Below, one piece after another: positions 1 through 64,000 of a stretch of DNA of 64,000 bases. Each line of letters starts with the position of its first letter. The first letter of the stretch is position 1. A model generated the notes under the pieces. It ran no database searches. It was given only the letters and a program-made list of their open reading frames with translations, and had not been told where the DNA came from. Origin of the DNA: Planctomycetes bacterium TMED75 (GTDB lineage: Bacteria > Planctomycetota > Phycisphaerae > Phycisphaerales > SM1A02); NCBI GenBank assembly GCA_002171655.1, contig NHEC01000120.1, positions 20,503 through 84,502 on the forward strand, written 5' to 3'. Position numbers and translations under genes: made by a program.

Positions 1-1193
1 TCAAGCGTACGGAACCAGTTCTTGTGAATCTGGCGTCCGTCGTCCGTGGTTTCATACCACCGCGGGAGTCCAAGAACCACTGCCAGTTCATCGACGGTGT
101 CAGCGGTTCCGATCGAAAAACCGCACTCCTGTGCTTCAGTCGCATTGACGGTCAGGTTTTCTTGAGCGGTGGAGAGGATTTTTTCCCCTTGGGTGTTGCC
201 GTAGTGCACCACTCCTCTGTCGCCGTTCGCTGGGTCGTAGGAATACATTTCCGAGTTGGTCACCATTGCCTCGGCCATTTCGCGGTTGTGGCCACCACTT
301 TCGGCGGCGTCGCCGACTTCCTTGACCCAGGCAGCCAGTTGAGCGCCTTCAGCTGCCTTGTCCCCGCCGAACATCGTGATCGAACCAAGAGCCCCCGAGG
401 GCATGAAGACAACCTGGGGACAGTGAAAAGAAGTGAAGGCAGCCGCAGAGATTGCCTTTCTGATCCAGGCCACCAGCGTGTGTCGTTTCTGCAGTTCCCG
501 CATGGTGGCGGAGATCTCATCACCTTCCTTGACCAGGCCCCCGGGGCTGTCCACCAGCAACACGATGATCTGACCGTCGCCGTATTGATCGGCAATCTCT
601 CCAATTTGCTTGATCTCGTTGTGCCGGGCGAAGCTGCCCACGGTGCCTTCGAATGGAAGCAGGAAGACCTTCGGCCATTTGTCCTCAAGTCCGGGGCCGG
701 GAGTCGTGTGATATCCCTCCATGTGACTGCTTGCTGGCTCCGGGATCACCGGTGAGGCCAAGGTCTCGGTGCGTGTGCCTTGTCGTGCGTCCGGGCGGGT
801 GGTGCTGGAACTCACTCCGCCTGTCTGGTTCGCCGCGGATTCGACTTTGATGATCTGCGAAACGAAGATCGTTTCGGAATCGCCGTTTGTCTTTTGAATT
901 GTGATCGCAAGGACCTTCTTCGACTTACTTCGAGTCGCACCCTTCAGCACTCCGGTGACGAGCTCCCGGCCTCGCCGGCTGTCCCACGACACTGCGATCG
1001 ATTGGCCAATGTCGCCAGTCCACGTCTGATTTCGACCGGTCTTGCCAAGTCGAAGTGTGACCGATTCCTGTTGTTCCACCAGGCTGGACTCAACCGTGGC
1101 GGATTCAGCCAGGGAATCTGGGGTGATGATGAAGGTTGTGGTGACACTGGCAATGGTCAGGAAACGAAGCAAAGTCATAGGTCTCATGTTCAT
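1..1193 (-). CDS. Secreted Clp/S49-fold serine peptidase-like protein (3' end beyond window start)
   Basis: Manual minus-strand translation from ATG at 1193 (MNMRPMTLLRFLTIASVTTTFIITPDSLAES...) stays open to position 1; contains VFLLPFEGTVGS...IIVLLVDSPGGLVKEGDEIS...VAWIRKAISAAAFTSFHCPQVVFMPSGALGSI, typical of the ClpP/crotonase-like fold. Absent from the ORF track because it has no stop in the window. Confidence 0.75.
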   Translation of the reverse strand, partial: MNMRPMTLLRFLTIASVTTTFIITPDSLAESATVESSLVEQQESVTLRLGKTGRNQTWTGDIGQSIAVSWDSRRGRELVTGVLKGATRSKSKKVLAITIQKTNGDSETIFVSQIIKVESAANQTGGVSSSTTRPDARQGTRTETLASPVIPEPASSHMEGYHTTPGPGLEDKWPKVFLLPFEGTVGSFARHNEIKQIGEIADQYGDGQIIVLLVDSPGGLVKEGDEISATMRELQKRHTLVAWIRKAISAAAFTSFHCPQVVFMPSGALGSITMFGGDKAAEGAQLAAWVKEVGDAAESGGHNREMAEAMVTNSEMYSYDPANGDRGVVHYGNTQGEKILSTAQENLTVNATEAQECGFSIGTADTVDELAVVLGLPRWYETTDDGRQIHKNWFRTL

Positions 1194-1268
1194 TTCTCGG
1201 AAGTAAAGAGTTCTGGTGTCTGTGAGATCAATTCAACGGGTTGTGCCTGGAAGTCGGGCTGTTTCAGA

Positions 1269-2444
1269 TCAGTTGCGCCCGCCGCCCCCGAGTCCGCCTC
1301 CGCGGCCACCTCGGGACCCGCCTCGCCCGCCTCCACGTTGGGCATCCTTGGCCTGTCGTATCTGGTCCTTGTAGGTGGCGATGTCAAACTCAAGCTGGCT
1401 GATGGTGAGGCCGTACTCGTCTTTCATTCTTCGTTCCACGGCGGAATAACGGTTCATGTGGTTGAGCACCTCTTCGAGTTGTTTGCGCTTTGCCATCAGG
1501 ACCCTTGCCTGGCTGTTTGTCGTTCCCAGCCCACGGTCCGCCCTGTAATCTTCGTAGGTCACCTTGCACTTCGCGTAGCTGCCGCGCCAACGGTTTGTGT
1601 ACTTTTCCGCGATCTCATCACCTTGGGTGTTGTGCTCGTACTCCCGGTACCCCAGCACGAAGACGAGGTCCTCGAGTGAGCTCACGGTGTCCTCGATGAG
1701 CATGGTGTCGAGCGCCGTCTTGGATGACCAGTTCGCCACTTCTTCCGGGTTGTTGTCCACCAACCACATTCCCTCGGTATGCGGAAGCCAGATGACGTCT
1801 CGTCCCACGAAATTGGCGCTCAGTTTCTTCTCTGGATCAATCATCGCATTACCGAGCACTCGGGCATATTCGCCTCGTCCACCCATTTCGAAGAAGCCTC
1901 GGGCCTGACCCTCCATGGCTTCTTCCATCTTTTCCCGAATGTCCTCATCGTTCCAATTCTGGACCATTCTGTGCAGGTTCTGAAGCCCATACAGACGGGC
2001 TCCCTCGGACATATACAGCTTTGGCCACGCCATGCACAACAAGCTTGAGATGCCCACGCTGTCCTCGATCCAGACCACCTGATCGATGTGTCCCAGCTTG
2101 GTGTGGAGGTCCTGGCACATGTTGCGGTATTCGGGAAGTTGGAACTTTCCCGCTTCCAATCGGTTGAATTGCGGAAGGTGCTGGTTGGTACCAAGGTCCG
2201 CGGAGTCGATTCTGAAGATGATCACATCCGGCTGGACTTCCTCGATGTCCTCGATGATCTCTGCAATGAGGTCTTCATGGATGTCGGTTCCCATCTGGCC
2301 CACCAGGGGGACGGTGTAGACCACCGGCAGCTTTTCATTGGTGCCATCCTCGTTGTTCGTGGGGGCTGAATCCTTGGGAGCGCCCATCGCAAGCATGGTC
2401 GAGCAAAGGGCGGCACAGCTGATAAGGAAACCTGTTTTGATCAT
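1269..2444 (-). CDS. Secreted Clp/S49-fold protein, paralogue of the upstream-edge gene, with Gly/Arg-rich C-terminus
   Basis: ORF 1269..2531; likely start MIKTGFLISCAALCSTMLAMG (signal peptide) at 2444. LPVVYTVPLVGQMGTDIHEDLIAEIIEDIEEVQPDVIIFRIDS...QVVWIEDSVGISSLLCMAWPKLYMSEGARLYGL parallels the neighbouring protein. Confidence 0.65.
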   Translation of the reverse strand: MIKTGFLISCAALCSTMLAMGAPKDSAPTNNEDGTNEKLPVVYTVPLVGQMGTDIHEDLIAEIIEDIEEVQPDVIIFRIDSADLGTNQHLPQFNRLEAGKFQLPEYRNMCQDLHTKLGHIDQVVWIEDSVGISSLLCMAWPKLYMSEGARLYGLQNLHRMVQNWNDEDIREKMEEAMEGQARGFFEMGGRGEYARVLGNAMIDPEKKLSANFVGRDVIWLPHTEGMWLVDNNPEEVANWSSKTALDTMLIEDTVSSLEDLVFVLGYREYEHNTQGDEIAEKYTNRWRGSYAKCKVTYEDYRADRGLGTTNSQARVLMAKRKQLEEVLNHMNRYSAVERRMKDEYGLTISQLEFDIATYKDQIRQAKDAQRGGGRGGSRGGRGGGLGGGGRN

Positions 2445-2726
2445 GGATGAACTCCGGTTGGGATCTGAATCGGTGTGGATCCCATGATGATACGAGTAGA
2501 CCGTGGAGACGTGGCATGGCCACTTGGCCATTTCCCGTCAGTTTTTGGCCCCCATGAGGCCTTTTTCAGTCTCATTCGACCAGAATCCGGCATGGGAGTC
2601 CCAAGGCAAGGCCACACGGCCCAACCATGGGAACAGGCGCAAACCGGACCGGGGATGTCCGGGGAAATCCCGAAATTCGAAGCATTCAGTTCACGGTCGA
2701 CCGCTTCGAGGGCTGCTGACTCAGGA

Positions 2727-4172
2727 TCAAGCCCGTTCCTTGGCGCCGTTTCCCTTGAAGAAGTCCTCAATCTTCTCGAGTTCAACTCCCTTGGTTTCCG
2801 GCATCAGGTACCAGACAAAGGCGATCGTGAACAGGTTGAATCCGGCGAAGATCCAGAAGGCCACCCCCGCGTTGTAGTCGACGAGGCTGAGCGATCCCTG
2901 GGCAATGAAGAAGTTGCCGACCCAGTTCGCAGAGCTCGCCAGTCCCACGCAGACACTTCGAACTCCAGCGGGGAAGATTTCAGAGATCACGAGCCAGACC
3001 AGTGGGCCAAGGCTGCAGGCAAACGCGATCACCGAAACGAAGATCGCGGCCAGGATGATGATTCCGGCAATGGAAACCTCGTTCGTCGTGGTGTCGCCGG
3101 TCCCCATCTCGGGAAGCCAGAGGTAGGCTATTCCAACCACGATCTGCCCGAGCATCATCAGAATCGTTCCGCCAATGAGTAACGGTCGCCGGCCCATGCG
3201 ATCCACCAGGTAGATCGCGATGAACGTCGCCAGCAGATTCACCAGACTCAAGGCCGCGGTCAGTTTGAATTCGATGTCTTTGAGGCCGATACCCTCGATG
3301 ATCTCGGGAGCGTAGTAGAAGATCGCATTGATGCCACTGGCTTGTTGCAGGAAGGCCAGACCAATGGCGAGAACCAACGCAACCTTCAAAGCGCGGCCGG
3401 AGGCAAGTGCCTTCAGGAAATTGGTTCCCGATTCCTCCTCCACTTTCTGCTTGATCGCCTCGAGCTCCTCTTCTGCGGCAGGGATCGATCCCATGGTGCG
3501 TTTGAGTACGCTCAAGGCCATGGTGTCCCGGCCTTTTCCAACCAACCAGCGGGGGCTCGGTGGCATCGCGAGCATGCCCAGGATCAATCCGGCACCCAGA
3601 ATCGCACCCAGTCCGAAGGCGAGCCGCCACAGATCACTGGGGGTGAGCCAGATGCCGAGCAGCATTGCCAGGAAGATGCCGACGGTGATGGCCAGCTGAT
3701 ACAGGCTCACCATCGCTCCCCTGGACCAGGGTGCGGCAATTTCCGCGATGTAGAGCGGGCCAGCCACCGAGGAAAATCCAACTCCGATGCCCATCACCAC
3801 TCGAAACGCAATCATCATCGAGGGGGTGACCGCAAGCGCACATCCCAGGCACCCGACCACGAAGAATCCACCACCCCAGACGTTGGTCCACCTTCGACCG
3901 ATCTTGTCACACAGTCGACCGGCCGACAACGCTCCAAGGAACGATCCTGCCAGCACCGAGCTCACGATCGTCTGAATGACCAGGAGATTGTTCCCGGCAT
4001 TCGTCTCCAGACCAAAGGCCTTCTCCACGCCTTTCTTGGCATCGGCGATGACTCCGATGTCGTACCCAAACATCACGCCGCCAAGCCCCGCGACCAGGGC
4101 GACGGCCACCGTGTATTGGGCGGAACGACTGGCCACTTCCTTTGGTGAGTTGCTTGTGGGATTCGTCGGCAT
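2727..4172 (-). CDS. MFS sugar porter family transporter (XylE/GLUT-like)
   Basis: 481 aa; GGVMFGYDIGVIA, GRLCDKIGRRW, VDRMGRRPLL and C-terminal PETKGVELEKIE motifs of the sugar porter family. Confidence 0.92.
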   Translation of the reverse strand: MPTNPTSNSPKEVASRSAQYTVAVALVAGLGGVMFGYDIGVIADAKKGVEKAFGLETNAGNNLLVIQTIVSSVLAGSFLGALSAGRLCDKIGRRWTNVWGGGFFVVGCLGCALAVTPSMMIAFRVVMGIGVGFSSVAGPLYIAEIAAPWSRGAMVSLYQLAITVGIFLAMLLGIWLTPSDLWRLAFGLGAILGAGLILGMLAMPPSPRWLVGKGRDTMALSVLKRTMGSIPAAEEELEAIKQKVEEESGTNFLKALASGRALKVALVLAIGLAFLQQASGINAIFYYAPEIIEGIGLKDIEFKLTAALSLVNLLATFIAIYLVDRMGRRPLLIGGTILMMLGQIVVGIAYLWLPEMGTGDTTTNEVSIAGIIILAAIFVSVIAFACSLGPLVWLVISEIFPAGVRSVCVGLASSANWVGNFFIAQGSLSLVDYNAGVAFWIFAGFNLFTIAFVWYLMPETKGVELEKIEDFFKGNGAKERA

Positions 4173-4252
4173 GGGTTCTCCGTTGGGTCAAGCCCCTCTG
4201 GCACTGGTTATGAAGGGTGTTTTCTCAGAACAACTGGTCGGTGTGAGGTGGT

Positions 4253-5797
4253 TCAGAAATCCGTGGTCAAGCGCAGTCCCAGAACGACCGGCGTGGCGCT
4301 TTCGGACCTCAGTCCCGGGTCCAGGACCACCTGAATGTCGGGAGTGAGCTGACAAGAACCGGTCAGCTGGATTCGATAGAAGACCTCGAACATTGATTGC
4401 TCCTTTACGAGCGTACCGGAGCCCTGGTACGCAGAGGATGGCTTTGACCAGTTGAACGCCGCTCCAAAGAGATCGCCCTGCCGACCAAATGGTGTTTCCA
4501 ATCCCATGCCGACGGATATTTCCGCGCTGGTCGTCGACATCCTCTCCTCGGCCAGCCCGCCTTGTGCCCAGAGTCCCAACTCACGGGTGAGGTGGCCTTG
4601 AATCTGAAGGCCGAACCCGTTCGACCAGTCGTAGAGGTTCTTGCCGACGTTCGCCCCCGTCACATCCGAGACGTAGTCAAGGTTCTGGCCCGCCCAGATC
4701 GCGGTCAGCACCGTTGGACCACCGAGTGCGTCGGTGTCGAAGGGAAGGACCCAGCCGATTTCCGCGGCAGCCCACACGAATCCCTTGTCGATGGTGCTGA
4801 AGTCCGTTTCTGGAGTGCCCAGGGCATCCGTCACGATTGCATTGACGAACAAGGATTCATTGATCGCAAACTGGCCGGCCACACCGTATTGATAGCTGCC
4901 ATGTGAAAGCCCCAGGACCTGGATCCCGTCGAAAGGACCGGCGAGAAACTGTCTGGCTTCATCGTTCGCCCAGAAGTTCAATCCGATGTACTGGTTGGGG
5001 TGGAGCTTGCCCACCGAAACGACCAGACGGTCGTCCATTATTCCCTGCTGGTAGTAGAGAAGGTTCAAGGTCGCGGCGCCCCCGGCCTGCCCCGTGTAGA
5101 GGGAGTTCAGTCCCTGGGTCGAACCCGCTGCCTGATCGGTATTGACGTTGTTGGGAACCCCGATCTGATTGCCTTGTCTCACCAGAATCCCGACCAGTCC
5201 GTGTCCATCGTGCCCTTCACCCGGTTGCCCGCTTGCCGGCGATTCCCAGAGGTTCCAGACCAGGTTGAAGTCCAGACGTCCGGTTCCGATGTTGCGTTGG
5301 GAATTCGGTACCGCATCGCTGACGTTCTGATAGAGCAGGGTGTAGTAGACCCCGAAGTTCATCCCCAGGCTCTGATTCAGATACTCCTCGAGGTTTCGAA
5401 TCGGACTCATCACCGGGCTGAAAGGCGATCCGAGGAGTGGGTCGAGTTTGCTTCGGCCGAGCGGAAACGGTCGCGGCGTGCTGAAGTCGAGTGTGACTTT
5501 CGAATCCTTGATCGGAAAGAGCGTCGGTGAATTTCGAAGAGTGGAGATGTTGGAGAGGAACTGGATTCGCTCGAGATGGCGCAGTCCCTTCCATTCTCCT
5601 CCGTAGCCCTCGAGTGTTCCTGAATCATCCTGCTGCAGAATGACGGGACCAGTGTCCTGCTTTTCTGATTGATCTGACTGATCGGAGCCCGGAGCCATCT
5701 TCGGCTTGACGTAGGTTGGATCGTCCTGGGCACCAGCTCCAGAGCAGAGGGGCAGGAGGGCGGCAAGCAGAATTCCGTATCGGATGGTTTGTTGCAA
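4253..5797 (-). CDS. Carbohydrate-selective porin, OprB-like
   Basis: 514 aa with signal peptide; OprB-like blocks (LNQSLGMNFGVYYTLLYQNVSD, GQLHPNQYIGLNFW-type, terminal VVLGLRLTTDF beta-strand). Confidence 0.7.
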   Translation of the reverse strand: MQQTIRYGILLAALLPLCSGAGAQDDPTYVKPKMAPGSDQSDQSEKQDTGPVILQQDDSGTLEGYGGEWKGLRHLERIQFLSNISTLRNSPTLFPIKDSKVTLDFSTPRPFPLGRSKLDPLLGSPFSPVMSPIRNLEEYLNQSLGMNFGVYYTLLYQNVSDAVPNSQRNIGTGRLDFNLVWNLWESPASGQPGEGHDGHGLVGILVRQGNQIGVPNNVNTDQAAGSTQGLNSLYTGQAGGAATLNLLYYQQGIMDDRLVVSVGKLHPNQYIGLNFWANDEARQFLAGPFDGIQVLGLSHGSYQYGVAGQFAINESLFVNAIVTDALGTPETDFSTIDKGFVWAAAEIGWVLPFDTDALGGPTVLTAIWAGQNLDYVSDVTGANVGKNLYDWSNGFGLQIQGHLTRELGLWAQGGLAEERMSTTSAEISVGMGLETPFGRQGDLFGAAFNWSKPSSAYQGSGTLVKEQSMFEVFYRIQLTGSCQLTPDIQVVLDPGLRSESATPVVLGLRLTTDF

Positions 5798-5896
5798 GTC
5801 TGCTCCTCGATCTTTCTGCTCTGGATCCTACCGGGATCTCACGTTCCCGGTGGGTCATCGCGGCGCATGGCATCAGCAGATGCGTTCCGGGTGGAT

Positions 5897-8071
5897 TCAG
5901 TCAGCCGCCCTCAGCTGATCGGCGAGGAATTCCCGATGCGCAGGCAGATATGCGAGATCCACGTACTCACCGACCATCCGGTTCGTGTTGAAATAGTCTG
6001 GAATCGTGGCGACTGATCGTAATGCTCTGCGAATCCAACGCCTCGGGACGTCTCGATTGTTCCGTTCGTAGAAGAGAGGGACGATTTCATCCTCGAGAAG
6101 TTCGTAGAGCGCTTCGACATCATGGATGTCCTGGTCGTCCTTGTTCTCGAATTCAGTTTCGTCGCCAATCGCCCAACCGTTTCGTCCGTCAAAGCCCTCC
6201 GGCCACCACCCATCGAGAATCGAGAGGTTCAGGCCTCCATGCAACGGCGGCTTCATCCCGCTGGTGCCACTGGCCTCATGTGGTCGGCGTGGGTTGTTGA
6301 GCCAGATGTCACACCCGGAAGTGAGCATCCTTCCAATCTCCATGTCGTATTCCTCGATGATCGCCACCCGGCCACGAAGGCTCGGGCGCTTGGACATTCG
6401 GTGGATCTTCTGGGCGAATGCCTGCCCGAATTCATCGCGGGGATGTGCCTTGCCCGCGAAGATCAACTGAACCGGGCAGTCCTCGCTGTCCACGATCGCC
6501 TCGATGCGATCCAGGTCACGGAAGATCAGGGGCGCTCTCTTGTAGGTCGCGAAGCGACGAGCAAACCCGATGGTGAGCGCGTCCGGATCGAACCAGCCTG
6601 AAATCTCCCTCAATTCATCGGGGTCTGCGCCATTTTTCATCGCTTGTTGAGAAAGCTTGTCTCGAAGAAACTGAACCAGATTTGCGCGCAGATCATTTCT
6701 GAGATCCCAGAAGTCGTTGGGATTCGCATCGAGGGCTCTTGACCACTGAGTGGAGTGGGGCGTGGCCCTGCCGGGGCGAAGTCCGATCTCTCGCCTCCAA
6801 AATGCATCAGCCGCGGGTGAAAGCCAGGTACGTACGTGAACTCCATTGGTGATCGCATCGATTGGGACATCGTCCGCATCCTCACAGCCGAAGGCACCTC
6901 GCCACATATCGCGCGAGACTTCTCCATGGAGCTGGGCAACGCCGTTTACGAAATTCGACATTCTCAGAGCGACCACCGTCATGCACAGCAGTTCCTCATG
7001 GCTGTCGGGATGTTCTCTTCCCAGTGCGTAGAAGTACTCCCGTGACAAACCGGCCAGATCCAGGACCGTATCCAGAGCATCTGCGGCTCGGCTCGGATCG
7101 TAGCGATCATGGCCGGCCGGGACCGGGGTGTGGGTGGTGAACACGGTCGTTCTCTTGACCATGTCCATCGCTTCTTCGTGGGTATTGCCTTGCTCGATCA
7201 GATTGGCAACTCGTTGGATGGGTGCAAATGCGGCATGACCCTCGTTCAAATGGTACACCGTGGGTTCGTATCCCAGAGCGTCAAGTGCCTTCATTCCTCC
7301 GACACCCAGGAGGATCTGCTGGCGCATCCTAGGATCCGAGTCCCCCTTGTAGAGCCCTTCCGTGAGCTGCCGATCCTCTTCGGTATTTTCTTCGCGGTCA
7401 GCATCCAGCAAAAGGAGTTCCGACCGGCCGACCTTCATCCGCCAGACTCTGGCCACGACTTCTCTATCCCACAGTGGACATTCGATGTCGATGCCGGTGT
7501 CCTCGATCGGCATCTGCTCGAAGTCGTACTTGGGGTAGATGACCCGAGTGTGTCCGTCGTTGCTGAATTCCTGGATGTAGTAGCCGTGCCCGTAGAGAAG
7601 GCTGACACCGACAAAAGGGACCCCGAGGTCCGAGGCGCTTTTCACATGATCCCCGGCAAGCACTCCCAGTCCACCCGAGTACTGCTGCATGCTTTCGTGA
7701 ATTGCAAACTCGCTGCAGAAGTAGGCGACTTGCATGTCACAGTCGTCTTCGGTCGCAATTCTTTCAAACCAGGTGTTGCGCTCATAGTATTTTTCGCGCT
7801 CGGCCATCGCCCGTTCCACCGCGTGCTGAAACTCACCCGATTGAAGCCGGATGCCCAGTCGCGCCGGGTCGCTCTGTTCGAGCATCTTCTTGGGCGAATG
7901 TCGCGTGTTCTCCCAGAGTCTGGGATCGATCATCGCAAAGGGTCTGCGCCCGATCTCGTTCCAGCTCCACCACAGGTCAGTGCTCAGCTCGTTCAGCGAC
8001 TCGAGCGTCCGTTCTGAGTCGTTCATCTTGGAAATCTGTCCATACTCCAGGCGCAGGCGCCTTGTTCTCAA
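5897..8071 (-). CDS. glgP: Alpha-glucan (glycogen/maltodextrin) phosphorylase, DUF3417-type
   Basis: 724 aa; N-terminal LNELSTDLWWSWNEIGRRPFAMIDPRLWE, YHLNEGHAAFAPIQRV, EASGTSGMKPPLHGGLNLSILDGWWPE. TTG start overlaps malQ stop by 4 nt; alternative ATG at 8026. Confidence 0.93.
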   Translation of the reverse strand: MRTRRLRLEYGQISKMNDSERTLESLNELSTDLWWSWNEIGRRPFAMIDPRLWENTRHSPKKMLEQSDPARLGIRLQSGEFQHAVERAMAEREKYYERNTWFERIATEDDCDMQVAYFCSEFAIHESMQQYSGGLGVLAGDHVKSASDLGVPFVGVSLLYGHGYYIQEFSNDGHTRVIYPKYDFEQMPIEDTGIDIECPLWDREVVARVWRMKVGRSELLLLDADREENTEEDRQLTEGLYKGDSDPRMRQQILLGVGGMKALDALGYEPTVYHLNEGHAAFAPIQRVANLIEQGNTHEEAMDMVKRTTVFTTHTPVPAGHDRYDPSRAADALDTVLDLAGLSREYFYALGREHPDSHEELLCMTVVALRMSNFVNGVAQLHGEVSRDMWRGAFGCEDADDVPIDAITNGVHVRTWLSPAADAFWRREIGLRPGRATPHSTQWSRALDANPNDFWDLRNDLRANLVQFLRDKLSQQAMKNGADPDELREISGWFDPDALTIGFARRFATYKRAPLIFRDLDRIEAIVDSEDCPVQLIFAGKAHPRDEFGQAFAQKIHRMSKRPSLRGRVAIIEEYDMEIGRMLTSGCDIWLNNPRRPHEASGTSGMKPPLHGGLNLSILDGWWPEGFDGRNGWAIGDETEFENKDDQDIHDVEALYELLEDEIVPLFYERNNRDVPRRWIRRALRSVATIPDYFNTNRMVGEYVDLAYLPAHREFLADQLRAAD

Positions 8072-9489
8072 GTCAATCGTCCAGTCACCGCTGCCAGCCG
8101 GTTCATCCGCCGGGCAACCCGAATGTCCAGCATCCCCTTTCCGAGTCTCCAGCGCCAGTTCCCGGAGGGTTTTCCTGGAATGTTCATACGGGATTTTCCA
8201 TCCAGACCAAGGAGGTCCTGCATCGGAATGATCCCCAGATTGGCTCTCGAGCTCATCACCAGCCTGGTCATCAGCTCATGCGGTCCACGGGTCGGGGATC
8301 CGCCGTATTCGGTGATTCGCTGCCGGGTCGAGGGGGGGAGTCCTTTCCACCAGCTGACGGTGGTGTCGTTGTCATGGGTCCCCGTATAGGCCACCGAGTG
8401 CTCCGGCAGGGCGTGGGGCAATGCAGGTCCGCCATCGGTGTCGAATGCGTGCTGAAGGAGGAACATGCCCGGCAGCGCGAAGTCATCCCGCAGTTTCCGG
8501 ACGGCCGGGGTCACTCGGCCCAGGTCTTCGGCGACAAGGGCGCAATCCGGCAGCTCCGCGTGGATCGCTTCCAGCAGTTCACGCCCCGGAACCTTCCTCC
8601 ATTGACCTCCCCGGGCGCTTCGCGCATTTCCGGGGATCATCCAGGCGTGGAGCAGTCCTATGAAATGATCGATTCGGACCAGGTCGAACAGTTGAAATTG
8701 TCGTCTGATCCGCTCGATCCACCACCGATATTCGCTCCGGCGATGTTCCGGCCAGCGATACTGGGGGTGGCCCCAGAGCTGTCCGTTCCTGGAAAAGGAA
8801 TCCGGTGGGGTCCCGCTGACCAACCGAGGTCGGCCGTTGCGTTCCAACTGAAAGAGCTTCGGATTCGACTCGACGTCGGCGGATTCCATCGGCACGAAGA
8901 TCGGAAGATCACCGAAGAGGGAGATCCTTCGTCGACGGGCCTCCGTTCGCAGTTGCTTCCACTGACCTTCCAGGATGAACTGCTGGAACGCGTGGAAGTC
9001 CTCGTCGCCGCCTCGATGTTCTGCCGCCCATCTGCACCAGGGGCCCAGCCAGTGTTCGGAGCGTTCAAGGAATCCGAGGTAGCTTCGTGATCGATCACGT
9101 CGCAGCTCGGTGAAGGCCTCGAACGCCGTGTCCCATCGCGGGGCCTTGAATCGACGAGCGCCGGAGTAGTCCGCCCGGATGCGAGTCTTCAACGAGGTCG
9201 GCGCCCGCAGTGCGCTGGGGGCAAGCAACCCCTCGTCCACCAGTCCTTCAAGCGAGACCAGCAGCGGTTCGATCGCGAAACTCGACGCACTGCTGTAGGG
9301 GGAGTCCCCCTTGCCGATGGGACCGATCGGCAGTACCTGCCAGAGATCCCAGCCACTGGTTTCAAGCCACTTCATGAACCTCGAAGCCGGTCGACCAAGG
9401 TCACCTATCCCGTGTGGTCCGGGGAGCGAAGTGAGGTGCAGCAGCACTCCGGCGCGTCTTCGATCGAGACTGCGGTGGGTCGATCTCAT
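8068..9489 (-). CDS. malQ: 4-alpha-glucanotransferase (amylomaltase)
   Basis: 473 aa; RRAGVLLHLTSLPGPHGIGDLG, WQVLPIGPIGKGDSPYSSASSFA, VRIDHFIGL, VAEDLGRVTPAV, YTGTHDNDTTVSWW. Confidence 0.95.
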   Translation of the reverse strand: MRSTHRSLDRRRAGVLLHLTSLPGPHGIGDLGRPASRFMKWLETSGWDLWQVLPIGPIGKGDSPYSSASSFAIEPLLVSLEGLVDEGLLAPSALRAPTSLKTRIRADYSGARRFKAPRWDTAFEAFTELRRDRSRSYLGFLERSEHWLGPWCRWAAEHRGGDEDFHAFQQFILEGQWKQLRTEARRRRISLFGDLPIFVPMESADVESNPKLFQLERNGRPRLVSGTPPDSFSRNGQLWGHPQYRWPEHRRSEYRWWIERIRRQFQLFDLVRIDHFIGLLHAWMIPGNARSARGGQWRKVPGRELLEAIHAELPDCALVAEDLGRVTPAVRKLRDDFALPGMFLLQHAFDTDGGPALPHALPEHSVAYTGTHDNDTTVSWWKGLPPSTRQRITEYGGSPTRGPHELMTRLVMSSRANLGIIPMQDLLGLDGKSRMNIPGKPSGNWRWRLGKGMLDIRVARRMNRLAAVTGRLT

Positions 9490-11882
9490 CCGGTCTTCTT
9501 CCAGACCCGTCCGGTGCGTTCTCCCACGACGCCCGCATCGAGATCGTCTCCGTGAATCGATTCCCAGATCCCTTCCGGAAGTTCGAAGCGTGCTTCTCCC
9601 TCGCCGGCATGCAGTGCGACGATCAGTTCCTCGCCTTCGTGCGCGCGACGGAAGACCAGAAGGTCCTGCTCGTCATCGGTGAGCAGGGTTTCGAAGGAGC
9701 CCCGACGGAGGGCGGGGTGTTCGTTGCGGAGTCGGATCATCGCCTTGTAGCGCTCGAGGAGCTCTGGCATCACCCGGGCATCGGGGTCCTGGAACGCACC
9801 AAGGTCCTCCCAGACCATGGGTTTCCGGTTGTTGGGATCATCGGAACCCCACATGCCCACTTCGCTTCCGTAGTAGATCATCGGCGCACCGATGTACGTC
9901 ATCTGGATCAGGGCGAGCAACTCAAGTCGCCGGTACGCATCATCCGGTGGCTTGTCGCCGTCGTAGGTCGGGTCATCCTGCTCCCGGTTCCCGCTGTCGA
10001 AGGGGCGATCGGGATTGTGGATCTTGGAGACCGCGCGGTCGGTGTCGTGGCTGTCGATCAGATTCTGCAGCACGTAGTTGATTTCAGCGGGGTAGGCCAT
10101 GCGCAGTGAGGCAAGTTGCGAATCGGCCTCGGTGGCGGTGATCTTGTTCTCCTTCGCCCCGACCCAGTCGAAGAGCACCTTCGAGAACTCGTAGTTCATG
10201 ACCGAATCGAAGGTCCGTCCGTCGAGCCATTCATCCGCTCGGTCCCAGATCTCACCGGTGATGTACGCATCGGGATTGATCGATCGGACGTGGCGGCACC
10301 AGTCCACCCAGAAGGGGATTGCGATTTCGTTCGGTACGTCCAGCCTCCAGCCGTCGATGCCGTCGGAGGGATCGCCATCACCGTCGGGGTCCATCCAGCG
10401 CCGGGTCATCTCGAAGATGTGCTGCTTGACCGCCTCGCACTCCAGGCCCTGATCGGTCTTCTTGAAGGCGGGAAGTCCGCCGAATCCGGCCCATCCCTCG
10501 TATTCCAGGGGTTCCCATCCCCGGACGTCGAACCATTCGGCGTACTTCGATTCGCGACCCTTGGCCAGCAGGTCGCGGAACGCCGGGTGTGCGGTCCCCA
10601 CGTGGTTGAACACTCCGTCGATGATCACGCGGAATCCCCGTGCCTTTGCCGTCTTGAGAAACTCGAGGAAGAGTTCGTCGCTTGCCGTCCACGTCCACGT
10701 CGACGGGTCCTCGAGGTCCTCTTGTCGTTCCGCCTCGAAGTAACCTTCTCCCGTCCCGTATCGATCGTCCACGTGGAGGTAGTTGGTCGCGTTGTACTTG
10801 TGGCAGGTGTCCGCCTGGAACACCGGATTGAGGTACAGCGCATTGACGCCCAGCTCCGAGAGGTAGTCGAGCTTTTCGGTCAGGCCCTGCAGGTCGCCCC
10901 CGCACATCCGGTCGAAGACGAACCATTCATAGAAAGTCTGCCCGTCCTTTCCTTCCCAGTCGGCGGAGTCATACCACTGCTTGGTCCAGGGGAAGGGATT
11001 CGCCGGGTCATTGTCCGTGCGTCCGTTCCTGAATCGATCCACCATCACCTGGTACCAGATCGCATCCTTCGCCCAGTCCGGAGTCCTCGGTCCACCGTTC
11101 TCGGGGGCATCCAGGCGGTATATCGATTGGTCGCGCACTTTGAATTCTCCGTCTGTCACTATGAAGGTGTACTCATTTCCGGTCTGCCCGGCATCGACCG
11201 GAACTTCCCAGTACTCGAAGGTCTCGTCCACTGCTGCTGGATGCATCCGCCGGACTTCCCCGTTCGCCACCGCGAGCTCCACTCCGGTGGCATCCCCGCG
11301 CAGCGTCCGGTACCGGAGCAGGAATCGCTCACCGGGCAGGACCTGCCGGTAGAGGGTTCGATCCGGTTCATGCCGCAAGGCGGCGGTTTCCAGTTTCCCA
11401 TCACCCGTTGCGGCAGCTCGGGGATCGAGCCCCGCCTCCGGACCAAGCCCCAGGACCGAGTTCGAGCCGCCATGTCCATCGTGGATGCCGCGGGGATTCA
11501 GCGGGTCCGACCGCCAATCGTCTCCGTCCACGACGAACTTGTAGAACCGTGTTCCCTCGGGAAGCTCGACGGTGACCCGGTACGAGCCGTTTCCGGTCAG
11601 GGTCATCGGCGTCGCGGTGGGGCTCCACCCGTTGAAGTCACCCGCGAGGTGCACCGAACGCACCGATTGTGGTGGACGGTAGGTGAACTGACACCGCCAG
11701 AGTCCGGATTCGGAATCGACTCGGCGGACCTCAAGGCTTTCTGGAACCAGTGCCTGGTTGGCTTGTTCAGCGGTGATGCGTGCGACAGGAAGCGGAGGGG
11801 GGAAGGTGGCATCAACCGTCGCTTCCTGTGCTGAGCCCAGGTGGGTCATGAGTGAAACCAGGATGAGAGTGGCTATTCGCAT
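9486..11882 (-). CDS. Secreted alpha-amylase family (GH13) glycosidase with N-terminal CBM48/E-set domain(s)
   Basis: Signal peptide MRIATLILVSLMTHLGSAQ; VHLAGDFNGWSPTATPMTL...RFYKFVVDGDDWRSDP (CBM48-like); GH13 motifs DGVFNHVG, DGWRLDVPNE, ITGEIWDRAD, NLIDSHDTDR. Stop overlaps malQ start by 4 nt. Confidence 0.92.
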   Translation of the reverse strand: MRIATLILVSLMTHLGSAQEATVDATFPPPLPVARITAEQANQALVPESLEVRRVDSESGLWRCQFTYRPPQSVRSVHLAGDFNGWSPTATPMTLTGNGSYRVTVELPEGTRFYKFVVDGDDWRSDPLNPRGIHDGHGGSNSVLGLGPEAGLDPRAAATGDGKLETAALRHEPDRTLYRQVLPGERFLLRYRTLRGDATGVELAVANGEVRRMHPAAVDETFEYWEVPVDAGQTGNEYTFIVTDGEFKVRDQSIYRLDAPENGGPRTPDWAKDAIWYQVMVDRFRNGRTDNDPANPFPWTKQWYDSADWEGKDGQTFYEWFVFDRMCGGDLQGLTEKLDYLSELGVNALYLNPVFQADTCHKYNATNYLHVDDRYGTGEGYFEAERQEDLEDPSTWTWTASDELFLEFLKTAKARGFRVIIDGVFNHVGTAHPAFRDLLAKGRESKYAEWFDVRGWEPLEYEGWAGFGGLPAFKKTDQGLECEAVKQHIFEMTRRWMDPDGDGDPSDGIDGWRLDVPNEIAIPFWVDWCRHVRSINPDAYITGEIWDRADEWLDGRTFDSVMNYEFSKVLFDWVGAKENKITATEADSQLASLRMAYPAEINYVLQNLIDSHDTDRAVSKIHNPDRPFDSGNREQDDPTYDGDKPPDDAYRRLELLALIQMTYIGAPMIYYGSEVGMWGSDDPNNRKPMVWEDLGAFQDPDARVMPELLERYKAMIRLRNEHPALRRGSFETLLTDDEQDLLVFRRAHEGEELIVALHAGEGEARFELPEGIWESIHGDDLDAGVVGERTGRVWKKTG

Positions 11883-11909
11883 CTCTTGGATTCTATACAC
11901 TAAATCCTC
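11883..11909. promoter_or_regulatory. Very short divergent intergenic region between the amylase and the ABC importer
   Basis: Only 27 nt separate the proposed ATG at 11882 (-) and ATG at 11910 (+); contains AT-rich TTCTATACACTAAAT. Promoter function is inferred, not shown. Confidence 0.35.
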
Positions 11910-14255
11910 ATGAAATCAGCATCCGGACTTCTACAAGGTCTTCTCATAGTCGCGGCGGTCCTGCTCGCGAGCTGGGCATTCCTGCGGGTTGGTGCTCGAG
12001 AACTGGGTCGGCTGTTTTCTGATGATTCCGAACACATCGAACTGGTTGTGATGCACTGGGCCGGTGGGGGAGGCCAGCAGGAAGATCAGATCGTCGAGGA
12101 TTCACTTCGCGCATTCGAGCAGCGCAATCCCGGGATCAAGGTCAAGCGGATCAACCCCGGGGATTCCGGCCAGTACTTCACCAAGCTGCAGACGATGATG
12201 GCGGCCGGAGCGCCTCCGGATGTCTTCTACATGGATTTCTCCCGCATGCCGGCCTTTGTCGGTGCCGGTCAGCTCGCCGTCCTCGAGGAGGTGGTCCCGG
12301 TGGCGGACTTCTTCGCCCCGACCGTCGATGCGTTTCGCTGGGACGGGGCGCGGCAGGGTTCCGGGCCGCTCTACGGAGTCCCCAAGGATTTCACGACCCT
12401 CGGCTTCTACTACAACAAGGCGCTGTTCGATCGTGCGGGCGTGTCCTACCCATCGGATGACTGGACGTGGTCTGATTTTGTCGATGCCGCCCGTCGGATC
12501 GGTGCCCTGGATCCGACAACGACCGGTGCGGAGATCGTCACCTGGGATTTCGTGCTGCGCGCGATTTTGTGGACGGAGGGCGCCGACATCCTCGACGAGG
12601 ATGGTGAGTTGGTGGTGGACGATCCTGCACTGCGGGCGACCCTCGAGCGACTTCGTTCCTGGCGCTTCGACGAGGAACGGACCCTGCTCGGTGCCGAAGC
12701 CGAAGGGCTTGACCCCTCGAGCCTGTTCCTGACCGGTCGACTTGGGATGGTCGGTCCGTTCGGTCGATGGGTGGTTCCCAGCTACCGGGAGATCCCACCT
12801 GCTTCGGAAGGCGGCTTTGACTGGGACTTCGCCCCATTGCCCCGCGGGGCTCGTCGTGCGAACACCATCGCGACCGTTTCCTGGGCACTGGCTGCGAATT
12901 CCGAGCATCCGGAAGCGGCTCGACGGCTGCTGGCCTGGATGGTGGGTCCGGAGACCCAGGCGGAGCAGTCCCGACTCGGACTCGCGATCCCCACGTTGGA
13001 CGATGTGGCACGAAGCGATGCCTTCATCGATTCATCGGTCCCACCCTTCAATGACCAGGCTTATCTTGACGCAGTCGAACATTCTCGCGTTCCCAACTGG
13101 CCGTTGGACCGCGAGTTCAGCCTGCAGTTCAGTCGCTGGATGGACCTCACTCTGCGGAGCAACCGCGATCTCGACCAGAGCCTCGAGGGGTTTCGCTCCT
13201 GGTGGGAACGCAAGCAGACCTCGCCGCTCGCGGCCGCCACGTTCCCTCCGATGCCCTGGGCGATGCTCTTCTGGATCATTGCGGGCGTGGTGCTTGCGGT
13301 GCTGGTGGTGGCCTGGATGCGTCGCGACCGAGTGCACGCCGGACCGGGCCGGCGAAGCGAGGAACGCGCAGGCCTGCTGCTGGTCCTGCCCTGGGTGCTC
13401 GGCTTCCTGGTCTTCCTCGCGGGCCCGATCATCCTTTCACTGCTGCTTTCGCTTGCACGCTGGAACGGGCTTGGTCCGCTTTCCACCGCCGAATTCGTGG
13501 GGACCGGCAACTTCAGCAGGATCTTCCTCGAGGACGAGACCTTCTGGCAGAGCCTCAAGGTGACCGGGTACTACGTCCTGCTCGCGGTTCCGGGAGGCCA
13601 GGCGTTCGCACTGCTCGTCGCGCTCTTGCTCAATGCCCGGCTGCGCGGGATTGAGTTCTTCCGTGCGGCGTTTTACCTCCCCAGCGTGCTCGCCGGAGTC
13701 GGGATGAGCATCCTCTTCATCTGGGTGTTCAAGAGCGAAGGGGGGATGATCAACTCGATCATCGGGCCGCTGCTCGCCCCGTTCGGGCTCGAGCCACCGG
13801 AGTGGTTCAACCGGGACGCCGCGCTCTTCGGGGTTCCTGCGTTCGCGCTGATGAACCTCTGGTTGATCGGTGGCAGCATGATGATCTACCTCGCCGGGCT
13901 TCGAAACATTCCCGCGGAACTCTACGAGGCTGCTGCCATCGACGGTGCGGGGCCCCTGCGTCGGTTCACCCGCATCACCCTCCCGATGCTCGGTCCGGTG
14001 CTCCTCTTCAATGGGATCATGTCCTTGATCGGTTCCTTTCAGGTCTTCACCCAGGCCTTCATCATGACTGGTGGGGGACCTGGCGACGACACCCGCTTCT
14101 ATGTGCTCTACCTCTACAGCAAGGCCTTCGAACTCTACGACATGGGCTACGCCTCGGCACTGGCCTGGTTGCTGCTGCTGGTGGTGCTGCTGCTGACGGT
14201 GGTGGTGATACGCACCAGCAGTCGCTTCGTTCACTATGAGGGGCTGCGGCAATGA
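11910..14255 (+). CDS. Maltodextrin-type ABC importer: solute-binding protein (MalE-like) fused to permease (MalF-like)
   Basis: 781 aa: N-terminal TM anchor, SBP domain (IELVVMHWAGGGGQQEDQIVEDSLRAFEQRNPGIKVKRI...MMAAGAPPDVFYMDFSRMPAF), TM (AMLFWIIAGVVLAVLVVAW), then permease with EAA loop (ELYEAAAIDGAGPLRRFTRITLPMLGPVLLF). Confidence 0.92.
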   Translation: MKSASGLLQGLLIVAAVLLASWAFLRVGARELGRLFSDDSEHIELVVMHWAGGGGQQEDQIVEDSLRAFEQRNPGIKVKRINPGDSGQYFTKLQTMMAAGAPPDVFYMDFSRMPAFVGAGQLAVLEEVVPVADFFAPTVDAFRWDGARQGSGPLYGVPKDFTTLGFYYNKALFDRAGVSYPSDDWTWSDFVDAARRIGALDPTTTGAEIVTWDFVLRAILWTEGADILDEDGELVVDDPALRATLERLRSWRFDEERTLLGAEAEGLDPSSLFLTGRLGMVGPFGRWVVPSYREIPPASEGGFDWDFAPLPRGARRANTIATVSWALAANSEHPEAARRLLAWMVGPETQAEQSRLGLAIPTLDDVARSDAFIDSSVPPFNDQAYLDAVEHSRVPNWPLDREFSLQFSRWMDLTLRSNRDLDQSLEGFRSWWERKQTSPLAAATFPPMPWAMLFWIIAGVVLAVLVVAWMRRDRVHAGPGRRSEERAGLLLVLPWVLGFLVFLAGPIILSLLLSLARWNGLGPLSTAEFVGTGNFSRIFLEDETFWQSLKVTGYYVLLAVPGGQAFALLVALLLNARLRGIEFFRAAFYLPSVLAGVGMSILFIWVFKSEGGMINSIIGPLLAPFGLEPPEWFNRDAALFGVPAFALMNLWLIGGSMMIYLAGLRNIPAELYEAAAIDGAGPLRRFTRITLPMLGPVLLFNGIMSLIGSFQVFTQAFIMTGGGPGDDTRFYVLYLYSKAFELYDMGYASALAWLLLLVVLLLTVVVIRTSSRFVHYEGLRQ

Positions 14256-15112
14256 GGATCGGCCGATCAAACCCATTTTGGTACCTGCTGCTGCTGGCGG
14301 GTGCGATCGTGATGCTCTTCCCGCTGTGGTGGATGACCGTGGTCAGTCTCATGTCCGAGACCGACGCGAAGCAGTCGATGGGTTCGGGCGAGATCCTTCC
14401 GGTGCCCAAATCACTCGAGTGGGGCAACTATGCCAGCGCGATTCGGGAGGTCGGCACCGATCCATGGGCGGGTTTCCTGGATGCGATGGCCAATTCGATC
14501 GTGGTCACGGTTCTGGTCGTCCTGGGGACGATCCTATCTTCGAGCATGGTCGCCACTGCTTTCGCGCGGATCCGGTTCCGTGGTCGCAACGGGCTCTTCA
14601 TCCTCATGCTCGCGACGATGATGCTGCCCGCCCAGGTCACGATGATCCCCCTGTTCCTGCTCTTCCGGAGCCTGGGGTGGGTGGACACCCTGCTTCCACT
14701 GGTGGTCCCCGCATTCTTCGGCAGCGCGTTCTTCATCTTCATGTATCGCCAGTTCATCGCCCAGATCCCCGAGGCCCTCTTCGAAGCGGCTCGTCTCGAC
14801 GGCTGCGGCTGGCTGGAGATCTGGTGGCGCATCGTTCTGCCCCTGTGCCGGCCGGTCACCGCGATCACCGCGGTCTTCACATTCATTTTCGTGTGGAACG
14901 ACTTCATGACCCCGTTGATCTACCTGCATTCGGAGGACCAGGCGACGATCGCGGTCGCGCTGAACTCCTTCCGAACCCAGTTCGGGGGCATCGAGGACGT
15001 CCACCTGCTCATGGCGCTCAGTGTGATCACGATGATTCCCTGTATCGTGCTCTTCTTCGCTGCGCAGAAACAGTTCATCGAAGGACTCGGCGCCGGAGCC
15101 GTGAAGGGATGA
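14252..15112 (+). CDS. malG: ABC sugar importer permease, MalG-like
   Basis: 286 aa; EALFEAARLDGCGWLEIWWRIVLPLCRPV EAA motif; starts by ATGA overlap with the fusion gene. Confidence 0.9.
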   Translation: MRIGRSNPFWYLLLLAGAIVMLFPLWWMTVVSLMSETDAKQSMGSGEILPVPKSLEWGNYASAIREVGTDPWAGFLDAMANSIVVTVLVVLGTILSSSMVATAFARIRFRGRNGLFILMLATMMLPAQVTMIPLFLLFRSLGWVDTLLPLVVPAFFGSAFFIFMYRQFIAQIPEALFEAARLDGCGWLEIWWRIVLPLCRPVTAITAVFTFIFVWNDFMTPLIYLHSEDQATIAVALNSFRTQFGGIEDVHLLMALSVITMIPCIVLFFAAQKQFIEGLGAGAVKG

Positions 15113-15115
15113 TCC

Positions 15116-16249
<1,134 letters not shown>

Positions 16250-16399
16250 TCAGGCGGTCAGGCCCGCCGTGGTGACCGCCGCTGCCGTGCAGACCAGCAG
16301 CAGCTGAAGTCGCAGGTCCATCCGGTTGGTGAGTTTCAAGGCAGCGGTGGTCGGGGAGAGGCTCCGGGCCTTTGAATCGTTGGTGTGGCGCGTGCTCAT
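16250..16399 (-). CDS. Small 49-aa putative membrane-anchored peptide
   Basis: ATG at 16399 preceded by GAGAAGGACCGCACC (possible Shine-Dalgarno); MSTRHTNDSKARSLSPTTAALKLTNRMDLRLQLLLVCTAAAVTTAGLTA with a C-terminal hydrophobic segment. Confidence 0.35.
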   Translation of the reverse strand: MSTRHTNDSKARSLSPTTAALKLTNRMDLRLQLLLVCTAAAVTTAGLTA

Positions 16400-16586
16400 G
16401 GTGCGGTCCTTCTCGGGTTGGTTCCAGATCAAGGGGTGGACGTACCTACCCCTACACAGGGTTCCGCGCAATCGGACAGCCTCTCGCAGGATCGTTCCTG
16501 GTTTTTTCGGTGCATTGACGGCACTTTCCCCCGGCTGGCCTTGGTTATAGGACTTTAAATGCCACTTCAGACTCGCTGAGAGCTGT

Positions 16587-18473
16587 TCAGGGGAGCCTGC
16601 TGGGTTCCAGGTCCAAATCATGATTTCGGTCTCCAGGTGGCGCGGCCTTCGGCTCCCGGATCCCTCTGAGCCGGGGAAAGAGCAGCGCGGCCTCCACGAT
16701 CATCCAGGCTTCCAGGGCGAGCGTGGCGAAGGCGAATCCCAGCAGCAGCCACTGGCCGTTCCCGAGGAAACTGCTGCCCCGGGATCCGATCACCGCATCG
16801 TCGATCATCGCCCAGGCGGGCATGAGGAGCATCAACAGCAGCGGCAGCGCGACGAAGAGAATCGGCTTCCCTCGACGCCACAGGTAGAAACAGATGACCA
16901 TCAGCGCGAGTCCCGCGAGGAGTTGATTGGTCGCTCCGAACATCGGCCAGAGGATCAGTCCCCCGGTTCCCGCCGACTGGAAGCTCCAATCCCCGAGCTG
17001 TCCGGAAGCGGGCAGGGAGGCAAGCCCGAGTCCCAGGACCACCGCGAGCAGTGTCGCCGGATGTTTGCAGGTGAATGCATGGAGTACGGGCGTTCCGGGC
17101 GATCCGTCCGCACGGCGTCCTCCGAGGGCCGCGGAGAGTTCCTCGATCACGTATCGCTGCAGCCGGCACGAAGAATCCAGGGTCGTGCCCGCGAAGGAGG
17201 CGACCAGCACGCCCATCAGCGCCACCGCGATTTCCTTCGGGACGCCGAGGGAGGCCACGAAATTGCCCGCCCCCATCACGAACGCGCCGACCTTGGCACT
17301 CAGTCCGTTGGCCGAGGACCAGTCGGAATAGATCGTTCCCCAGGCGTCGCCGGTGAGGGTCAGGCCTGCGCAGCAGGCGAGGATCACCAGGACTGCGAGG
17401 AAGCCCTCCAGCAACATCGATCCGTAGCCGATGCCCAGGGCATCGGGTTCTCGCTCCAACTGCTTGCTTGAGGTGCCGCTCGCGACCAGGCAGTGAAACC
17501 CGCTGACCGCCCCGCAGGCCACCGTGATGAAGAGAAAAGGAAGCAGGGGGGGTGCACCACTGGAACTCGCGGCATCGTTGATCGCCGGAGCCGCCAGCTG
17601 CAGGGGGTATCGGATCGTCGTTCCATCCACCTCCACCGGGGGGCCGCCCAGCAGCGCCGCTGCGAGCAGGCCGAGAATGATCAGACCCAGAGCACTCAGC
17701 AGCTGCAGCGAGTTGATGTAGTCCCGAGGCTGGAGCAGCGTCCAGACCGGCAGGACCGAGGCGATGTAGCAGTAGCTCAGCAGGACCGTCGACCAGACGA
17801 TCGTCGGCCAGCTGGCCGCCCAGTGGTTGAAAGAACCGAGCACTCCGACGTCGCCGTAGAGCACGCTGAGGTACATCAAGGCGAGCGCAATGATCGATGG
17901 GATCAGCAGGCTCGAACCCCGTCGGTGGAGCTTGATTCCGATCACCATCGCGATTGGAATCTGGATCAGGCAGGGGGTGATCGCTTCCGGAAACCACTTG
18001 AACACCCCGGCGATGACCAGGCCGAAGATCGCGAGCACGATCGTCAGGGCCAGGAAGAGGATCGAGAGGAAGAGGATCTTCGTTCGTCGCGAGAGCACTC
18101 GTCCGGCGATGTCGCCGATCGTCTGTCCGTTGCTGCGGAGGCTGATCACCAGGCTGCCGAAGTCGTGGACCGCACCGATGAGGATCGAACCCAGGATCAC
18201 CCAGATCAGGGCGGGCAGCCACCCCCAGAAGACGGCGATCGCCGGGCCGACGATCGGACCGACACCCGCAATCGAGGTGAAGTGGTGTCCGAAGACCACG
18301 CTCGACTTGGTGGGCACGTAGTCCTCGCCGTCGTCCCACCGTCGTGCGGGGCAGATCGCCTTCTCCGACAGCTGGAAGATGCTTCTTCCCAGCCATCTTC
18401 CGTAGGTGTGGTAGGCGATGATGAAGCCCACGCAGGACGCCAGAGCAATCAAGAGAACACTCACGAAAGCCAC
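16587..18473 (-). CDS. cstA: Carbon starvation protein CstA family (peptide/pyruvate transporter)
   Basis: 628 aa; RRWDDGEDYVPTKSSVVFGHHFTSIAGVGPIVGPAIAVFWGWLPALIWVILGSILIGAVHDF and ASGTSSKQL are CstA signatures. Confidence 0.94.
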   Translation of the reverse strand: MAFVSVLLIALASCVGFIIAYHTYGRWLGRSIFQLSEKAICPARRWDDGEDYVPTKSSVVFGHHFTSIAGVGPIVGPAIAVFWGWLPALIWVILGSILIGAVHDFGSLVISLRSNGQTIGDIAGRVLSRRTKILFLSILFLALTIVLAIFGLVIAGVFKWFPEAITPCLIQIPIAMVIGIKLHRRGSSLLIPSIIALALMYLSVLYGDVGVLGSFNHWAASWPTIVWSTVLLSYCYIASVLPVWTLLQPRDYINSLQLLSALGLIILGLLAAALLGGPPVEVDGTTIRYPLQLAAPAINDAASSSGAPPLLPFLFITVACGAVSGFHCLVASGTSSKQLEREPDALGIGYGSMLLEGFLAVLVILACCAGLTLTGDAWGTIYSDWSSANGLSAKVGAFVMGAGNFVASLGVPKEIAVALMGVLVASFAGTTLDSSCRLQRYVIEELSAALGGRRADGSPGTPVLHAFTCKHPATLLAVVLGLGLASLPASGQLGDWSFQSAGTGGLILWPMFGATNQLLAGLALMVICFYLWRRGKPILFVALPLLLMLLMPAWAMIDDAVIGSRGSSFLGNGQWLLLGFAFATLALEAWMIVEAALLFPRLRGIREPKAAPPGDRNHDLDLEPSRLP

Positions 18474-18501
18474 CTCCAGTCCGCGGCGTGCACCGACTTC
18501 G

Positions 18502-19296
18502 TCATGAATCGGCTGACGGTTCGGTCTCCACGCCCCTCAGCCGAGTGAGGGACACCCCCTGGCCCAGAAAGCCGATCAGTTCACTGAGCAGATCGGTCAG
18601 ATGAGCGGAGCTGGAAGCCAGATTGCGCAGAAATTGTTCGTGGCTGGGTTCTGGATGATCGACCAGGTCGGTCACGGTCTTGATGGCCAGGAAGGGGACG
18701 CCCCAGTCCCTGGTCACGGAGGCGATGGCCGTGGCTTCCATATCCTTGGCGACCACCTGTTCCTGTTCGAAGAACTCCAGCTCCTGTGGGGTGGCATCCA
18801 GTGAGGAACCACTGGAGACCGGACCTGAATCGATTCCCAACTGACGTTCAAGCGCTGGATAGTGTTCAGCCGGGATCCTTGCCTCTGCCTGCGCCTGGAA
18901 CCCGGGTAAGGGGACCCGATGATCATGCATCAGAAAAGCGCGTCCCCCCAGGTAGCTGCGCCCAATCGCTCCGCCTCGCCCGGCAAAGCCGCCGCAGGTC
19001 CCTGCATTGATGTAAATACATGGCTTGTATGCAGATAAGAGTGCCCAGGCGGTGGTGGCCGCGGATTCAAGTCCAATTCGATCGACCCCATGTTGGGAGT
19101 CAATCCCATTGGTGCAATGGATCAACTCAACGGCACCGACCTGTTGGGTTCGAACTCGTGCTGGAAGCGCCGGATGCAGTGGAGACTCAGCCCCCATGAC
19201 GAATCGTCGGGCGATGCCCGCGGCTTCTGCTTCCATTGCGAAATGGACGATCACCCGGTGGATGATCGGCGAGGAGTGCGAAGTTGGTTCAGACAC
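18502..19296 (-). CDS. Nucleoside phosphorylase / MTA-SAH nucleosidase-like protein
   Basis: 264 aa; INAGTCGGFAG, EQEQVVAKDMEATAIASVTRDWGVPFLAIKTVTDLVD. Confidence 0.75.
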   Translation of the reverse strand: MSEPTSHSSPIIHRVIVHFAMEAEAAGIARRFVMGAESPLHPALPARVRTQQVGAVELIHCTNGIDSQHGVDRIGLESAATTAWALLSAYKPCIYINAGTCGGFAGRGGAIGRSYLGGRAFLMHDHRVPLPGFQAQAEARIPAEHYPALERQLGIDSGPVSSGSSLDATPQELEFFEQEQVVAKDMEATAIASVTRDWGVPFLAIKTVTDLVDHPEPSHEQFLRNLASSSAHLTDLLSELIGFLGQGVSLTRLRGVETEPSADS

Positions 19297-19367
19297 GGTG
19301 TGGCTCTTCCTGTGGTCCTCAAAGGGCGGACTTCACTACAGAGAAACCTGCTGAGCGTTAGACTCCT

Positions 19368-20876
19368 GTGATGCGTCGCCCTCTGCATCCGATTCTCCTG
19401 ACTCTTTCTACCCTGCTCGCCGTGTCATTGCACGGTTGCATGGTCGGTCCTGATTACACGAAGCCGGATCTGGTCACCAACGACAGTTGGCACAGCTCGC
19501 TCGTCGCCGGGCTGGAGAAGGACAAGGACGGGCCGGGTCTCTGGTGGAAGGAATTCAACGATCCAATCCTTGACACCCTGATTGAGCGGGCTCAAACCAA
19601 TAATCTTGATCTGCGGACGATGATGACTCGGGTTGAATTCGCGCGAGCGGAATACGGCATCGAGGAATCATTCCTTCTGCCTTCGGTTGGTGCGAACGGT
19701 TATGCGGTCTGGTACCGAGCAGACCAGGGGATCTCCCCGGTGCCTGGTGTGTTCAATCCGACTGGCGACGCGTACGAGCTCGATCTCGCGTTCTCCTGGG
19801 AAATTGATGTCTGGGGGCGTGTTCGTCGGCAGGCTCAGGCAGCTCAGCAGAACTTCTATGCACAGATCGAGAATTGGCGCGACTTCCTGATCACGGTGCG
19901 GGCGGGCGTTGCTGATTCCTACATCAGCTACCGCACCTACCGTCGAACGGTAGAGCTGCATGAACTTGCGGTGGCTGCGGCCGAACTCGGGTTGGATCTC
20001 AGCACGCAGGCCTATGAAAACGGCGCACTGGATCTCAGGGTGGTCCTGGACAACAGCTCCACCCTCAATACCCTCCAGGCAGCGGTCTACGAGTGGGAAG
20101 CCAGGGCGCAGAACGAACTCAATCAGATCTCGGTGCTTCTGGGAGAAACTCCCGGGCAGATCGCGGAACTGATTGGGCCCGGAGGGAAGATTCCCATTCC
20201 TCCATCAACCATTGGTGTCGCCGTCCCCGCCGAAGTGATCAGGCAACGGCCGGACGTTCGGGCTGCGGAACGAATGCTTGCCTCCGCGGTCGCGACCCTG
20301 GGGGTGGCCGAGGCGGAGCTGCTTCCCACCTTCACACTCACGGGATCTCTCGGTTATCAATCCGATGGAACCACGAGCCTCCTCACCTGGGCCAATCGCG
20401 CCTGGAACATCGGCCCTTCCTTCTCCTGGAGTCTGCTCAACTGGGGCCGGGTGCAAAATCAGATCAGTGCTCAGAAGGCCGTTGTTCAAACGGAACTGCT
20501 CGGCTACGAATCAACGGTTCTCAAGGCCTACCAAGAAGTTGAAAATGCTCTGGTGAATTTCGCTTCCTCCGAGCTGTCACGTAGAAACATCCAGAGAGCT
20601 CGTGATGACAGTCTGGAATCCCTGATGCTGTCCTCTAGTGCCTATGAGAGCGGAGTCGAGGATGTTCAGTCCGTGATCGCTTCCGAACTGCAGTTCATTC
20701 AAATGGAATTCGAGTTGATCGAACAGGAATCAGCGGTCGCCATGGGCGCGGTCTCGATCTACAAGTCGACTGGAGGAGATTGGTCACCGGTCATGCCGAG
20801 TGCAGACGGTCCGGTCCCCATCAAATCAAAGGCGTCCCAGTCAGTCGTCGATGCTAATTCTGGAGGTACTTCGTGA
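19368..20876 (+). CDS. RND efflux outer-membrane lipoprotein (OprM/NodT family)
   Basis: 502 aa; lipobox LHGC, MVGPDYTKPD, IRQRPDVRAAERMLASAVATLGVAEAELLPTFTLTGSLG. Confidence 0.95.
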   Translation: MMRRPLHPILLTLSTLLAVSLHGCMVGPDYTKPDLVTNDSWHSSLVAGLEKDKDGPGLWWKEFNDPILDTLIERAQTNNLDLRTMMTRVEFARAEYGIEESFLLPSVGANGYAVWYRADQGISPVPGVFNPTGDAYELDLAFSWEIDVWGRVRRQAQAAQQNFYAQIENWRDFLITVRAGVADSYISYRTYRRTVELHELAVAAAELGLDLSTQAYENGALDLRVVLDNSSTLNTLQAAVYEWEARAQNELNQISVLLGETPGQIAELIGPGGKIPIPPSTIGVAVPAEVIRQRPDVRAAERMLASAVATLGVAEAELLPTFTLTGSLGYQSDGTTSLLTWANRAWNIGPSFSWSLLNWGRVQNQISAQKAVVQTELLGYESTVLKAYQEVENALVNFASSELSRRNIQRARDDSLESLMLSSSAYESGVEDVQSVIASELQFIQMEFELIEQESAVAMGAVSIYKSTGGDWSPVMPSADGPVPIKSKASQSVVDANSGGTS

Positions 20877-22168
20877 TCAAGGGTCACTCAACGTTGATCA
20901 CCGTCGGACTCGGGGTGCTTCTTGCTTCACTCACGGGCTGCGGTGGCGGTTCCAGTAGCGCCAAGGAAACCGTCGAGTTGATGAGCAAGCGCAACACGAC
21001 AGTGACGACCGAGGTCATCAAGACCACGCCGTATTCGCTCTATCTGAGCCAGCCCGGAACGACCTATGCCATTCGCAACGTCGATCTGGATGCACGGGTC
21101 ACCGGGTACATCGAGTCCATTCACTTCGAAGACGGTCAGCTGGTGAAATCCGGCGACCACCTCTTCCAGCTCGACCCTCGGCCTTTCGAGGCAACTCTTC
21201 TTGAGGCCCGCGGGACTCTCGAGGGGGCGATCGCCCAGCGCAACCTTGCGGAGCGAAACGTCCAGCGCAATCGTCCCTTGGTCGAATCCGGTGCGATCTC
21301 TCGTGAATCCTTCGACGCTCTCGTCACGGATCTCGAAGTCTCCGAAGGCAATGTCGAGACCGCGGCCGGAAATCTGGTCAACGCGGAACTCAATCTTTCC
21401 TTCGCCACCATCGTGGCCCCCTTCGACGGCAAGCTCGGCCAGCGGCAGTACGAAAAAGGTGCGCTGGTCGAACAAGGGGGTACGCAGACCCTGGTGACCA
21501 TCGTGCAGTACGACCCGATGCGTATCCTGGTTGCCGTGGCCGCTGAGCACCTTCCGACGCTCAGGGAACTCAAGGCCAAGGGAACTCTGCCAGCCAACGT
21601 CCGGGTCAATGGCACGCGCGGTGGCGGTGGACGAGTCTTCAAGGGCGAAGTGGACTTCATCGACAACCAGGTCAGTGACATGAGCTCCACAGTGATGGTC
21701 CGGGTTCGCTTTTCCAACCCCGATGCCTGGGCATTTCCCGGCCAGTACGGGGAAGCGGAAATCCTGATCAAGGACATTCCCGAGGCAATCGTGGTCCCCC
21801 AGAAGGCGGTTCTTCTCCAGCAGGGAGGCAAGCAGTTCGTCTGGCTCATCGATGAAAAGGGTGAGGTCGAAGATCAGGTCGTTGAGGTCGGTGACACGCA
21901 CGACGGTAAATCCTGGATCACAAAGGGACTCAAGGTCGGCCAGAAGATCGTGGTCGATTCCGCGGGACAGCTCGCGGGAGGAGACAAGGTCACCATCGTC
22001 ACGGACGCCAAGTTCAAAGAGGATCAGTCCACTTCGATGCAGGGGCATTCCAGCAGTAAATCCTCCTCTTCCTCTGACTCGAAAGCTGACGCGAAAACTG
22101 GCGCGAAAGCCACCACTGCCCCGACCTCCGATGCCAAGAAGAAGAGTTCGACTTCAACCGGCGGATGA
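20873..22168 (+). CDS. RND efflux periplasmic adaptor (membrane fusion protein)
   Basis: 431 aa; lipobox LTGC, VRNVDLDARVTGYIESIHFEDGQLVKSGDHLFQLDPRPFEA-type barrel-sandwich hybrid; GTGA overlap with upstream gene. Confidence 0.94.
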   Translation: MIKGHSTLITVGLGVLLASLTGCGGGSSSAKETVELMSKRNTTVTTEVIKTTPYSLYLSQPGTTYAIRNVDLDARVTGYIESIHFEDGQLVKSGDHLFQLDPRPFEATLLEARGTLEGAIAQRNLAERNVQRNRPLVESGAISRESFDALVTDLEVSEGNVETAAGNLVNAELNLSFATIVAPFDGKLGQRQYEKGALVEQGGTQTLVTIVQYDPMRILVAVAAEHLPTLRELKAKGTLPANVRVNGTRGGGGRVFKGEVDFIDNQVSDMSSTVMVRVRFSNPDAWAFPGQYGEAEILIKDIPEAIVVPQKAVLLQQGGKQFVWLIDEKGEVEDQVVEVGDTHDGKSWITKGLKVGQKIVVDSAGQLAGGDKVTIVTDAKFKEDQSTSMQGHSSSKSSSSSDSKADAKTGAKATTAPTSDAKKKSSTSTGG

Positions 22169-22198
22169 TTCCGCACGCCGTACCCATGGACGATCACC

Positions 22199-25100
22199 TT
22201 GCTTGATTTCTTCATTAACAGACCGATCTTCGCTGCAACCATCGCCTTGCTGATGATCATCTGTGGTGGAATCTCGATCGTGACGCTGCCGATCTCCCAG
22301 TATCCGGAGATCGTGCCGCCGACCGTCACCATCACGTCCGCTTACCCCGGTGCCAGCGCCGAAGTGACCGCGGATACCGTGACCACGCTTCTGGAGGACT
22401 CGATCAACGGGATCCAGGGCATGATCTACATGAGCTCGACCAGCGTGAACAACGGTACGAGCTACATCACCGTGACCTTCGACGTCGGCTACTCACTCGA
22501 TATCGGTGCAGTGGACGTCCAGAACCGAGTCAGCCAGGTCCAGGGGCAGATACCGCAGATTGTCAATGAAGCCGGCATCATCATCGACAAGACCTCGACG
22601 GACATGGTGTTGGTGGTTTCACTGACCTCGCCGGAAGGCACCTACGACGACGTCTGGCTGGGCAACTACGCCGACATCTACCTCAATGACCCGTTGCTTC
22701 GTGTGCCGGGGGTGGGTTCCATCACCAACTTCGGTCTGTTGGAATACTCGATGCGCATCTGGCTCGATCCCGACAAGATGGCGTCACTCGAGCTGACCGT
22801 CTCCGACGTGAAGAATGCGGTGCAGGAACAGAACCAGCAGGTGGCTGCGGGACTCATCGGCTCCCCGCCCACCACCGAATCACCCGCCTACCAGCTCCAG
22901 ATCAGCACCCTTGGCCAGCTCAAGACCGCGGAGCAGTTCGAGAACATCATCGTCCGGACGGGTCCCGACGGGCAGATGGTCACCCTTGCCGACATCGGTC
23001 GCGTCGAACTCGGGGCACAGAACTACCAGCAGAGTTCATCCCTGAACGCCAAGCCCGCGGGCAACTTGGGCATCTACCAGCTACCGGGTGCCAACGCCCT
23101 GACCATCAAGTCCGAGGTGGTGAAGGTTCTCGAGGGCCTGTCTCAGAAGTTCCCCGACGACGTCGAGTACGAACTGACCTACGACACGACCGAATTCGTG
23201 CGACTCTCGATCGAGGACCTCGTGGTGACTCTCCTCGAAGCGTTGGCGCTGGTCATCTTCGTGGTCTTCGTCTTTCTGCAGAGCTGGCGCAGCACGCTGA
23301 TTCCGGTCATCGCGATCCCGGTGTCCCTGATCGGTGCCTTCGCGTTCATGATGGTCTTCGGGTTTTCGATCAACACCCTCAGCCTCCTCGGGCTGGTCCT
23401 TGCGGTCGGCCTGGTCGTCGACGATGCGATCGTGGTGGTGGAGAACGTCGAGCGTCAGCTCGAGGCCCATCCCGACTGGACCCGCACCCAGGCCACCTCC
23501 GTCGCGATGCATGAGGTCGTCGGGCCGATCATCGCAACCACCCTGGTCCTCCTCGCGGTGTTCGTTCCCACCGCCTTCATGCCGGGGATCACCGGACAGC
23601 TCTACAACCAGTTTGCCCTGACCATCGCCTTCTCGGTGCTGCTGTCTTCGGTGAACTCGCTCACCCTCAGCCCCGCGCTCTGTGCCATCTTCCTCAAGCC
23701 GACCAAACTCGAGGATCGGAACTTCCTGTTCCGTGCGTTCAACAATGTCTTTGACAAGGTGATCGAGTTCTACGGGAAGCTCCTCCACTGGTTCATCAAG
23801 CTGCGTTTCCTGGTCTTCGCTGCCTACCTCGTGTTGGCCTTCTTCACCGGGTTCCTGCTGCTCAAGTGGCCCCAGTCGTTCGTTCCCACCGAGGACCAGG
23901 GGTACTGCTTCGGGCTGGTGCAGCTCCCGGCGGGATCCACCGTGCAGCGCACCACCGAGGTGATCGAGGAGATGGCCGCCGAGCTCACCAAGAACGAGTG
24001 GGTCGACAACGTGATCTCCGTCGGGGGGTTCAACTTCCTCACCTCGACCAGCCAGACCTACACCGGTTTCGTGATCCCGATCTTCAAGAGCTGGGGCGTT
24101 CGCGGGAAGCAACACACCGCAAACAAGCTGATCCTCGAGTTCAACGAGAAGTACAAGGGAGACCCCCGTGCGGGAATCTCCTTCGTCAGCCCGCCACCGA
24201 TCATGGGCCTGGGCACGGTGGGGGGATTCCAGCTTCAGCTTGAAAACCTGCCGTCGGTGCCCTTCGACCAGTTCTATCGGGACTGCATGCCCTTGATCGA
24301 GGCCGCGAACAAGAGTGAAGACCTGATGATGGTGCGCACCACGTCGCAGATCGACGTCCCGCAGATCTGGCTCGATGTCGATCGAGAGAAGGCGAAGCTG
24401 CTGGGCGTCAACCTCACCGAGCTCTTCGATACCCTCCAGGTCCAGCTTGGTTCGCTCTACATCAACAACTTCAACCTCTACAACCAGACCTACCAGGTCC
24501 AGGCCCAGGCCGAGGGGTGGGCGCGTTCAAATTCCAATGACATCGGTCAGCTCTTCGTGCAGAGCCAGGACGGGTCGATGATCCCGCTGGACGCTCTGGT
24601 CACCGTCGAGAACATCACCGGTCCGGACTTCATCCCGCACTACAACCTGTACGAGACCCTCGAGGTGCTCGGGAGCCCGAACGTCTTCGCCGGCAAGAGT
24701 TCCGGGCAGGCGATCACCGCGATGGAGCAGCTGTGCGACGAGTACCTGCCCCCGGAATATGCGTACGAGTGGAGTGGCACCACCTATCAGGAGCTCGCGG
24801 CCGGAAACCTTGCTCCGATCATCTTCGGTCTGGCACTGATCGTGGTATTCCTCCTGCTCGCGGCCCAGTACGAGAGCTGGATCCTTCCCATCATGATCAT
24901 GCTGGTGGTCCCTCTCGCGATGCTTGGAGCCGTACTCGCACTGATGGTCGCCAAACGCCCGCTCGATGTGTACGGCCAGATCGGGCTGGTGACCCTGATC
25001 GGCCTGGCTGCGAAGAACGCGATCCTCATCGTCGAGTTCGCAAAGGAACTCGGCGCGACCGGGCAGGATCCGATCAGCTCCGCGATCGGTGCGGCCAAGC

Positions 25101-25363
25101 TTCGACTTCGCCCGATCCTCATGACCGCGTTCTCCTTCATCCTCGGCGTGGTGCCGCTGGTGCTGGCATCCGGCGCGGGAGCGCAAAGCCGTCAGTCGAT
25201 CGGCTACGTGGTCTTTGGTGGCATGCTCGTCGCGACGGTCATCACCCTCGGGGTGGTTCCCGTCTTCTACGTGATCTTCGAGCACCTGCGTGAGAAGTTC
25301 GGTGTGGACCCCACGTACAAGATCGGTGCGATCGAGATCCCGGCCGATGAGGACGGGCTCTGA
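22199..25363 (+). CDS. RND multidrug efflux permease, AcrB/MexB (HAE1) family
   Basis: 1054 aa from TTG; FFINRPIFAATIALLMIICGGISI, GLVVDDAIVVVENVER, FVPTEDQGYCFGLVQLP, GLAAKNAILIVEFAKE. Confidence 0.97.
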   Translation: MLDFFINRPIFAATIALLMIICGGISIVTLPISQYPEIVPPTVTITSAYPGASAEVTADTVTTLLEDSINGIQGMIYMSSTSVNNGTSYITVTFDVGYSLDIGAVDVQNRVSQVQGQIPQIVNEAGIIIDKTSTDMVLVVSLTSPEGTYDDVWLGNYADIYLNDPLLRVPGVGSITNFGLLEYSMRIWLDPDKMASLELTVSDVKNAVQEQNQQVAAGLIGSPPTTESPAYQLQISTLGQLKTAEQFENIIVRTGPDGQMVTLADIGRVELGAQNYQQSSSLNAKPAGNLGIYQLPGANALTIKSEVVKVLEGLSQKFPDDVEYELTYDTTEFVRLSIEDLVVTLLEALALVIFVVFVFLQSWRSTLIPVIAIPVSLIGAFAFMMVFGFSINTLSLLGLVLAVGLVVDDAIVVVENVERQLEAHPDWTRTQATSVAMHEVVGPIIATTLVLLAVFVPTAFMPGITGQLYNQFALTIAFSVLLSSVNSLTLSPALCAIFLKPTKLEDRNFLFRAFNNVFDKVIEFYGKLLHWFIKLRFLVFAAYLVLAFFTGFLLLKWPQSFVPTEDQGYCFGLVQLPAGSTVQRTTEVIEEMAAELTKNEWVDNVISVGGFNFLTSTSQTYTGFVIPIFKSWGVRGKQHTANKLILEFNEKYKGDPRAGISFVSPPPIMGLGTVGGFQLQLENLPSVPFDQFYRDCMPLIEAANKSEDLMMVRTTSQIDVPQIWLDVDREKAKLLGVNLTELFDTLQVQLGSLYINNFNLYNQTYQVQAQAEGWARSNSNDIGQLFVQSQDGSMIPLDALVTVENITGPDFIPHYNLYETLEVLGSPNVFAGKSSGQAITAMEQLCDEYLPPEYAYEWSGTTYQELAAGNLAPIIFGLALIVVFLLLAAQYESWILPIMIMLVVPLAMLGAVLALMVAKRPLDVYGQIGLVTLIGLAAKNAILIVEFAKELGATGQDPISSAIGAAKLRLRPILMTAFSFILGVVPLVLASGAGAQSRQSIGYVVFGGMLVATVITLGVVPVFYVIFEHLREKFGVDPTYKIGAIEIPADEDGL

Positions 25364-25366
25364 TCG

Positions 25367-25927
25367 ATGACGCTTTCCGTCGACCAGGCGCGTACATTGA
25401 TGCACGAATGGGTGGAAAGCCCCTCGTTGCGAAACCACATGGAATGCGTGGCCTGCTGCACCCGTGCATACGCTGAACGAATCGCTCCTGAAGCAGCCGA
25501 TCGCTGGGAGATCGCCGGTCTGCTCCATGACATGGACTACGAACGACACCCCACCGTCGAGGAACACCCCTTTGTGGCGGTCGAGCTTCTCAAAAGCAGG
25601 GGGGATGTGGCTGAGGAGATCGTGCAGGCCATCCTCGCCCACGCGGACTACTCAGGGGAACCTCGGGAGACACCACTCGCCAGGCACCTGTTTGCCTGTG
25701 ATGAACTCGCAGGTTTCATCGTCGCCTGTTCCCGGGTTATTCCCGAGGGCATTCGTGATCTGCAATTGAAGTCGGTCAGGAAGAAACTCAAGAACAAGAA
25801 GTTCGCGGCCGCGGTGAATCGAGACGACATCCGCGTGGGTGCAGAGCAGATCGGTCTTGATCCCGACGTGCACATCCAGAATTGCATCGATGCACTGGTC
25901 GCCGACCGCGAACGACTCGGGCTCTGA
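25367..25927 (+). CDS. HD-domain hydrolase
   Basis: 186 aa; NHMECVACC..., WEIAGLLHDMDYERHP (HD), ILAHADYSG; begins 3 nt after the RND permease stop. Confidence 0.8.
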   Translation: MTLSVDQARTLMHEWVESPSLRNHMECVACCTRAYAERIAPEAADRWEIAGLLHDMDYERHPTVEEHPFVAVELLKSRGDVAEEIVQAILAHADYSGEPRETPLARHLFACDELAGFIVACSRVIPEGIRDLQLKSVRKKLKNKKFAAAVNRDDIRVGAEQIGLDPDVHIQNCIDALVADRERLGL

Positions 25928-25938
25928 TCCGCTCGAGC

Positions 25939-26433
25939 TCAGTTCAAGGTTGCGTCGTCTCCAGGCTCCAGTCCGAACGGCAGCTGCTCCGGGTCGATGT
26001 CCACCACCGTGATGTCATTGAGACCCAGCGAGGCCAGGCCTCTTCGCGCGCTGCATTCGGGAGTGCCGGGATCTTCCTGAACCCCAGGTTCGATCGGCTT
26101 GAGAAGAAAGACGGGCTTGGTCTCCAGCAGACCTTCCATCCGGTCGGGCATGGCCATGACCGTGATTCCGTCGACCATGGATCGATGCAGCCAGTTTTCG
26201 ATCGATTCCTGCGAGTGGTCCTCGTGCTTGAATGGAAGCAGCATGACCACGGCATCAGCAATCAGAAGGCCACGGGCCAGCCACACATCCTCTGATTCTG
26301 CACTGCGCACGGTACTGAGCTTCGTGGCGTCGATTTCCTGGATCTCTCCGGGAAAGGCACGATTCAGTCCGCAGCGCAGTGCTCCCTCAAGAGCCTGTTG
26401 GCGTTCAGATGCGTTGACAAGGAGGACGTTCAT
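25939..26433 (-). CDS. Hypothetical protein, possible flavodoxin-like / NAD(P)H-dependent FMN reductase fold
   Basis: 164 aa; MNVLLVNASER...LLIADAVVMLLPFKHEDHSQESIENWLHRSM resembles a flavodoxin-fold N-terminus; weak call. Confidence 0.45.
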   Translation of the reverse strand: MNVLLVNASERQQALEGALRCGLNRAFPGEIQEIDATKLSTVRSAESEDVWLARGLLIADAVVMLLPFKHEDHSQESIENWLHRSMVDGITVMAMPDRMEGLLETKPVFLLKPIEPGVQEDPGTPECSARRGLASLGLNDITVVDIDPEQLPFGLEPGDDATLN

Positions 26434-26580
26434 ACCTGACGATACGTCTCGAGTTTCCGGTTCGTTCGCCTCAGACCGGTGGTACCTGGGGCGAAGACAC
26501 CGTTTTTCACGCTATCGGACACGCTTCTACAGTGCGCACATGGACTTCCAGAGCACCCTTCCCCGAGAGAAAATTCACGC

Positions 26581-27417
26581 ATGATTCATCCCTCAGCGAT
26601 GCGATGTGTCTTTCTGGTGCTTTGTACCGTGGTTGCGTCCTGCAGCACGGTCTCGGGATCCGGGCGAACTCAGGTCAACTTTTACTCCGCTGCCGACGAT
26701 GCACGAATCGGGCAGCAGGCCTGGACTGAAGTGCTCTCGGATCCGCTGGTCCTCAAACAGGGTCCGAAGGTCGAACGTGTGCAACGAATTGGCAACCGGA
26801 TCGTCGCGGCGGCACGCCGTCTCCATCCCGAAATCGCGGAGAACTTCCAGTGGGAATTTGCGGTTCTAGATGATCCGGACCAGATCAACGCGTTTGCCCT
26901 GCCGGGGGGGAAATTCGCCGTCTATACCGGGATGCTCAACTTTACCGAAGGTGATGACGACATGCTCGCCGCGGTGCTTGGACACGAAGCTGCGCACGTC
27001 ACCTCTCGTCACGGGACGGAGCGTCTCACTCAGGTGACGATTACCCGGGTGGGATTGGATGCCACCAATGTCTTCGTTCTGGGGGACCTTGACCCAGGTG
27101 ATCGGGAGCTTGTTCTCCAGGCGATCGGTGCGGGTACCAACGTCGGGGTACTTCTTCCTTTCAGCCGGTCTCATGAATGCGAGGCTGATGTACTGGGGCT
27201 CATGATTGCCGCGGATGCCGGATACCGTCCTCAGGCTGCGTTGCGACTCTGGGAGCGAATGGGTGCGCGTGGTTCGGTCGGAGCGCCCGAGTTCATCTCA
27301 ACCCATCCCAGCTACCAGACCCGCATCCAACTGCTTGATGATGCAATGGCCCCTGCGCAGCGCCTCTACGATTCTCGGGAGGCACTTGGGGACCTTCCGT
27401 CCCGGATGGGCGGATAA
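26581..27417 (+). CDS. M48-family metallopeptidase lipoprotein
   Basis: Start at MIHPSAMRCVFLVLCTVVASCSTVSG (lipobox VASC); zinc motif GHEAAH plus HECEAD; INAFALPGGKFAVYTGML. Confidence 0.92.
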   Translation: MIHPSAMRCVFLVLCTVVASCSTVSGSGRTQVNFYSAADDARIGQQAWTEVLSDPLVLKQGPKVERVQRIGNRIVAAARRLHPEIAENFQWEFAVLDDPDQINAFALPGGKFAVYTGMLNFTEGDDDMLAAVLGHEAAHVTSRHGTERLTQVTITRVGLDATNVFVLGDLDPGDRELVLQAIGAGTNVGVLLPFSRSHECEADVLGLMIAADAGYRPQAALRLWERMGARGSVGAPEFISTHPSYQTRIQLLDDAMAPAQRLYDSREALGDLPSRMGG

Positions 27418-28130
27418 CAGATCGCACCAAGGTTGCTGCGGAAGGCTTCGGCACGATCCGGATGCACCAGGACCTCGAACGACCGGTCCAGGAACAAGTG
27501 AAGAAAGCGACCGCAGTCGGCGACCGATTCCCGATTGAGCCCTCCTCCGTGAGTCGCGCCTCCGTGCACAAGCTGGCATCGCAACTGATAGACGCGGTAG
27601 AGAAGAAGTCGATCGAGTGCGGATTCAGTCTGCCCCTCATCCAGGTAGTGCCTGCCCTTTCTCGGCAGGTTATGCCAGGTCTCCTCCTCTTCTTCTTCGC
27701 CTTCCGCAAGCCCACGCCAGAAGTAATGGTCGAGGTAGACGTTGTCGAAAAGTCGTTCCGCCAGTTCCCGATGTTCCTTCAACAGTGCCTGGTAGGCACC
27801 AAGACCGTGCAGTTCATCCAGGCTGGTGGCCCCGACGATGAAGTCGCGAACACTGCGAATGTCCTTGGCCGGATGGTTGGTTTCCTGATCCCATTGACCA
27901 TAGAGGGCGTTGAAGGAGATCCAGAGGAAGATCAGCTGGTCATCCAGGGCATCGGTGCCAGACTCCTTGGCGACAACCTGTGCCCGGTGGAGCCACGAAC
28001 ATGCACGGTGAATCCTGATCGCCAGTTCCGTGTAGTCACCGACATCCTTGCAGGGCATCTCCTGCCAGCGCCGTTTGTATTCACGAGCCGATGGCAGTTC
28101 GGGATCGATGCAGTTGGTGATCTCGTTCAT
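27366..28130 (-). CDS. HEPN-like (Apea-type) domain protein
   Basis: Start MNEITNCIDPELPSAREYKRRW at 28130; LIFLWISFNALYGQW and LLLYRVYQLRCQLVHGGATHGG (Rx4H) typical of HEPN domains. Confidence 0.7.
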   Translation of the reverse strand: MNEITNCIDPELPSAREYKRRWQEMPCKDVGDYTELAIRIHRACSWLHRAQVVAKESGTDALDDQLIFLWISFNALYGQWDQETNHPAKDIRSVRDFIVGATSLDELHGLGAYQALLKEHRELAERLFDNVYLDHYFWRGLAEGEEEEEETWHNLPRKGRHYLDEGQTESALDRLLLYRVYQLRCQLVHGGATHGGGLNRESVADCGRFLHLFLDRSFEVLVHPDRAEAFRSNLGAICYPPIRDGRSPSASRES

Positions 28131-28209
28131 GGCGTGTGGAATGCTATCACGATGCGGGTATGCTGCGCGTTTGCTCAAGTGCATTTGAACTGCAGTCCTC
28201 AGGGTGCTC

Positions 28210-29166
28210 ATGCCATTCACCGGCGAACAACTTCATGCCCTCTCCGGCAGGTCCGAAGGCTGGCTGGACATCTGGCACCAGCTCTGGGAGGCGCTCTACG
28301 ACCGACTGCACGGCATGATCATCAACGGTATTCCGAACGATCCGGACACCTGGTCACTCAACAGCCACTATCGAATGCTGGTCGATACGGCTCGAGCGCA
28401 GGATTTCATCGCTGAGTTGCTCGAGGATTATCGCCGACGTGCCGAACTGGGAAGTCTGCTCGCAGATTTCGAAGGTGCGCCCGAAAAGGTACTCCCTTAT
28501 CTGGCAGCACCACGAATCGTTCGCGGGCGTGCTCTTGATTTCATCGCCCGAAACAATCGGATGGGAATCACCGGCATGCCGAGCTCCCTCGAAGATGCTC
28601 CGCGAGTCCGACTGGTCGAAGCTGAGGAATTCGAAACCCACTCCGCTTCACCCGAAACGGAGTCCCCGTCCTTTGGAAACCTGGATCCCACGCAACTTCC
28701 AGTCGCCATCGCGTGGGACAGTCAGGCCGGAATCGATGCACGCGTTCGCATGGCAGCCTTGCAGTGCTGGCCTCGAATTGATCCTGCGCAGGACGGTCGT
28801 GATCGACTTGAACGTGATCTTCGTGATCGGGTATCACCCGAGGAACCCCGCGATGAGATCGAGACTCTCCTGGATCAGCATCGCAGTGCGCGTGGTCGAA
28901 TCGCAGACCGGCTGCAGGCAATCGATTCCGAGATCCAGTCCGCTCCCGGGATGCACGCTCCTCGTCGCCGGGAGCTTGATGGTCAGCGGGTGATGCTTCA
29001 GGCGGACCTGCTTCTGCAACCGCTCACGCGAGAACAGGTGCAGCGGCTGCTTGGACTTCCCAGCCCTGATTCGGCGTACCAACAGCTTTCCCGCTATCGA
29101 AAGGCCTTCGCGGAGCTTTTTCCCACCCTTCGAACCACTCTGGAGCGGGCGGGGGGGGCCGCATGA
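28210..29166 (+). CDS. Divergent sigma-70-like protein (region 2-like N-terminus, region 4 HTH-like C-terminus)
   Basis: N-term FIAELLEDYRRRAELGSLLADFEGAPEKVLPYLAAPRIVRGRALDFIARNNRM resembles sigma region 2; C-term LTREQVQRLLGLPSPDSAYQQLSRYRKAFAELFPTL resembles region 4. Confidence 0.55.
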   Translation: MPFTGEQLHALSGRSEGWLDIWHQLWEALYDRLHGMIINGIPNDPDTWSLNSHYRMLVDTARAQDFIAELLEDYRRRAELGSLLADFEGAPEKVLPYLAAPRIVRGRALDFIARNNRMGITGMPSSLEDAPRVRLVEAEEFETHSASPETESPSFGNLDPTQLPVAIAWDSQAGIDARVRMAALQCWPRIDPAQDGRDRLERDLRDRVSPEEPRDEIETLLDQHRSARGRIADRLQAIDSEIQSAPGMHAPRRRELDGQRVMLQADLLLQPLTREQVQRLLGLPSPDSAYQQLSRYRKAFAELFPTLRTTLERAGGAA

Positions 29167-30216
29167 GCCGCCTTCGTCTGCTGGAAACTTCAGAGTTATT
29201 CGGAGCTACTCCAGTCAGAAACCGGAGAGCCACGGCGTTCATGCCGGGGAGTCTTCCCGGATTTCTCCAGCAGCCTGCTGCGGGCGGAGTGGACGGTTGC
29301 TCAGGAAAGGTGGATCCATTTGCCACGTGATGACTCATCAATCAACGACGCCATTGGGGCTCTGCAGAAGCGTCTGGCTGCCGCCGGGGATCCGATCGAG
29401 CAGCTGTTCTCCGCCGCCCGGCTCTGTGCCTGGGGTGAAACGGAGGTCTTCAGGTCCTGGCCTTCACTCATCGGCAGTCCGGCGGCCAGCGAACTGCATC
29501 CGCGACTGGGTGCGCTCTGCCTCGCTCTTCTTCGTCGGCTCCGATCCCAGGATGGTGCAACCCTCGCCGCAACCCTCATCGAATGCCAGGACGTCTGCAG
29601 TCTGCTCACCGCCGACCGAGTGCATGGGAGGCTGCTCCAGCAGCTGCATGATCTGCTCGCCGGTGTGGTCCATGAATGCGACTCCGTGCTGCTTGATGAC
29701 GAGGCCGCGGAATTACTGCATGAGTTCACTCAATCCCAGCACCTCGACCTCCTGCCGGCTGAGTGGGTGCTTGGATCGGTTCGTCACCCACTCGGAGCGA
29801 CTGCTCGGATGGAGCTTGCACGCGTGGCCGGATCCTGCACCCCCCCGGTTCGCGAGGTCTGTGCCGTACCTTCATTCGAGGGAGAGCTGGTCTTTGACGG
29901 TGGACGTCCCAGTACCCGGATGATGTCTTCCTTCGGTAAGCGGCGTGGAATGATTCTGTGCAGTGATGGTTCCAAGGCGGTGGTCAGAGCGGTGCTTGAA
30001 TCCGACTGGCGCATCAGCGTCGAATTCGATGCCGATTTGGTCTGGTGCGGTCGTATTGATCGAGTTCGTCTGGGAGCACTTCCCGCGGAGGCGCTTGATG
30101 AGGATCGTGACACTTGGGTGGCATCGCTTTCCGAGTACGGTCTGGACACGCAGACGAAGCTGGTGGGGCAGCCGATCATGGTGTGTCTCTCAAACGGCGA
30201 GCGTTTTTCGATGTAA
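29163..30216 (+). CDS. Hypothetical protein, coupled to the sigma-like gene; open frame probably interrupted by a 1-nt frameshift near 29246-29249
   Basis: ATG at 29163 overlaps the upstream TGA (ATGA) and encodes MSRLRLLETSELFGATPVRNRRATAFMPG...; the remainder (GVFPDFSSSLLRAEWTVAQERWIHLPRDDSSINDAIG... to 30216) is in another frame. The ORF track gives only the TTG-initiated 29320..30216 part. Confidence 0.5.
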
Positions 30217-30224
30217 CCACGCAT

Positions 30225-32177
30225 GTGGAGGCCGTTGTCACGACTGGAGCACCACTGAAATCGATTGATCAGCCAGCCACGCCCGGTTGGGGGTGGGCGC
30301 TGTCTCATACCCCCGAGCAGTTGCGCCACCTCGTGGAACGCTCTCGGGCACGACTCTGGGTCGAAGCACTGTTGCGTGCTGCCGATGAACGACTGGATGG
30401 AAGTCTGGGGTTGTCGCGTTCCGACCGAAACGTCGAACCACAGTGGCTTCCAGGCCAGGTGGTTCCGGTCGTCGGAGCACGATCCGCCGAAACCGGTCAG
30501 TTGGGGGTCCTGCACCTGGAACGATCGCAGGCCCCTCTTGCTGGTGCAAGCATCGAGCGGTCCAACGCCAACGGAGAATCCTCGGAAGTCCTCGATGCGA
30601 TCCAGCGGGGCATCGCCCTCGCGTGTACTCCTCTGGCGGAGTTTATGCCGGAGGCACTGCGGCCGCGTGCGCAACTGGATTTGAGCGGCCTGCCTGCGGG
30701 TGACAGCATGGCGTTGCCGGCAGCGATGGCCACAGTGCTCTGGATTTTCGGCTCGCACTGGCCCGCAGATCTGATTGCATCTGGTGGAATCGACCTTGCC
30801 CGCTCCCAGTTCTCGCCCGTGCCTCGCCAGACCCTGGCTGCGAAGGCGCGCGCCGCCCGGGCATGGGGATACCGGCGAATCGCTCTGATCGAGGATCGCG
30901 ATGCACCCTCGATCTCGACCCTTGAAGGACTTCAAGTGGTTCGGATGCCTGCCGAGCCGGGTGCGCTCCCGCTCGCCCTGGCGTGCTTGAATGGAGTGGA
31001 CCTCGATGAGGAGCGGATTGCCTGTGCGCTGGCGGTGTTCGACCTGCGTGTCGGTCGGTCTGGTCCCGGAGTCATGCACCGGGTGCTCGAGGTGACCGAA
31101 CCAATGCTCGAACTCGATTCCCCGATCATCCGTCATATCGCCCACGACATGCGCTCTCGCGCACAATTGCACGCTGGGCGAACTGAGGATGCCAGCGACT
31201 CATTGCATCGTGCAGATGAGCTTCACGGACGTGGATCGCTTCCCGACGGTCGTCTTCGTGACATCCTCCGTTACCAACAACCCGCCCATCGTTCGATCGT
31301 GCACGTCGACCTTGGGGACTGGTCCGATGAACTGCCCGCGCACCGTCAGGTTGACCGACTCATCGATGAATTGGATGGACTCTGGTCGACGAAGCACGAG
31401 CAACTGATGCGGTTGTTTCTCGCCAACACTCGTGCACGAAGGCAGGAATACCTTGGTCGACTCCATTCGGATTCCGATCGTCTGGATCGTGCCTGGTCCG
31501 ATCTCATCCATAATCAGTCGGACTGGGAGCAACTGCTCGACTCCTATGCTGTACTCGAGCTCCAACTGCCCGATACCAGCCGTGCGCGAGTCGAGAATCA
31601 ACTGCTCGACGTGGCGTTCAGTCGTTTTCAGCTTGATGGCTCGATTCCTTCGGAGTGGCTTGCGGTCGTCGACGGACTTCGTGCACAAGCTTCTCCTCTG
31701 GTTGAAGCGGAGGATTCAGTGCTGGCCTTCGAGCAGGCCGGGCGGGTGATTCACATCGGGGGCAATGGATTCGATGCGATCGCCCGGCTCAAGCGCCAGC
31801 TCGCCCTGGATCGCCCCGAACTTCCCGAGGAAGTCGAGTCAGTGCTTGATTCCACTCGTTGCCACGTCACCGGCACTCTGGCCTATCCATGGTTCCACTG
31901 GTTGGAGCTGATCGCATTGCGGGCACAGGCCCAAGGTCGACATCTGCCATTGCCGGGCGATGAGGGATCCTCATCCTGTGAATCGGCCTGGGGGTTCGTT
32001 CTGCGCGAGGATTCAGGAATCACCTCACTCATCGGGCTCCGCTCCTCCCAGATCCTGACCCAACTGGGCCGAGCCTTTCCTCGAATCTCTTCTCCGCCCG
32101 CGGACTCTTCACTCGGCAGGCTGTTCGCTGATCTCGCCTCGAATTCTCAGGCTCTCTTCAGACGAACGCCCTATTGA
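30225..32177 (+). CDS. Protein with Lon-protease-like (S16) domain, no ATPase domain seen
   Basis: From GTG 30225 (ORF track 30114..32177). AQLDLSGLPAGDSMALPAAMATVLWIFGSHWPADLIASGGIDLARSQFSPVPRQTLAAKARAARAWGYRRIALIED aligns by eye with the Lon proteolytic domain (GPSAGIAM...[34 protein letters not shown]). Confidence 0.55.
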   Translation: MEAVVTTGAPLKSIDQPATPGWGWALSHTPEQLRHLVERSRARLWVEALLRAADERLDGSLGLSRSDRNVEPQWLPGQVVPVVGARSAETGQLGVLHLERSQAPLAGASIERSNANGESSEVLDAIQRGIALACTPLAEFMPEALRPRAQLDLSGLPAGDSMALPAAMATVLWIFGSHWPADLIASGGIDLARSQFSPVPRQTLAAKARAARAWGYRRIALIEDRDAPSISTLEGLQVVRMPAEPGALPLALACLNGVDLDEERIACALAVFDLRVGRSGPGVMHRVLEVTEPMLELDSPIIRHIAHDMRSRAQLHAGRTEDASDSLHRADELHGRGSLPDGRLRDILRYQQPAHRSIVHVDLGDWSDELPAHRQVDRLIDELDGLWSTKHEQLMRLFLANTRARRQEYLGRLHSDSDRLDRAWSDLIHNQSDWEQLLDSYAVLELQLPDTSRARVENQLLDVAFSRFQLDGSIPSEWLAVVDGLRAQASPLVEAEDSVLAFEQAGRVIHIGGNGFDAIARLKRQLALDRPELPEEVESVLDSTRCHVTGTLAYPWFHWLELIALRAQAQGRHLPLPGDEGSSSCESAWGFVLREDSGITSLIGLRSSQILTQLGRAFPRISSPPADSSLGRLFADLASNSQALFRRTPY

Positions 32178-32240
32178 ATCGGTTCCTGTCCACTTAGAAT
32201 GAAACCCGGAGCCACCGCACACCCTCCGAGAGCTTCCTGC

Positions 32241-33692
32241 ATGATCCGGTTCATCGCCTCATTCCTCCTGATCCCGTCTTGGGCTTGTCTCGGCATGTTC
32301 CAAGATCCGGTCTCGACCGCTTCCACCGAGTACTCGGAGGTCGATTCACGGCCGGATGTGCTCTACCTCATTGTGGATGATCTGGGCTGGCATGATGTCG
32401 GTTTCACCGGCGGCCGGTCGCACCTCACGCCGCACATCGACGCCCTGGCTTCGCAAAGCACCGTGTTCGAGAACGCGTATTCGGATGCACCCAATTGTGC
32501 ACCCACTCGCGCCAGCATCCTTTCAGGTCAGGCCACCGCTCGGCATGGAGTACTCACTGTCGGATCCTCGCGGCGAGGCAACAAGGCACTGAGACGAATC
32601 GAGCCGGTCCCAAACCAGCGTTTTCTGGACCAGGACCTGCCTACTTTGGCCGATGACCTCCAGGCAAATGGGTATCGCACCGTCCACGTGGGGAAATTTC
32701 ATGTCGGCCCCGATCCACTCGACTACGGATTCACCGATCAAGTGGGGGGCACCGCCCTCGGGCATCCGAAATCGTACTTCAGTCCCTATCGAAACCGGCA
32801 CTTGTCCGACGGCCCGAAGGGTGAGTACCTGACGGATCGACTCGTTGAAGAGGCTACTGGTTTCATCAAGTCCCAGGACCGGCGTCCATTGTTCCTGCAC
32901 CTGTCTTTTTACAGTGTCCATACTCCAATCCAACCTCGTTCGGACCTCCTTGCCTCGGCTAAGGCCCGCCTGCCCAATCATCGAGTGCAGGCTCAGAAGT
33001 ACGATGCGATGGTCTCGGCGGTCGATGCCTCGGTCGGTCGTATTCTCGAGGCCTTCTCGACCCGAGCACGCCCGCTGATGATCGTTTTTACCTCCGACAA
33101 CGGTGGGTATGGACCTTTGGCAGACAACGGTCCACTCCGTGGTTCCAAGGGAACGATGTACGAAGGGGGCATTCGAGTCCCTCTGGCGGTCCGCTGGCCG
33201 GGGTCGGGAAGGGTCGAACGGTCAGACACACCCGTCCTGCTTCGTGATCTGGTTCCGACGATTCTTGAGACCACAGGATCGGTACAACCAGATCGAATCC
33301 GTGACGGACGAAGCCTGTGTGGCGTGCGGTCCGGAAACGAGCTCGACGCGGTCCCGTTACACTGGCATTTTCCCGTCTACCTCGAGCGGGATTCAAGTGT
33401 TGTCGGCCCCTGGCGCAGTACCCCGGTTGCAGCCTGTCGTATCGGTCGCTTCAAACTGATTGAGTTTTTCGAGTCCGGCAATCTTGAGCTCTACGATCTT
33501 TCCTCCGATCCCTCCGAACAGTTCAATCTCGTCGAGGAGTTTCCCGACTTGGCAAAAAAAATGCACGCCGAGATGGTTCAGTGGCGTGTTGAAATGGGTG
33601 CGCTTCTGCCGACTCCGCTTCCCGACGTCCCATCCAGCGTCGAAACCACCCCTGCACCCGACCCGACGTCCAAACCGGAACAGAGCCCTTGA
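32241..33692 (+). CDS. Secreted sulfatase (type I, FGly-dependent)
   Basis: Signal peptide MIRFIASFLLIPSWACLG; RPDVLYLIVDDLGWHDVGFTGG; CAPTRASILSGQ matches the CxPxR formylglycine motif; VFTSDNGGYGPLADN. ORF can start at 32199. Confidence 0.93.
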   Translation: MIRFIASFLLIPSWACLGMFQDPVSTASTEYSEVDSRPDVLYLIVDDLGWHDVGFTGGRSHLTPHIDALASQSTVFENAYSDAPNCAPTRASILSGQATARHGVLTVGSSRRGNKALRRIEPVPNQRFLDQDLPTLADDLQANGYRTVHVGKFHVGPDPLDYGFTDQVGGTALGHPKSYFSPYRNRHLSDGPKGEYLTDRLVEEATGFIKSQDRRPLFLHLSFYSVHTPIQPRSDLLASAKARLPNHRVQAQKYDAMVSAVDASVGRILEAFSTRARPLMIVFTSDNGGYGPLADNGPLRGSKGTMYEGGIRVPLAVRWPGSGRVERSDTPVLLRDLVPTILETTGSVQPDRIRDGRSLCGVRSGNELDAVPLHWHFPVYLERDSSVVGPWRSTPVAACRIGRFKLIEFFESGNLELYDLSSDPSEQFNLVEEFPDLAKKMHAEMVQWRVEMGALLPTPLPDVPSSVETTPAPDPTSKPEQSP

Positions 33693-34231
33693 GCGAAGAA
33701 CCCATCGACGAATCCAGCGAAGAACACTCCGACTCGGGCAAGGCCCCGGCTCCTGAGATGTCGATTGATCTGACCGAGTCACAATTGGCTCGGGTCCGCC
33801 GGGTGGGAGCCCTTGGCCCCGAGGCTTCCGAAGCAAAGGACATGATCGACCGGCTGGCAGCAGTCTTCGCGGAAGCGGGGGTCGAGGCCGAAAGTGTTTC
33901 TGCGGTCTCTCTCGGTGAGCGGACCATCATCATGGTGGAGATTGGCGAAGGGGACGTTCGGGAGGTCGTGAAGTTTCTTGGAGGAATCCTCGCCCACGAA
34001 CTCTCCGGGACGGTGGTCGGCCTGATCGGCAATCACGCCTTCACGCACCGCTTGAATGTGGCTCTGGATGCAGCGGGGCACGGCACCGATCTGTTGCTGC
34101 CCGACGAGATCATCTGGGTCGTTCCCAAGGCACTCGAAGCGACCTTTCGTGAGTTGGATGAGAACTTTCCGCCTTCTGCCCAGTCTGACGACGAAGAACG
34201 TCCTGGGCAAGATTCGGAGCAGTCGGCTTAA
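33689..34231 (+). CDS. Hypothetical protein
   Basis: 180 aa from TTG overlapping the sulfatase stop by 4 nt; acidic N-terminus; no family recognised. Confidence 0.55.
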   Translation: MSEEPIDESSEEHSDSGKAPAPEMSIDLTESQLARVRRVGALGPEASEAKDMIDRLAAVFAEAGVEAESVSAVSLGERTIIMVEIGEGDVREVVKFLGGILAHELSGTVVGLIGNHAFTHRLNVALDAAGHGTDLLLPDEIIWVVPKALEATFRELDENFPPSAQSDDEERPGQDSEQSA

Positions 34232-34302
34232 GTCTCTTGAGGGCAGTGTCTTGCGAGATCTTATTTGGAGATTGAAGCGGAATTTGGTACACTGGCTCGA
34301 CT

Positions 34303-35808
34303 ATGGCCAAAAAGACTCCATCCCGAAGCCCCAAGGGCACCGCCAAGAAGCCGACTTCAACTCGAAAAAAGGCGACTTCCACCACCAAAGCCTCGGCCCC
34401 TCGAACCCGAAAAGCCGCCTCTGGAATCGAGACCAAGCCCGGTCCATCGTCGCCAGACTCGATCACCAGCTATCCCACCGCAATCAAGTATCTGCTCCGT
34501 CGTCCTGACGTCGAGCGAATGCGGGTCATTCGCGACAAGGACACCTTCAAGCTGGACCGAATGCGGCAGTTGCTGGCGAAGCTCGGGGATCCGCAAAATC
34601 AGATACGCACGATTCACGTTGCCGGCACCGTGGGCAAGGGGTCGACCTGTGCAATGGTCACCGCCATGCTGCAGAGCTGTGGGTACGCGGTGGGGTCCTA
34701 CAGTTCACCACACCTGACTGACATTCGAGAGCGAATTCAGATCGATCGACAACTGATCCCGCATGCGCAGTTCGTCTCAGTCATCAAGATTGTTGCTGAA
34801 GCCGCGGACTCTCTCGGAATTGAGCCGACATTCTTCGAGATCATGACCGCAATCGCCTTCAAGCATTTCGCCGATGAGGCCGTTGACATCGCCATCATCG
34901 AAGCTGGGCTCGGGGGTCGGTTGGATTCCACCAACGTGATCAACCCTGAAGTGACGGCGGTGACTCGGATCGGACTCGACCATCAGCACATCCTCGGCAA
35001 GACGGTCGAAGAGATTTCTGCTGAAAAGGCCGGCATATTCAAGCGGGACGTCCCGGCGCTGATATTCGAGCAGACCCCCGAGATCGAAGAGGTCTTTCGG
35101 GCGAAGGCCGAAGAAGTCGGAGCACCGCTCAAGGTGGTCAACAAGGACATCGAATTCAGCAATCGATTCTGTTCGACCAACGAGCTCGGACCTCATACAC
35201 GAGTGTGTCTCTACACCGACCGAAGTCGACTCGAGCATCTTCCGGTACCGCTCGCGGGCGAACATCAAGCAAGCAACTGCGGTCTCGCACTTGCGATCGT
35301 CGATGTGCTCAAGGGGGCTGGTTTCGATTGTCCGGATGATCGGATCACCATCGGCCTCGCCGACACGACTCTGACCGGTCGCATGGAAGTGCTCTGGAAC
35401 AGTCCACGGATCCTGGTTGATGGCGCCCACAACCCCGAAGCGATCTCCGCTCTGATGCGTTGTGTCGGGGCGCACATGCCCTATGACTCGATGGTTTGTG
35501 TCTTCGGTTGCTGTCAGGACAAGGACATCGGTGAGATGCTCGATCGGGTGAATCTCGGTGCCGACAAGGTCATCTTCACCCGCGCTCAGGGCAACCCCCG
35601 TGCGGCCGCGCCCGAAGATCTGCAACGTGCGTTCGTTGAACGCAGCGGCAAGATGTGCCAGATCGCGGATTCGCTTCCCGAGGCCCTCGAACTTGCCACG
35701 CGGGCAGTGAGCCGAGAAGATCTCATCTGCGTGACCGGAAGTTTCTATCTCGTCGGCGAGACCATGAAGCACTTGACCAAACTCCAGCAGCAGCAGCAGC
35801 CGGTCTAG
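34303..35808 (+). CDS. folC: Folylpolyglutamate synthase / dihydrofolate synthase with Lys/Ser/Thr-rich N-terminal extension
   Basis: 501 aa; HVAGTVGKGSTCAMVTAML, GSYSSPHLTDIRERIQID, EAGLGGRLDSTNVI, LVDGAHNPEA. Confidence 0.93.
   Translation: MAKKTPSRSPKGTAKKPTSTRKKATSTTKASAPRTRKAASGIETKPGPSSPDSITSYPTAIKYLLRRPDVERMRVIRDKDTFKLDRMRQLLAKLGDPQNQIRTIHVAGTVGKGSTCAMVTAMLQSCGYAVGSYSSPHLTDIRERIQIDRQLIPHAQFVSVIKIVAEAADSLGIEPTFFEIMTAIAFKHFADEAVDIAIIEAGLGGRLDSTNVINPEVTAVTRIGLDHQHILGKTVEEISAEKAGIFKRDVPALIFEQTPEIEEVFRAKAEEVGAPLKVVNKDIEFSNRFCSTNELGPHTRVCLYTDRSRLEHLPVPLAGEHQASNCGLALAIVDVLKGAGFDCPDDRITIGLADTTLTGRMEVLWNSPRILVDGAHNPEAISALMRCVGAHMPYDSMVCVFGCCQDKDIGEMLDRVNLGADKVIFTRAQGNPRAAAPEDLQRAFVERSGKMCQIADSLPEALELATRAVSREDLICVTGSFYLVGETMKHLTKLQQQQQPV
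35785..35799 (+). repeat. (CAG)5 microsatellite encoding the polyQ end of the folC product
   Basis: CAGCAGCAGCAGCAG read directly; protein ends KLQQQQQPV. Confidence 0.9.
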
Positions 35809-35844
35809 TTCCGCCCGGCTCGAAACTCCTCACCGGATGCTTCG

Positions 35845-38697
35845 ATGACTGAACAGACGACGCTCGACCACGGCTCGCAAAGCACCCCATCTCATCGCTA
35901 CGACGCTCGTCTGGCCAACCAGATCGAATCTCGCTGGCAGGCCTGGTGGGAAGAGCATCGAATCTATTCGGTGCCCAACCCCGGGGAACCTGGTTTCAAT
36001 CCCGATCGACCCAAGTTTTACTGCCTGGACATGTTTCCCTATCCATCCGGAGCGGGACTTCACGTCGGTCACCCCGAGGGCTACATCGGAAGTGACATCA
36101 TCTCCCGGTACAAGCGGATGGTCGGATTCAACGTGCTGCATCCGATGGGTTTCGATGCCTTTGGACTTCCTGCCGAGCAGTATGCGGTGCAGACTGGTGT
36201 CCACCCCCGGGTGACCACCTTCAAGGCGATCGACAACTACCGTCGACAATTGAAGAGCTTCGGCTTCAGTTACGACTGGTCTCGTGAGTTGGCAACCACC
36301 GACATCGATTACTACCGCTGGACCCAGTGGATCTGGCTCAAGGCCTACGGTTCGTGTTTCGATTCAAAGCTCGGCCGAGCTCGACCGATCGAGGAACTTC
36401 GTGCCGCACTGGATTCCGGTGCGTCGACCGTACCGGAGCATGACTGGCATTCGATGGATTCCATCGCTCGAGAGGACTACCTGGACTCCCGGCGACTCGC
36501 TTACCTCGGGTATCAGACGGTGAACTGGTGTCCGAAGCTGGGGACCGTTCTGGCCAACGAGGAAGTCATCGACGGTCGAAGCGAGCGGGGAGGGTTCCCC
36601 GTACTCAGGAAACCACTGCGTCAGTGGATGTTTCGCATCACCGCGTACGCGGATCGACTGCTCGAGGATCTTGAACTGCTCGACTGGCCCGACTCCACCC
36701 GCACCATGCAGCGGGAGTGGATCGGTCGCTCCGAGGGCGCCTCGATCGAATTTTCGGTGGGTGATGGTGATGAGGTACTCGAAGTCTTCACCACACGTCC
36801 TGACACCATATTCGGCGCCACCTACATGGTGGTCGCTCCCGAGCATCCTCTGGTTGATCAGGTACTGGCCAAGGGTGGATCCGATCAACTGCGCGACTAT
36901 GTTCTGACTGCACGCAATCGGTCGGACGTCGATCGGATGGCCGACTCCAAGCAGAAGACCGGCGTCTCACTGGGAATTGATGCGATCAATCCCGCCACTG
37001 GTCGACCGATACCCATCTGGACCGCGGACTACGTGCTCATGGGCTACGGAACCGGAGCCATCATGGCGGTTCCCGCGCACGATGAACGAGATCACGCCTT
37101 CGCCTTGGCCTATCAGCTTCCAATCGTCCGGGTGGTGGCCGGTCCCGGTGACATCAACGAGGCCGCCGACATCGGATCTGGTACCGCGGTCTCGAGTTCC
37201 AATGACCAGTTGTCGCTTGACGGGCTCTCGACCGAAGAGGCCAAGTCGGTCGCCATCGAATGGCTGGATCGCTCTGGATTCGGACGAAGACACGTGAACT
37301 ACAAATTACGTGACTGGTTGTTCAGTCGACAGCGGTACTGGGGTGAACCCTTTCCGATTGTCTACGACGAGCACGGGCGACACTATCCGGTTTCACTCGA
37401 CGCTCTCCCGGTGGCCCTTCCGGACCTCGATGACTATGAGCCGATTGAGAGTGATGATCCCACTCCTCCGCTTGGTAAGGCGATCGAATGGGTCAACACC
37501 ACTGCCGGGGAAGCGGGGGTGGACCCCGAACTGCTCGATCCCTCCACTCCGGTTCGTCGGGAAACCAACACCATGCCCGGCTGGGCGGGATCCTGCTGGT
37601 ATTACATCCGCTTCTGCAGCCCTCATGCGACGGACCGTTTCATAACTGATGAAGCCGAGAAGTACTGGCTCCGCACCGAACGGACGACTCCGATTGAGGG
37701 GGCGCTGTCCCATGGCGAAGAGTCCTTCGACCAGCAGCAACACAACATCGGTGGTGTGGACCTCTACATCGGAGGCGCAGAGCACGCGGTACTCCACCTG
37801 CTCTACGCACGATTCTGGCACAAGATTCTCTACGACCTTGGTGAGGTCCCGACTCCGGAGCCCATCAACAAGATGTTCCACCAGGGCATGATCACCTCCT
37901 ATGCCTACCGTCGCGAAGACGGCTCACTGGTACCCGTGGACGAAGTTGAAGAGAACTCCGATGGACCACATCTTGAGATCGCAACCGGGGCGCCCGTGGA
38001 GCAGATCGTGGCAAAGATGTCCAAATCACTTCGCAACGTGGTCAATCCCGACGAAGTTGTTGCGGAATACGGTGCAGACACCATGCGTCTCTATGAGATG
38101 TACATGGGTCCGCTCGAAGCTTCCGCGCCTTGGAACACGCGGGATATCGTGGGTGTTCATCGGTTCCTGCAGCGGGTTTGGAGACTGGTCGTCGACGAGG
38201 AGAGTGGTGAGCTGTCCTTCCGATCCGATCCAGATGAGCAAGTGGAGCGTCAGCTCCACCGAACCATTCACAAGGTCGGTGAGGACATCGAGCGACTGGC
38301 TTTCAACACCGCGATAGCCTCGATGATCGAATTCGTGAATCAAGCGACCGGAACCGGTCTCAGTGCGGATCAATTCGATCGATTCATCAGAATCCTGGCT
38401 CCGTTCGTTCCACACTTCGGCGAAGAACTCTGGCAACGGCTTGGTCATCAGGATTCGGTCGCGCTCTCCGAGTGGCCGGCGTTTGAGGAATCGATGCTGG
38501 TGGACGATCTCGTCGAGGTTCCGGTTCAGATCCTTGGGAAGGTTCGAAGTCGAATCTCCGTCAAGCACGATGCTGACAATGCGACCATGGAAGCGGTCGC
38601 CCTGGCCGATGAGCGTATTGCCGAACTGCTGGTTGACAAGACCGTGCGCAAGGTCGTGGTCGTGCCTGGCAGATTAGTCAACATCGTCGCAAACTGA
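35845..38697 (+). CDS. leuS: Leucyl-tRNA synthetase
   Basis: 950 aa; FPYPSGAGLHVGHPEGYIGSDI (HIGH region), MPGWAGSCWYYIRF, KMSKSLRNVVNPDEVV. Confidence 0.98.
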   Translation: MTEQTTLDHGSQSTPSHRYDARLANQIESRWQAWWEEHRIYSVPNPGEPGFNPDRPKFYCLDMFPYPSGAGLHVGHPEGYIGSDIISRYKRMVGFNVLHPMGFDAFGLPAEQYAVQTGVHPRVTTFKAIDNYRRQLKSFGFSYDWSRELATTDIDYYRWTQWIWLKAYGSCFDSKLGRARPIEELRAALDSGASTVPEHDWHSMDSIAREDYLDSRRLAYLGYQTVNWCPKLGTVLANEEVIDGRSERGGFPVLRKPLRQWMFRITAYADRLLEDLELLDWPDSTRTMQREWIGRSEGASIEFSVGDGDEVLEVFTTRPDTIFGATYMVVAPEHPLVDQVLAKGGSDQLRDYVLTARNRSDVDRMADSKQKTGVSLGIDAINPATGRPIPIWTADYVLMGYGTGAIMAVPAHDERDHAFALAYQLPIVRVVAGPGDINEAADIGSGTAVSSSNDQLSLDGLSTEEAKSVAIEWLDRSGFGRRHVNYKLRDWLFSRQRYWGEPFPIVYDEHGRHYPVSLDALPVALPDLDDYEPIESDDPTPPLGKAIEWVNTTAGEAGVDPELLDPSTPVRRETNTMPGWAGSCWYYIRFCSPHATDRFITDEAEKYWLRTERTTPIEGALSHGEESFDQQQHNIGGVDLYIGGAEHAVLHLLYARFWHKILYDLGEVPTPEPINKMFHQGMITSYAYRREDGSLVPVDEVEENSDGPHLEIATGAPVEQIVAKMSKSLRNVVNPDEVVAEYGADTMRLYEMYMGPLEASAPWNTRDIVGVHRFLQRVWRLVVDEESGELSFRSDPDEQVERQLHRTIHKVGEDIERLAFNTAIASMIEFVNQATGTGLSADQFDRFIRILAPFVPHFGEELWQRLGHQDSVALSEWPAFEESMLVDDLVEVPVQILGKVRSRISVKHDADNATMEAVALADERIAELLVDKTVRKVVVVPGRLVNIVAN

Positions 38698-38705
38698 GGT
38701 CCGTC

Positions 38706-39215
38706 ATGGATGCAACTAAGGATCATGAATGGTTCGGTCTGCATGACTTTGAAGATCCGGTCCTTGCTCGTGACGTCATCACCTCAATTCTCTCCATGGA
38801 ATTCGATGCCTTGCTTGTCGACCTTTCCGACGATTCCGTGGTGGCCGGAGGAATGCCCGCTCCCCCCGACGGGGAGCTTGTACCGCTCGAACCCATTGAA
38901 ATCACACCTCAAATCGGTGGGTTTGTTTCCAGACTGGATCCCACCCAAGTCTCAAAGCCCGATCCGCGTCTGCGTGAGCAGTTCGAGGCCCGACGGCTTT
39001 CTCTGGAGGGTGGCCCCTGGCGTTTGATGGTCTCCGAAGATTCCCGTGATCAGCTTCAACCGCTCCTGCATACGATTATCGAGGAACAACAGCAGTTTGA
39101 CCTCCAGCATGAACGCCAGAAGCTGACGCAGCTCCGGTTTTTGAGATACTGCTTCCTCATCGTGCTCGTATCGGTGGCGCTGTTCGCCCTCCTGCGAGTA
39201 CTTGGCATCATCTGA
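38706..39215 (+). CDS. Hypothetical protein with C-terminal TM helix
   Basis: 169 aa; YCFLIVLVSVALFALLRVLGII tail anchor-like segment; directly downstream of leuS. Confidence 0.6.
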   Translation: MDATKDHEWFGLHDFEDPVLARDVITSILSMEFDALLVDLSDDSVVAGGMPAPPDGELVPLEPIEITPQIGGFVSRLDPTQVSKPDPRLREQFEARRLSLEGGPWRLMVSEDSRDQLQPLLHTIIEEQQQFDLQHERQKLTQLRFLRYCFLIVLVSVALFALLRVLGII

Positions 39216-39237
39216 AACAGACAGCCCTCAACAGCTC

Positions 39238-40521
39238 ATGAATCACGATTCCGATACATCTCGAGACCATGCACTTTCGATTCTGGGTCAGGACTCACCC
39301 GATCCGTGGGAGCTGCCAGAGCCGGGCCCCTCGACTCTGATGGTCGCCATCGGCGGGAACCATGTTCCGAAAATCGATTGGATTCGTGATGTGCTGGCGA
39401 CGCAGTCCCAAAACGCCGATGCAATCGCCGAGCTCAATGAAGACATTGACGGTCCACCCTTCGCTCTCTGGTCGATGGTGCTCTCTTTCGGGATGCATCC
39501 GATCCCGGTGGTGGTATGGGCGGAGCAGATCCTCGAACCGGATTCCCTGCCTCCGCTTGCCGCCGGTGGACGGTGGATGATCGGAATTCAGACGGTCCTT
39601 GACCCAGAGTCCCCACTTGCGTTGTGGAATCGACTGGCAACCTTGCTGGTTCGTTGCTCCCCTGAAGTGTGCTGCCTCTTCGATCAGGAGACAGAGCAGT
39701 GGTTCGCACCCGAGGAGATCGCACGCTATCTGCTCGGTCCGGCCGCCACCACCCACGAGGGGATGCTCTTCCGCGTGCACGCAACCGCGACCAGCGAGCG
39801 ACCCGAAGAAGCGGATTCGATCTGGCTGCATACCCAGGGATTGCATCGATGTGGCTGCCCGGAACTCGAGCTCCTTGAGCTCCCCGCGAAACATCTGGGG
39901 GTCGCGCACGAGATGCTGGAGGCTCTTGGTGCTCTGTTCATCAACCAGGGAGTGCCCGATCCCGGCGTTCGTTTCGAAGCCGGTACCGGGGTTCCTCTGG
40001 TGCTCGAGCAGTGGAAGCGTTGCGTCGAGTACCTCGGTCCGCAGTCGATCGGTGGACTGGAACATCGAATGCAACTGGCTTCAGGGGACGACAACCCCTT
40101 GCTCACAGGGCGTGCGGTCGTTTGTGGCCCTGATCCCGTCGGGAGTTTTCGAAAGGTTCTGGTCTGGCCTCAAGCGGCGATCACCGCGCTCGAAGCCGGA
40201 GCCGCCGCCCTCGAGCGCACTTCCGCCTGGACCGCCTCCCGCGCTTCCTTGGCTCGTTTGCTCTGGCCGAAGTTCCTGGAACTGCACGCTCAGGGACGAC
40301 CCATGCTTGCGTGTGTCTCAGTCGAAGCCGGTCCGGAGGATCGCGAACATATCTGGATCAGGGTTTCGCACGCCACGACCTCATCCCTGACCGGAGAGGT
40401 CGCTTCAGATGCTGGATCCGGCCAGCATCAAGCCGGCGACTCCTTCTCCCTTGATGATCTTGATTGGTTGGTCGACTGGCACAGTCCCGATGACGATTCC
40501 GTTTCACGAGGTGGTTCATGA
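39238..40521 (+). CDS. Hypothetical protein
   Basis: ORF 39202..40521, likely ATG at 39238 (MNHDSDTSRDHALSILG); no family recognised. Confidence 0.6.
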   Translation: MNHDSDTSRDHALSILGQDSPDPWELPEPGPSTLMVAIGGNHVPKIDWIRDVLATQSQNADAIAELNEDIDGPPFALWSMVLSFGMHPIPVVVWAEQILEPDSLPPLAAGGRWMIGIQTVLDPESPLALWNRLATLLVRCSPEVCCLFDQETEQWFAPEEIARYLLGPAATTHEGMLFRVHATATSERPEEADSIWLHTQGLHRCGCPELELLELPAKHLGVAHEMLEALGALFINQGVPDPGVRFEAGTGVPLVLEQWKRCVEYLGPQSIGGLEHRMQLASGDDNPLLTGRAVVCGPDPVGSFRKVLVWPQAAITALEAGAAALERTSAWTASRASLARLLWPKFLELHAQGRPMLACVSVEAGPEDREHIWIRVSHATTSSLTGEVASDAGSGQHQAGDSFSLDDLDWLVDWHSPDDDSVSRGGS

Positions 40522-40943
40522 CCGGGACCCGGCAAAATTCCGAACCCCTCGTTGCGGTCATGGACTGCAAGAACGAACTGGAAGGCCAGGAAATCAGATC
40601 CGTGATCGAGGACGCGGGGATTCCAGCCTTCGTGCTCGAGACCGAGATCCTGGGGCTGGGGCTCAATCGTGCAGATTCACGTCTGGGCGGAGTGCAGGTC
40701 AAGGTGGCTTTGTCCAACCGTGCGCAGGCCCTCGAGGCCCTTGAGATCGCCAGGGTCGAATCTGCGGGGATCGACTGGGACAATGTTGATGTCGGAGAAC
40801 CGCCCATGGAAGTCATGGATGTTCTGGACAACCGATCCCTGGTACACAACACTCGGAGGTTCGTGACCTTGTTAGGTCCGGTCCTGGGGATCGGATTCCT
40901 GCTCCTTGCGTTGATTGGAATCATCCTGTTTCTCGTTTTCTGA
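40518..40943 (+). CDS. DUF2007-like putative signal-transducing protein with C-terminal TM
   Basis: 141 aa; VMDCKNELEGQEIRSVIEDAGIPAFVLETEILGLG...VQVKVALSNRAQALEAL; ATGA overlap. Confidence 0.6.
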   Translation: MTGTRQNSEPLVAVMDCKNELEGQEIRSVIEDAGIPAFVLETEILGLGLNRADSRLGGVQVKVALSNRAQALEALEIARVESAGIDWDNVDVGEPPMEVMDVLDNRSLVHNTRRFVTLLGPVLGIGFLLLALIGIILFLVF

Positions 40944-40952
40944 TCGAATGGG

Positions 40953-41450
40953 TTGCACATGCTGCACATGTTTCACTGTCGTCTTCTCGCACCGCTTCTG
41001 CTTGTCTCATCACTTTTGATTGGATGCGGTTCTCCCAATCAACTGGAAGGTCGGGTGATCAATGCCGGTTTTTCCGGTGCGCGTTTCATCACCCAGGAGG
41101 TGCGTGATGTTCACGCCATTCCAGGCGCGGGGATACCTGGTGCCAGCATCGAACTGGTTCGCGACCCTCGAAGTCTTGGTCGAGAAGTCGTCGCTCGTGC
41201 CACCAGTGATCATGAGGGGAACTTTGCGATGAAGGTGGATGCCTTCGGCGCCGGTTGGATGAAGGAGGAGTGGCTGTTTCGCTGCACTCATCCCGGGTAC
41301 CCCATGGTGGAACTCTTCGATTCACTTCCTTCACTCGGCGGCCCCACGGTTCTGGTCATCGACATGGGGGGCGCTCCCGGAGGGAACCGAAATCAATCCG
41401 GCAACGAACAAGATCGTATTCGCAGGGAAATCGAACGCTACGGACGTTGA
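40953..41450 (+). CDS. Lipoprotein with carboxypeptidase-regulatory-like (beta-sandwich) domain
   Basis: 165 aa; lipobox LLIGC; EGRVIN...IPGASIELVRDPRSLGREVVARATSDHEGNFAMKVDAF. Confidence 0.5.
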   Translation: MHMLHMFHCRLLAPLLLVSSLLIGCGSPNQLEGRVINAGFSGARFITQEVRDVHAIPGAGIPGASIELVRDPRSLGREVVARATSDHEGNFAMKVDAFGAGWMKEEWLFRCTHPGYPMVELFDSLPSLGGPTVLVIDMGGAPGGNRNQSGNEQDRIRREIERYGR

Positions 41451-41477
41451 TACGCGTCTCGCCGTTCACGAATCTTC

Positions 41478-42671
41478 ATGAAACTTCGTTTCCGAATTCA
41501 TCTTCCGGGACTCCTCTTCATCCTCCTCACGATCTTCGTGGGTCTGGCCGCTGCTCAGCGACCGAACAACCTCATCGTCTGGTCCTTCGGAGTCCTCCTG
41601 GCACTCATCTTGATTTCCGGAGTCGTCGGTGCTTCGATGATGAGAGGGTTGTCCGTCCGAAGGCTGGAAGTTCGAAGAGCCGCGGCCGGAGAACCACTGG
41701 AAATCCGCTACGTGGTGGAGAATGAATCTCGCTGGCGTTCTGCTTTCGCGATGAAGATCATGGAAGTCGATCACAAGGGAAAGCTCATTCGTTTTCCCAT
41801 GCTTGCTGCGCCCAGTCACGGCTGGATCACCCGTATCGGACCCGGTGAATCCCAGGTTTGTGATGCCGTCTTCGCCCCGAGTCAACGAGGTGTGGTCTCG
41901 CTCCAACGAATTCGACTCACAACTCAGTTTCCCTTTGGATTCAATGATCGAGCTGTAGACCACAAGAATCCCTTTGAGATTCTCGTCCAACCCCGACTCT
42001 ACCCCGTTCGCGGTGAGTTGATGCAGACGATCGCTCTCGGTGAGCTGGGTGGTTTTGGTACCTCGCCTCGCCCGGGATCGGGTGAGGATTTCTATTCCGT
42101 TCGTGAGTTCAAGCCGGGGGACAGCATCCGCCAAATCGCTTGGAAGCGAATGGGAACTACCGATGACTTGCTGGTCGTTCAAAGATCGCTCTCTTCGCCA
42201 CCTCGGCTCCGAGTGGTCCTGGATCTGACAACTGCACCCGACGAGCTCAAGTTCAAGCCTGAGTCCAACATCACGCCCACCGAAATCGAAGAGCGTGCAA
42301 TCACCATGGCGGCTTCGCTCATTGGTTCCGCCGAACAGCGGGGGTTGGAATTCGGACTGACGATTCATGGGTTTGATTCCGCGCCTATTCCACTTCGACG
42401 TGGGTATTGGCATCGGGAACGGGCTCTCACCAGCTTGGCAACCATCGATCTCTCACAATCCCGTGAAGAATTTGATTCCGAAAGAAACGTGGATGAGGAA
42501 CGCGCTTGCGTGGTGGTTATTCACCCCGGAAGGATCAACCCTCGGAACTCTCCCGAACACGCCTGGCATTGGAGTGCCACCAGCATCGATCAGTTGCTGG
42601 ATCTCGGAGGCGGATCCGCCGGGGCTCCTGTTTCTGAAGGGCAGTCGCCAGCGAGGGGTCAGCTCGCATGA
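41478..42671 (+). CDS. DUF58 domain protein
   Basis: 397 aa with N-term TMs; GSGEDFYSVREFKPGDSIRQIAWKRMGTTDDLLVVQ is the DUF58 signature. Confidence 0.93.
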   Translation: MKLRFRIHLPGLLFILLTIFVGLAAAQRPNNLIVWSFGVLLALILISGVVGASMMRGLSVRRLEVRRAAAGEPLEIRYVVENESRWRSAFAMKIMEVDHKGKLIRFPMLAAPSHGWITRIGPGESQVCDAVFAPSQRGVVSLQRIRLTTQFPFGFNDRAVDHKNPFEILVQPRLYPVRGELMQTIALGELGGFGTSPRPGSGEDFYSVREFKPGDSIRQIAWKRMGTTDDLLVVQRSLSSPPRLRVVLDLTTAPDELKFKPESNITPTEIEERAITMAASLIGSAEQRGLEFGLTIHGFDSAPIPLRRGYWHRERALTSLATIDLSQSREEFDSERNVDEERACVVVIHPGRINPRNSPEHAWHWSATSIDQLLDLGGGSAGAPVSEGQSPARGQLA

Positions 42672-44932
42672 CTCTTCGCCGACGATTCCGGCTGTGGCTG
42701 CTGTTTCTGCTGGTTCTTTCGGTGGCGGCGGTCTCCGTGGCAACCATCCGGCTCTGGTTGCTGATGGTGTGTGGGCCAATCCTGGTGTCCAGTTGGTACC
42801 TCTGTGAAGGTCATCGCCCACTGATTTTGAGTCGTTTTCTCGTGAACGTGGGTTCGGTGCTGACTCTGTTACTCGTGGGATTAAGCTGGCTCTCCAATCC
42901 AGATCCGGGTCGGGTCATGGAGCTGCTTGGCATCTTCGTCCTGGTGCTGATCGTGCTCCGTCAGTTCCAGGACCGGTCCACTCGTGAAGACGCACAACAG
43001 ATCATCCTTTCTTCGGTTCTGGTGATCTCTTCCACAATTCAGAGCGACCGGTTCCTCTTTGGAATCATCCTGCTGCTTTGGGTCGTCAACCTGATCTACG
43101 TGGTGATGCTCTTTCAGGTCTATTCTGGCGCACGTCATGCCAGGCAGCAACGATTCGACTGCATTCCAAAGGATGGTATTCCCGTAGCACCCCTTGAAAT
43201 TCGCTTTGGACCCAGGGATCTTTCAAGAATGCGGCTGCTGGCATTCGGGTCCTCGTTAGCAATCCTGCTCATCAGTGTTCTGGTTTTCATTTTGTTTCCC
43301 CGACAGATTCTCTTTCGATCAGGCGTGCCCGGAAATCGAAGTGTGCAGAAATCAGGGTTCGCGGAAACGGTAGACCTCATCTCCAGCGAGCGCATCACCT
43401 CTTCCCGCAGAGAGGTCTTCACGGTCCAGTGGGTCGATCCCGGTGGTGAGTCGACCAAGTGGGCGAGACCGCTGTTGCTTCGGGGTGCGATCCTCGAGCG
43501 CTACGACTCTGCGGTCGGCCGTTGGGTCGCTAACAAATCCCAATCGACCAACTCTCTGGTCTCCATCAAGGCCGCACCAGATCGCTTCACCGGACTCGGG
43601 GTCGAGAACATCGACCAGCAGATTCAGACCTACACGCTCTGGTTCGAGATGCGCTCAATGGCCACGGACATCTTCTTCGCACCTTGGGTTCCCATCTCGA
43701 TAACCACATTTGATCCGCGCGAGATTGTCTTCAACCGAGCCAACATGTTGATGACCGATTCAGGTCGACGATCGATAAGCAGCTACGGAGGTTATGGCCT
43801 GCGCGTCCAGCCCTTCCCGAACAGGTCTTCCCTGGAAAGCCTGGAAGGGGGGGCCCCGAAGACCTCTTTCATCCCTCGATTTCCGGTCCCTGGGATCCGG
43901 GAATTCACCCTCGATGTTCTTGAGCAGATGGAAGTGGATCCCAGCCCGATCAAGAATGAGACGATCTGGCAGAAGAACCGTCGGGTTTCTGACGAGATCC
44001 TGGAATGGCTCGAGAACAATTGCATGTATACGACCGATCTGCGTGAATTCGTGCAGATCGCCGGTGAAGACCCGATCGAAAGTTTTCTCACCCGATATCG
44101 GTTCGGTCATTGCGAGTACTTTGCCTCCGCGCTCACCGCCATGTGCAGAAGCGTTGGAATCGAATCCCGCCTGGTCACCGGATTTGTTGCCATCGAGTAC
44201 GACGAAGGAATCCAACGTTACATCGTGCGTGAGTCCAACGCCCACGCCTGGACGGAGGTTCGCACCGGCGACTACCAGTGGACTGCTCTGGATCCATCTC
44301 CCCGTTCCGTGCTTGAAGAGCTCCAGGCGGCCAACGAATCCTGGTCCGACAGCTGGCGATGGGTCTATGATCGAGTCGACTTCTTCTGGAACTCGGCGAT
44401 CGTTGGTTTCGACCAGCGCTCCCAGGAGAACCTCACCCAACGCTTCGCCGGCAACTGGGGTGACTCCTTCAGTGACACCTTCTCCTCCCTACGGGATTGG
44501 ATGGCTTCGGTCAATCGTTTCTTCAAGCTTGGAATTGCCGGCTACATCTGGATGGCGGGCGTTCTGCTGATCTTCATCTGCTTTCTCTTGGTTGCCATTT
44601 CCATTCTGCGCCGGCGAAGAAGATTGCTCGCTTCATTCCGGCTCGGCTCCGGCGACAGGCGGCTGCGTCGGCGGCTTTCCCATGATTTGCTCTTCTGGGC
44701 AGTTGCGTTGCAACGCCTCGCCAAATTCGGGTACGCGAAGCAAGCGCAGGAAACCCCGCTTGCCTTCTCTCGCAGGGTCGTGGAAGCCAATCCCGAGTCG
44801 GAACCAACGATGCAGACGCTGGTTCGCCAGCTCTACCTCATCCGATTCGGTGGAGGTACTCTGGACCGCAACGAACGTACCCAGGCTCTGGAGCTTGCAC
44901 GGAAGATCCCACTGCGACGGCGATCATCGTGA
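42668..44932 (+). CDS. Transglutaminase-like membrane protein (TgpA-type)
   Basis: 754 aa; multiple N-term TMs; RFGHCEYFASALTAMCRSVGIESRLVTGF...ESNAHAWTEV...WTALDPSPR gives a Cys-His-Asp triad. Confidence 0.93.
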   Translation: MTLRRRFRLWLLFLLVLSVAAVSVATIRLWLLMVCGPILVSSWYLCEGHRPLILSRFLVNVGSVLTLLLVGLSWLSNPDPGRVMELLGIFVLVLIVLRQFQDRSTREDAQQIILSSVLVISSTIQSDRFLFGIILLLWVVNLIYVVMLFQVYSGARHARQQRFDCIPKDGIPVAPLEIRFGPRDLSRMRLLAFGSSLAILLISVLVFILFPRQILFRSGVPGNRSVQKSGFAETVDLISSERITSSRREVFTVQWVDPGGESTKWARPLLLRGAILERYDSAVGRWVANKSQSTNSLVSIKAAPDRFTGLGVENIDQQIQTYTLWFEMRSMATDIFFAPWVPISITTFDPREIVFNRANMLMTDSGRRSISSYGGYGLRVQPFPNRSSLESLEGGAPKTSFIPRFPVPGIREFTLDVLEQMEVDPSPIKNETIWQKNRRVSDEILEWLENNCMYTTDLREFVQIAGEDPIESFLTRYRFGHCEYFASALTAMCRSVGIESRLVTGFVAIEYDEGIQRYIVRESNAHAWTEVRTGDYQWTALDPSPRSVLEELQAANESWSDSWRWVYDRVDFFWNSAIVGFDQRSQENLTQRFAGNWGDSFSDTFSSLRDWMASVNRFFKLGIAGYIWMAGVLLIFICFLLVAISILRRRRRLLASFRLGSGDRRLRRRLSHDLLFWAVALQRLAKFGYAKQAQETPLAFSRRVVEANPESEPTMQTLVRQLYLIRFGGGTLDRNERTQALELARKIPLRRRSS

Positions 44933-45612
44933 CGGTACCGGACAGTGACTTTGCCGCCTTCGATCGTGAGGATGCCGCGGCTCAGTTGGCGGGCCTCCTG
45001 GAACTTCTGCCCGACCGGGCACAGGTCGCCGATCTCGGGGCGGGGCGTGGTCGGGTTTCGATTCCCCTGGCGGATCATGGTGCCTCGGTTCTTGCCATCG
45101 ATCATTCTCGGGCGGCACTCGATTTCAACCAATGGACCAAGCGAACGGGTGTTCGAGGAATCCACGAGGACTTTCTCGGTGAAGACCCGGAGTGGGTTCG
45201 AAGCGGGACTCTGGATCTGGTTTGTTGCCTCGGAAACACTCTGGCTCTGATTCATGAGGATTCCCGGCTGAGTCACCTCTTTGCCCTGGCCGATCAGGCG
45301 ACCGGCCCTCGCGGCCGTCTGGTGTTTGATGATCTTGCGTTCTGGAGTCATGAACTGCGCGATCCGCACGACTGGCCGGGTGGAATCAGTCAAGACGGCT
45401 CCCAGCAACTTGCCTGGGTGCCGGATGCCCCGTTCTTTGCCTATCGAACGGGATCTGAAGTTGACTCAACCCGTCCGCGGCCTGATTCCGGGGAGCGTTT
45501 GCTGAGATTGTGGTCTGCCGCCGAAATGAACGACCTTGCGGTCCCGTCTGGTTGGGCTCCGGCGGTTCATCTTGAAACCGGCCTGATCATGTCCTTTCTC
45601 AAGGAGAATTGA
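44929..45612 (+). CDS. Class I SAM-dependent methyltransferase
   Basis: 227 aa; QVADLGAGRGRVSIPLADHGASVLAIDHS motif I; GTGA overlap with upstream gene. Confidence 0.85.
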   Translation: MTVPDSDFAAFDREDAAAQLAGLLELLPDRAQVADLGAGRGRVSIPLADHGASVLAIDHSRAALDFNQWTKRTGVRGIHEDFLGEDPEWVRSGTLDLVCCLGNTLALIHEDSRLSHLFALADQATGPRGRLVFDDLAFWSHELRDPHDWPGGISQDGSQQLAWVPDAPFFAYRTGSEVDSTRPRPDSGERLLRLWSAAEMNDLAVPSGWAPAVHLETGLIMSFLKEN

Positions 45613-45805
45613 ATCAACCACTCGGTTCAGGTGTTTGAACACTGGAAGCCGCATTTTTCCTGAGTGGCTTCTCACCCTCGCTCCCCCTTCATCAGTTGAA
45701 TTGTCAACCGAACCGGGGCACCCGCCCGGTCTTTGGCCTATTCTGAAGTCTGACGAAGGGTGAACTTCTTCGCCAGATTTCCGTACTCATCAGAGGAGAC
45801 CTCCG

Positions 45806-46720
45806 TTGCCTGCATCACGATCCAGAACCAACGAGTGGAAGCGTTCACTTCAGCAGGTCTTCGACCGGGGCGGTGCCATCGAATTCGCCGTTGCGCGTCC
45901 CGATGCCCCTGAACACACCGACGACCCCCATGATCATGCCAGCGGGATCGATCTGGTGTGGAGAGTGAAGGTCTTGAAACTCACCGCTCAGGAAATGATC
46001 GTCGAGGCCCCGATGGCACTTGGTCGACAGATCGAGTTGGAACCCGGCATTGAACTTGTGGCCTCCATCGCCATTGGGCAGAATCGTTGGATGTTCAGAA
46101 CCCGGAACCTCGGTCTGGACGGCGCAACTTCTCAACAAAGCCGATCCCACCGTTCGCTTCGTCTGGCACTGCCCGAGAATGTTCGGCGTTGTCAGCGACG
46201 GGCGCCTCGTTTCGATACTCGAGACATGCACCTGCCCGAGGTTGAAGCCTGGCCTCTTTTAGATCCAAAGACGGTCATCCCCGCCGAACATGCGGTCGCG
46301 TTGACCTGGGAAGAATGCAAGAACGGCAAGCCGATTCGGGAGGAAGTACTCGACCAGGATGTCGCCAAGCCGACGATCGGACCCAAGTTCTCGGCGACAC
46401 TCATGAACCTGGGTGGGGGTGGTATCGGCCTGCGCGTTGATTCTGATGCGTCCCAACCACTGGCCCGCCACCGCGTGTTCTGGATCAAGGTCCCCCTCGG
46501 ACCTGAACTGGCCCTGCCGCTCTACGTGACCGGAAAGGTCGTGCACACCCACATCGACAGCATGCAGCGAACCTACGCCGGTGTTGCCTTTGACTTCACC
46601 TTCAACCACGGCCATGAGAAGGTGATTGCCGAGCAGATCCAGTACTACATCGAGCGAGTCCAGGCTTCTCAGCTGGAGGCGCACGCTCGCGCTCTGGAAT
46701 CAGGCGACTCGGGAAGCTGA
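45806..46720 (+). CDS. PilZ-domain-like protein
   Basis: 304 aa from TTG; CQRRAPRFDTRDMHLP (RxxxR-like) and SATLMNLGGGGIGLRVDSDA pattern of PilZ. Confidence 0.6.
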   Translation: MPASRSRTNEWKRSLQQVFDRGGAIEFAVARPDAPEHTDDPHDHASGIDLVWRVKVLKLTAQEMIVEAPMALGRQIELEPGIELVASIAIGQNRWMFRTRNLGLDGATSQQSRSHRSLRLALPENVRRCQRRAPRFDTRDMHLPEVEAWPLLDPKTVIPAEHAVALTWEECKNGKPIREEVLDQDVAKPTIGPKFSATLMNLGGGGIGLRVDSDASQPLARHRVFWIKVPLGPELALPLYVTGKVVHTHIDSMQRTYAGVAFDFTFNHGHEKVIAEQIQYYIERVQASQLEAHARALESGDSGS

Positions 46721-48111
46721 CCCAGCCTTTGCTCTTTTGTGATCGAACTGCACTGTTCTCTGATGAAGCTCGCGAGCAAGGCAGCCTTCGTGCTGCTCTC
46801 CAGCGCTTCAGAGTCCGGATTGCTCTGGGCCACGATCCCACAACCTGATCCATAGCGCAGCAGATGGGTTGCGCCAGGCACTCCAGCCGTCGTTTCGGGA
46901 ATGAGTTCGACGGTCCGAATTGAGACGTCCAGCGCCAGTCGCCCACACCGACTCGAATAGCCTATGGCCCCGCAGTAGGGGCCTCGTGGGCTTTGTTCGA
47001 ACTCGTCAATGACCTGCATCGCTCGGATCTTGGGTGCCCCCGTGATCGATCCGGGTGGGAAGGTGGCCTTGAGCAGCGCACCCATACCGACCCCGGCGCT
47101 CAGTGTTCCACAGACTTCACCCACCCCATGGATGACTCCGGGATGTTCTTCAATGGTTCGGGCGGTCTCCACCCTGATCGAACCACGTTCAGAGATCCGG
47201 CCGAGATCATTGCGCATCAGGTCAACGATCATCGCGAGCTCCGCTGCATCCTTGTCGCTGTGCTTCAGGACATCCGGGTCGTGTCCCGCTGGTAGAGTGC
47301 CCTTGATCGGTCGGGAGCGAACACGGCGGGTGATCGGGTCCAGCTGCAGGAAGAGTTCCGGGCTGAGCGAGATGATCGTGGTCTCTCCCGCTTCCAGCGG
47401 CACTTCAAGCACCCCTCCAAACCAGGCACCAGACTCCCGCAGAAGCCCCGCGGCAAGCTGGCGTCTTTGCATCCGGTTTTCCAGTCTGGCCGCAGCGGTG
47501 AAGCGCCTGCTTATGTTTGCTTGGAAGAGGTCTCCCGCCTCGATGTACTCAACGGTCTTGCGGACCAAGCTCGAGTACGCCTCATCCGAGAGTCCGGCTT
47601 CCAGGGCTTCAAGGCTGGGTGGTGCAGGCTGGCACTGCTTGAGTTGCAGCAGTCCGCGCAGGTTTCCAGGGTCCGTGAGGTCACCGACCAGCCACCAGCA
47701 GTCGGTTTCGCGGTCATGGGCTAGGGCGGTGGGGCATTCCACGCTCTGGGCCACGGGAATCGTGGGATTGCGAATCGGGCCCAGCCCGGCCGAGGGTTCC
47801 AGCGCTCGGCCCAGTTCATACCTGAGCAACAGGAGGTTTCCACCACGAAAGGGGGGCACTGCCGGGTCATCCACTGGATCCAGGGACTGTTCGGCAGCCA
47901 GCTCGTCCAGTGACTCGACCAGGTGTGGGTCGTTTCCCGTCCATGCTCGGTGTCGGCGTGGTTCGGCAAGGATGCTCCAACGTGACAGGCTCGAGCCGCC
48001 CCGCGCACTGATCAATGAGGCGAGTGAGCGCTGCTCGGGCCAGTGCCGCACCAGCTCGATCGGGTCGGGACCTGTCCCCAGTCGAAGGGTGTTTGGAGCT
48101 CCGTTCATCAT
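46669..48111 (-). CDS. pabB: Aminodeoxychorismate synthase component I / anthranilate synthase component I family
   Basis: 480 aa; DLFQANISRRFTA, IKGTLPAG, ELAMIVDLMRNDLGRI, PGSITGAPKIRAMQVIDEFEQSPRGPYCGAIGY, GCGIVAQSNPDSE. Confidence 0.88.
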   Translation of the reverse strand: MMNGAPNTLRLGTGPDPIELVRHWPEQRSLASLISARGGSSLSRWSILAEPRRHRAWTGNDPHLVESLDELAAEQSLDPVDDPAVPPFRGGNLLLLRYELGRALEPSAGLGPIRNPTIPVAQSVECPTALAHDRETDCWWLVGDLTDPGNLRGLLQLKQCQPAPPSLEALEAGLSDEAYSSLVRKTVEYIEAGDLFQANISRRFTAAARLENRMQRRQLAAGLLRESGAWFGGVLEVPLEAGETTIISLSPELFLQLDPITRRVRSRPIKGTLPAGHDPDVLKHSDKDAAELAMIVDLMRNDLGRISERGSIRVETARTIEEHPGVIHGVGEVCGTLSAGVGMGALLKATFPPGSITGAPKIRAMQVIDEFEQSPRGPYCGAIGYSSRCGRLALDVSIRTVELIPETTAGVPGATHLLRYGSGCGIVAQSNPDSEALESSTKAALLASFIREQCSSITKEQRLGQLPESPDSRARACASS

Positions 48112-48184
48112 GGCATCATAGGATCGTCGCTACAATACGACCCGTCCAGAATGAGATGTCTGGCAAAAGGATTGAAACAAGACC

Positions 48185-50905
48185 ATGGCCCGATCGAGAA
48201 GGCGAAATACCAAGATGACGACCACTGCACCCCGGAAAGCTCGTACCTCCAGCCGCAAAAAGAAAAGATGCTTCTACTTCGGCGCACGAAAGACGGATGG
48301 CAAGGCCAGTCAGAAGATTCTCCTCGGAGGCAAGGGTGCCAACCTCGCCGACATGACTTCGATCGGACTCCCCGTTCCCCCCGGATTCACGATCACCACC
48401 GAGACCTGTGCGGACTTCTCGCGAACCGGCAAGCTCCCTGCGGGTCTTATGGATGAAGTCAAGCGAAACGTCACGTTGCTCGAGAAGGAGCTCGGCAAGA
48501 AGTTCGGTTCCTCCTCCGACCCGCTTCTCTTCTCGGTTCGTTCGGGTGCCGCAGTCTCCATGCCTGGAATGATGGACACCGTGCTCAACCTTGGTCTCAC
48601 CGACAAGGCGGTCCGTGGTCTCGCCGACGCCACCAGCAACCCACGTTTCGCCTGGGATGCCTATCGCCGGTTGATCAACATGTTCGGCAACGTGGTCATG
48701 GGTGTTTCCCACGAAAAGTTCGAGCGTGCCTTCGACATCATCAAGAAGAAGTATCGGGTCGAACTGGATACCGATGTTCCGGCCGAAGGACTCGAGAAGC
48801 TCTGCACCGCGTACAAGGCGGTCTATCGCAAGGCAGTTGGATCCGTGTTTCCACAGGACCCCATGAAGCAGCTCCAGCATTCGATCGAGGCGGTCTTCAG
48901 CAGTTGGGAGAAGGACACCGCGATCTCCTATCGTCGGATCAACGAGATCAAGGGACTGGCAGGTACTGCGGTCAACGTGCAGTCGATGGTTTACGGCAAC
49001 ATGGGAGAGGACTCCGGCACTGGAGTCGCATTCACTCGCAATCCATCGACCGGAAAGAACGAGTTCTACGGCGAATTCCTGATCAATGCCCAGGGCGAAG
49101 ACGTTGTGGCCGGTATCCGGACTCCGGAACCGATCGCAGGCATGGGCAAGTGGAATGCCAAGGTGTGGAAGCAGCTTCAGGCCGTGCGCAGCAAGCTCGA
49201 GAAACACTACCACGAGATGCAGGACATCGAGTTCACGATTGAACGCGGTCGGCTGTTCATGCTTCAGACCCGGACCGGCAAGCGAACCGGCGCGGCGGCG
49301 GTGAAGATTGCCGTGGACATGGTCAAGGAGCGACTGATCAATCGTGACGTCGCCCTGGCTCGAATTCCCGCCAACGACTTGACTCAGATGCTGCTTCCCA
49401 GTTTCGATCCCGCGATGAAGAAGAAGGCGAAGTTCCTCTGCAAGGGACTTCCCGCTTCGCCCGGAGCTTCCTCGGGGTGTCCGGCATTCTCCGCCGAAGA
49501 AGCCGTCGAACGTGCCGCCGCCGGTGAATCCGTCATCCTGGTCCGCAAGGAGACGTCCCCCGAGGACGTCGATGGCATGCACTCCGCTGCCGGAATTCTC
49601 ACTTCGACCGGAGGCATGACTTCTCATGCCGCCGTGGTTGCCCGTGGCTGGGGCAAGTGCTGTGTGGCGGGGGCTGGTGAGCTGCACATTGATGCCCGCA
49701 AGGGTGTCGCGGTCGTGAACGGCAAGCGATTGACTCGTAAGGATGTCATCTCCATCGACGGTGCCACCGGTGAGGTGATGCACGGTGAAGTGAAGCGCAA
49801 CGTCCCCAAGAAGATCTCCGGTGATCTGGCGACCGTACTCAAATGGGCCGATGCTCGAGCCCGCATGAAGGTTCGGACCAACGCGGACGCCCCCGTCGAC
49901 GCCAAGCGCGCTCGTGACTTCGGTGCCGTCGGCATCGGTCTCTGCCGGACCGAGCACATGTTCTTCCAGGAGGATCGCATCGGTGCCATGCGTCAGATGA
50001 TCCTTGCCGAGGATCTGCCCGCTCGGGAGAAGGCGCTCAAGAAGCTGCTGCCCTTCCAGAGACGCGACTTCGAGGGAATCTTCAAGGCGATGAAGGGCTG
50101 CCCGGTGACCATTCGTCTGCTGGATCCTCCATTGCATGAATTCCTCCCCCACGAGGCAAAGGCTCAGCGTGAGGTCGCGCGTCAGCTGAATCTCAAGCCG
50201 GCACAGATCGCTCGTCGAGTCGAGCAGCTGCACGAAATGAACCCGATGCTTGGGCATCGTGGTTGCCGCCTTGCGGTGACCTATCCGGAGATCCTCCGGA
50301 TGCAGGTTCGTGCAATTGTCGAAGCGATGATCAGCTGCAAGAAGAAGCGAATCGATGCGCGCCCGGAGATCATGATCCCCCTCATCGGAACCTGTGAGGA
50401 ACTCCAGATCCTTCGAGCCCTTACCGAGGAGACCATCCAGGAGGTTCGCAAAGCGAAGAAGTACACCGCCAAGCTGAACATTCCCATTGGGACCATGATC
50501 GAAATTCCCCGGGCGGCGATCACTGCCGACGAGGTGGCGGACGTCGCTGATTTCTTCTCCTTCGGTACCAACGACCTGACCCAGATGGCCTTCGGGTACA
50601 GCCGGGACGATGCTGGAGTGTTCCTTCCGGAATACGTCGAGCAGGGCATTCTCGAGCGTGATCCGTTTGAATCGATCGACCAGGACGGAGTCGGCCAGCT
50701 GGTCGACATTGCGGTGCGCAAGGGGCGTACCAGCCGGCCCGGCATCAAGCTGGGAGTCTGCGGAGAACACGGTGGAGATCCTCTTTCGATCGAGTTCTTC
50801 AACACCGTTGGGGGTTGTGGGCTCGACTATGTTTCCTGCAGTCCCTTCCGGGTTCCGATTGCACGGTTGGTGGCCGCTCAGGCCTCCCTTGCTGCGAAGG
50901 GATGA
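48185..50905 (+). CDS. ppdK: Pyruvate, phosphate dikinase
   Basis: 906 aa; LLGGKGANLADM, GMMDTVLNLGLTDKAV, GGMTSHAAVVARGWGKCCVAG, GVCGEHGGDP, VSCSPFRVPIARLAA-type end. Confidence 0.97.
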   Translation: MARSRRRNTKMTTTAPRKARTSSRKKKRCFYFGARKTDGKASQKILLGGKGANLADMTSIGLPVPPGFTITTETCADFSRTGKLPAGLMDEVKRNVTLLEKELGKKFGSSSDPLLFSVRSGAAVSMPGMMDTVLNLGLTDKAVRGLADATSNPRFAWDAYRRLINMFGNVVMGVSHEKFERAFDIIKKKYRVELDTDVPAEGLEKLCTAYKAVYRKAVGSVFPQDPMKQLQHSIEAVFSSWEKDTAISYRRINEIKGLAGTAVNVQSMVYGNMGEDSGTGVAFTRNPSTGKNEFYGEFLINAQGEDVVAGIRTPEPIAGMGKWNAKVWKQLQAVRSKLEKHYHEMQDIEFTIERGRLFMLQTRTGKRTGAAAVKIAVDMVKERLINRDVALARIPANDLTQMLLPSFDPAMKKKAKFLCKGLPASPGASSGCPAFSAEEAVERAAAGESVILVRKETSPEDVDGMHSAAGILTSTGGMTSHAAVVARGWGKCCVAGAGELHIDARKGVAVVNGKRLTRKDVISIDGATGEVMHGEVKRNVPKKISGDLATVLKWADARARMKVRTNADAPVDAKRARDFGAVGIGLCRTEHMFFQEDRIGAMRQMILAEDLPAREKALKKLLPFQRRDFEGIFKAMKGCPVTIRLLDPPLHEFLPHEAKAQREVARQLNLKPAQIARRVEQLHEMNPMLGHRGCRLAVTYPEILRMQVRAIVEAMISCKKKRIDARPEIMIPLIGTCEELQILRALTEETIQEVRKAKKYTAKLNIPIGTMIEIPRAAITADEVADVADFFSFGTNDLTQMAFGYSRDDAGVFLPEYVEQGILERDPFESIDQDGVGQLVDIAVRKGRTSRPGIKLGVCGEHGGDPLSIEFFNTVGGCGLDYVSCSPFRVPIARLVAAQASLAAKG

Positions 50906-51774
50906 GCGTGATCGACCTGATGATGCCACGTCTGCTTCTGGTGCCTTTGATCGCAGTGCTGGGAGGGTGTGCTTCCAGCAGCGTGCACCATTCGGATGCC
51001 GCGCAGCCTCAGCAGGCGGTGTCGGACGCTCCTTCGACGTACGACGTCCCCTTTGCGCCTGGTCCGCCTCATCTGGATGGCAGAATGGACGAGGGTGCCT
51101 GGGCCGCAGCCGATTGGTCTGCTCAGTACGGTGACATTCAGGGACCTGCCCTCCCGGCACCTCGTTTCTCGACCCGTATGAAGATGCTCTGGGACGAAGA
51201 CTATCTCTACGTCGGAGTGGAGATGGAGGAGCCTGATCTGTGGGCGACTTATGCCGAGCGGGACTTGATCGTCTTCCACGAACATGACTTCGAGATCTTC
51301 ATCGATCCCGATGGGGATGCGCGTGAGTACTACGAAATCGAGGTCAACGTACTTGGTACGATCTTCGACCTTTATCTGTACAACGCCTATCGCGATGGTG
51401 GGCCTGCCGAACACGACTGGGACTGCGAAGGGCTTCAAACCGCGATTTCGGTCGATGGAACCATCAACGACCCTTCGGACCGGGATCGCAGCTGGACGCT
51501 CGAGTGGGCAATTCCTTTCGCGTCCCTGGTTCCCCCCGACGCCCGAATTGGAAACGAAGGTCCGGAACGTGCACGCGGAGGGGTCGCTCCTCAGCCTTGG
51601 GAGACCTGGCGCATCAACTTCTCCCGCGTCGAGTGGGAACTCGACGTCGAGAACGGCGCTTACGTCAAGCGTCCCAACCGGCCCGAGGACAATTGGACCT
51701 GGTCTCCTCAGTGGGAGATCAACATGCACGTTCCCCAGCACTGGGGCTATGTGCGGTTTCTTCCTGCGAGTTGA
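50902..51774 (+). CDS. Lipoprotein with carbohydrate-binding family 9-like domain
   Basis: Start MSVIDLMMPRLLLVPLIAVLGGCASS; DGRMDEGAWAAADW...TRMKMLWDEDYLYVGVEMEEPDLWATYAERDLIVFHEHDFEIFIDPDGDAREYYEIEVN is CBM9-like; ATGA overlap with ppdK. Confidence 0.85.
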   Translation: MSVIDLMMPRLLLVPLIAVLGGCASSSVHHSDAAQPQQAVSDAPSTYDVPFAPGPPHLDGRMDEGAWAAADWSAQYGDIQGPALPAPRFSTRMKMLWDEDYLYVGVEMEEPDLWATYAERDLIVFHEHDFEIFIDPDGDAREYYEIEVNVLGTIFDLYLYNAYRDGGPAEHDWDCEGLQTAISVDGTINDPSDRDRSWTLEWAIPFASLVPPDARIGNEGPERARGGVAPQPWETWRINFSRVEWELDVENGAYVKRPNRPEDNWTWSPQWEINMHVPQHWGYVRFLPAS

Positions 51775-52200
51775 TCAACCTTCATGCATGGCTTCGGTGA
51801 AGCGTTCGGCAAGCGCCTCGCCATCTTCCAGCACCTGGCTCGACCAGACGATCCCCAGGCCCGTGCCGTCTTCGTATTTTGGAATCACATGAAAGTGGAC
51901 GTGCATCACCTCCTGGTGTGCCATCGACCCATTGTTCTGAAGCACGTTGTACGCACTCGCTCCGGTGACCTCTTGGAGAGCTCGGCAGATTCGCGGAAGG
52001 ACTCTTCCGATTGCGGCGGCTGATTCGTCCGAGAGTTCATGAAGAAATGCCCTGGCCTCCTTGGGGATCACCAGCAGGTGACCCCGGCTCAGAGGGCCGA
52101 CGTCGAGAAAGCAGAGGACCAGCTCATCCTCGTACAGCTTGAGGCAGGGAATCTCTCCCGCAATGATCCTGGAAAAGACGGTATCGGTTGGTTCTGACAT
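51775..52200 (-). CDS. HIT family protein
   Basis: 141 aa; DTVFSRIIAGEIPCLKLYEDELVLCFLDVGPLSRGHLLVIPK...HQEVMHVHFHVIPK histidine triad. Confidence 0.95.
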   Translation of the reverse strand: MSEPTDTVFSRIIAGEIPCLKLYEDELVLCFLDVGPLSRGHLLVIPKEARAFLHELSDESAAAIGRVLPRICRALQEVTGASAYNVLQNNGSMAHQEVMHVHFHVIPKYEDGTGLGIVWSSQVLEDGEALAERFTEAMHEG

Positions 52201-52264
52201 GGTGCAAGACTACTCGTGGAGCTGGGTTTCTGCGATCTTCGACTCGATCGGGTACCGTCAACTC

Positions 52265-53185
52265 ATGACCCTCTGTGATCTCAACGAACTCGAGCTTCCC
52301 CAGCTCTTCGCCACCCTCGTTGAAGGCCCCCAGCTTGATCAGTTGCTGGACCTTGCGATGCTCGAGGACCTTGGTGAACAAGGCGACCTCACCACTCGGG
52401 CAACGGTGGATCCCACTCGCGGAGTGGATGCTGCAATCGTCGCTCGATCTTCTGGAATACTCTCCGGAGTCGGAGCACTCGATCACTTCATGCGTCGTCA
52501 CGCGGGTCAGTTGTCCTGGTGGTGGAATCTTCATGATGGAGATCGGGTGCAATCAGGTGAGGTGGTGTGTCGGATCTCGGGAGCACTGGCAATGCTGCTT
52601 CCCGTTGAGCGAATTATGCTCAATCTTCTGGGCCGCCTGAGTGGGGTGGCGACCAGCACCGCCGCACACGTCGCCGCGGTGGCAGGAACGAACGTCCGCA
52701 TCTGTGACACCCGAAAGACGACGCCCGGCCATCGAGCCCTCGAAAAATATGCGGTTCGGTGTGGAGGAGGCTGGCTGCACCGGATCGGACTCTTTGATGC
52801 CATGCTGGTCAAGGACAATCACATTGGGGTGTTGGATCCGGACGAGATGGCGTCTCGCGTCGTATCTGCCGCCCGCGAGGTCCGTGCATCAAGCGAGGTC
52901 CGATTCATTGAGGTCGAGGTCGACAACCTTGATCAGCTGGCAGCGTTGATCGAGGTCGGTTCAGATGTGATCGACATCGTTCTTCTGGACAACATGCCTC
53001 CGGATCTTTTGCGGCAGGCAGTTGTTCAACGAGATGGCAATGCGCCGCATCTTCTACTTGAAGCTTCGGGTGGAGTCACCCTTGAGGCGCTTCCCTCGAT
53101 CGCGGACTCTGGCATCGATCGCATTTCGGTCGGAGCCCTGACGCATTCGGTAAACCAGCTTGATTTCGGTCTCGATCTGCTGTGA
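52265..53185 (+). CDS. nadC: Nicotinate-nucleotide pyrophosphorylase (carboxylating)
   Basis: LAMLEDLGEQGDLTTRATVD, CDTRKTTPGHRALEKYAVRCGGGWLHRIGLFDAMLVKDNHI, LEASGGVTLEAL. ORF is open from 52139; ATG 52265 chosen. Confidence 0.95.
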   Translation: MTLCDLNELELPQLFATLVEGPQLDQLLDLAMLEDLGEQGDLTTRATVDPTRGVDAAIVARSSGILSGVGALDHFMRRHAGQLSWWWNLHDGDRVQSGEVVCRISGALAMLLPVERIMLNLLGRLSGVATSTAAHVAAVAGTNVRICDTRKTTPGHRALEKYAVRCGGGWLHRIGLFDAMLVKDNHIGVLDPDEMASRVVSAAREVRASSEVRFIEVEVDNLDQLAALIEVGSDVIDIVLLDNMPPDLLRQAVVQRDGNAPHLLLEASGGVTLEALPSIADSGIDRISVGALTHSVNQLDFGLDLL

Positions 53186-53991
53186 CGGACCCGGACGATC
53201 ATCTTGGCTGGCCCGATAGCCTTGAAGATTTGATCGAAGGTCTGACTACTTTCGAGCGAGTGGTCGTGCTCTCTGAAACCAGCTCCACTCAAGATGCCGC
53301 GCGTCGCGACTATCTCGGCTCAGGCTCCGTCTTTGTGGCGGGCCGCCAGACCGCCGGGCGAGGCCGTCAGGGTCGGAACTGGGCGGACGACCTGGGGAAG
53401 GGCGTGGCGATGACGCTGGTCGTTCCCTGGGAGGATTCCGAATACCTCTGTGCTCGGGCTGCGATCGCGGTCGCCCGAGCGCTTGTTCCTCGACTCGAGG
53501 AAGCTCGCATCCATGCCGGGGTCAAGTGGCCCAACGATGTGGTGATGTTCGCACAAGGCATGCGGAAGATCGCGGGCATCCTCGTGGAGGGCCACGAAGA
53601 GTCCGCTCTGGTGGGTATCGGGGTCAACGTACACGACCGGGAATGGCCGATGGAGCTCGCGACCACCGCGAGTTCGCTTGAGGCTGCCGGACTTTCACTT
53701 ACTCGCCTCGACGTCGTTGAACAGATTCTCATCGAATGGGAGGCGGTGCACTCGATGTCGCGCTCTGAGCTTCAGCAAGCGTATGCTCGACACGACATGC
53801 TGACCGGTTCGGTCGCCACCATTCAGGAGAACCAGACTCGGTTCTCGGGTACGGTCCGCGGTGTTGATCCTTTTTCGGGCATCGAGTTGGACACCACCTC
53901 TGGATTGAAGCGGATCGATCCGCAATTAGCGCAGGTGATCGACTGGCACCTTCCGGATGGACTGCAGATGGACCCCGAAAGAGGCCGATGA
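53182..53991 (+). CDS. birA: Biotin-[acetyl-CoA-carboxylase] ligase
   Basis: 269 aa from GTG; SETSSTQDAARR, VAGRQTAGRGRQGRNW, VKWPNDVV, KIAGILVEG. Confidence 0.93.
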   Translation: MTDPDDHLGWPDSLEDLIEGLTTFERVVVLSETSSTQDAARRDYLGSGSVFVAGRQTAGRGRQGRNWADDLGKGVAMTLVVPWEDSEYLCARAAIAVARALVPRLEEARIHAGVKWPNDVVMFAQGMRKIAGILVEGHEESALVGIGVNVHDREWPMELATTASSLEAAGLSLTRLDVVEQILIEWEAVHSMSRSELQQAYARHDMLTGSVATIQENQTRFSGTVRGVDPFSGIELDTTSGLKRIDPQLAQVIDWHLPDGLQMDPERGR

Positions 53992-54009
53992 GAAGGGTGG
54001 AGCCATCGC

Positions 54010-54621
54010 ATGCGACTGAGGTCGATCCCGTTCATCACACTGCTGGTCTGTCTTGATCCGTCGGTTTTCGCCCAGGAGCTCACGGACTTCGAACCGGTCG
54101 AGGCATCGGTCGCGGACGTGTCGGTGCTTTCCACCAGTCTGCGGGTTGAAGAACGTGGACTCGATCCCGGCACCGGGTTCACCCAGGTCTACCAGGTCCC
54201 CGGGGTGCCCGGGGCCCACTTCCGCGCCAATGGCGGGCTCTTTGCCGTTTTCGATCAGTCGGTCTACCTGTCCTGGAACGGAATGAATTTTCCCGAGGTC
54301 CCACCCTCAACCACGTTCTACATCGGTGCTCCCGAATTCCTGAGGGTTCAGAAATCGACCGGTTCCTCGGAAGATTCCAGTCCGTCCAGGCAGCGAATCA
54401 CCGAGCCCGGTGCCCGTGGATCCCAGCCTGGATACGGTTTCGTGCCACCGGCGAGTGCAATGGCTCAACGCCCAGATGCACTCCCCGCAGAGGCCTTATC
54501 CGCTGCTCAGTCGGAGGAATTGCTTCCTCGCTTCCACACCGATCCAGGCTATCGCAGTCGGCGCCTCACTGAGATTCGCCTGCTCCATCGGACTTCAGGC
54601 CTCCAGTCGTCTCCCGATTGA
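54010..54621 (+). CDS. Hypothetical secreted protein
   Basis: 203 aa; signal peptide MRLRSIPFITLLVCLDPSVFAQ; no family recognised. Confidence 0.55.
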   Translation: MRLRSIPFITLLVCLDPSVFAQELTDFEPVEASVADVSVLSTSLRVEERGLDPGTGFTQVYQVPGVPGAHFRANGGLFAVFDQSVYLSWNGMNFPEVPPSTTFYIGAPEFLRVQKSTGSSEDSSPSRQRITEPGARGSQPGYGFVPPASAMAQRPDALPAEALSAAQSEELLPRFHTDPGYRSRRLTEIRLLHRTSGLQSSPD

Positions 54622-55282
54622 ACACCATGATCTCAGACAACTGCTTCTTGGAGAGATCGGGCACGGTGCAGTCTTCGGTTGGATAGCCGATCGGGATAAT
54701 CAGGTAGGGCCGTTCGTAGTTCGGTCTTTGCAGCACCTTGCCGAGAAACTTCATCGGACTCGGCGTGTGCGTGAGGGTTGCCAGTCCTGCATTCTGCGCC
54801 GCGCACAGCAGCATGCCCACGGCAATCCCCATCGATTCCGCTCCGTAGTAGATCTGGTCGCTGGAACTGATCTCCGGGTCGGGCGCATCATCTCGAGTGA
54901 GCCGAAAGGCCACGATCAGCCAGGGAGCCTCTTCTAGAAAAGGCTTGTTGGCATCCGTTCCGAGATGGCGCAGATCGTTGATCCATTTTGGATTCGCCCT
55001 CTTCTCGTAGAACTCACGTTCTTCTGCCTCCGCGGCCTTTCGAATCTCCTGCTTGATCCCCGGATCATTCACCGCCACGAAACGCCAGGGTTGCTTGTTC
55101 GCTCCGCTTGGTGCGGTTCCCGCCGCTTGAATCACCTCCTGAATCAGCTCTTCGGGGACTTCGCGCCGGCTGAAATCACGAACGGAACGTCTCCGCGACA
55201 TCAGGTCCGTGAAGGTTCTGGCTCGTTCCAGCGGATCACCCGGCAGATTCAGTCTTTGATACGGCTTGAAGTCAGACGGCAT
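54566..55282 (-). CDS. Nitroreductase family protein
   Basis: 238 aa; MSRRRSVRDFSRREVPEELIQEVIQAAGTAPSGANKQPWRFVAVNDP. Confidence 0.92.
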   Translation of the reverse strand: MPSDFKPYQRLNLPGDPLERARTFTDLMSRRRSVRDFSRREVPEELIQEVIQAAGTAPSGANKQPWRFVAVNDPGIKQEIRKAAEAEEREFYEKRANPKWINDLRHLGTDANKPFLEEAPWLIVAFRLTRDDAPDPEISSSDQIYYGAESMGIAVGMLLCAAQNAGLATLTHTPSPMKFLGKVLQRPNYERPYLIIPIGYPTEDCTVPDLSKKQLSEIMVFNRETTGGLKSDGAGESQ

Positions 55283-55437
55283 CGGTGCTCCAGCAGATCG
55301 TCCTCAGCGACTCTACCGATTCCCATCCCGTGATGTTGAGCTCACGGGTGGTGAGCGGAGATTTTCCTGATCAGGAACCGTTTCCCGCCGGGCAATTTAT
55401 TTGTCGGAAAAGGGTGGGGGTGGTTAGTCTGACGTCC

Positions 55438-57162
55438 ATGTTTGGACGGGTTCAACGATTCCCCCGCGCTTCCCGAGTACCTGGGCCCTTGGGAGGCGTG
55501 CTCGCAGGACTGCTGTTGTCGGTCTCTGCCGGCGCTGCGGGGACCGCTGGCATCTGTGCGCAGCCCCGGGTCGCTGCTCGACTCGATGTTCTCGATCAAA
55601 CTCCACATGCGGTTCAGGGTCGTCCGATCGCGATTCCGATTCGCCTCAACCCCGAGCAACTGCAACAGATTCCGCCCGATACCGTTGAACTCCGATTAGA
55701 CGACGGTACCTCGACTACGGCACTGGTTGCATGGTTGGCGACCAAGGAGTCCACTCGACCAAGTCCCCTCGTGGCTTCCTGGACCGCAGCCACCGCTCCG
55801 CTCAAGGTGGTGCCGTTTCCCGACGCCCCCGCCCTCCGGAGCACTGCTCGAGGAGTGCTCCTGGCCACCCTCGCCGAAGGGTATTCGGGTGCGCTGCGCC
55901 TGGGCGATCAACTCATCACTCCCAGATGGGTGATGCCGGCGAACCCCTCGTCGGGGTCGTTGCTTCCAGCTCGAACGGGTCCCGGCTGGCCGCCTTTGGA
56001 TGAACCAGGTGGCTGGTGGCGCTGGGCGTTACTCGCTGATTCGCTCGGTCAGATCCCTCCGGAACCTTCGGGTGGACCGCGGTCGAAGCTTGTGGCTCGA
56101 AGCATCGCGGCCTTGTGGCGTGCGGGTCTGGATCGTGTCGCTCGTGAGAGTCCTGGTGCAGCAGATGAGTTGCGTGACCTTCTGGTCTCTCAATGTCGGA
56201 CGGCTCGGGGCATACCGGTTGCCTGCTGGATTACCAACACCGATGAGCTGAATTCGATACTGAGTCTTCTGCTTGATTCCAACCGTCCGGTGGGACTGAC
56301 GGTCCGCTCCCTGCTTTTCTACTTGGATGCACGCTTCCCCCTCCTTGCTTGGCCCGTGAGTTCGCCGGGAGCCCGGATCCGAATCGCTCTCGCAAACCCA
56401 ACTGATGCGGAGCAGGTTGTTCGGATTCAATGGGTCGAGGACGATCCGGTTCCGGTTGCAGCAGTGGTTCCGCCAGGACGTATTCAGCAGATTGAAGTGG
56501 ATCGTCCAGTGCATGCAGGTACCCACAGTGGCCGCCTGGCTTCTGCTGAGACCGTTCTGGTCCTCACCTGCGGCGGGATTCAAGATCGCATGCAACTGCC
56601 TTCGGAATTTCTGGTGGTTCGTCCTCCAGGTCTTCAGTTCGGTCCGTTCCTCGCACCCATGACCCTGGCTCAGGCCTGGGATGGAGCGGTGCTCGAGACG
56701 GATCCCCGGTGGGCGACCAGTGCCGTACTTCGCAAGCGACGGGGACAGTGGGAACTCTTTGTCGAATGCTTGAGCGGTGGGCGGCCGGCTCTGCCCCAGG
56801 ACGGTCTCGAGGTGCATCTGGGGTTACCCAACGCGCCGATCCGACTGATTCGGATCGCGCCTGATGGGTCACTTTCCTTCGCCCCCGGGGGGGGCGGCTT
56901 GCGAGGTGCGGAGGCATCGACCACCCTCTTTCCCGATCGATGGCGTGCGATTCTCAGACTGGATTCCTCCCTAATCGAGTCTGCAGCCGCCCCGGGGATG
57001 CCACAGACGCTCCTGATCGGGATACGGAGAGTGCTGGGAGATGACGTCATCGGCGTGGCGGATGGTTCGGTTCCGGTCTGGAATCCGCTGACTCCCGTCT
57101 TTCTGGTGGAGCTCTCAGACTGGGGAGATATTTCCTCAACCTCCAATCGCAGCGCTCCTTAG
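55438..57162 (+). CDS. Hypothetical secreted protein
   Basis: From ATG 55438 MFGRVQRFPRASRVPGPLGGVLAGLLLSVSAGAAG; ORF open from 55285; no family recognised. Confidence 0.6.
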   Translation: MFGRVQRFPRASRVPGPLGGVLAGLLLSVSAGAAGTAGICAQPRVAARLDVLDQTPHAVQGRPIAIPIRLNPEQLQQIPPDTVELRLDDGTSTTALVAWLATKESTRPSPLVASWTAATAPLKVVPFPDAPALRSTARGVLLATLAEGYSGALRLGDQLITPRWVMPANPSSGSLLPARTGPGWPPLDEPGGWWRWALLADSLGQIPPEPSGGPRSKLVARSIAALWRAGLDRVARESPGAADELRDLLVSQCRTARGIPVACWITNTDELNSILSLLLDSNRPVGLTVRSLLFYLDARFPLLAWPVSSPGARIRIALANPTDAEQVVRIQWVEDDPVPVAAVVPPGRIQQIEVDRPVHAGTHSGRLASAETVLVLTCGGIQDRMQLPSEFLVVRPPGLQFGPFLAPMTLAQAWDGAVLETDPRWATSAVLRKRRGQWELFVECLSGGRPALPQDGLEVHLGLPNAPIRLIRIAPDGSLSFAPGGGGLRGAEASTTLFPDRWRAILRLDSSLIESAAAPGMPQTLLIGIRRVLGDDVIGVADGSVPVWNPLTPVFLVELSDWGDISSTSNRSAP

Positions 57163-57188
57163 CCCGCAGCTTTCCTATACTCGTTTTC

Positions 57189-58286
57189 ATGAGCGAACGC
57201 TCCGAACCTGCAGATCGAACTTCCACGCGAGTGATCGCGCTTCTGAACCAGAAGGGTGGTGTTGGCAAGACCACCTCGACGGTCAACGTGGGCGCTGCCC
57301 TCGCCGAGATGGGCAAACGCGTTTGCCTGGTGGACATGGATCCCCAGGGGCATCTTTCGTTGCATCTGGGTGTCGACGGTGAGTCGGTCGGTGAAACCGT
57401 CTACGAACTCCTGCTGGAACCTGATGTTGATCTTGCTCAGGTTCAGATCCAGGTGCGCCCGAATCTTTCCTGTCTTCCTTCCCGGGTTGATTTGGCGGCG
57501 GCGGAGACGGAGCTTGCCCAGGACCCTGACCGACATCGTCGACTGGCTGCCAAGTTCGCCCCGTTCCTGGATCAGTTCGACTACGTGCTACTGGACTGCC
57601 CGCCCAGCCTCGGAGTGCTCACCCTCAATGCGCTCACCATGGCACAAGAGGTCTTCGTCCCGATGCAGGCGCATTTCCTGGCGATGCAAGGCGTCGGAAA
57701 ACTCTTCGAGACCGTCGGCCTGGTCTGTCAGGGTGTGAACCCCGAGCTCAAGGTGAGTGGCGTCATTCTCTGCATGCATGAGAAGCTTTCCACCCACGTG
57801 CGTGAGGTGGTGGGGGAACTCGAGGATTTCTTCGAGGAACATCGAGGCAGTCCAATGCCTTGGGCCGATGCTCGTGTTCTTCGTCCTGCGATCCGCAAGA
57901 ACATCAAACTTGCCGAGGCCCCAAGCTTCGGCCAGACGATCTTCGACTACGCACCGTGGTGTCCGGGCGCTATCGATTACAGAAAACTAGCCGAGCGTAT
58001 CGTCGCTGGTACTGATGCGAAGACATCGATCCCTTCGTCCCCTCACTCCGACTCGGAGGCGGCGGTCCCGCTGGACTCCAAGATCGATCCGAAACCGGAA
58101 TCAGACCCCCAGCCTCCTGCGGAACCCCAGTTGGAATCGAAGCCGATCGTCGAGATCGATCTTCAGACCGATGAGGGACCCACTCCAGAGCCGGCAGCCG
58201 TACCTGAAAATCCGGTGATTGCCGGTACGATTTCCGTCGAGCCCCGTCCGAATCCGGAAGAGGCAAATGGCAGCACCCCGCACTGA
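57189..58286 (+). CDS. ParA/Soj-family ATPase with disordered Pro/Glu-rich C-terminal tail
   Basis: 365 aa; VIALLNQKGGVGKTTSTVNVGAALAEMGKRVCLVDMDPQGHLS, YVLLDCPPSLGVLTLNALTMAQEVFVPMQ. Confidence 0.93.
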   Translation: MSERSEPADRTSTRVIALLNQKGGVGKTTSTVNVGAALAEMGKRVCLVDMDPQGHLSLHLGVDGESVGETVYELLLEPDVDLAQVQIQVRPNLSCLPSRVDLAAAETELAQDPDRHRRLAAKFAPFLDQFDYVLLDCPPSLGVLTLNALTMAQEVFVPMQAHFLAMQGVGKLFETVGLVCQGVNPELKVSGVILCMHEKLSTHVREVVGELEDFFEEHRGSPMPWADARVLRPAIRKNIKLAEAPSFGQTIFDYAPWCPGAIDYRKLAERIVAGTDAKTSIPSSPHSDSEAAVPLDSKIDPKPESDPQPPAEPQLESKPIVEIDLQTDEGPTPEPAAVPENPVIAGTISVEPRPNPEEANGSTPH

Positions 58287-59307
58287 TTCCGACCCGCCTG
58301 CTGCTGAGGGCGCACCGTTGCAACACAGCCTCCGTACCCGGGCGCTCTTCCACCTGCGGGTCGTTTCCACCGTCTACATCGTGGTGCTTCTGGCCGGGAC
58401 CCACTGGCCGAGACTTGATCTGAGTGGCCCCGCTGGCGCTTCCGACAAGCTGATGCACTTTCTTGGATTCGGGGTTCTGATCCTGGCCATCCGCCTGGCG
58501 GGGTGGGGCGTCGGTTTCTGGGTTCTCTTCCTCTGGGGTGCCTTCGCAACCGTGTTCGTCGAGTTCACCCAGTCACTGCTTCCGATCGGACGTCATTACA
58601 GCATCGACGACATCGTGGCGGGCATGGTGGGTGTGGTGGTGGCGGGGTTGCTCGCCAGTGCAGTGCGCCCGATGGGTGGTCCACACGCCCGTTCGCTGCA
58701 CGAACGTTGGATGGCGACGAGCTGGTCTTTGCTCGCTCGTCCTTCACCCTGCATGGTCATCCTGGTGACCGGATCACTCGGAGTTCTGGTGGGGGGCCTG
58801 CTGGCGATTCCCTTTCAAGTGCTCGTCCTGGTGCCCTGGTTTCCGGACTCATTCGTTGCCTCATTGAAGGCGTTTGATCTCTTCGTCCTCGGCGGAGGCG
58901 GGGTGGGGGGGATTGCGGCGTGTGCCTGCTACCTCCACGGTCACTTCTCCGAATCAAGGCGTCTTGAGGAGTGCGGGCCCTGGGAAGTCCTGTCGCAGGC
59001 CTTTGGTTGGCGGGTGAGCTGGTGCCTGGTGCCGGCCTTTGGGCTCTCCCTGTTGCTGTTGGTGTTGTTTGACTGGGCCGGCGACCCCTCATTCTTCCTT
59101 GAAGACTCCGAGGAAGGTGGACCTGCCGTATTGTTCGGGAGATGGCAGGCCGTCCATGATTTCATGCTGGCTGGCACCGCGGTGGTCTTTGTGTTGACTG
59201 CCCTGGGCATCGGACTGGCCTGCTTCCTCTGGTGTTTCATGGTCCAGCTGGCCACCATCGCGGACCGCCCGGCCCAGACCAGTGCGGAACCGGTGGGCTC
59301 TGAGTGA
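58267..59307 (+). CDS. VanZ-like family membrane protein
   Basis: Start MAAPRTDSDPPAAEG; SDKLMHFLGFGVLILAIRL...VFVEFTQSLLPIGRHYSIDDIVAGMVGVVV matches the VanZ pattern; overlaps parA end. Confidence 0.7.
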   Translation: MAAPRTDSDPPAAEGAPLQHSLRTRALFHLRVVSTVYIVVLLAGTHWPRLDLSGPAGASDKLMHFLGFGVLILAIRLAGWGVGFWVLFLWGAFATVFVEFTQSLLPIGRHYSIDDIVAGMVGVVVAGLLASAVRPMGGPHARSLHERWMATSWSLLARPSPCMVILVTGSLGVLVGGLLAIPFQVLVLVPWFPDSFVASLKAFDLFVLGGGGVGGIAACACYLHGHFSESRRLEECGPWEVLSQAFGWRVSWCLVPAFGLSLLLLVLFDWAGDPSFFLEDSEEGGPAVLFGRWQAVHDFMLAGTAVVFVLTALGIGLACFLWCFMVQLATIADRPAQTSAEPVGSE

Positions 59308-59393
59308 AGCGGCCGACGGGGGTCTTGGGTTCCGGAGCTTCATCACCGGCCCGGATCAATCGCGGAAGTCGGAAGTTTCGTATCCTTCACGGC

Positions 59394-59882
59394 ATGATCC
59401 GACGCCTCCTGGGACTCAACGCGCTCTGCTTCATCCTTCTGTTCCCGGTACTGGGTTCCAGTCCCGGATGCTCTTCGGGTCCGCAGGTTCTCCTGGATTC
59501 AGATATCCCGACTGTTCCCAACATGTCCCAACGGCTTGGTTTCGACATCAAGCGTCGGGGCCCCATGCTGGTGGGTGGTGTGTTCGTCTTCGTCGGTCCC
59601 ATTCTCCAGATGGAGCCACTCATCAAGCGAGTGGTGAGCCGATTCACCAGTCGCGGATGGACGGTCGTGCAGGACACCTGGGGATTTCCTCGATCGGTTC
59701 TGGTCTTCGAGAAGTTTGACCGATCAGTTCGCGTGGTGCTTGATGCGGACCAACTCGAACCAGCGATGTCTCGTGCCCAGTACACGGTATCGATCATCAG
59801 CACGTCATCGGACACCCCCGCTGAGGGATCCGCACCCGAAGAAACCGGAACTACTTCCGTCGAACCCGCGAAGGCCGGCTGA
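59394..59882 (+). CDS. Hypothetical lipoprotein
   Basis: Start MIRRLLGLNALCFILLFPVLGSSPGCSSG; ORF open from 59304. Confidence 0.55.
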   Translation: MIRRLLGLNALCFILLFPVLGSSPGCSSGPQVLLDSDIPTVPNMSQRLGFDIKRRGPMLVGGVFVFVGPILQMEPLIKRVVSRFTSRGWTVVQDTWGFPRSVLVFEKFDRSVRVVLDADQLEPAMSRAQYTVSIISTSSDTPAEGSAPEETGTTSVEPAKAG

Positions 59883-59905
59883 CGCCGTCGATCTGGCAGG
59901 AGATC

Positions 59906-61531
59906 ATGGCCAACCAACGTGCTGGATTCGAACAACACGCTCGTACGGTCACCGCCTTCACTGTTCTGAGTCGTATCGGTGGTCTTGCCCGCGATGCGAC
60001 CATGAGTCGGGTGTTTGGCATCGGACCGATCATGGATGCGTTCGCATTCGGTTTCATGGTTCCCAATCTGTTTCGTCGTCTGTTTGGTGAGGGTGCTCTG
60101 AGCGCCTCCTTTCTCCCGGTATTCGTTCGTGAACTCGAAAAAGATCCGGCGACAGCTCACCATCTCGCCCGATTGCTGATCGGGCGCGCGATGCTGGTGC
60201 TCTCGGTGCTGGTAGTGGTTCTTGAAGGGATTCTGCTTGCAGGTTTCTTTCAGGGAGACCTCGAGGTGGGGATCTGGTTGCTGGCAATCATGCTTCCCTA
60301 TGCCCCCTTGATCTGTCTGGTGGCCTTGATCGGAGCGATGCTTCATGCCTACGGTCGTTTTGGACCGACCGCGGCCGCACCGATCATTCTCAACGGCATG
60401 CTGGTGTGTTCCACGCTGATTCTGGTACCTGCAGTCACGGCCGGAGCTCTCACCACCGAAGGCCAGATCATGTGGGTTGCACTCAGCGTCCTCGTGGCTG
60501 GTGTGGTGCAGGTCGTCTGGTCTCATATGGCATTGCGACGTGCGACACGCGCTGAAGGCTCGGCCGATCTTCCTCGAGCGCGACGTCTCAACCGCGAGAT
60601 CCTCATGAAGGCATTGCCCATGGCGCTGGGGCTGGGGGCGCTGCAACTCAATACCTTCATCGATGGACTGATTGCAAGCTGGCCAACCATCGTCGGTCCG
60701 ACAATTCCCTTTCTCGGCATTGACTACCCTTTGCCGGAAGGCTCAATGGCTTCGATCAGCTGGGCCCAGCGCCTCTACGAATTTCCTCTTGGGGTGTTTG
60801 GAATCGCCATTGCAACTGCAATCTTCCCCCAACTCTCACGTCAGCACGGTGCTGCCGCCGAGTTTTCGGAAACCCTTCGTCGGGGGATCCGACTCACGTT
60901 GTTCGTCGGAATACCTGCGAGTATTGGATTGCTGCTGGTTCGTGGCCCACTCACCGCAGTCATTCTTCAGGGAGCGGCATTCACCGTCGACGACACCCAG
61001 CGGACCGCATTCATCCTGATGGGCTATGCCCCTGCGATCTGGGCTTATTCGCTCAATCAGGTCTTCATTCGCGCCTTCTATGCACGGGGTGAGGCTATGA
61101 CTCCGGTGAAAGTCGCGATCGGAATGGCGGTGCTCAACCTGGTGTTGAATCTCACCCTGATCTGGACTCCCCTGGGCGTTGCGGGCCTGGCGTGGAGTAC
61201 CGCAATCTGTGCCGTTCTTCAGACCTTCATTTTGCATGCATTGCTCGAGCGACGGCTGCCCGGGATCTTGGATCACACCGTGCTTCCGGCCATCCTTCGT
61301 ATTCTTTGTGTCGGTATGTTCACTGCGATAGTCACCCTGATCGCTTCCTGGTTGATGGATCCGCGTGGGGATTCCGCACGTTGGTCCTACCAATTGCTCT
61401 CACTGGTGGTGCTCGTCGGCTGCGGTGGAGCAACCGCATTCATCTGTGCTCGCATGCTTCGAATGCCCGAGCTCTTCTGGCTGCTTGGGCGGCGGTCTGG
61501 TGCTGATCACACCCAATCAGGAACGACTTGA
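59906..61531 (+). CDS. murJ: Lipid II flippase MurJ (MviN family)
   Basis: 541 aa; TVTAFTVLSRIGGLARDATMSRVFGIGPIMDAFAFGFMVPNLFRRLFGEGALSASFLPVF. Confidence 0.95.
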   Translation: MANQRAGFEQHARTVTAFTVLSRIGGLARDATMSRVFGIGPIMDAFAFGFMVPNLFRRLFGEGALSASFLPVFVRELEKDPATAHHLARLLIGRAMLVLSVLVVVLEGILLAGFFQGDLEVGIWLLAIMLPYAPLICLVALIGAMLHAYGRFGPTAAAPIILNGMLVCSTLILVPAVTAGALTTEGQIMWVALSVLVAGVVQVVWSHMALRRATRAEGSADLPRARRLNREILMKALPMALGLGALQLNTFIDGLIASWPTIVGPTIPFLGIDYPLPEGSMASISWAQRLYEFPLGVFGIAIATAIFPQLSRQHGAAAEFSETLRRGIRLTLFVGIPASIGLLLVRGPLTAVILQGAAFTVDDTQRTAFILMGYAPAIWAYSLNQVFIRAFYARGEAMTPVKVAIGMAVLNLVLNLTLIWTPLGVAGLAWSTAICAVLQTFILHALLERRLPGILDHTVLPAILRILCVGMFTAIVTLIASWLMDPRGDSARWSYQLLSLVVLVGCGGATAFICARMLRMPELFWLLGRRSGADHTQSGTT

Positions 61532-61541
61532 GGCCACGCGC

Positions 61542-62843
61542 TCAGTCATCCAGTTCCCATTGGTTGCCATCCCGGCGGATGCGTCGATAGAGCGTGTCTC
61601 GCTCCTGGGGTACGAAGCCGGCTTCACGAATCGATCTCTGAAGGTCGGTGACGGTGGTTTCCTGGTGGGTGGAGGCTCCGTCGACGTGAGTGATGTCGTA
61701 CCAGACGACGGTGCCGTCGATGTCGTCGGCTCCGTTCTGCAGCATGACCTGCGCCATGTCCAGAGTCTGCATGATCCAGAACGCTTTGACGTGTGGGACG
61801 TTGTCGAGCATCAATCTGCAGATTGCTATGGTCCGCAGGTTTTCCAGTCCGGTCGGGCCGGGAAGATATTCCAGCGCGCTCTTGTCGGGAAAGAATGGCA
61901 GCGGAATGATCGTCTGAAAATAGCCCGTGTCGAGGCCGTCCTGCCCGGGCATTGGCAGTCGTTCATGTGGATAGTTCTGATCCGGACCACTGAGCACCAC
62001 CCCGGGACCGGTGTCGGTGATCTCCTGGACTCTTGCCCAGTTCTCAAGCGTTCGATCCTGCTGGGCTCTCAGAAGCTCCATGTGGTGTATCCGCTCGCGC
62101 CGTTCCTCCACGTGTCCGTAGAGCATCGTTGCATTTGAATTCAGCCCCAGCTCGTGGGCGGCCCGGTGAACATCCAACCATTCGTCCGAGCGAATCTTGC
62201 TTTTGAAGACTTCCGCGTGCACTCGGTCGTCGAAGACCTCCGCGCCACCTCCGGGGAGTGATTGCAGGCCGGCTTCCTTGAGGTCTCGAAGCACCGCAAG
62301 GGTACCTTCGTACTTCATTCGCTCTCGTCTGGAGATCTTCTGGAGGTGAACGATCTCGACCGCAGTGAATGCCTTGATGTGCAGTTTCGGTGCGTGCTCA
62401 CGGATGGTCGAAAGCATGTCGGTGTAGTACTCGAAGGGAAGTCGCGGATGCAGACCGCCGACAATGTGCAGTTCGGTGGCTCCCGCTTCCTGGGCCTTGA
62501 TCGCTTCTTCGCGAACCTGCTCGACCGAATACTGGTAGGCGCCATCCTCGTTGCGCTTGCGATGAAACGCACAGAAGCTGCAGCTCAGCGTGCAGATGTT
62601 CGAGTAGTTGATGTGTCGGTTGATGTTGTACCAGGCGACGTTTCCGTGCAATCTGCGTCGAACGATGTCGGCAAGTCCGCAGACCGTATGAAGGTCGGAA
62701 GTCTCGAAGAGAAGCATGCCTTCCTCTGCCGAGAGGCGACGGCCTTCCAGAACCGAATCGACTACTGGTGCCAACCTCGAATCGGTCGGTCGAAGCACCG
62801 TGGTGGGGTCGGTGGCAGGTTCACAGTGGGTCAGGGTCGTCAT
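61542..62843 (-). CDS. mqnE: Radical SAM aminofutalosine synthase (menaquinone, futalosine pathway)
   Basis: 433 aa; CTLSCSFCAF radical SAM cluster motif; LHIVGGLHPRLPFEYY, LPGGGAEVFDDRV, SNATMLYGHVEERRERIHHM. Confidence 0.88.
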   Translation of the reverse strand: MTTLTHCEPATDPTTVLRPTDSRLAPVVDSVLEGRRLSAEEGMLLFETSDLHTVCGLADIVRRRLHGNVAWYNINRHINYSNICTLSCSFCAFHRKRNEDGAYQYSVEQVREEAIKAQEAGATELHIVGGLHPRLPFEYYTDMLSTIREHAPKLHIKAFTAVEIVHLQKISRRERMKYEGTLAVLRDLKEAGLQSLPGGGAEVFDDRVHAEVFKSKIRSDEWLDVHRAAHELGLNSNATMLYGHVEERRERIHHMELLRAQQDRTLENWARVQEITDTGPGVVLSGPDQNYPHERLPMPGQDGLDTGYFQTIIPLPFFPDKSALEYLPGPTGLENLRTIAICRLMLDNVPHVKAFWIMQTLDMAQVMLQNGADDIDGTVVWYDITHVDGASTHQETTVTDLQRSIREAGFVPQERDTLYRRIRRDGNQWELDD

Positions 62844-63023
62844 CGGTCTCCAGTCGTTCGTGCAAGTGTAGGGGGTGGATTCACCAGCTGGGTCCGGTAA
62901 CAGAATGAATGAGGCGAACGATCGACACTCTTGATTCAGTCGCCCTCTCTTGTTGCCGATTCAGCATCTGTCACTCGACGAAATCCCCCTTGATGCATGG
63001 CCAGGGCCAGGGAGCCTCAGACA

Positions 63024-64000
63024 ATGTCCGATCACAAGCAAGACGGTGTTTTCAATGATTCATCCAACGGCGTCCCGAGCGAGGCAGAGACCTCCTCATT
63101 GACCGAGTCCGTCGATTCTAGCCAGCCGGATACCTCCAGGCCATCACGAATTCGATCCGATGAGGTTCTGGACCTCATCACTTCGGTAGAAAATCAGCTG
63201 GAGCAGATGCGCAGCGCTCAGTCTGATCGTGTGACCGAGATCGAGGACCTCGAGTCCCGCCGTTCACGAATCGACGAGCAAGCCGGTCAGATCGAGAGTC
63301 GTCAGCAGCAGCTCGAGCAAGGCGAGTGCGATCTCCAGGAGCGACTCGAGGAATTCAATGCTCGATTTGAGGAATTCTCCGAAAGCAAGCGCACCATGGA
63401 GGAGGCCTCCGCACGTCATCTGATTGACGTTGAAGAACATGCACTTCGAAATTCGGAACTCGATCAGCGAGAACAGAAGCTTGATGCGATGATCCAGGAC
63501 ATCGACCAGCGCCGGTCGGAGATCGAGGACTCTACCCGCACTCTCGAACGGGACCGTGCGCAGTTCACATCCGAGCGTGCGGAACTCGAAGACGACATCC
63601 GTCACGCCGAGTCCGCCATGGAAACCTACCAGACCCGGTGCAGCGAACTTGAGACCGAAGTCGGACAGTTGCGTGATCGACATGACGACATCGCGTCTCG
63701 TCTCGAGCAAAGCCAGACTGAATTCAGTGCAAGCGAGGACCAGCGCTCGGGCCTGCAGGCCGAACTGGAGCAGTTCAGAAGCGACACCCTCGATCTTTCG
63801 GACAAACTGGAGAGTGCCGCTGGGTGCATTGATGAACTTGAACTGAACCTCGAATCAGCACGCGGCGAGCTTCGTGCCATCGAAACCGAACGTGATTCCG
63901 CTCTTGAGGTCGTTTCCGCTCGAGATCAGGAGCTCTCTGAGCTTCAGTCGAACCTCGAACTGGCGATGAACCGTCTGCAATCACTTGCGACCGCAGTGGC
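63024..64000 (+). CDS. Long coiled-coil protein (3' end beyond window)
   Basis: Manual translation from ATG 63024 (MSDHKQDGVFNDSSNGVPSEAETSS...) stays open to 64000; Glu/Gln/Arg/Asp/Ser/Leu heptad-like composition throughout. Not in the ORF track because it lacks a stop in the window. Confidence 0.75.
   Translation, partial: MSDHKQDGVFNDSSNGVPSEAETSSLTESVDSSQPDTSRPSRIRSDEVLDLITSVENQLEQMRSAQSDRVTEIEDLESRRSRIDEQAGQIESRQQQLEQGECDLQERLEEFNARFEEFSESKRTMEEASARHLIDVEEHALRNSELDQREQKLDAMIQDIDQRRSEIEDSTRTLERDRAQFTSERAELEDDIRHAESAMETYQTRCSELETEVGQLRDRHDDIASRLEQSQTEFSASEDQRSGLQAELEQFRSDTLDLSDKLESAAGCIDELELNLESARGELRAIETERDSALEVVSARDQELSELQSNLELAMNRLQSLATAV

Follow-up and report, generated by a model that had tools for sequence, protein, structure and literature searches.

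The window analysed here, a 64,000-nt stretch of DNA, belongs to contig C48 of a 2.98-Mb genome bin. Within it, a minus-strand HEPN-type gene adjoins three plus-strand genes, M1, M2 and M3 (the trio). The features are as follows, with the evidence in brackets.

27366–28130, minus strand: HEPN-type gene, 254 aa from ATG 28130 (homologue alignment, adjacency to the trio)
27564–27581, minus strand: R-x4-H motif RCQLVH, the HEPN ribonuclease signature (direct reading)
28131–28209, intergenic: 79-nt putative divergent promoter region common to HEPN and M1 (conserved block at 28141–28164)
28210–29166, plus strand: M1, sigma-factor-like protein, 318 aa (profile-profile matches, Foldseek)
M1 residues ~50–117 and 252–302, plus strand: region-2-like and region-4-like segments, respectively (profile-profile alignment)
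29163–29330, plus strand: 55-codon ORF begun by an ATGA overlap at 29163; not M2
29214–29239, plus strand: promoter-like element GTCAGA-N16-CGTT in the M1-M2 gap (conserved spacing)
29320–30216, plus strand: M2, 298 aa, with a helical N-terminal part and a small α/β C-terminal domain (AlphaFold2)
30225–32177, plus strand: M3, 650 aa, GTG start, predicted ATPase-less Lon-type serine peptidase with a C-terminal helical domain
30705–30707, plus strand: predicted catalytic Ser161 of M3, in GDS (invariant; aligned to the GDS serine of 1xhk)
30843–30845, plus strand: predicted catalytic Lys207 of M3 (invariant; aligned to the NEKIEAA lysine of 1xhk)
32163–32174, plus strand: C-terminal tail R-T-P-Y of M3 (homologue alignment)

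The preliminary description of this DNA had reported a minus-strand gene at 27366–28130 with an RCQLVHGG motif, which direct reading bore out, and a 79-nt gap followed by M1, M2 and M3 on the plus strand, which also stands. Its start for M2, by ATGA overlap with M1, was wrong: the ATGA is the start of a separate 55-codon ORF, read in a different frame, and M2 begins at TTG 29320, preceded by an AAGGTGG-type ribosome-binding site. The distance from the M1 stop to the M2 start is 142–169 nt in the nearest relatives too. The HEPN start is best placed at ATG 28130, which corresponds to the start of its homologues. The 55-codon ORF was considered as a conserved peptide and rejected, its conservation being limited to the DNA motif inside it and not extending to the protein; it sits where another gene, c47, stands in other loci. 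Homologues were found for each of the four proteins, and all four genes are under purifying selection (dN/dS of 0.06–0.28 in close pairs). None of the four has a family match in Pfam, NCBIfam or PADLOC. Searching PDB sequences with HEPN, M1, M2 and c47 gave no significant match, and an Rfam scan of the gene island returned no RNA family.

The order M1-M2-M3 is kept in four genera of this Phycisphaerales family (g1, g13, g11 and g98), with M2 between M1 and M3 at every locus. Co-occurrence of the genes in other genomes had been set beforehand as the test on which the proposed island would stand or fall. M1 and M3 were found in the identical 8 genomes of a 151-genome sample of the order, the family-wide count for M2 was 16 of 181 genomes, and the block extends to other families. 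The flanking genes differ between two genus groups: the first has an efflux pump, HD, M48, sulfatase, Mur-type ligase and LeuRS, and the second has glycogen phosphorylase, amidohydrolase and a UDG-like gene; the block thus stays together in different surroundings. In the g11 loci M1 is followed by an inserted c47 (~200 aa), in most cases overlapping it by 4 nt, and c47 was found only together with the trio. A c47 match in genome G502 proved to be an antisense artefact.

Outside the family, sequence profiles indicate that the trio order recurs in f17, and two more families, f23 and f43, show a positional or partial agreement. At locus L094 of f17, M1, M2 and M3 were all detected by profile, with overlaps of 4 and 1 nt. 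In L091 and L092, which share one f17 genome, M3 was detected by profile and M1 by position, and the M2 of L091 was detected by profile. L095 (f23) has an M3 that the profile recognises and a c47 that BLAST recognises; its M1 and M2 were assigned from their positions. L093 (f43) consists of M2-M3 at a contig end. The assignment of M1 in L091, L092 and L095 is one of position more than of sequence. In a scan of genome contigs with an alignment narrower than the diverse M3 set, the closest named relatives of M3 came from marine Phycisphaerales/Phycisphaerae genome bins. Neither plasmid nor phage collections yielded M3 relatives. A search of open-access literature returned no description of this gene composition, and the four-gene arrangement is apparently undescribed.

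A locus of another planctomycete, L096, bears on several of the points below. It contains a gene for a Pfam-recognised ECF sigma factor, then genes for proteins of 341 and 1007 aa. The larger one combines an anti-sigma stretch similar to RsrA (E=0.0097) with a Lon_C domain (E=0.001) and with C-terminal repeats that look TPR-like. The operon is flanked by type I-G cas genes and Septu PtuAB, and the plasmid collection held no relatives of it. Two H-x3-C-x2-C motifs were noted by eye in the anti-sigma stretch. We rejected L096 as a source of an M3 homologue: wider profiles place it no nearer to M3 than Lon in general, so it is treated as a parallel and not counted among the homologues.

The Lon S16-like core that had been noted in M3 was confirmed by a profile match to the PDB and by the catalytic dyad. 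With a profile of 15 M3 proteins, hmmsearch against PDB sequences retrieved LonB (1xhk, E=3.1e-6) and three further LonB chains at E values of about 0.003. The alignment to 1xhk pairs the GDS serine and the lysine of M3 with the Lon dyad, and Ser161 and Lys207 are invariant both in the 15 family sequences and in 12 diverse ones. M3 thus displays the two marks of S16/Lon-type peptidases, the fold, as recognised by sequence profile, and the Ser-Lys dyad. The marks of an ATP-dependent Lon are missing: the Walker A motif GxxxxGK[ST] is absent from every M3, and there is no match to an AAA family. Since it has no P-loop, M3 is predicted to be an ATPase-less S16/Lon-type peptidase. Its C-terminal half looks helical from the sequence, and no sensor domain was recognised in M3. 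M3 matches no Pfam family whatsoever, hence a SAVED domain was not found either. All full-length homologues terminate in -R-x-P-Y; L094 lacks this end because its contig stops there.

M1 is less easily classified. The preliminary description had called its ends similar to sigma regions 2 and 4, a view now backed by several weak but consistent lines of support, although the resemblance lies below the Pfam detection threshold. In profile-profile comparison with sigma factors from related genomes, the C-terminus of M1 aligned to region 4 (score 30.3, P=0.0019) and the N-terminal half, which carries an A-x-D-F-I motif, aligned to region 2 (21.9, P=0.033), so that both regions are aligned in the correct order. 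The controls, reversed M1 and four other families, scored at most 18.5, and 30 column shuffles of M1 gave at most 0.5% probability. The structure search proposed earlier returned an ECF sigma factor as the best PDB match of the AlphaFold2 model by Foldseek, but at a non-significant E=2.2; region 2 of sigma-E was among the next matches, again without significant E-values. The M1 of the window matched no family at E≤5 and passed no curated sigma cut-off. Its positional counterpart in L095 matched SigK (E=0.0017) and Sigma70_r2 (E=0.084), both below cut-offs, as well as PRK12519. Alternatively, M1 could be an ordinary helix-turn-helix regulator or a structural protein, and the trio a non-transcriptional protease complex. 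The want of a significant sigma family match for the window protein and a model with a pLDDT of just 78 and the Foldseek E-value above would agree with this. However, the ordered alignment of two sigma regions above all controls, the SigK match in L095, the canonical ECF factor at the same position in L096 and the ECF-like promoter element in the operon all argue against it, and we regard it as unlikely. M1, whose resemblance to ECF sigma factors is weak, is probably a divergent ECF-like sigma factor, and we infer a sigma function for it.

M2 was modelled confidently by AlphaFold2 (mean pLDDT 88.5) as about ten helices followed by a small α/β domain. The model had no PDB match at E≤0.001, the best one having an E of 0.24 and a probability of 0.25, and on this prediction M2 would be a protein of new fold. 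Neither a recognised anti-sigma fold nor a zinc-finger anti-sigma motif was found in it. Because of its constant place between the sigma-like protein and the protease, M2 is a candidate anti-sigma factor, tether or substrate.

Two conserved DNA elements lie between the genes. In the M1-M2 gap, the pattern GTCAGR-N16-YGTY is present with the same spacing in 6/6 of the nearest loci, 101–122 nt upstream of M2. Mean pairwise identities are 0.94 and 0.78 for its two blocks, 0.37 for the spacer and 0.34–0.38 for the flanks. A pattern of this type appeared in 0/5000 shuffled sets, a figure that is not a strict probability, given the kinship of the loci and the fact that the pattern had first been spotted by eye. 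Its form resembles that of an ECF promoter with a CGTC-type -10 element. A genome-wide search with the pattern revealed no clear regulon, the matches being mostly without obvious pattern. In the HEPN-M1 gap, the block ATGCTAnCA-N6-GnGTATGCT (28141–28164) occurs exactly once at each of the six nearest loci, and the 152 kb of these loci hold no further copy, which is consistent with compact divergent promoters.

Nearly all of 23 aligned HEPN sequences retain the motif R(C/G)QLxHG, which conforms to the R-x4-6-H signature. The gene matches no curated HEPN family in Pfam, NCBIfam or PADLOC, and its product is predicted from the motif to be an RNA-cutting protein. Whether it is linked to the trio or a chance neighbour had been left undecided. 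At each of the 14 loci of this family whose contig is long enough, it adjoins the trio, in one of two arrangements: divergent from M1 in g1 and g13, and convergent beyond the UDG-like gene in g11 and g98. The gene was found in 32 of the 151 genomes, among them all of those carrying the trio (8/8 versus 24/143 of the others; hypergeometric 1.9e-6, uncorrected for kinship). Within this family the link is therefore stronger than chance, but no HEPN gene was found beside the trio outside the family, where contigs are often short. Being beside the trio only within the family, HEPN is a family-specific partner, and it may act as an effector. The HEPN gene tree is compatible with one or two origins of the trio linkage.

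These data also bear on a different reading of the block as a toxin-control or abortive-infection unit, in which HEPN (c47 elsewhere) would be an RNase toxin, M1 and M2 would be a repressor or antitoxin, and M3 would mature or destroy them when triggered. The constant presence of HEPN in two arrangements, its divergence from M1 across a common conserved 79-nt promoter region, the restriction of c47 to trio loci and the position of the parallel L096 operon between cas genes and Septu would all suit such a unit. However, the trio occurs without HEPN outside the family, HEPN occurs without the trio in the 24 genomes counted above, and the family loci lie among housekeeping genes (LeuRS, glycogen phosphorylase) and not in a defence island, which makes this reading improbable in our judgement. 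That HEPN stands there by chance and has a separate role, with no connection to the trio, also has a low probability, since the greater spread of the HEPN family and a tree that does not resolve a single clade of trio-linked copies are set against its location within ~2 kb on either side at 14/14 testable family loci, its co-occurrence with the trio and the conserved intergenic block common to HEPN and M1.

We return to the sigma-protease reading. In the CalpL-CalpT-CalpS system a Lon protease cleaves an anti-sigma factor and releases the sigma factor (PMC12751052). Starting from what the computations established, namely conservation, gene order, the Lon domain with its dyad, the R-x4-H motif and the promoter-like element, we put at about even chances a model in which M1-M2-M3 would be a regulated-proteolysis sigma switch working like these three proteins, without CRISPR or SAVED. 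The C-terminal helical domain of M3 may sense a signal or a partner. M2 would prevent M1, as the divergent ECF-like sigma factor, from acting, or would tether it to M3. Upon activation, M3 would cleave M2, or M3 itself, and M1 would be freed to bind core RNA polymerase. Freed M1 could then fire the internal promoter at 29214–29239, giving more M2-M3, and act on other targets. HEPN, divergent across the common promoter region, would be a linked RNase effector or an accessory gene in this family. As a whole, the trio with HEPN resembles a switch for activating genes through protein cleavage.

Regulated proteolysis of anti-sigma factors usually needs membrane proteases or ATP-driven machines. If the model is true, a conserved operon would follow the Calp logic with neither CRISPR nor SAVED, which would point to a broader class of Lon-sigma switches; the trio would add novel sensors, a new clade of sigma factors and a partner of new fold. 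A bolder version, which we consider rather unlikely, sees the trio as a counterpart of Calp that works independently of CRISPR: gated by a signal, the ATP-independent Lon would free a highly divergent ECF-like sigma from M2, sigma would amplify its own protease through the internal promoter, and the response would include RNase effectors, HEPN here and c47 in sister lineages. If true, planctomycetes would have a defence or stress system driven by a sigma factor.

Among known systems, M3 resembles LonB and other S16 peptidases in its Lon fold core and Ser-Lys dyad and, unlike LonB, has no AAA+ ATPase and has other partner domains. Csx29 (TPR-CHAT), reported to work with a CRISPR effector and a sigma partner, is likewise a protease whose activity leads, by way of a sigma factor, to a transcriptional response. 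Its protease, however, is CHAT and not Lon and is RNA-guided, and the system (PMC10028731) has no gene in common with this locus. Calp provides the precedent: there an ATPase-less Lon domain carries out anti-sigma proteolysis in CRISPR immunity (PMC12751052). In both cases an ATPase-less Lon peptidase gene stands with a sigma-like and a third protein, the proteolytic release of sigma being a proposal here. In contrast to CalpL, no SAVED domain was found in M3, whose N-terminal Lon domain is followed by an unrelated helical domain; the sigma factor of the trio is divergent, and HEPN and c47 are its partners. Calp is associated with type III CRISPR, whereas no cas genes were present among the trio neighbours examined. 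The block is thus not a member of the Calp systems, on the grounds of both SAVED and CRISPR context. L096 shares with the trio a sigma gene in first place, a Lon gene in last place, a C-terminal -PY and tight overlaps. It differs in its canonical ECF sigma factor, in the fusion of the anti-sigma-like stretch to Lon and in a middle gene unrelated to M2. By analogy, this parallel arrangement supports the logic of a putative sigma-Lon switch.

Some trio loci carry an extra gene, c47, after M1:

L054:9717-10331, c47
L095:10585-11157, c47

The gene was found only together with the trio. Its product of about 200 aa, which bears the motifs HVxKHV-x3-R-x2-RW and Y-x-LR and is without a known family in Pfam, NCBIfam or PADLOC, is possibly an effector. 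A UDG-superfamily gene (L054:13799-14530) follows M3, between M3 and the HEPN gene, in genera g11 and g98. Directly upstream of the family f17 trio, in divergent orientation, lie genes for a MoxR-like AAA protein and a DUF2201 vWA protein (L094:3-2281).

In the window, the M48 peptidase gene (26599-27417) and the HEPN gene are convergent, their 3′ ends overlapping by 52 nt (27366-27417). The gap between HEPN and M1 contains a conserved block, ATGCTAnCA-N6-GnGTATGCT (window 28141-28164). If TAGCAT is the HEPN -10 element, the HEPN transcript would be nearly leaderless.

M3 homologues end almost invariably in -R-x-P-Y (window 32163-32174), possibly a docking or autoinhibitory element.

The Lon protein of L096, a parallel planctomycete sigma-Lon operon, also ends in -PY. 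At this locus (L096:2-11947), an ECF sigma factor, a 341-aa protein and an anti-sigma-like/Lon fusion are located between Cas8g/Cas3g (type I-G CRISPR) and PtuA-PtuB (Septu). L096 may represent a sigma-Lon module within a defence island.
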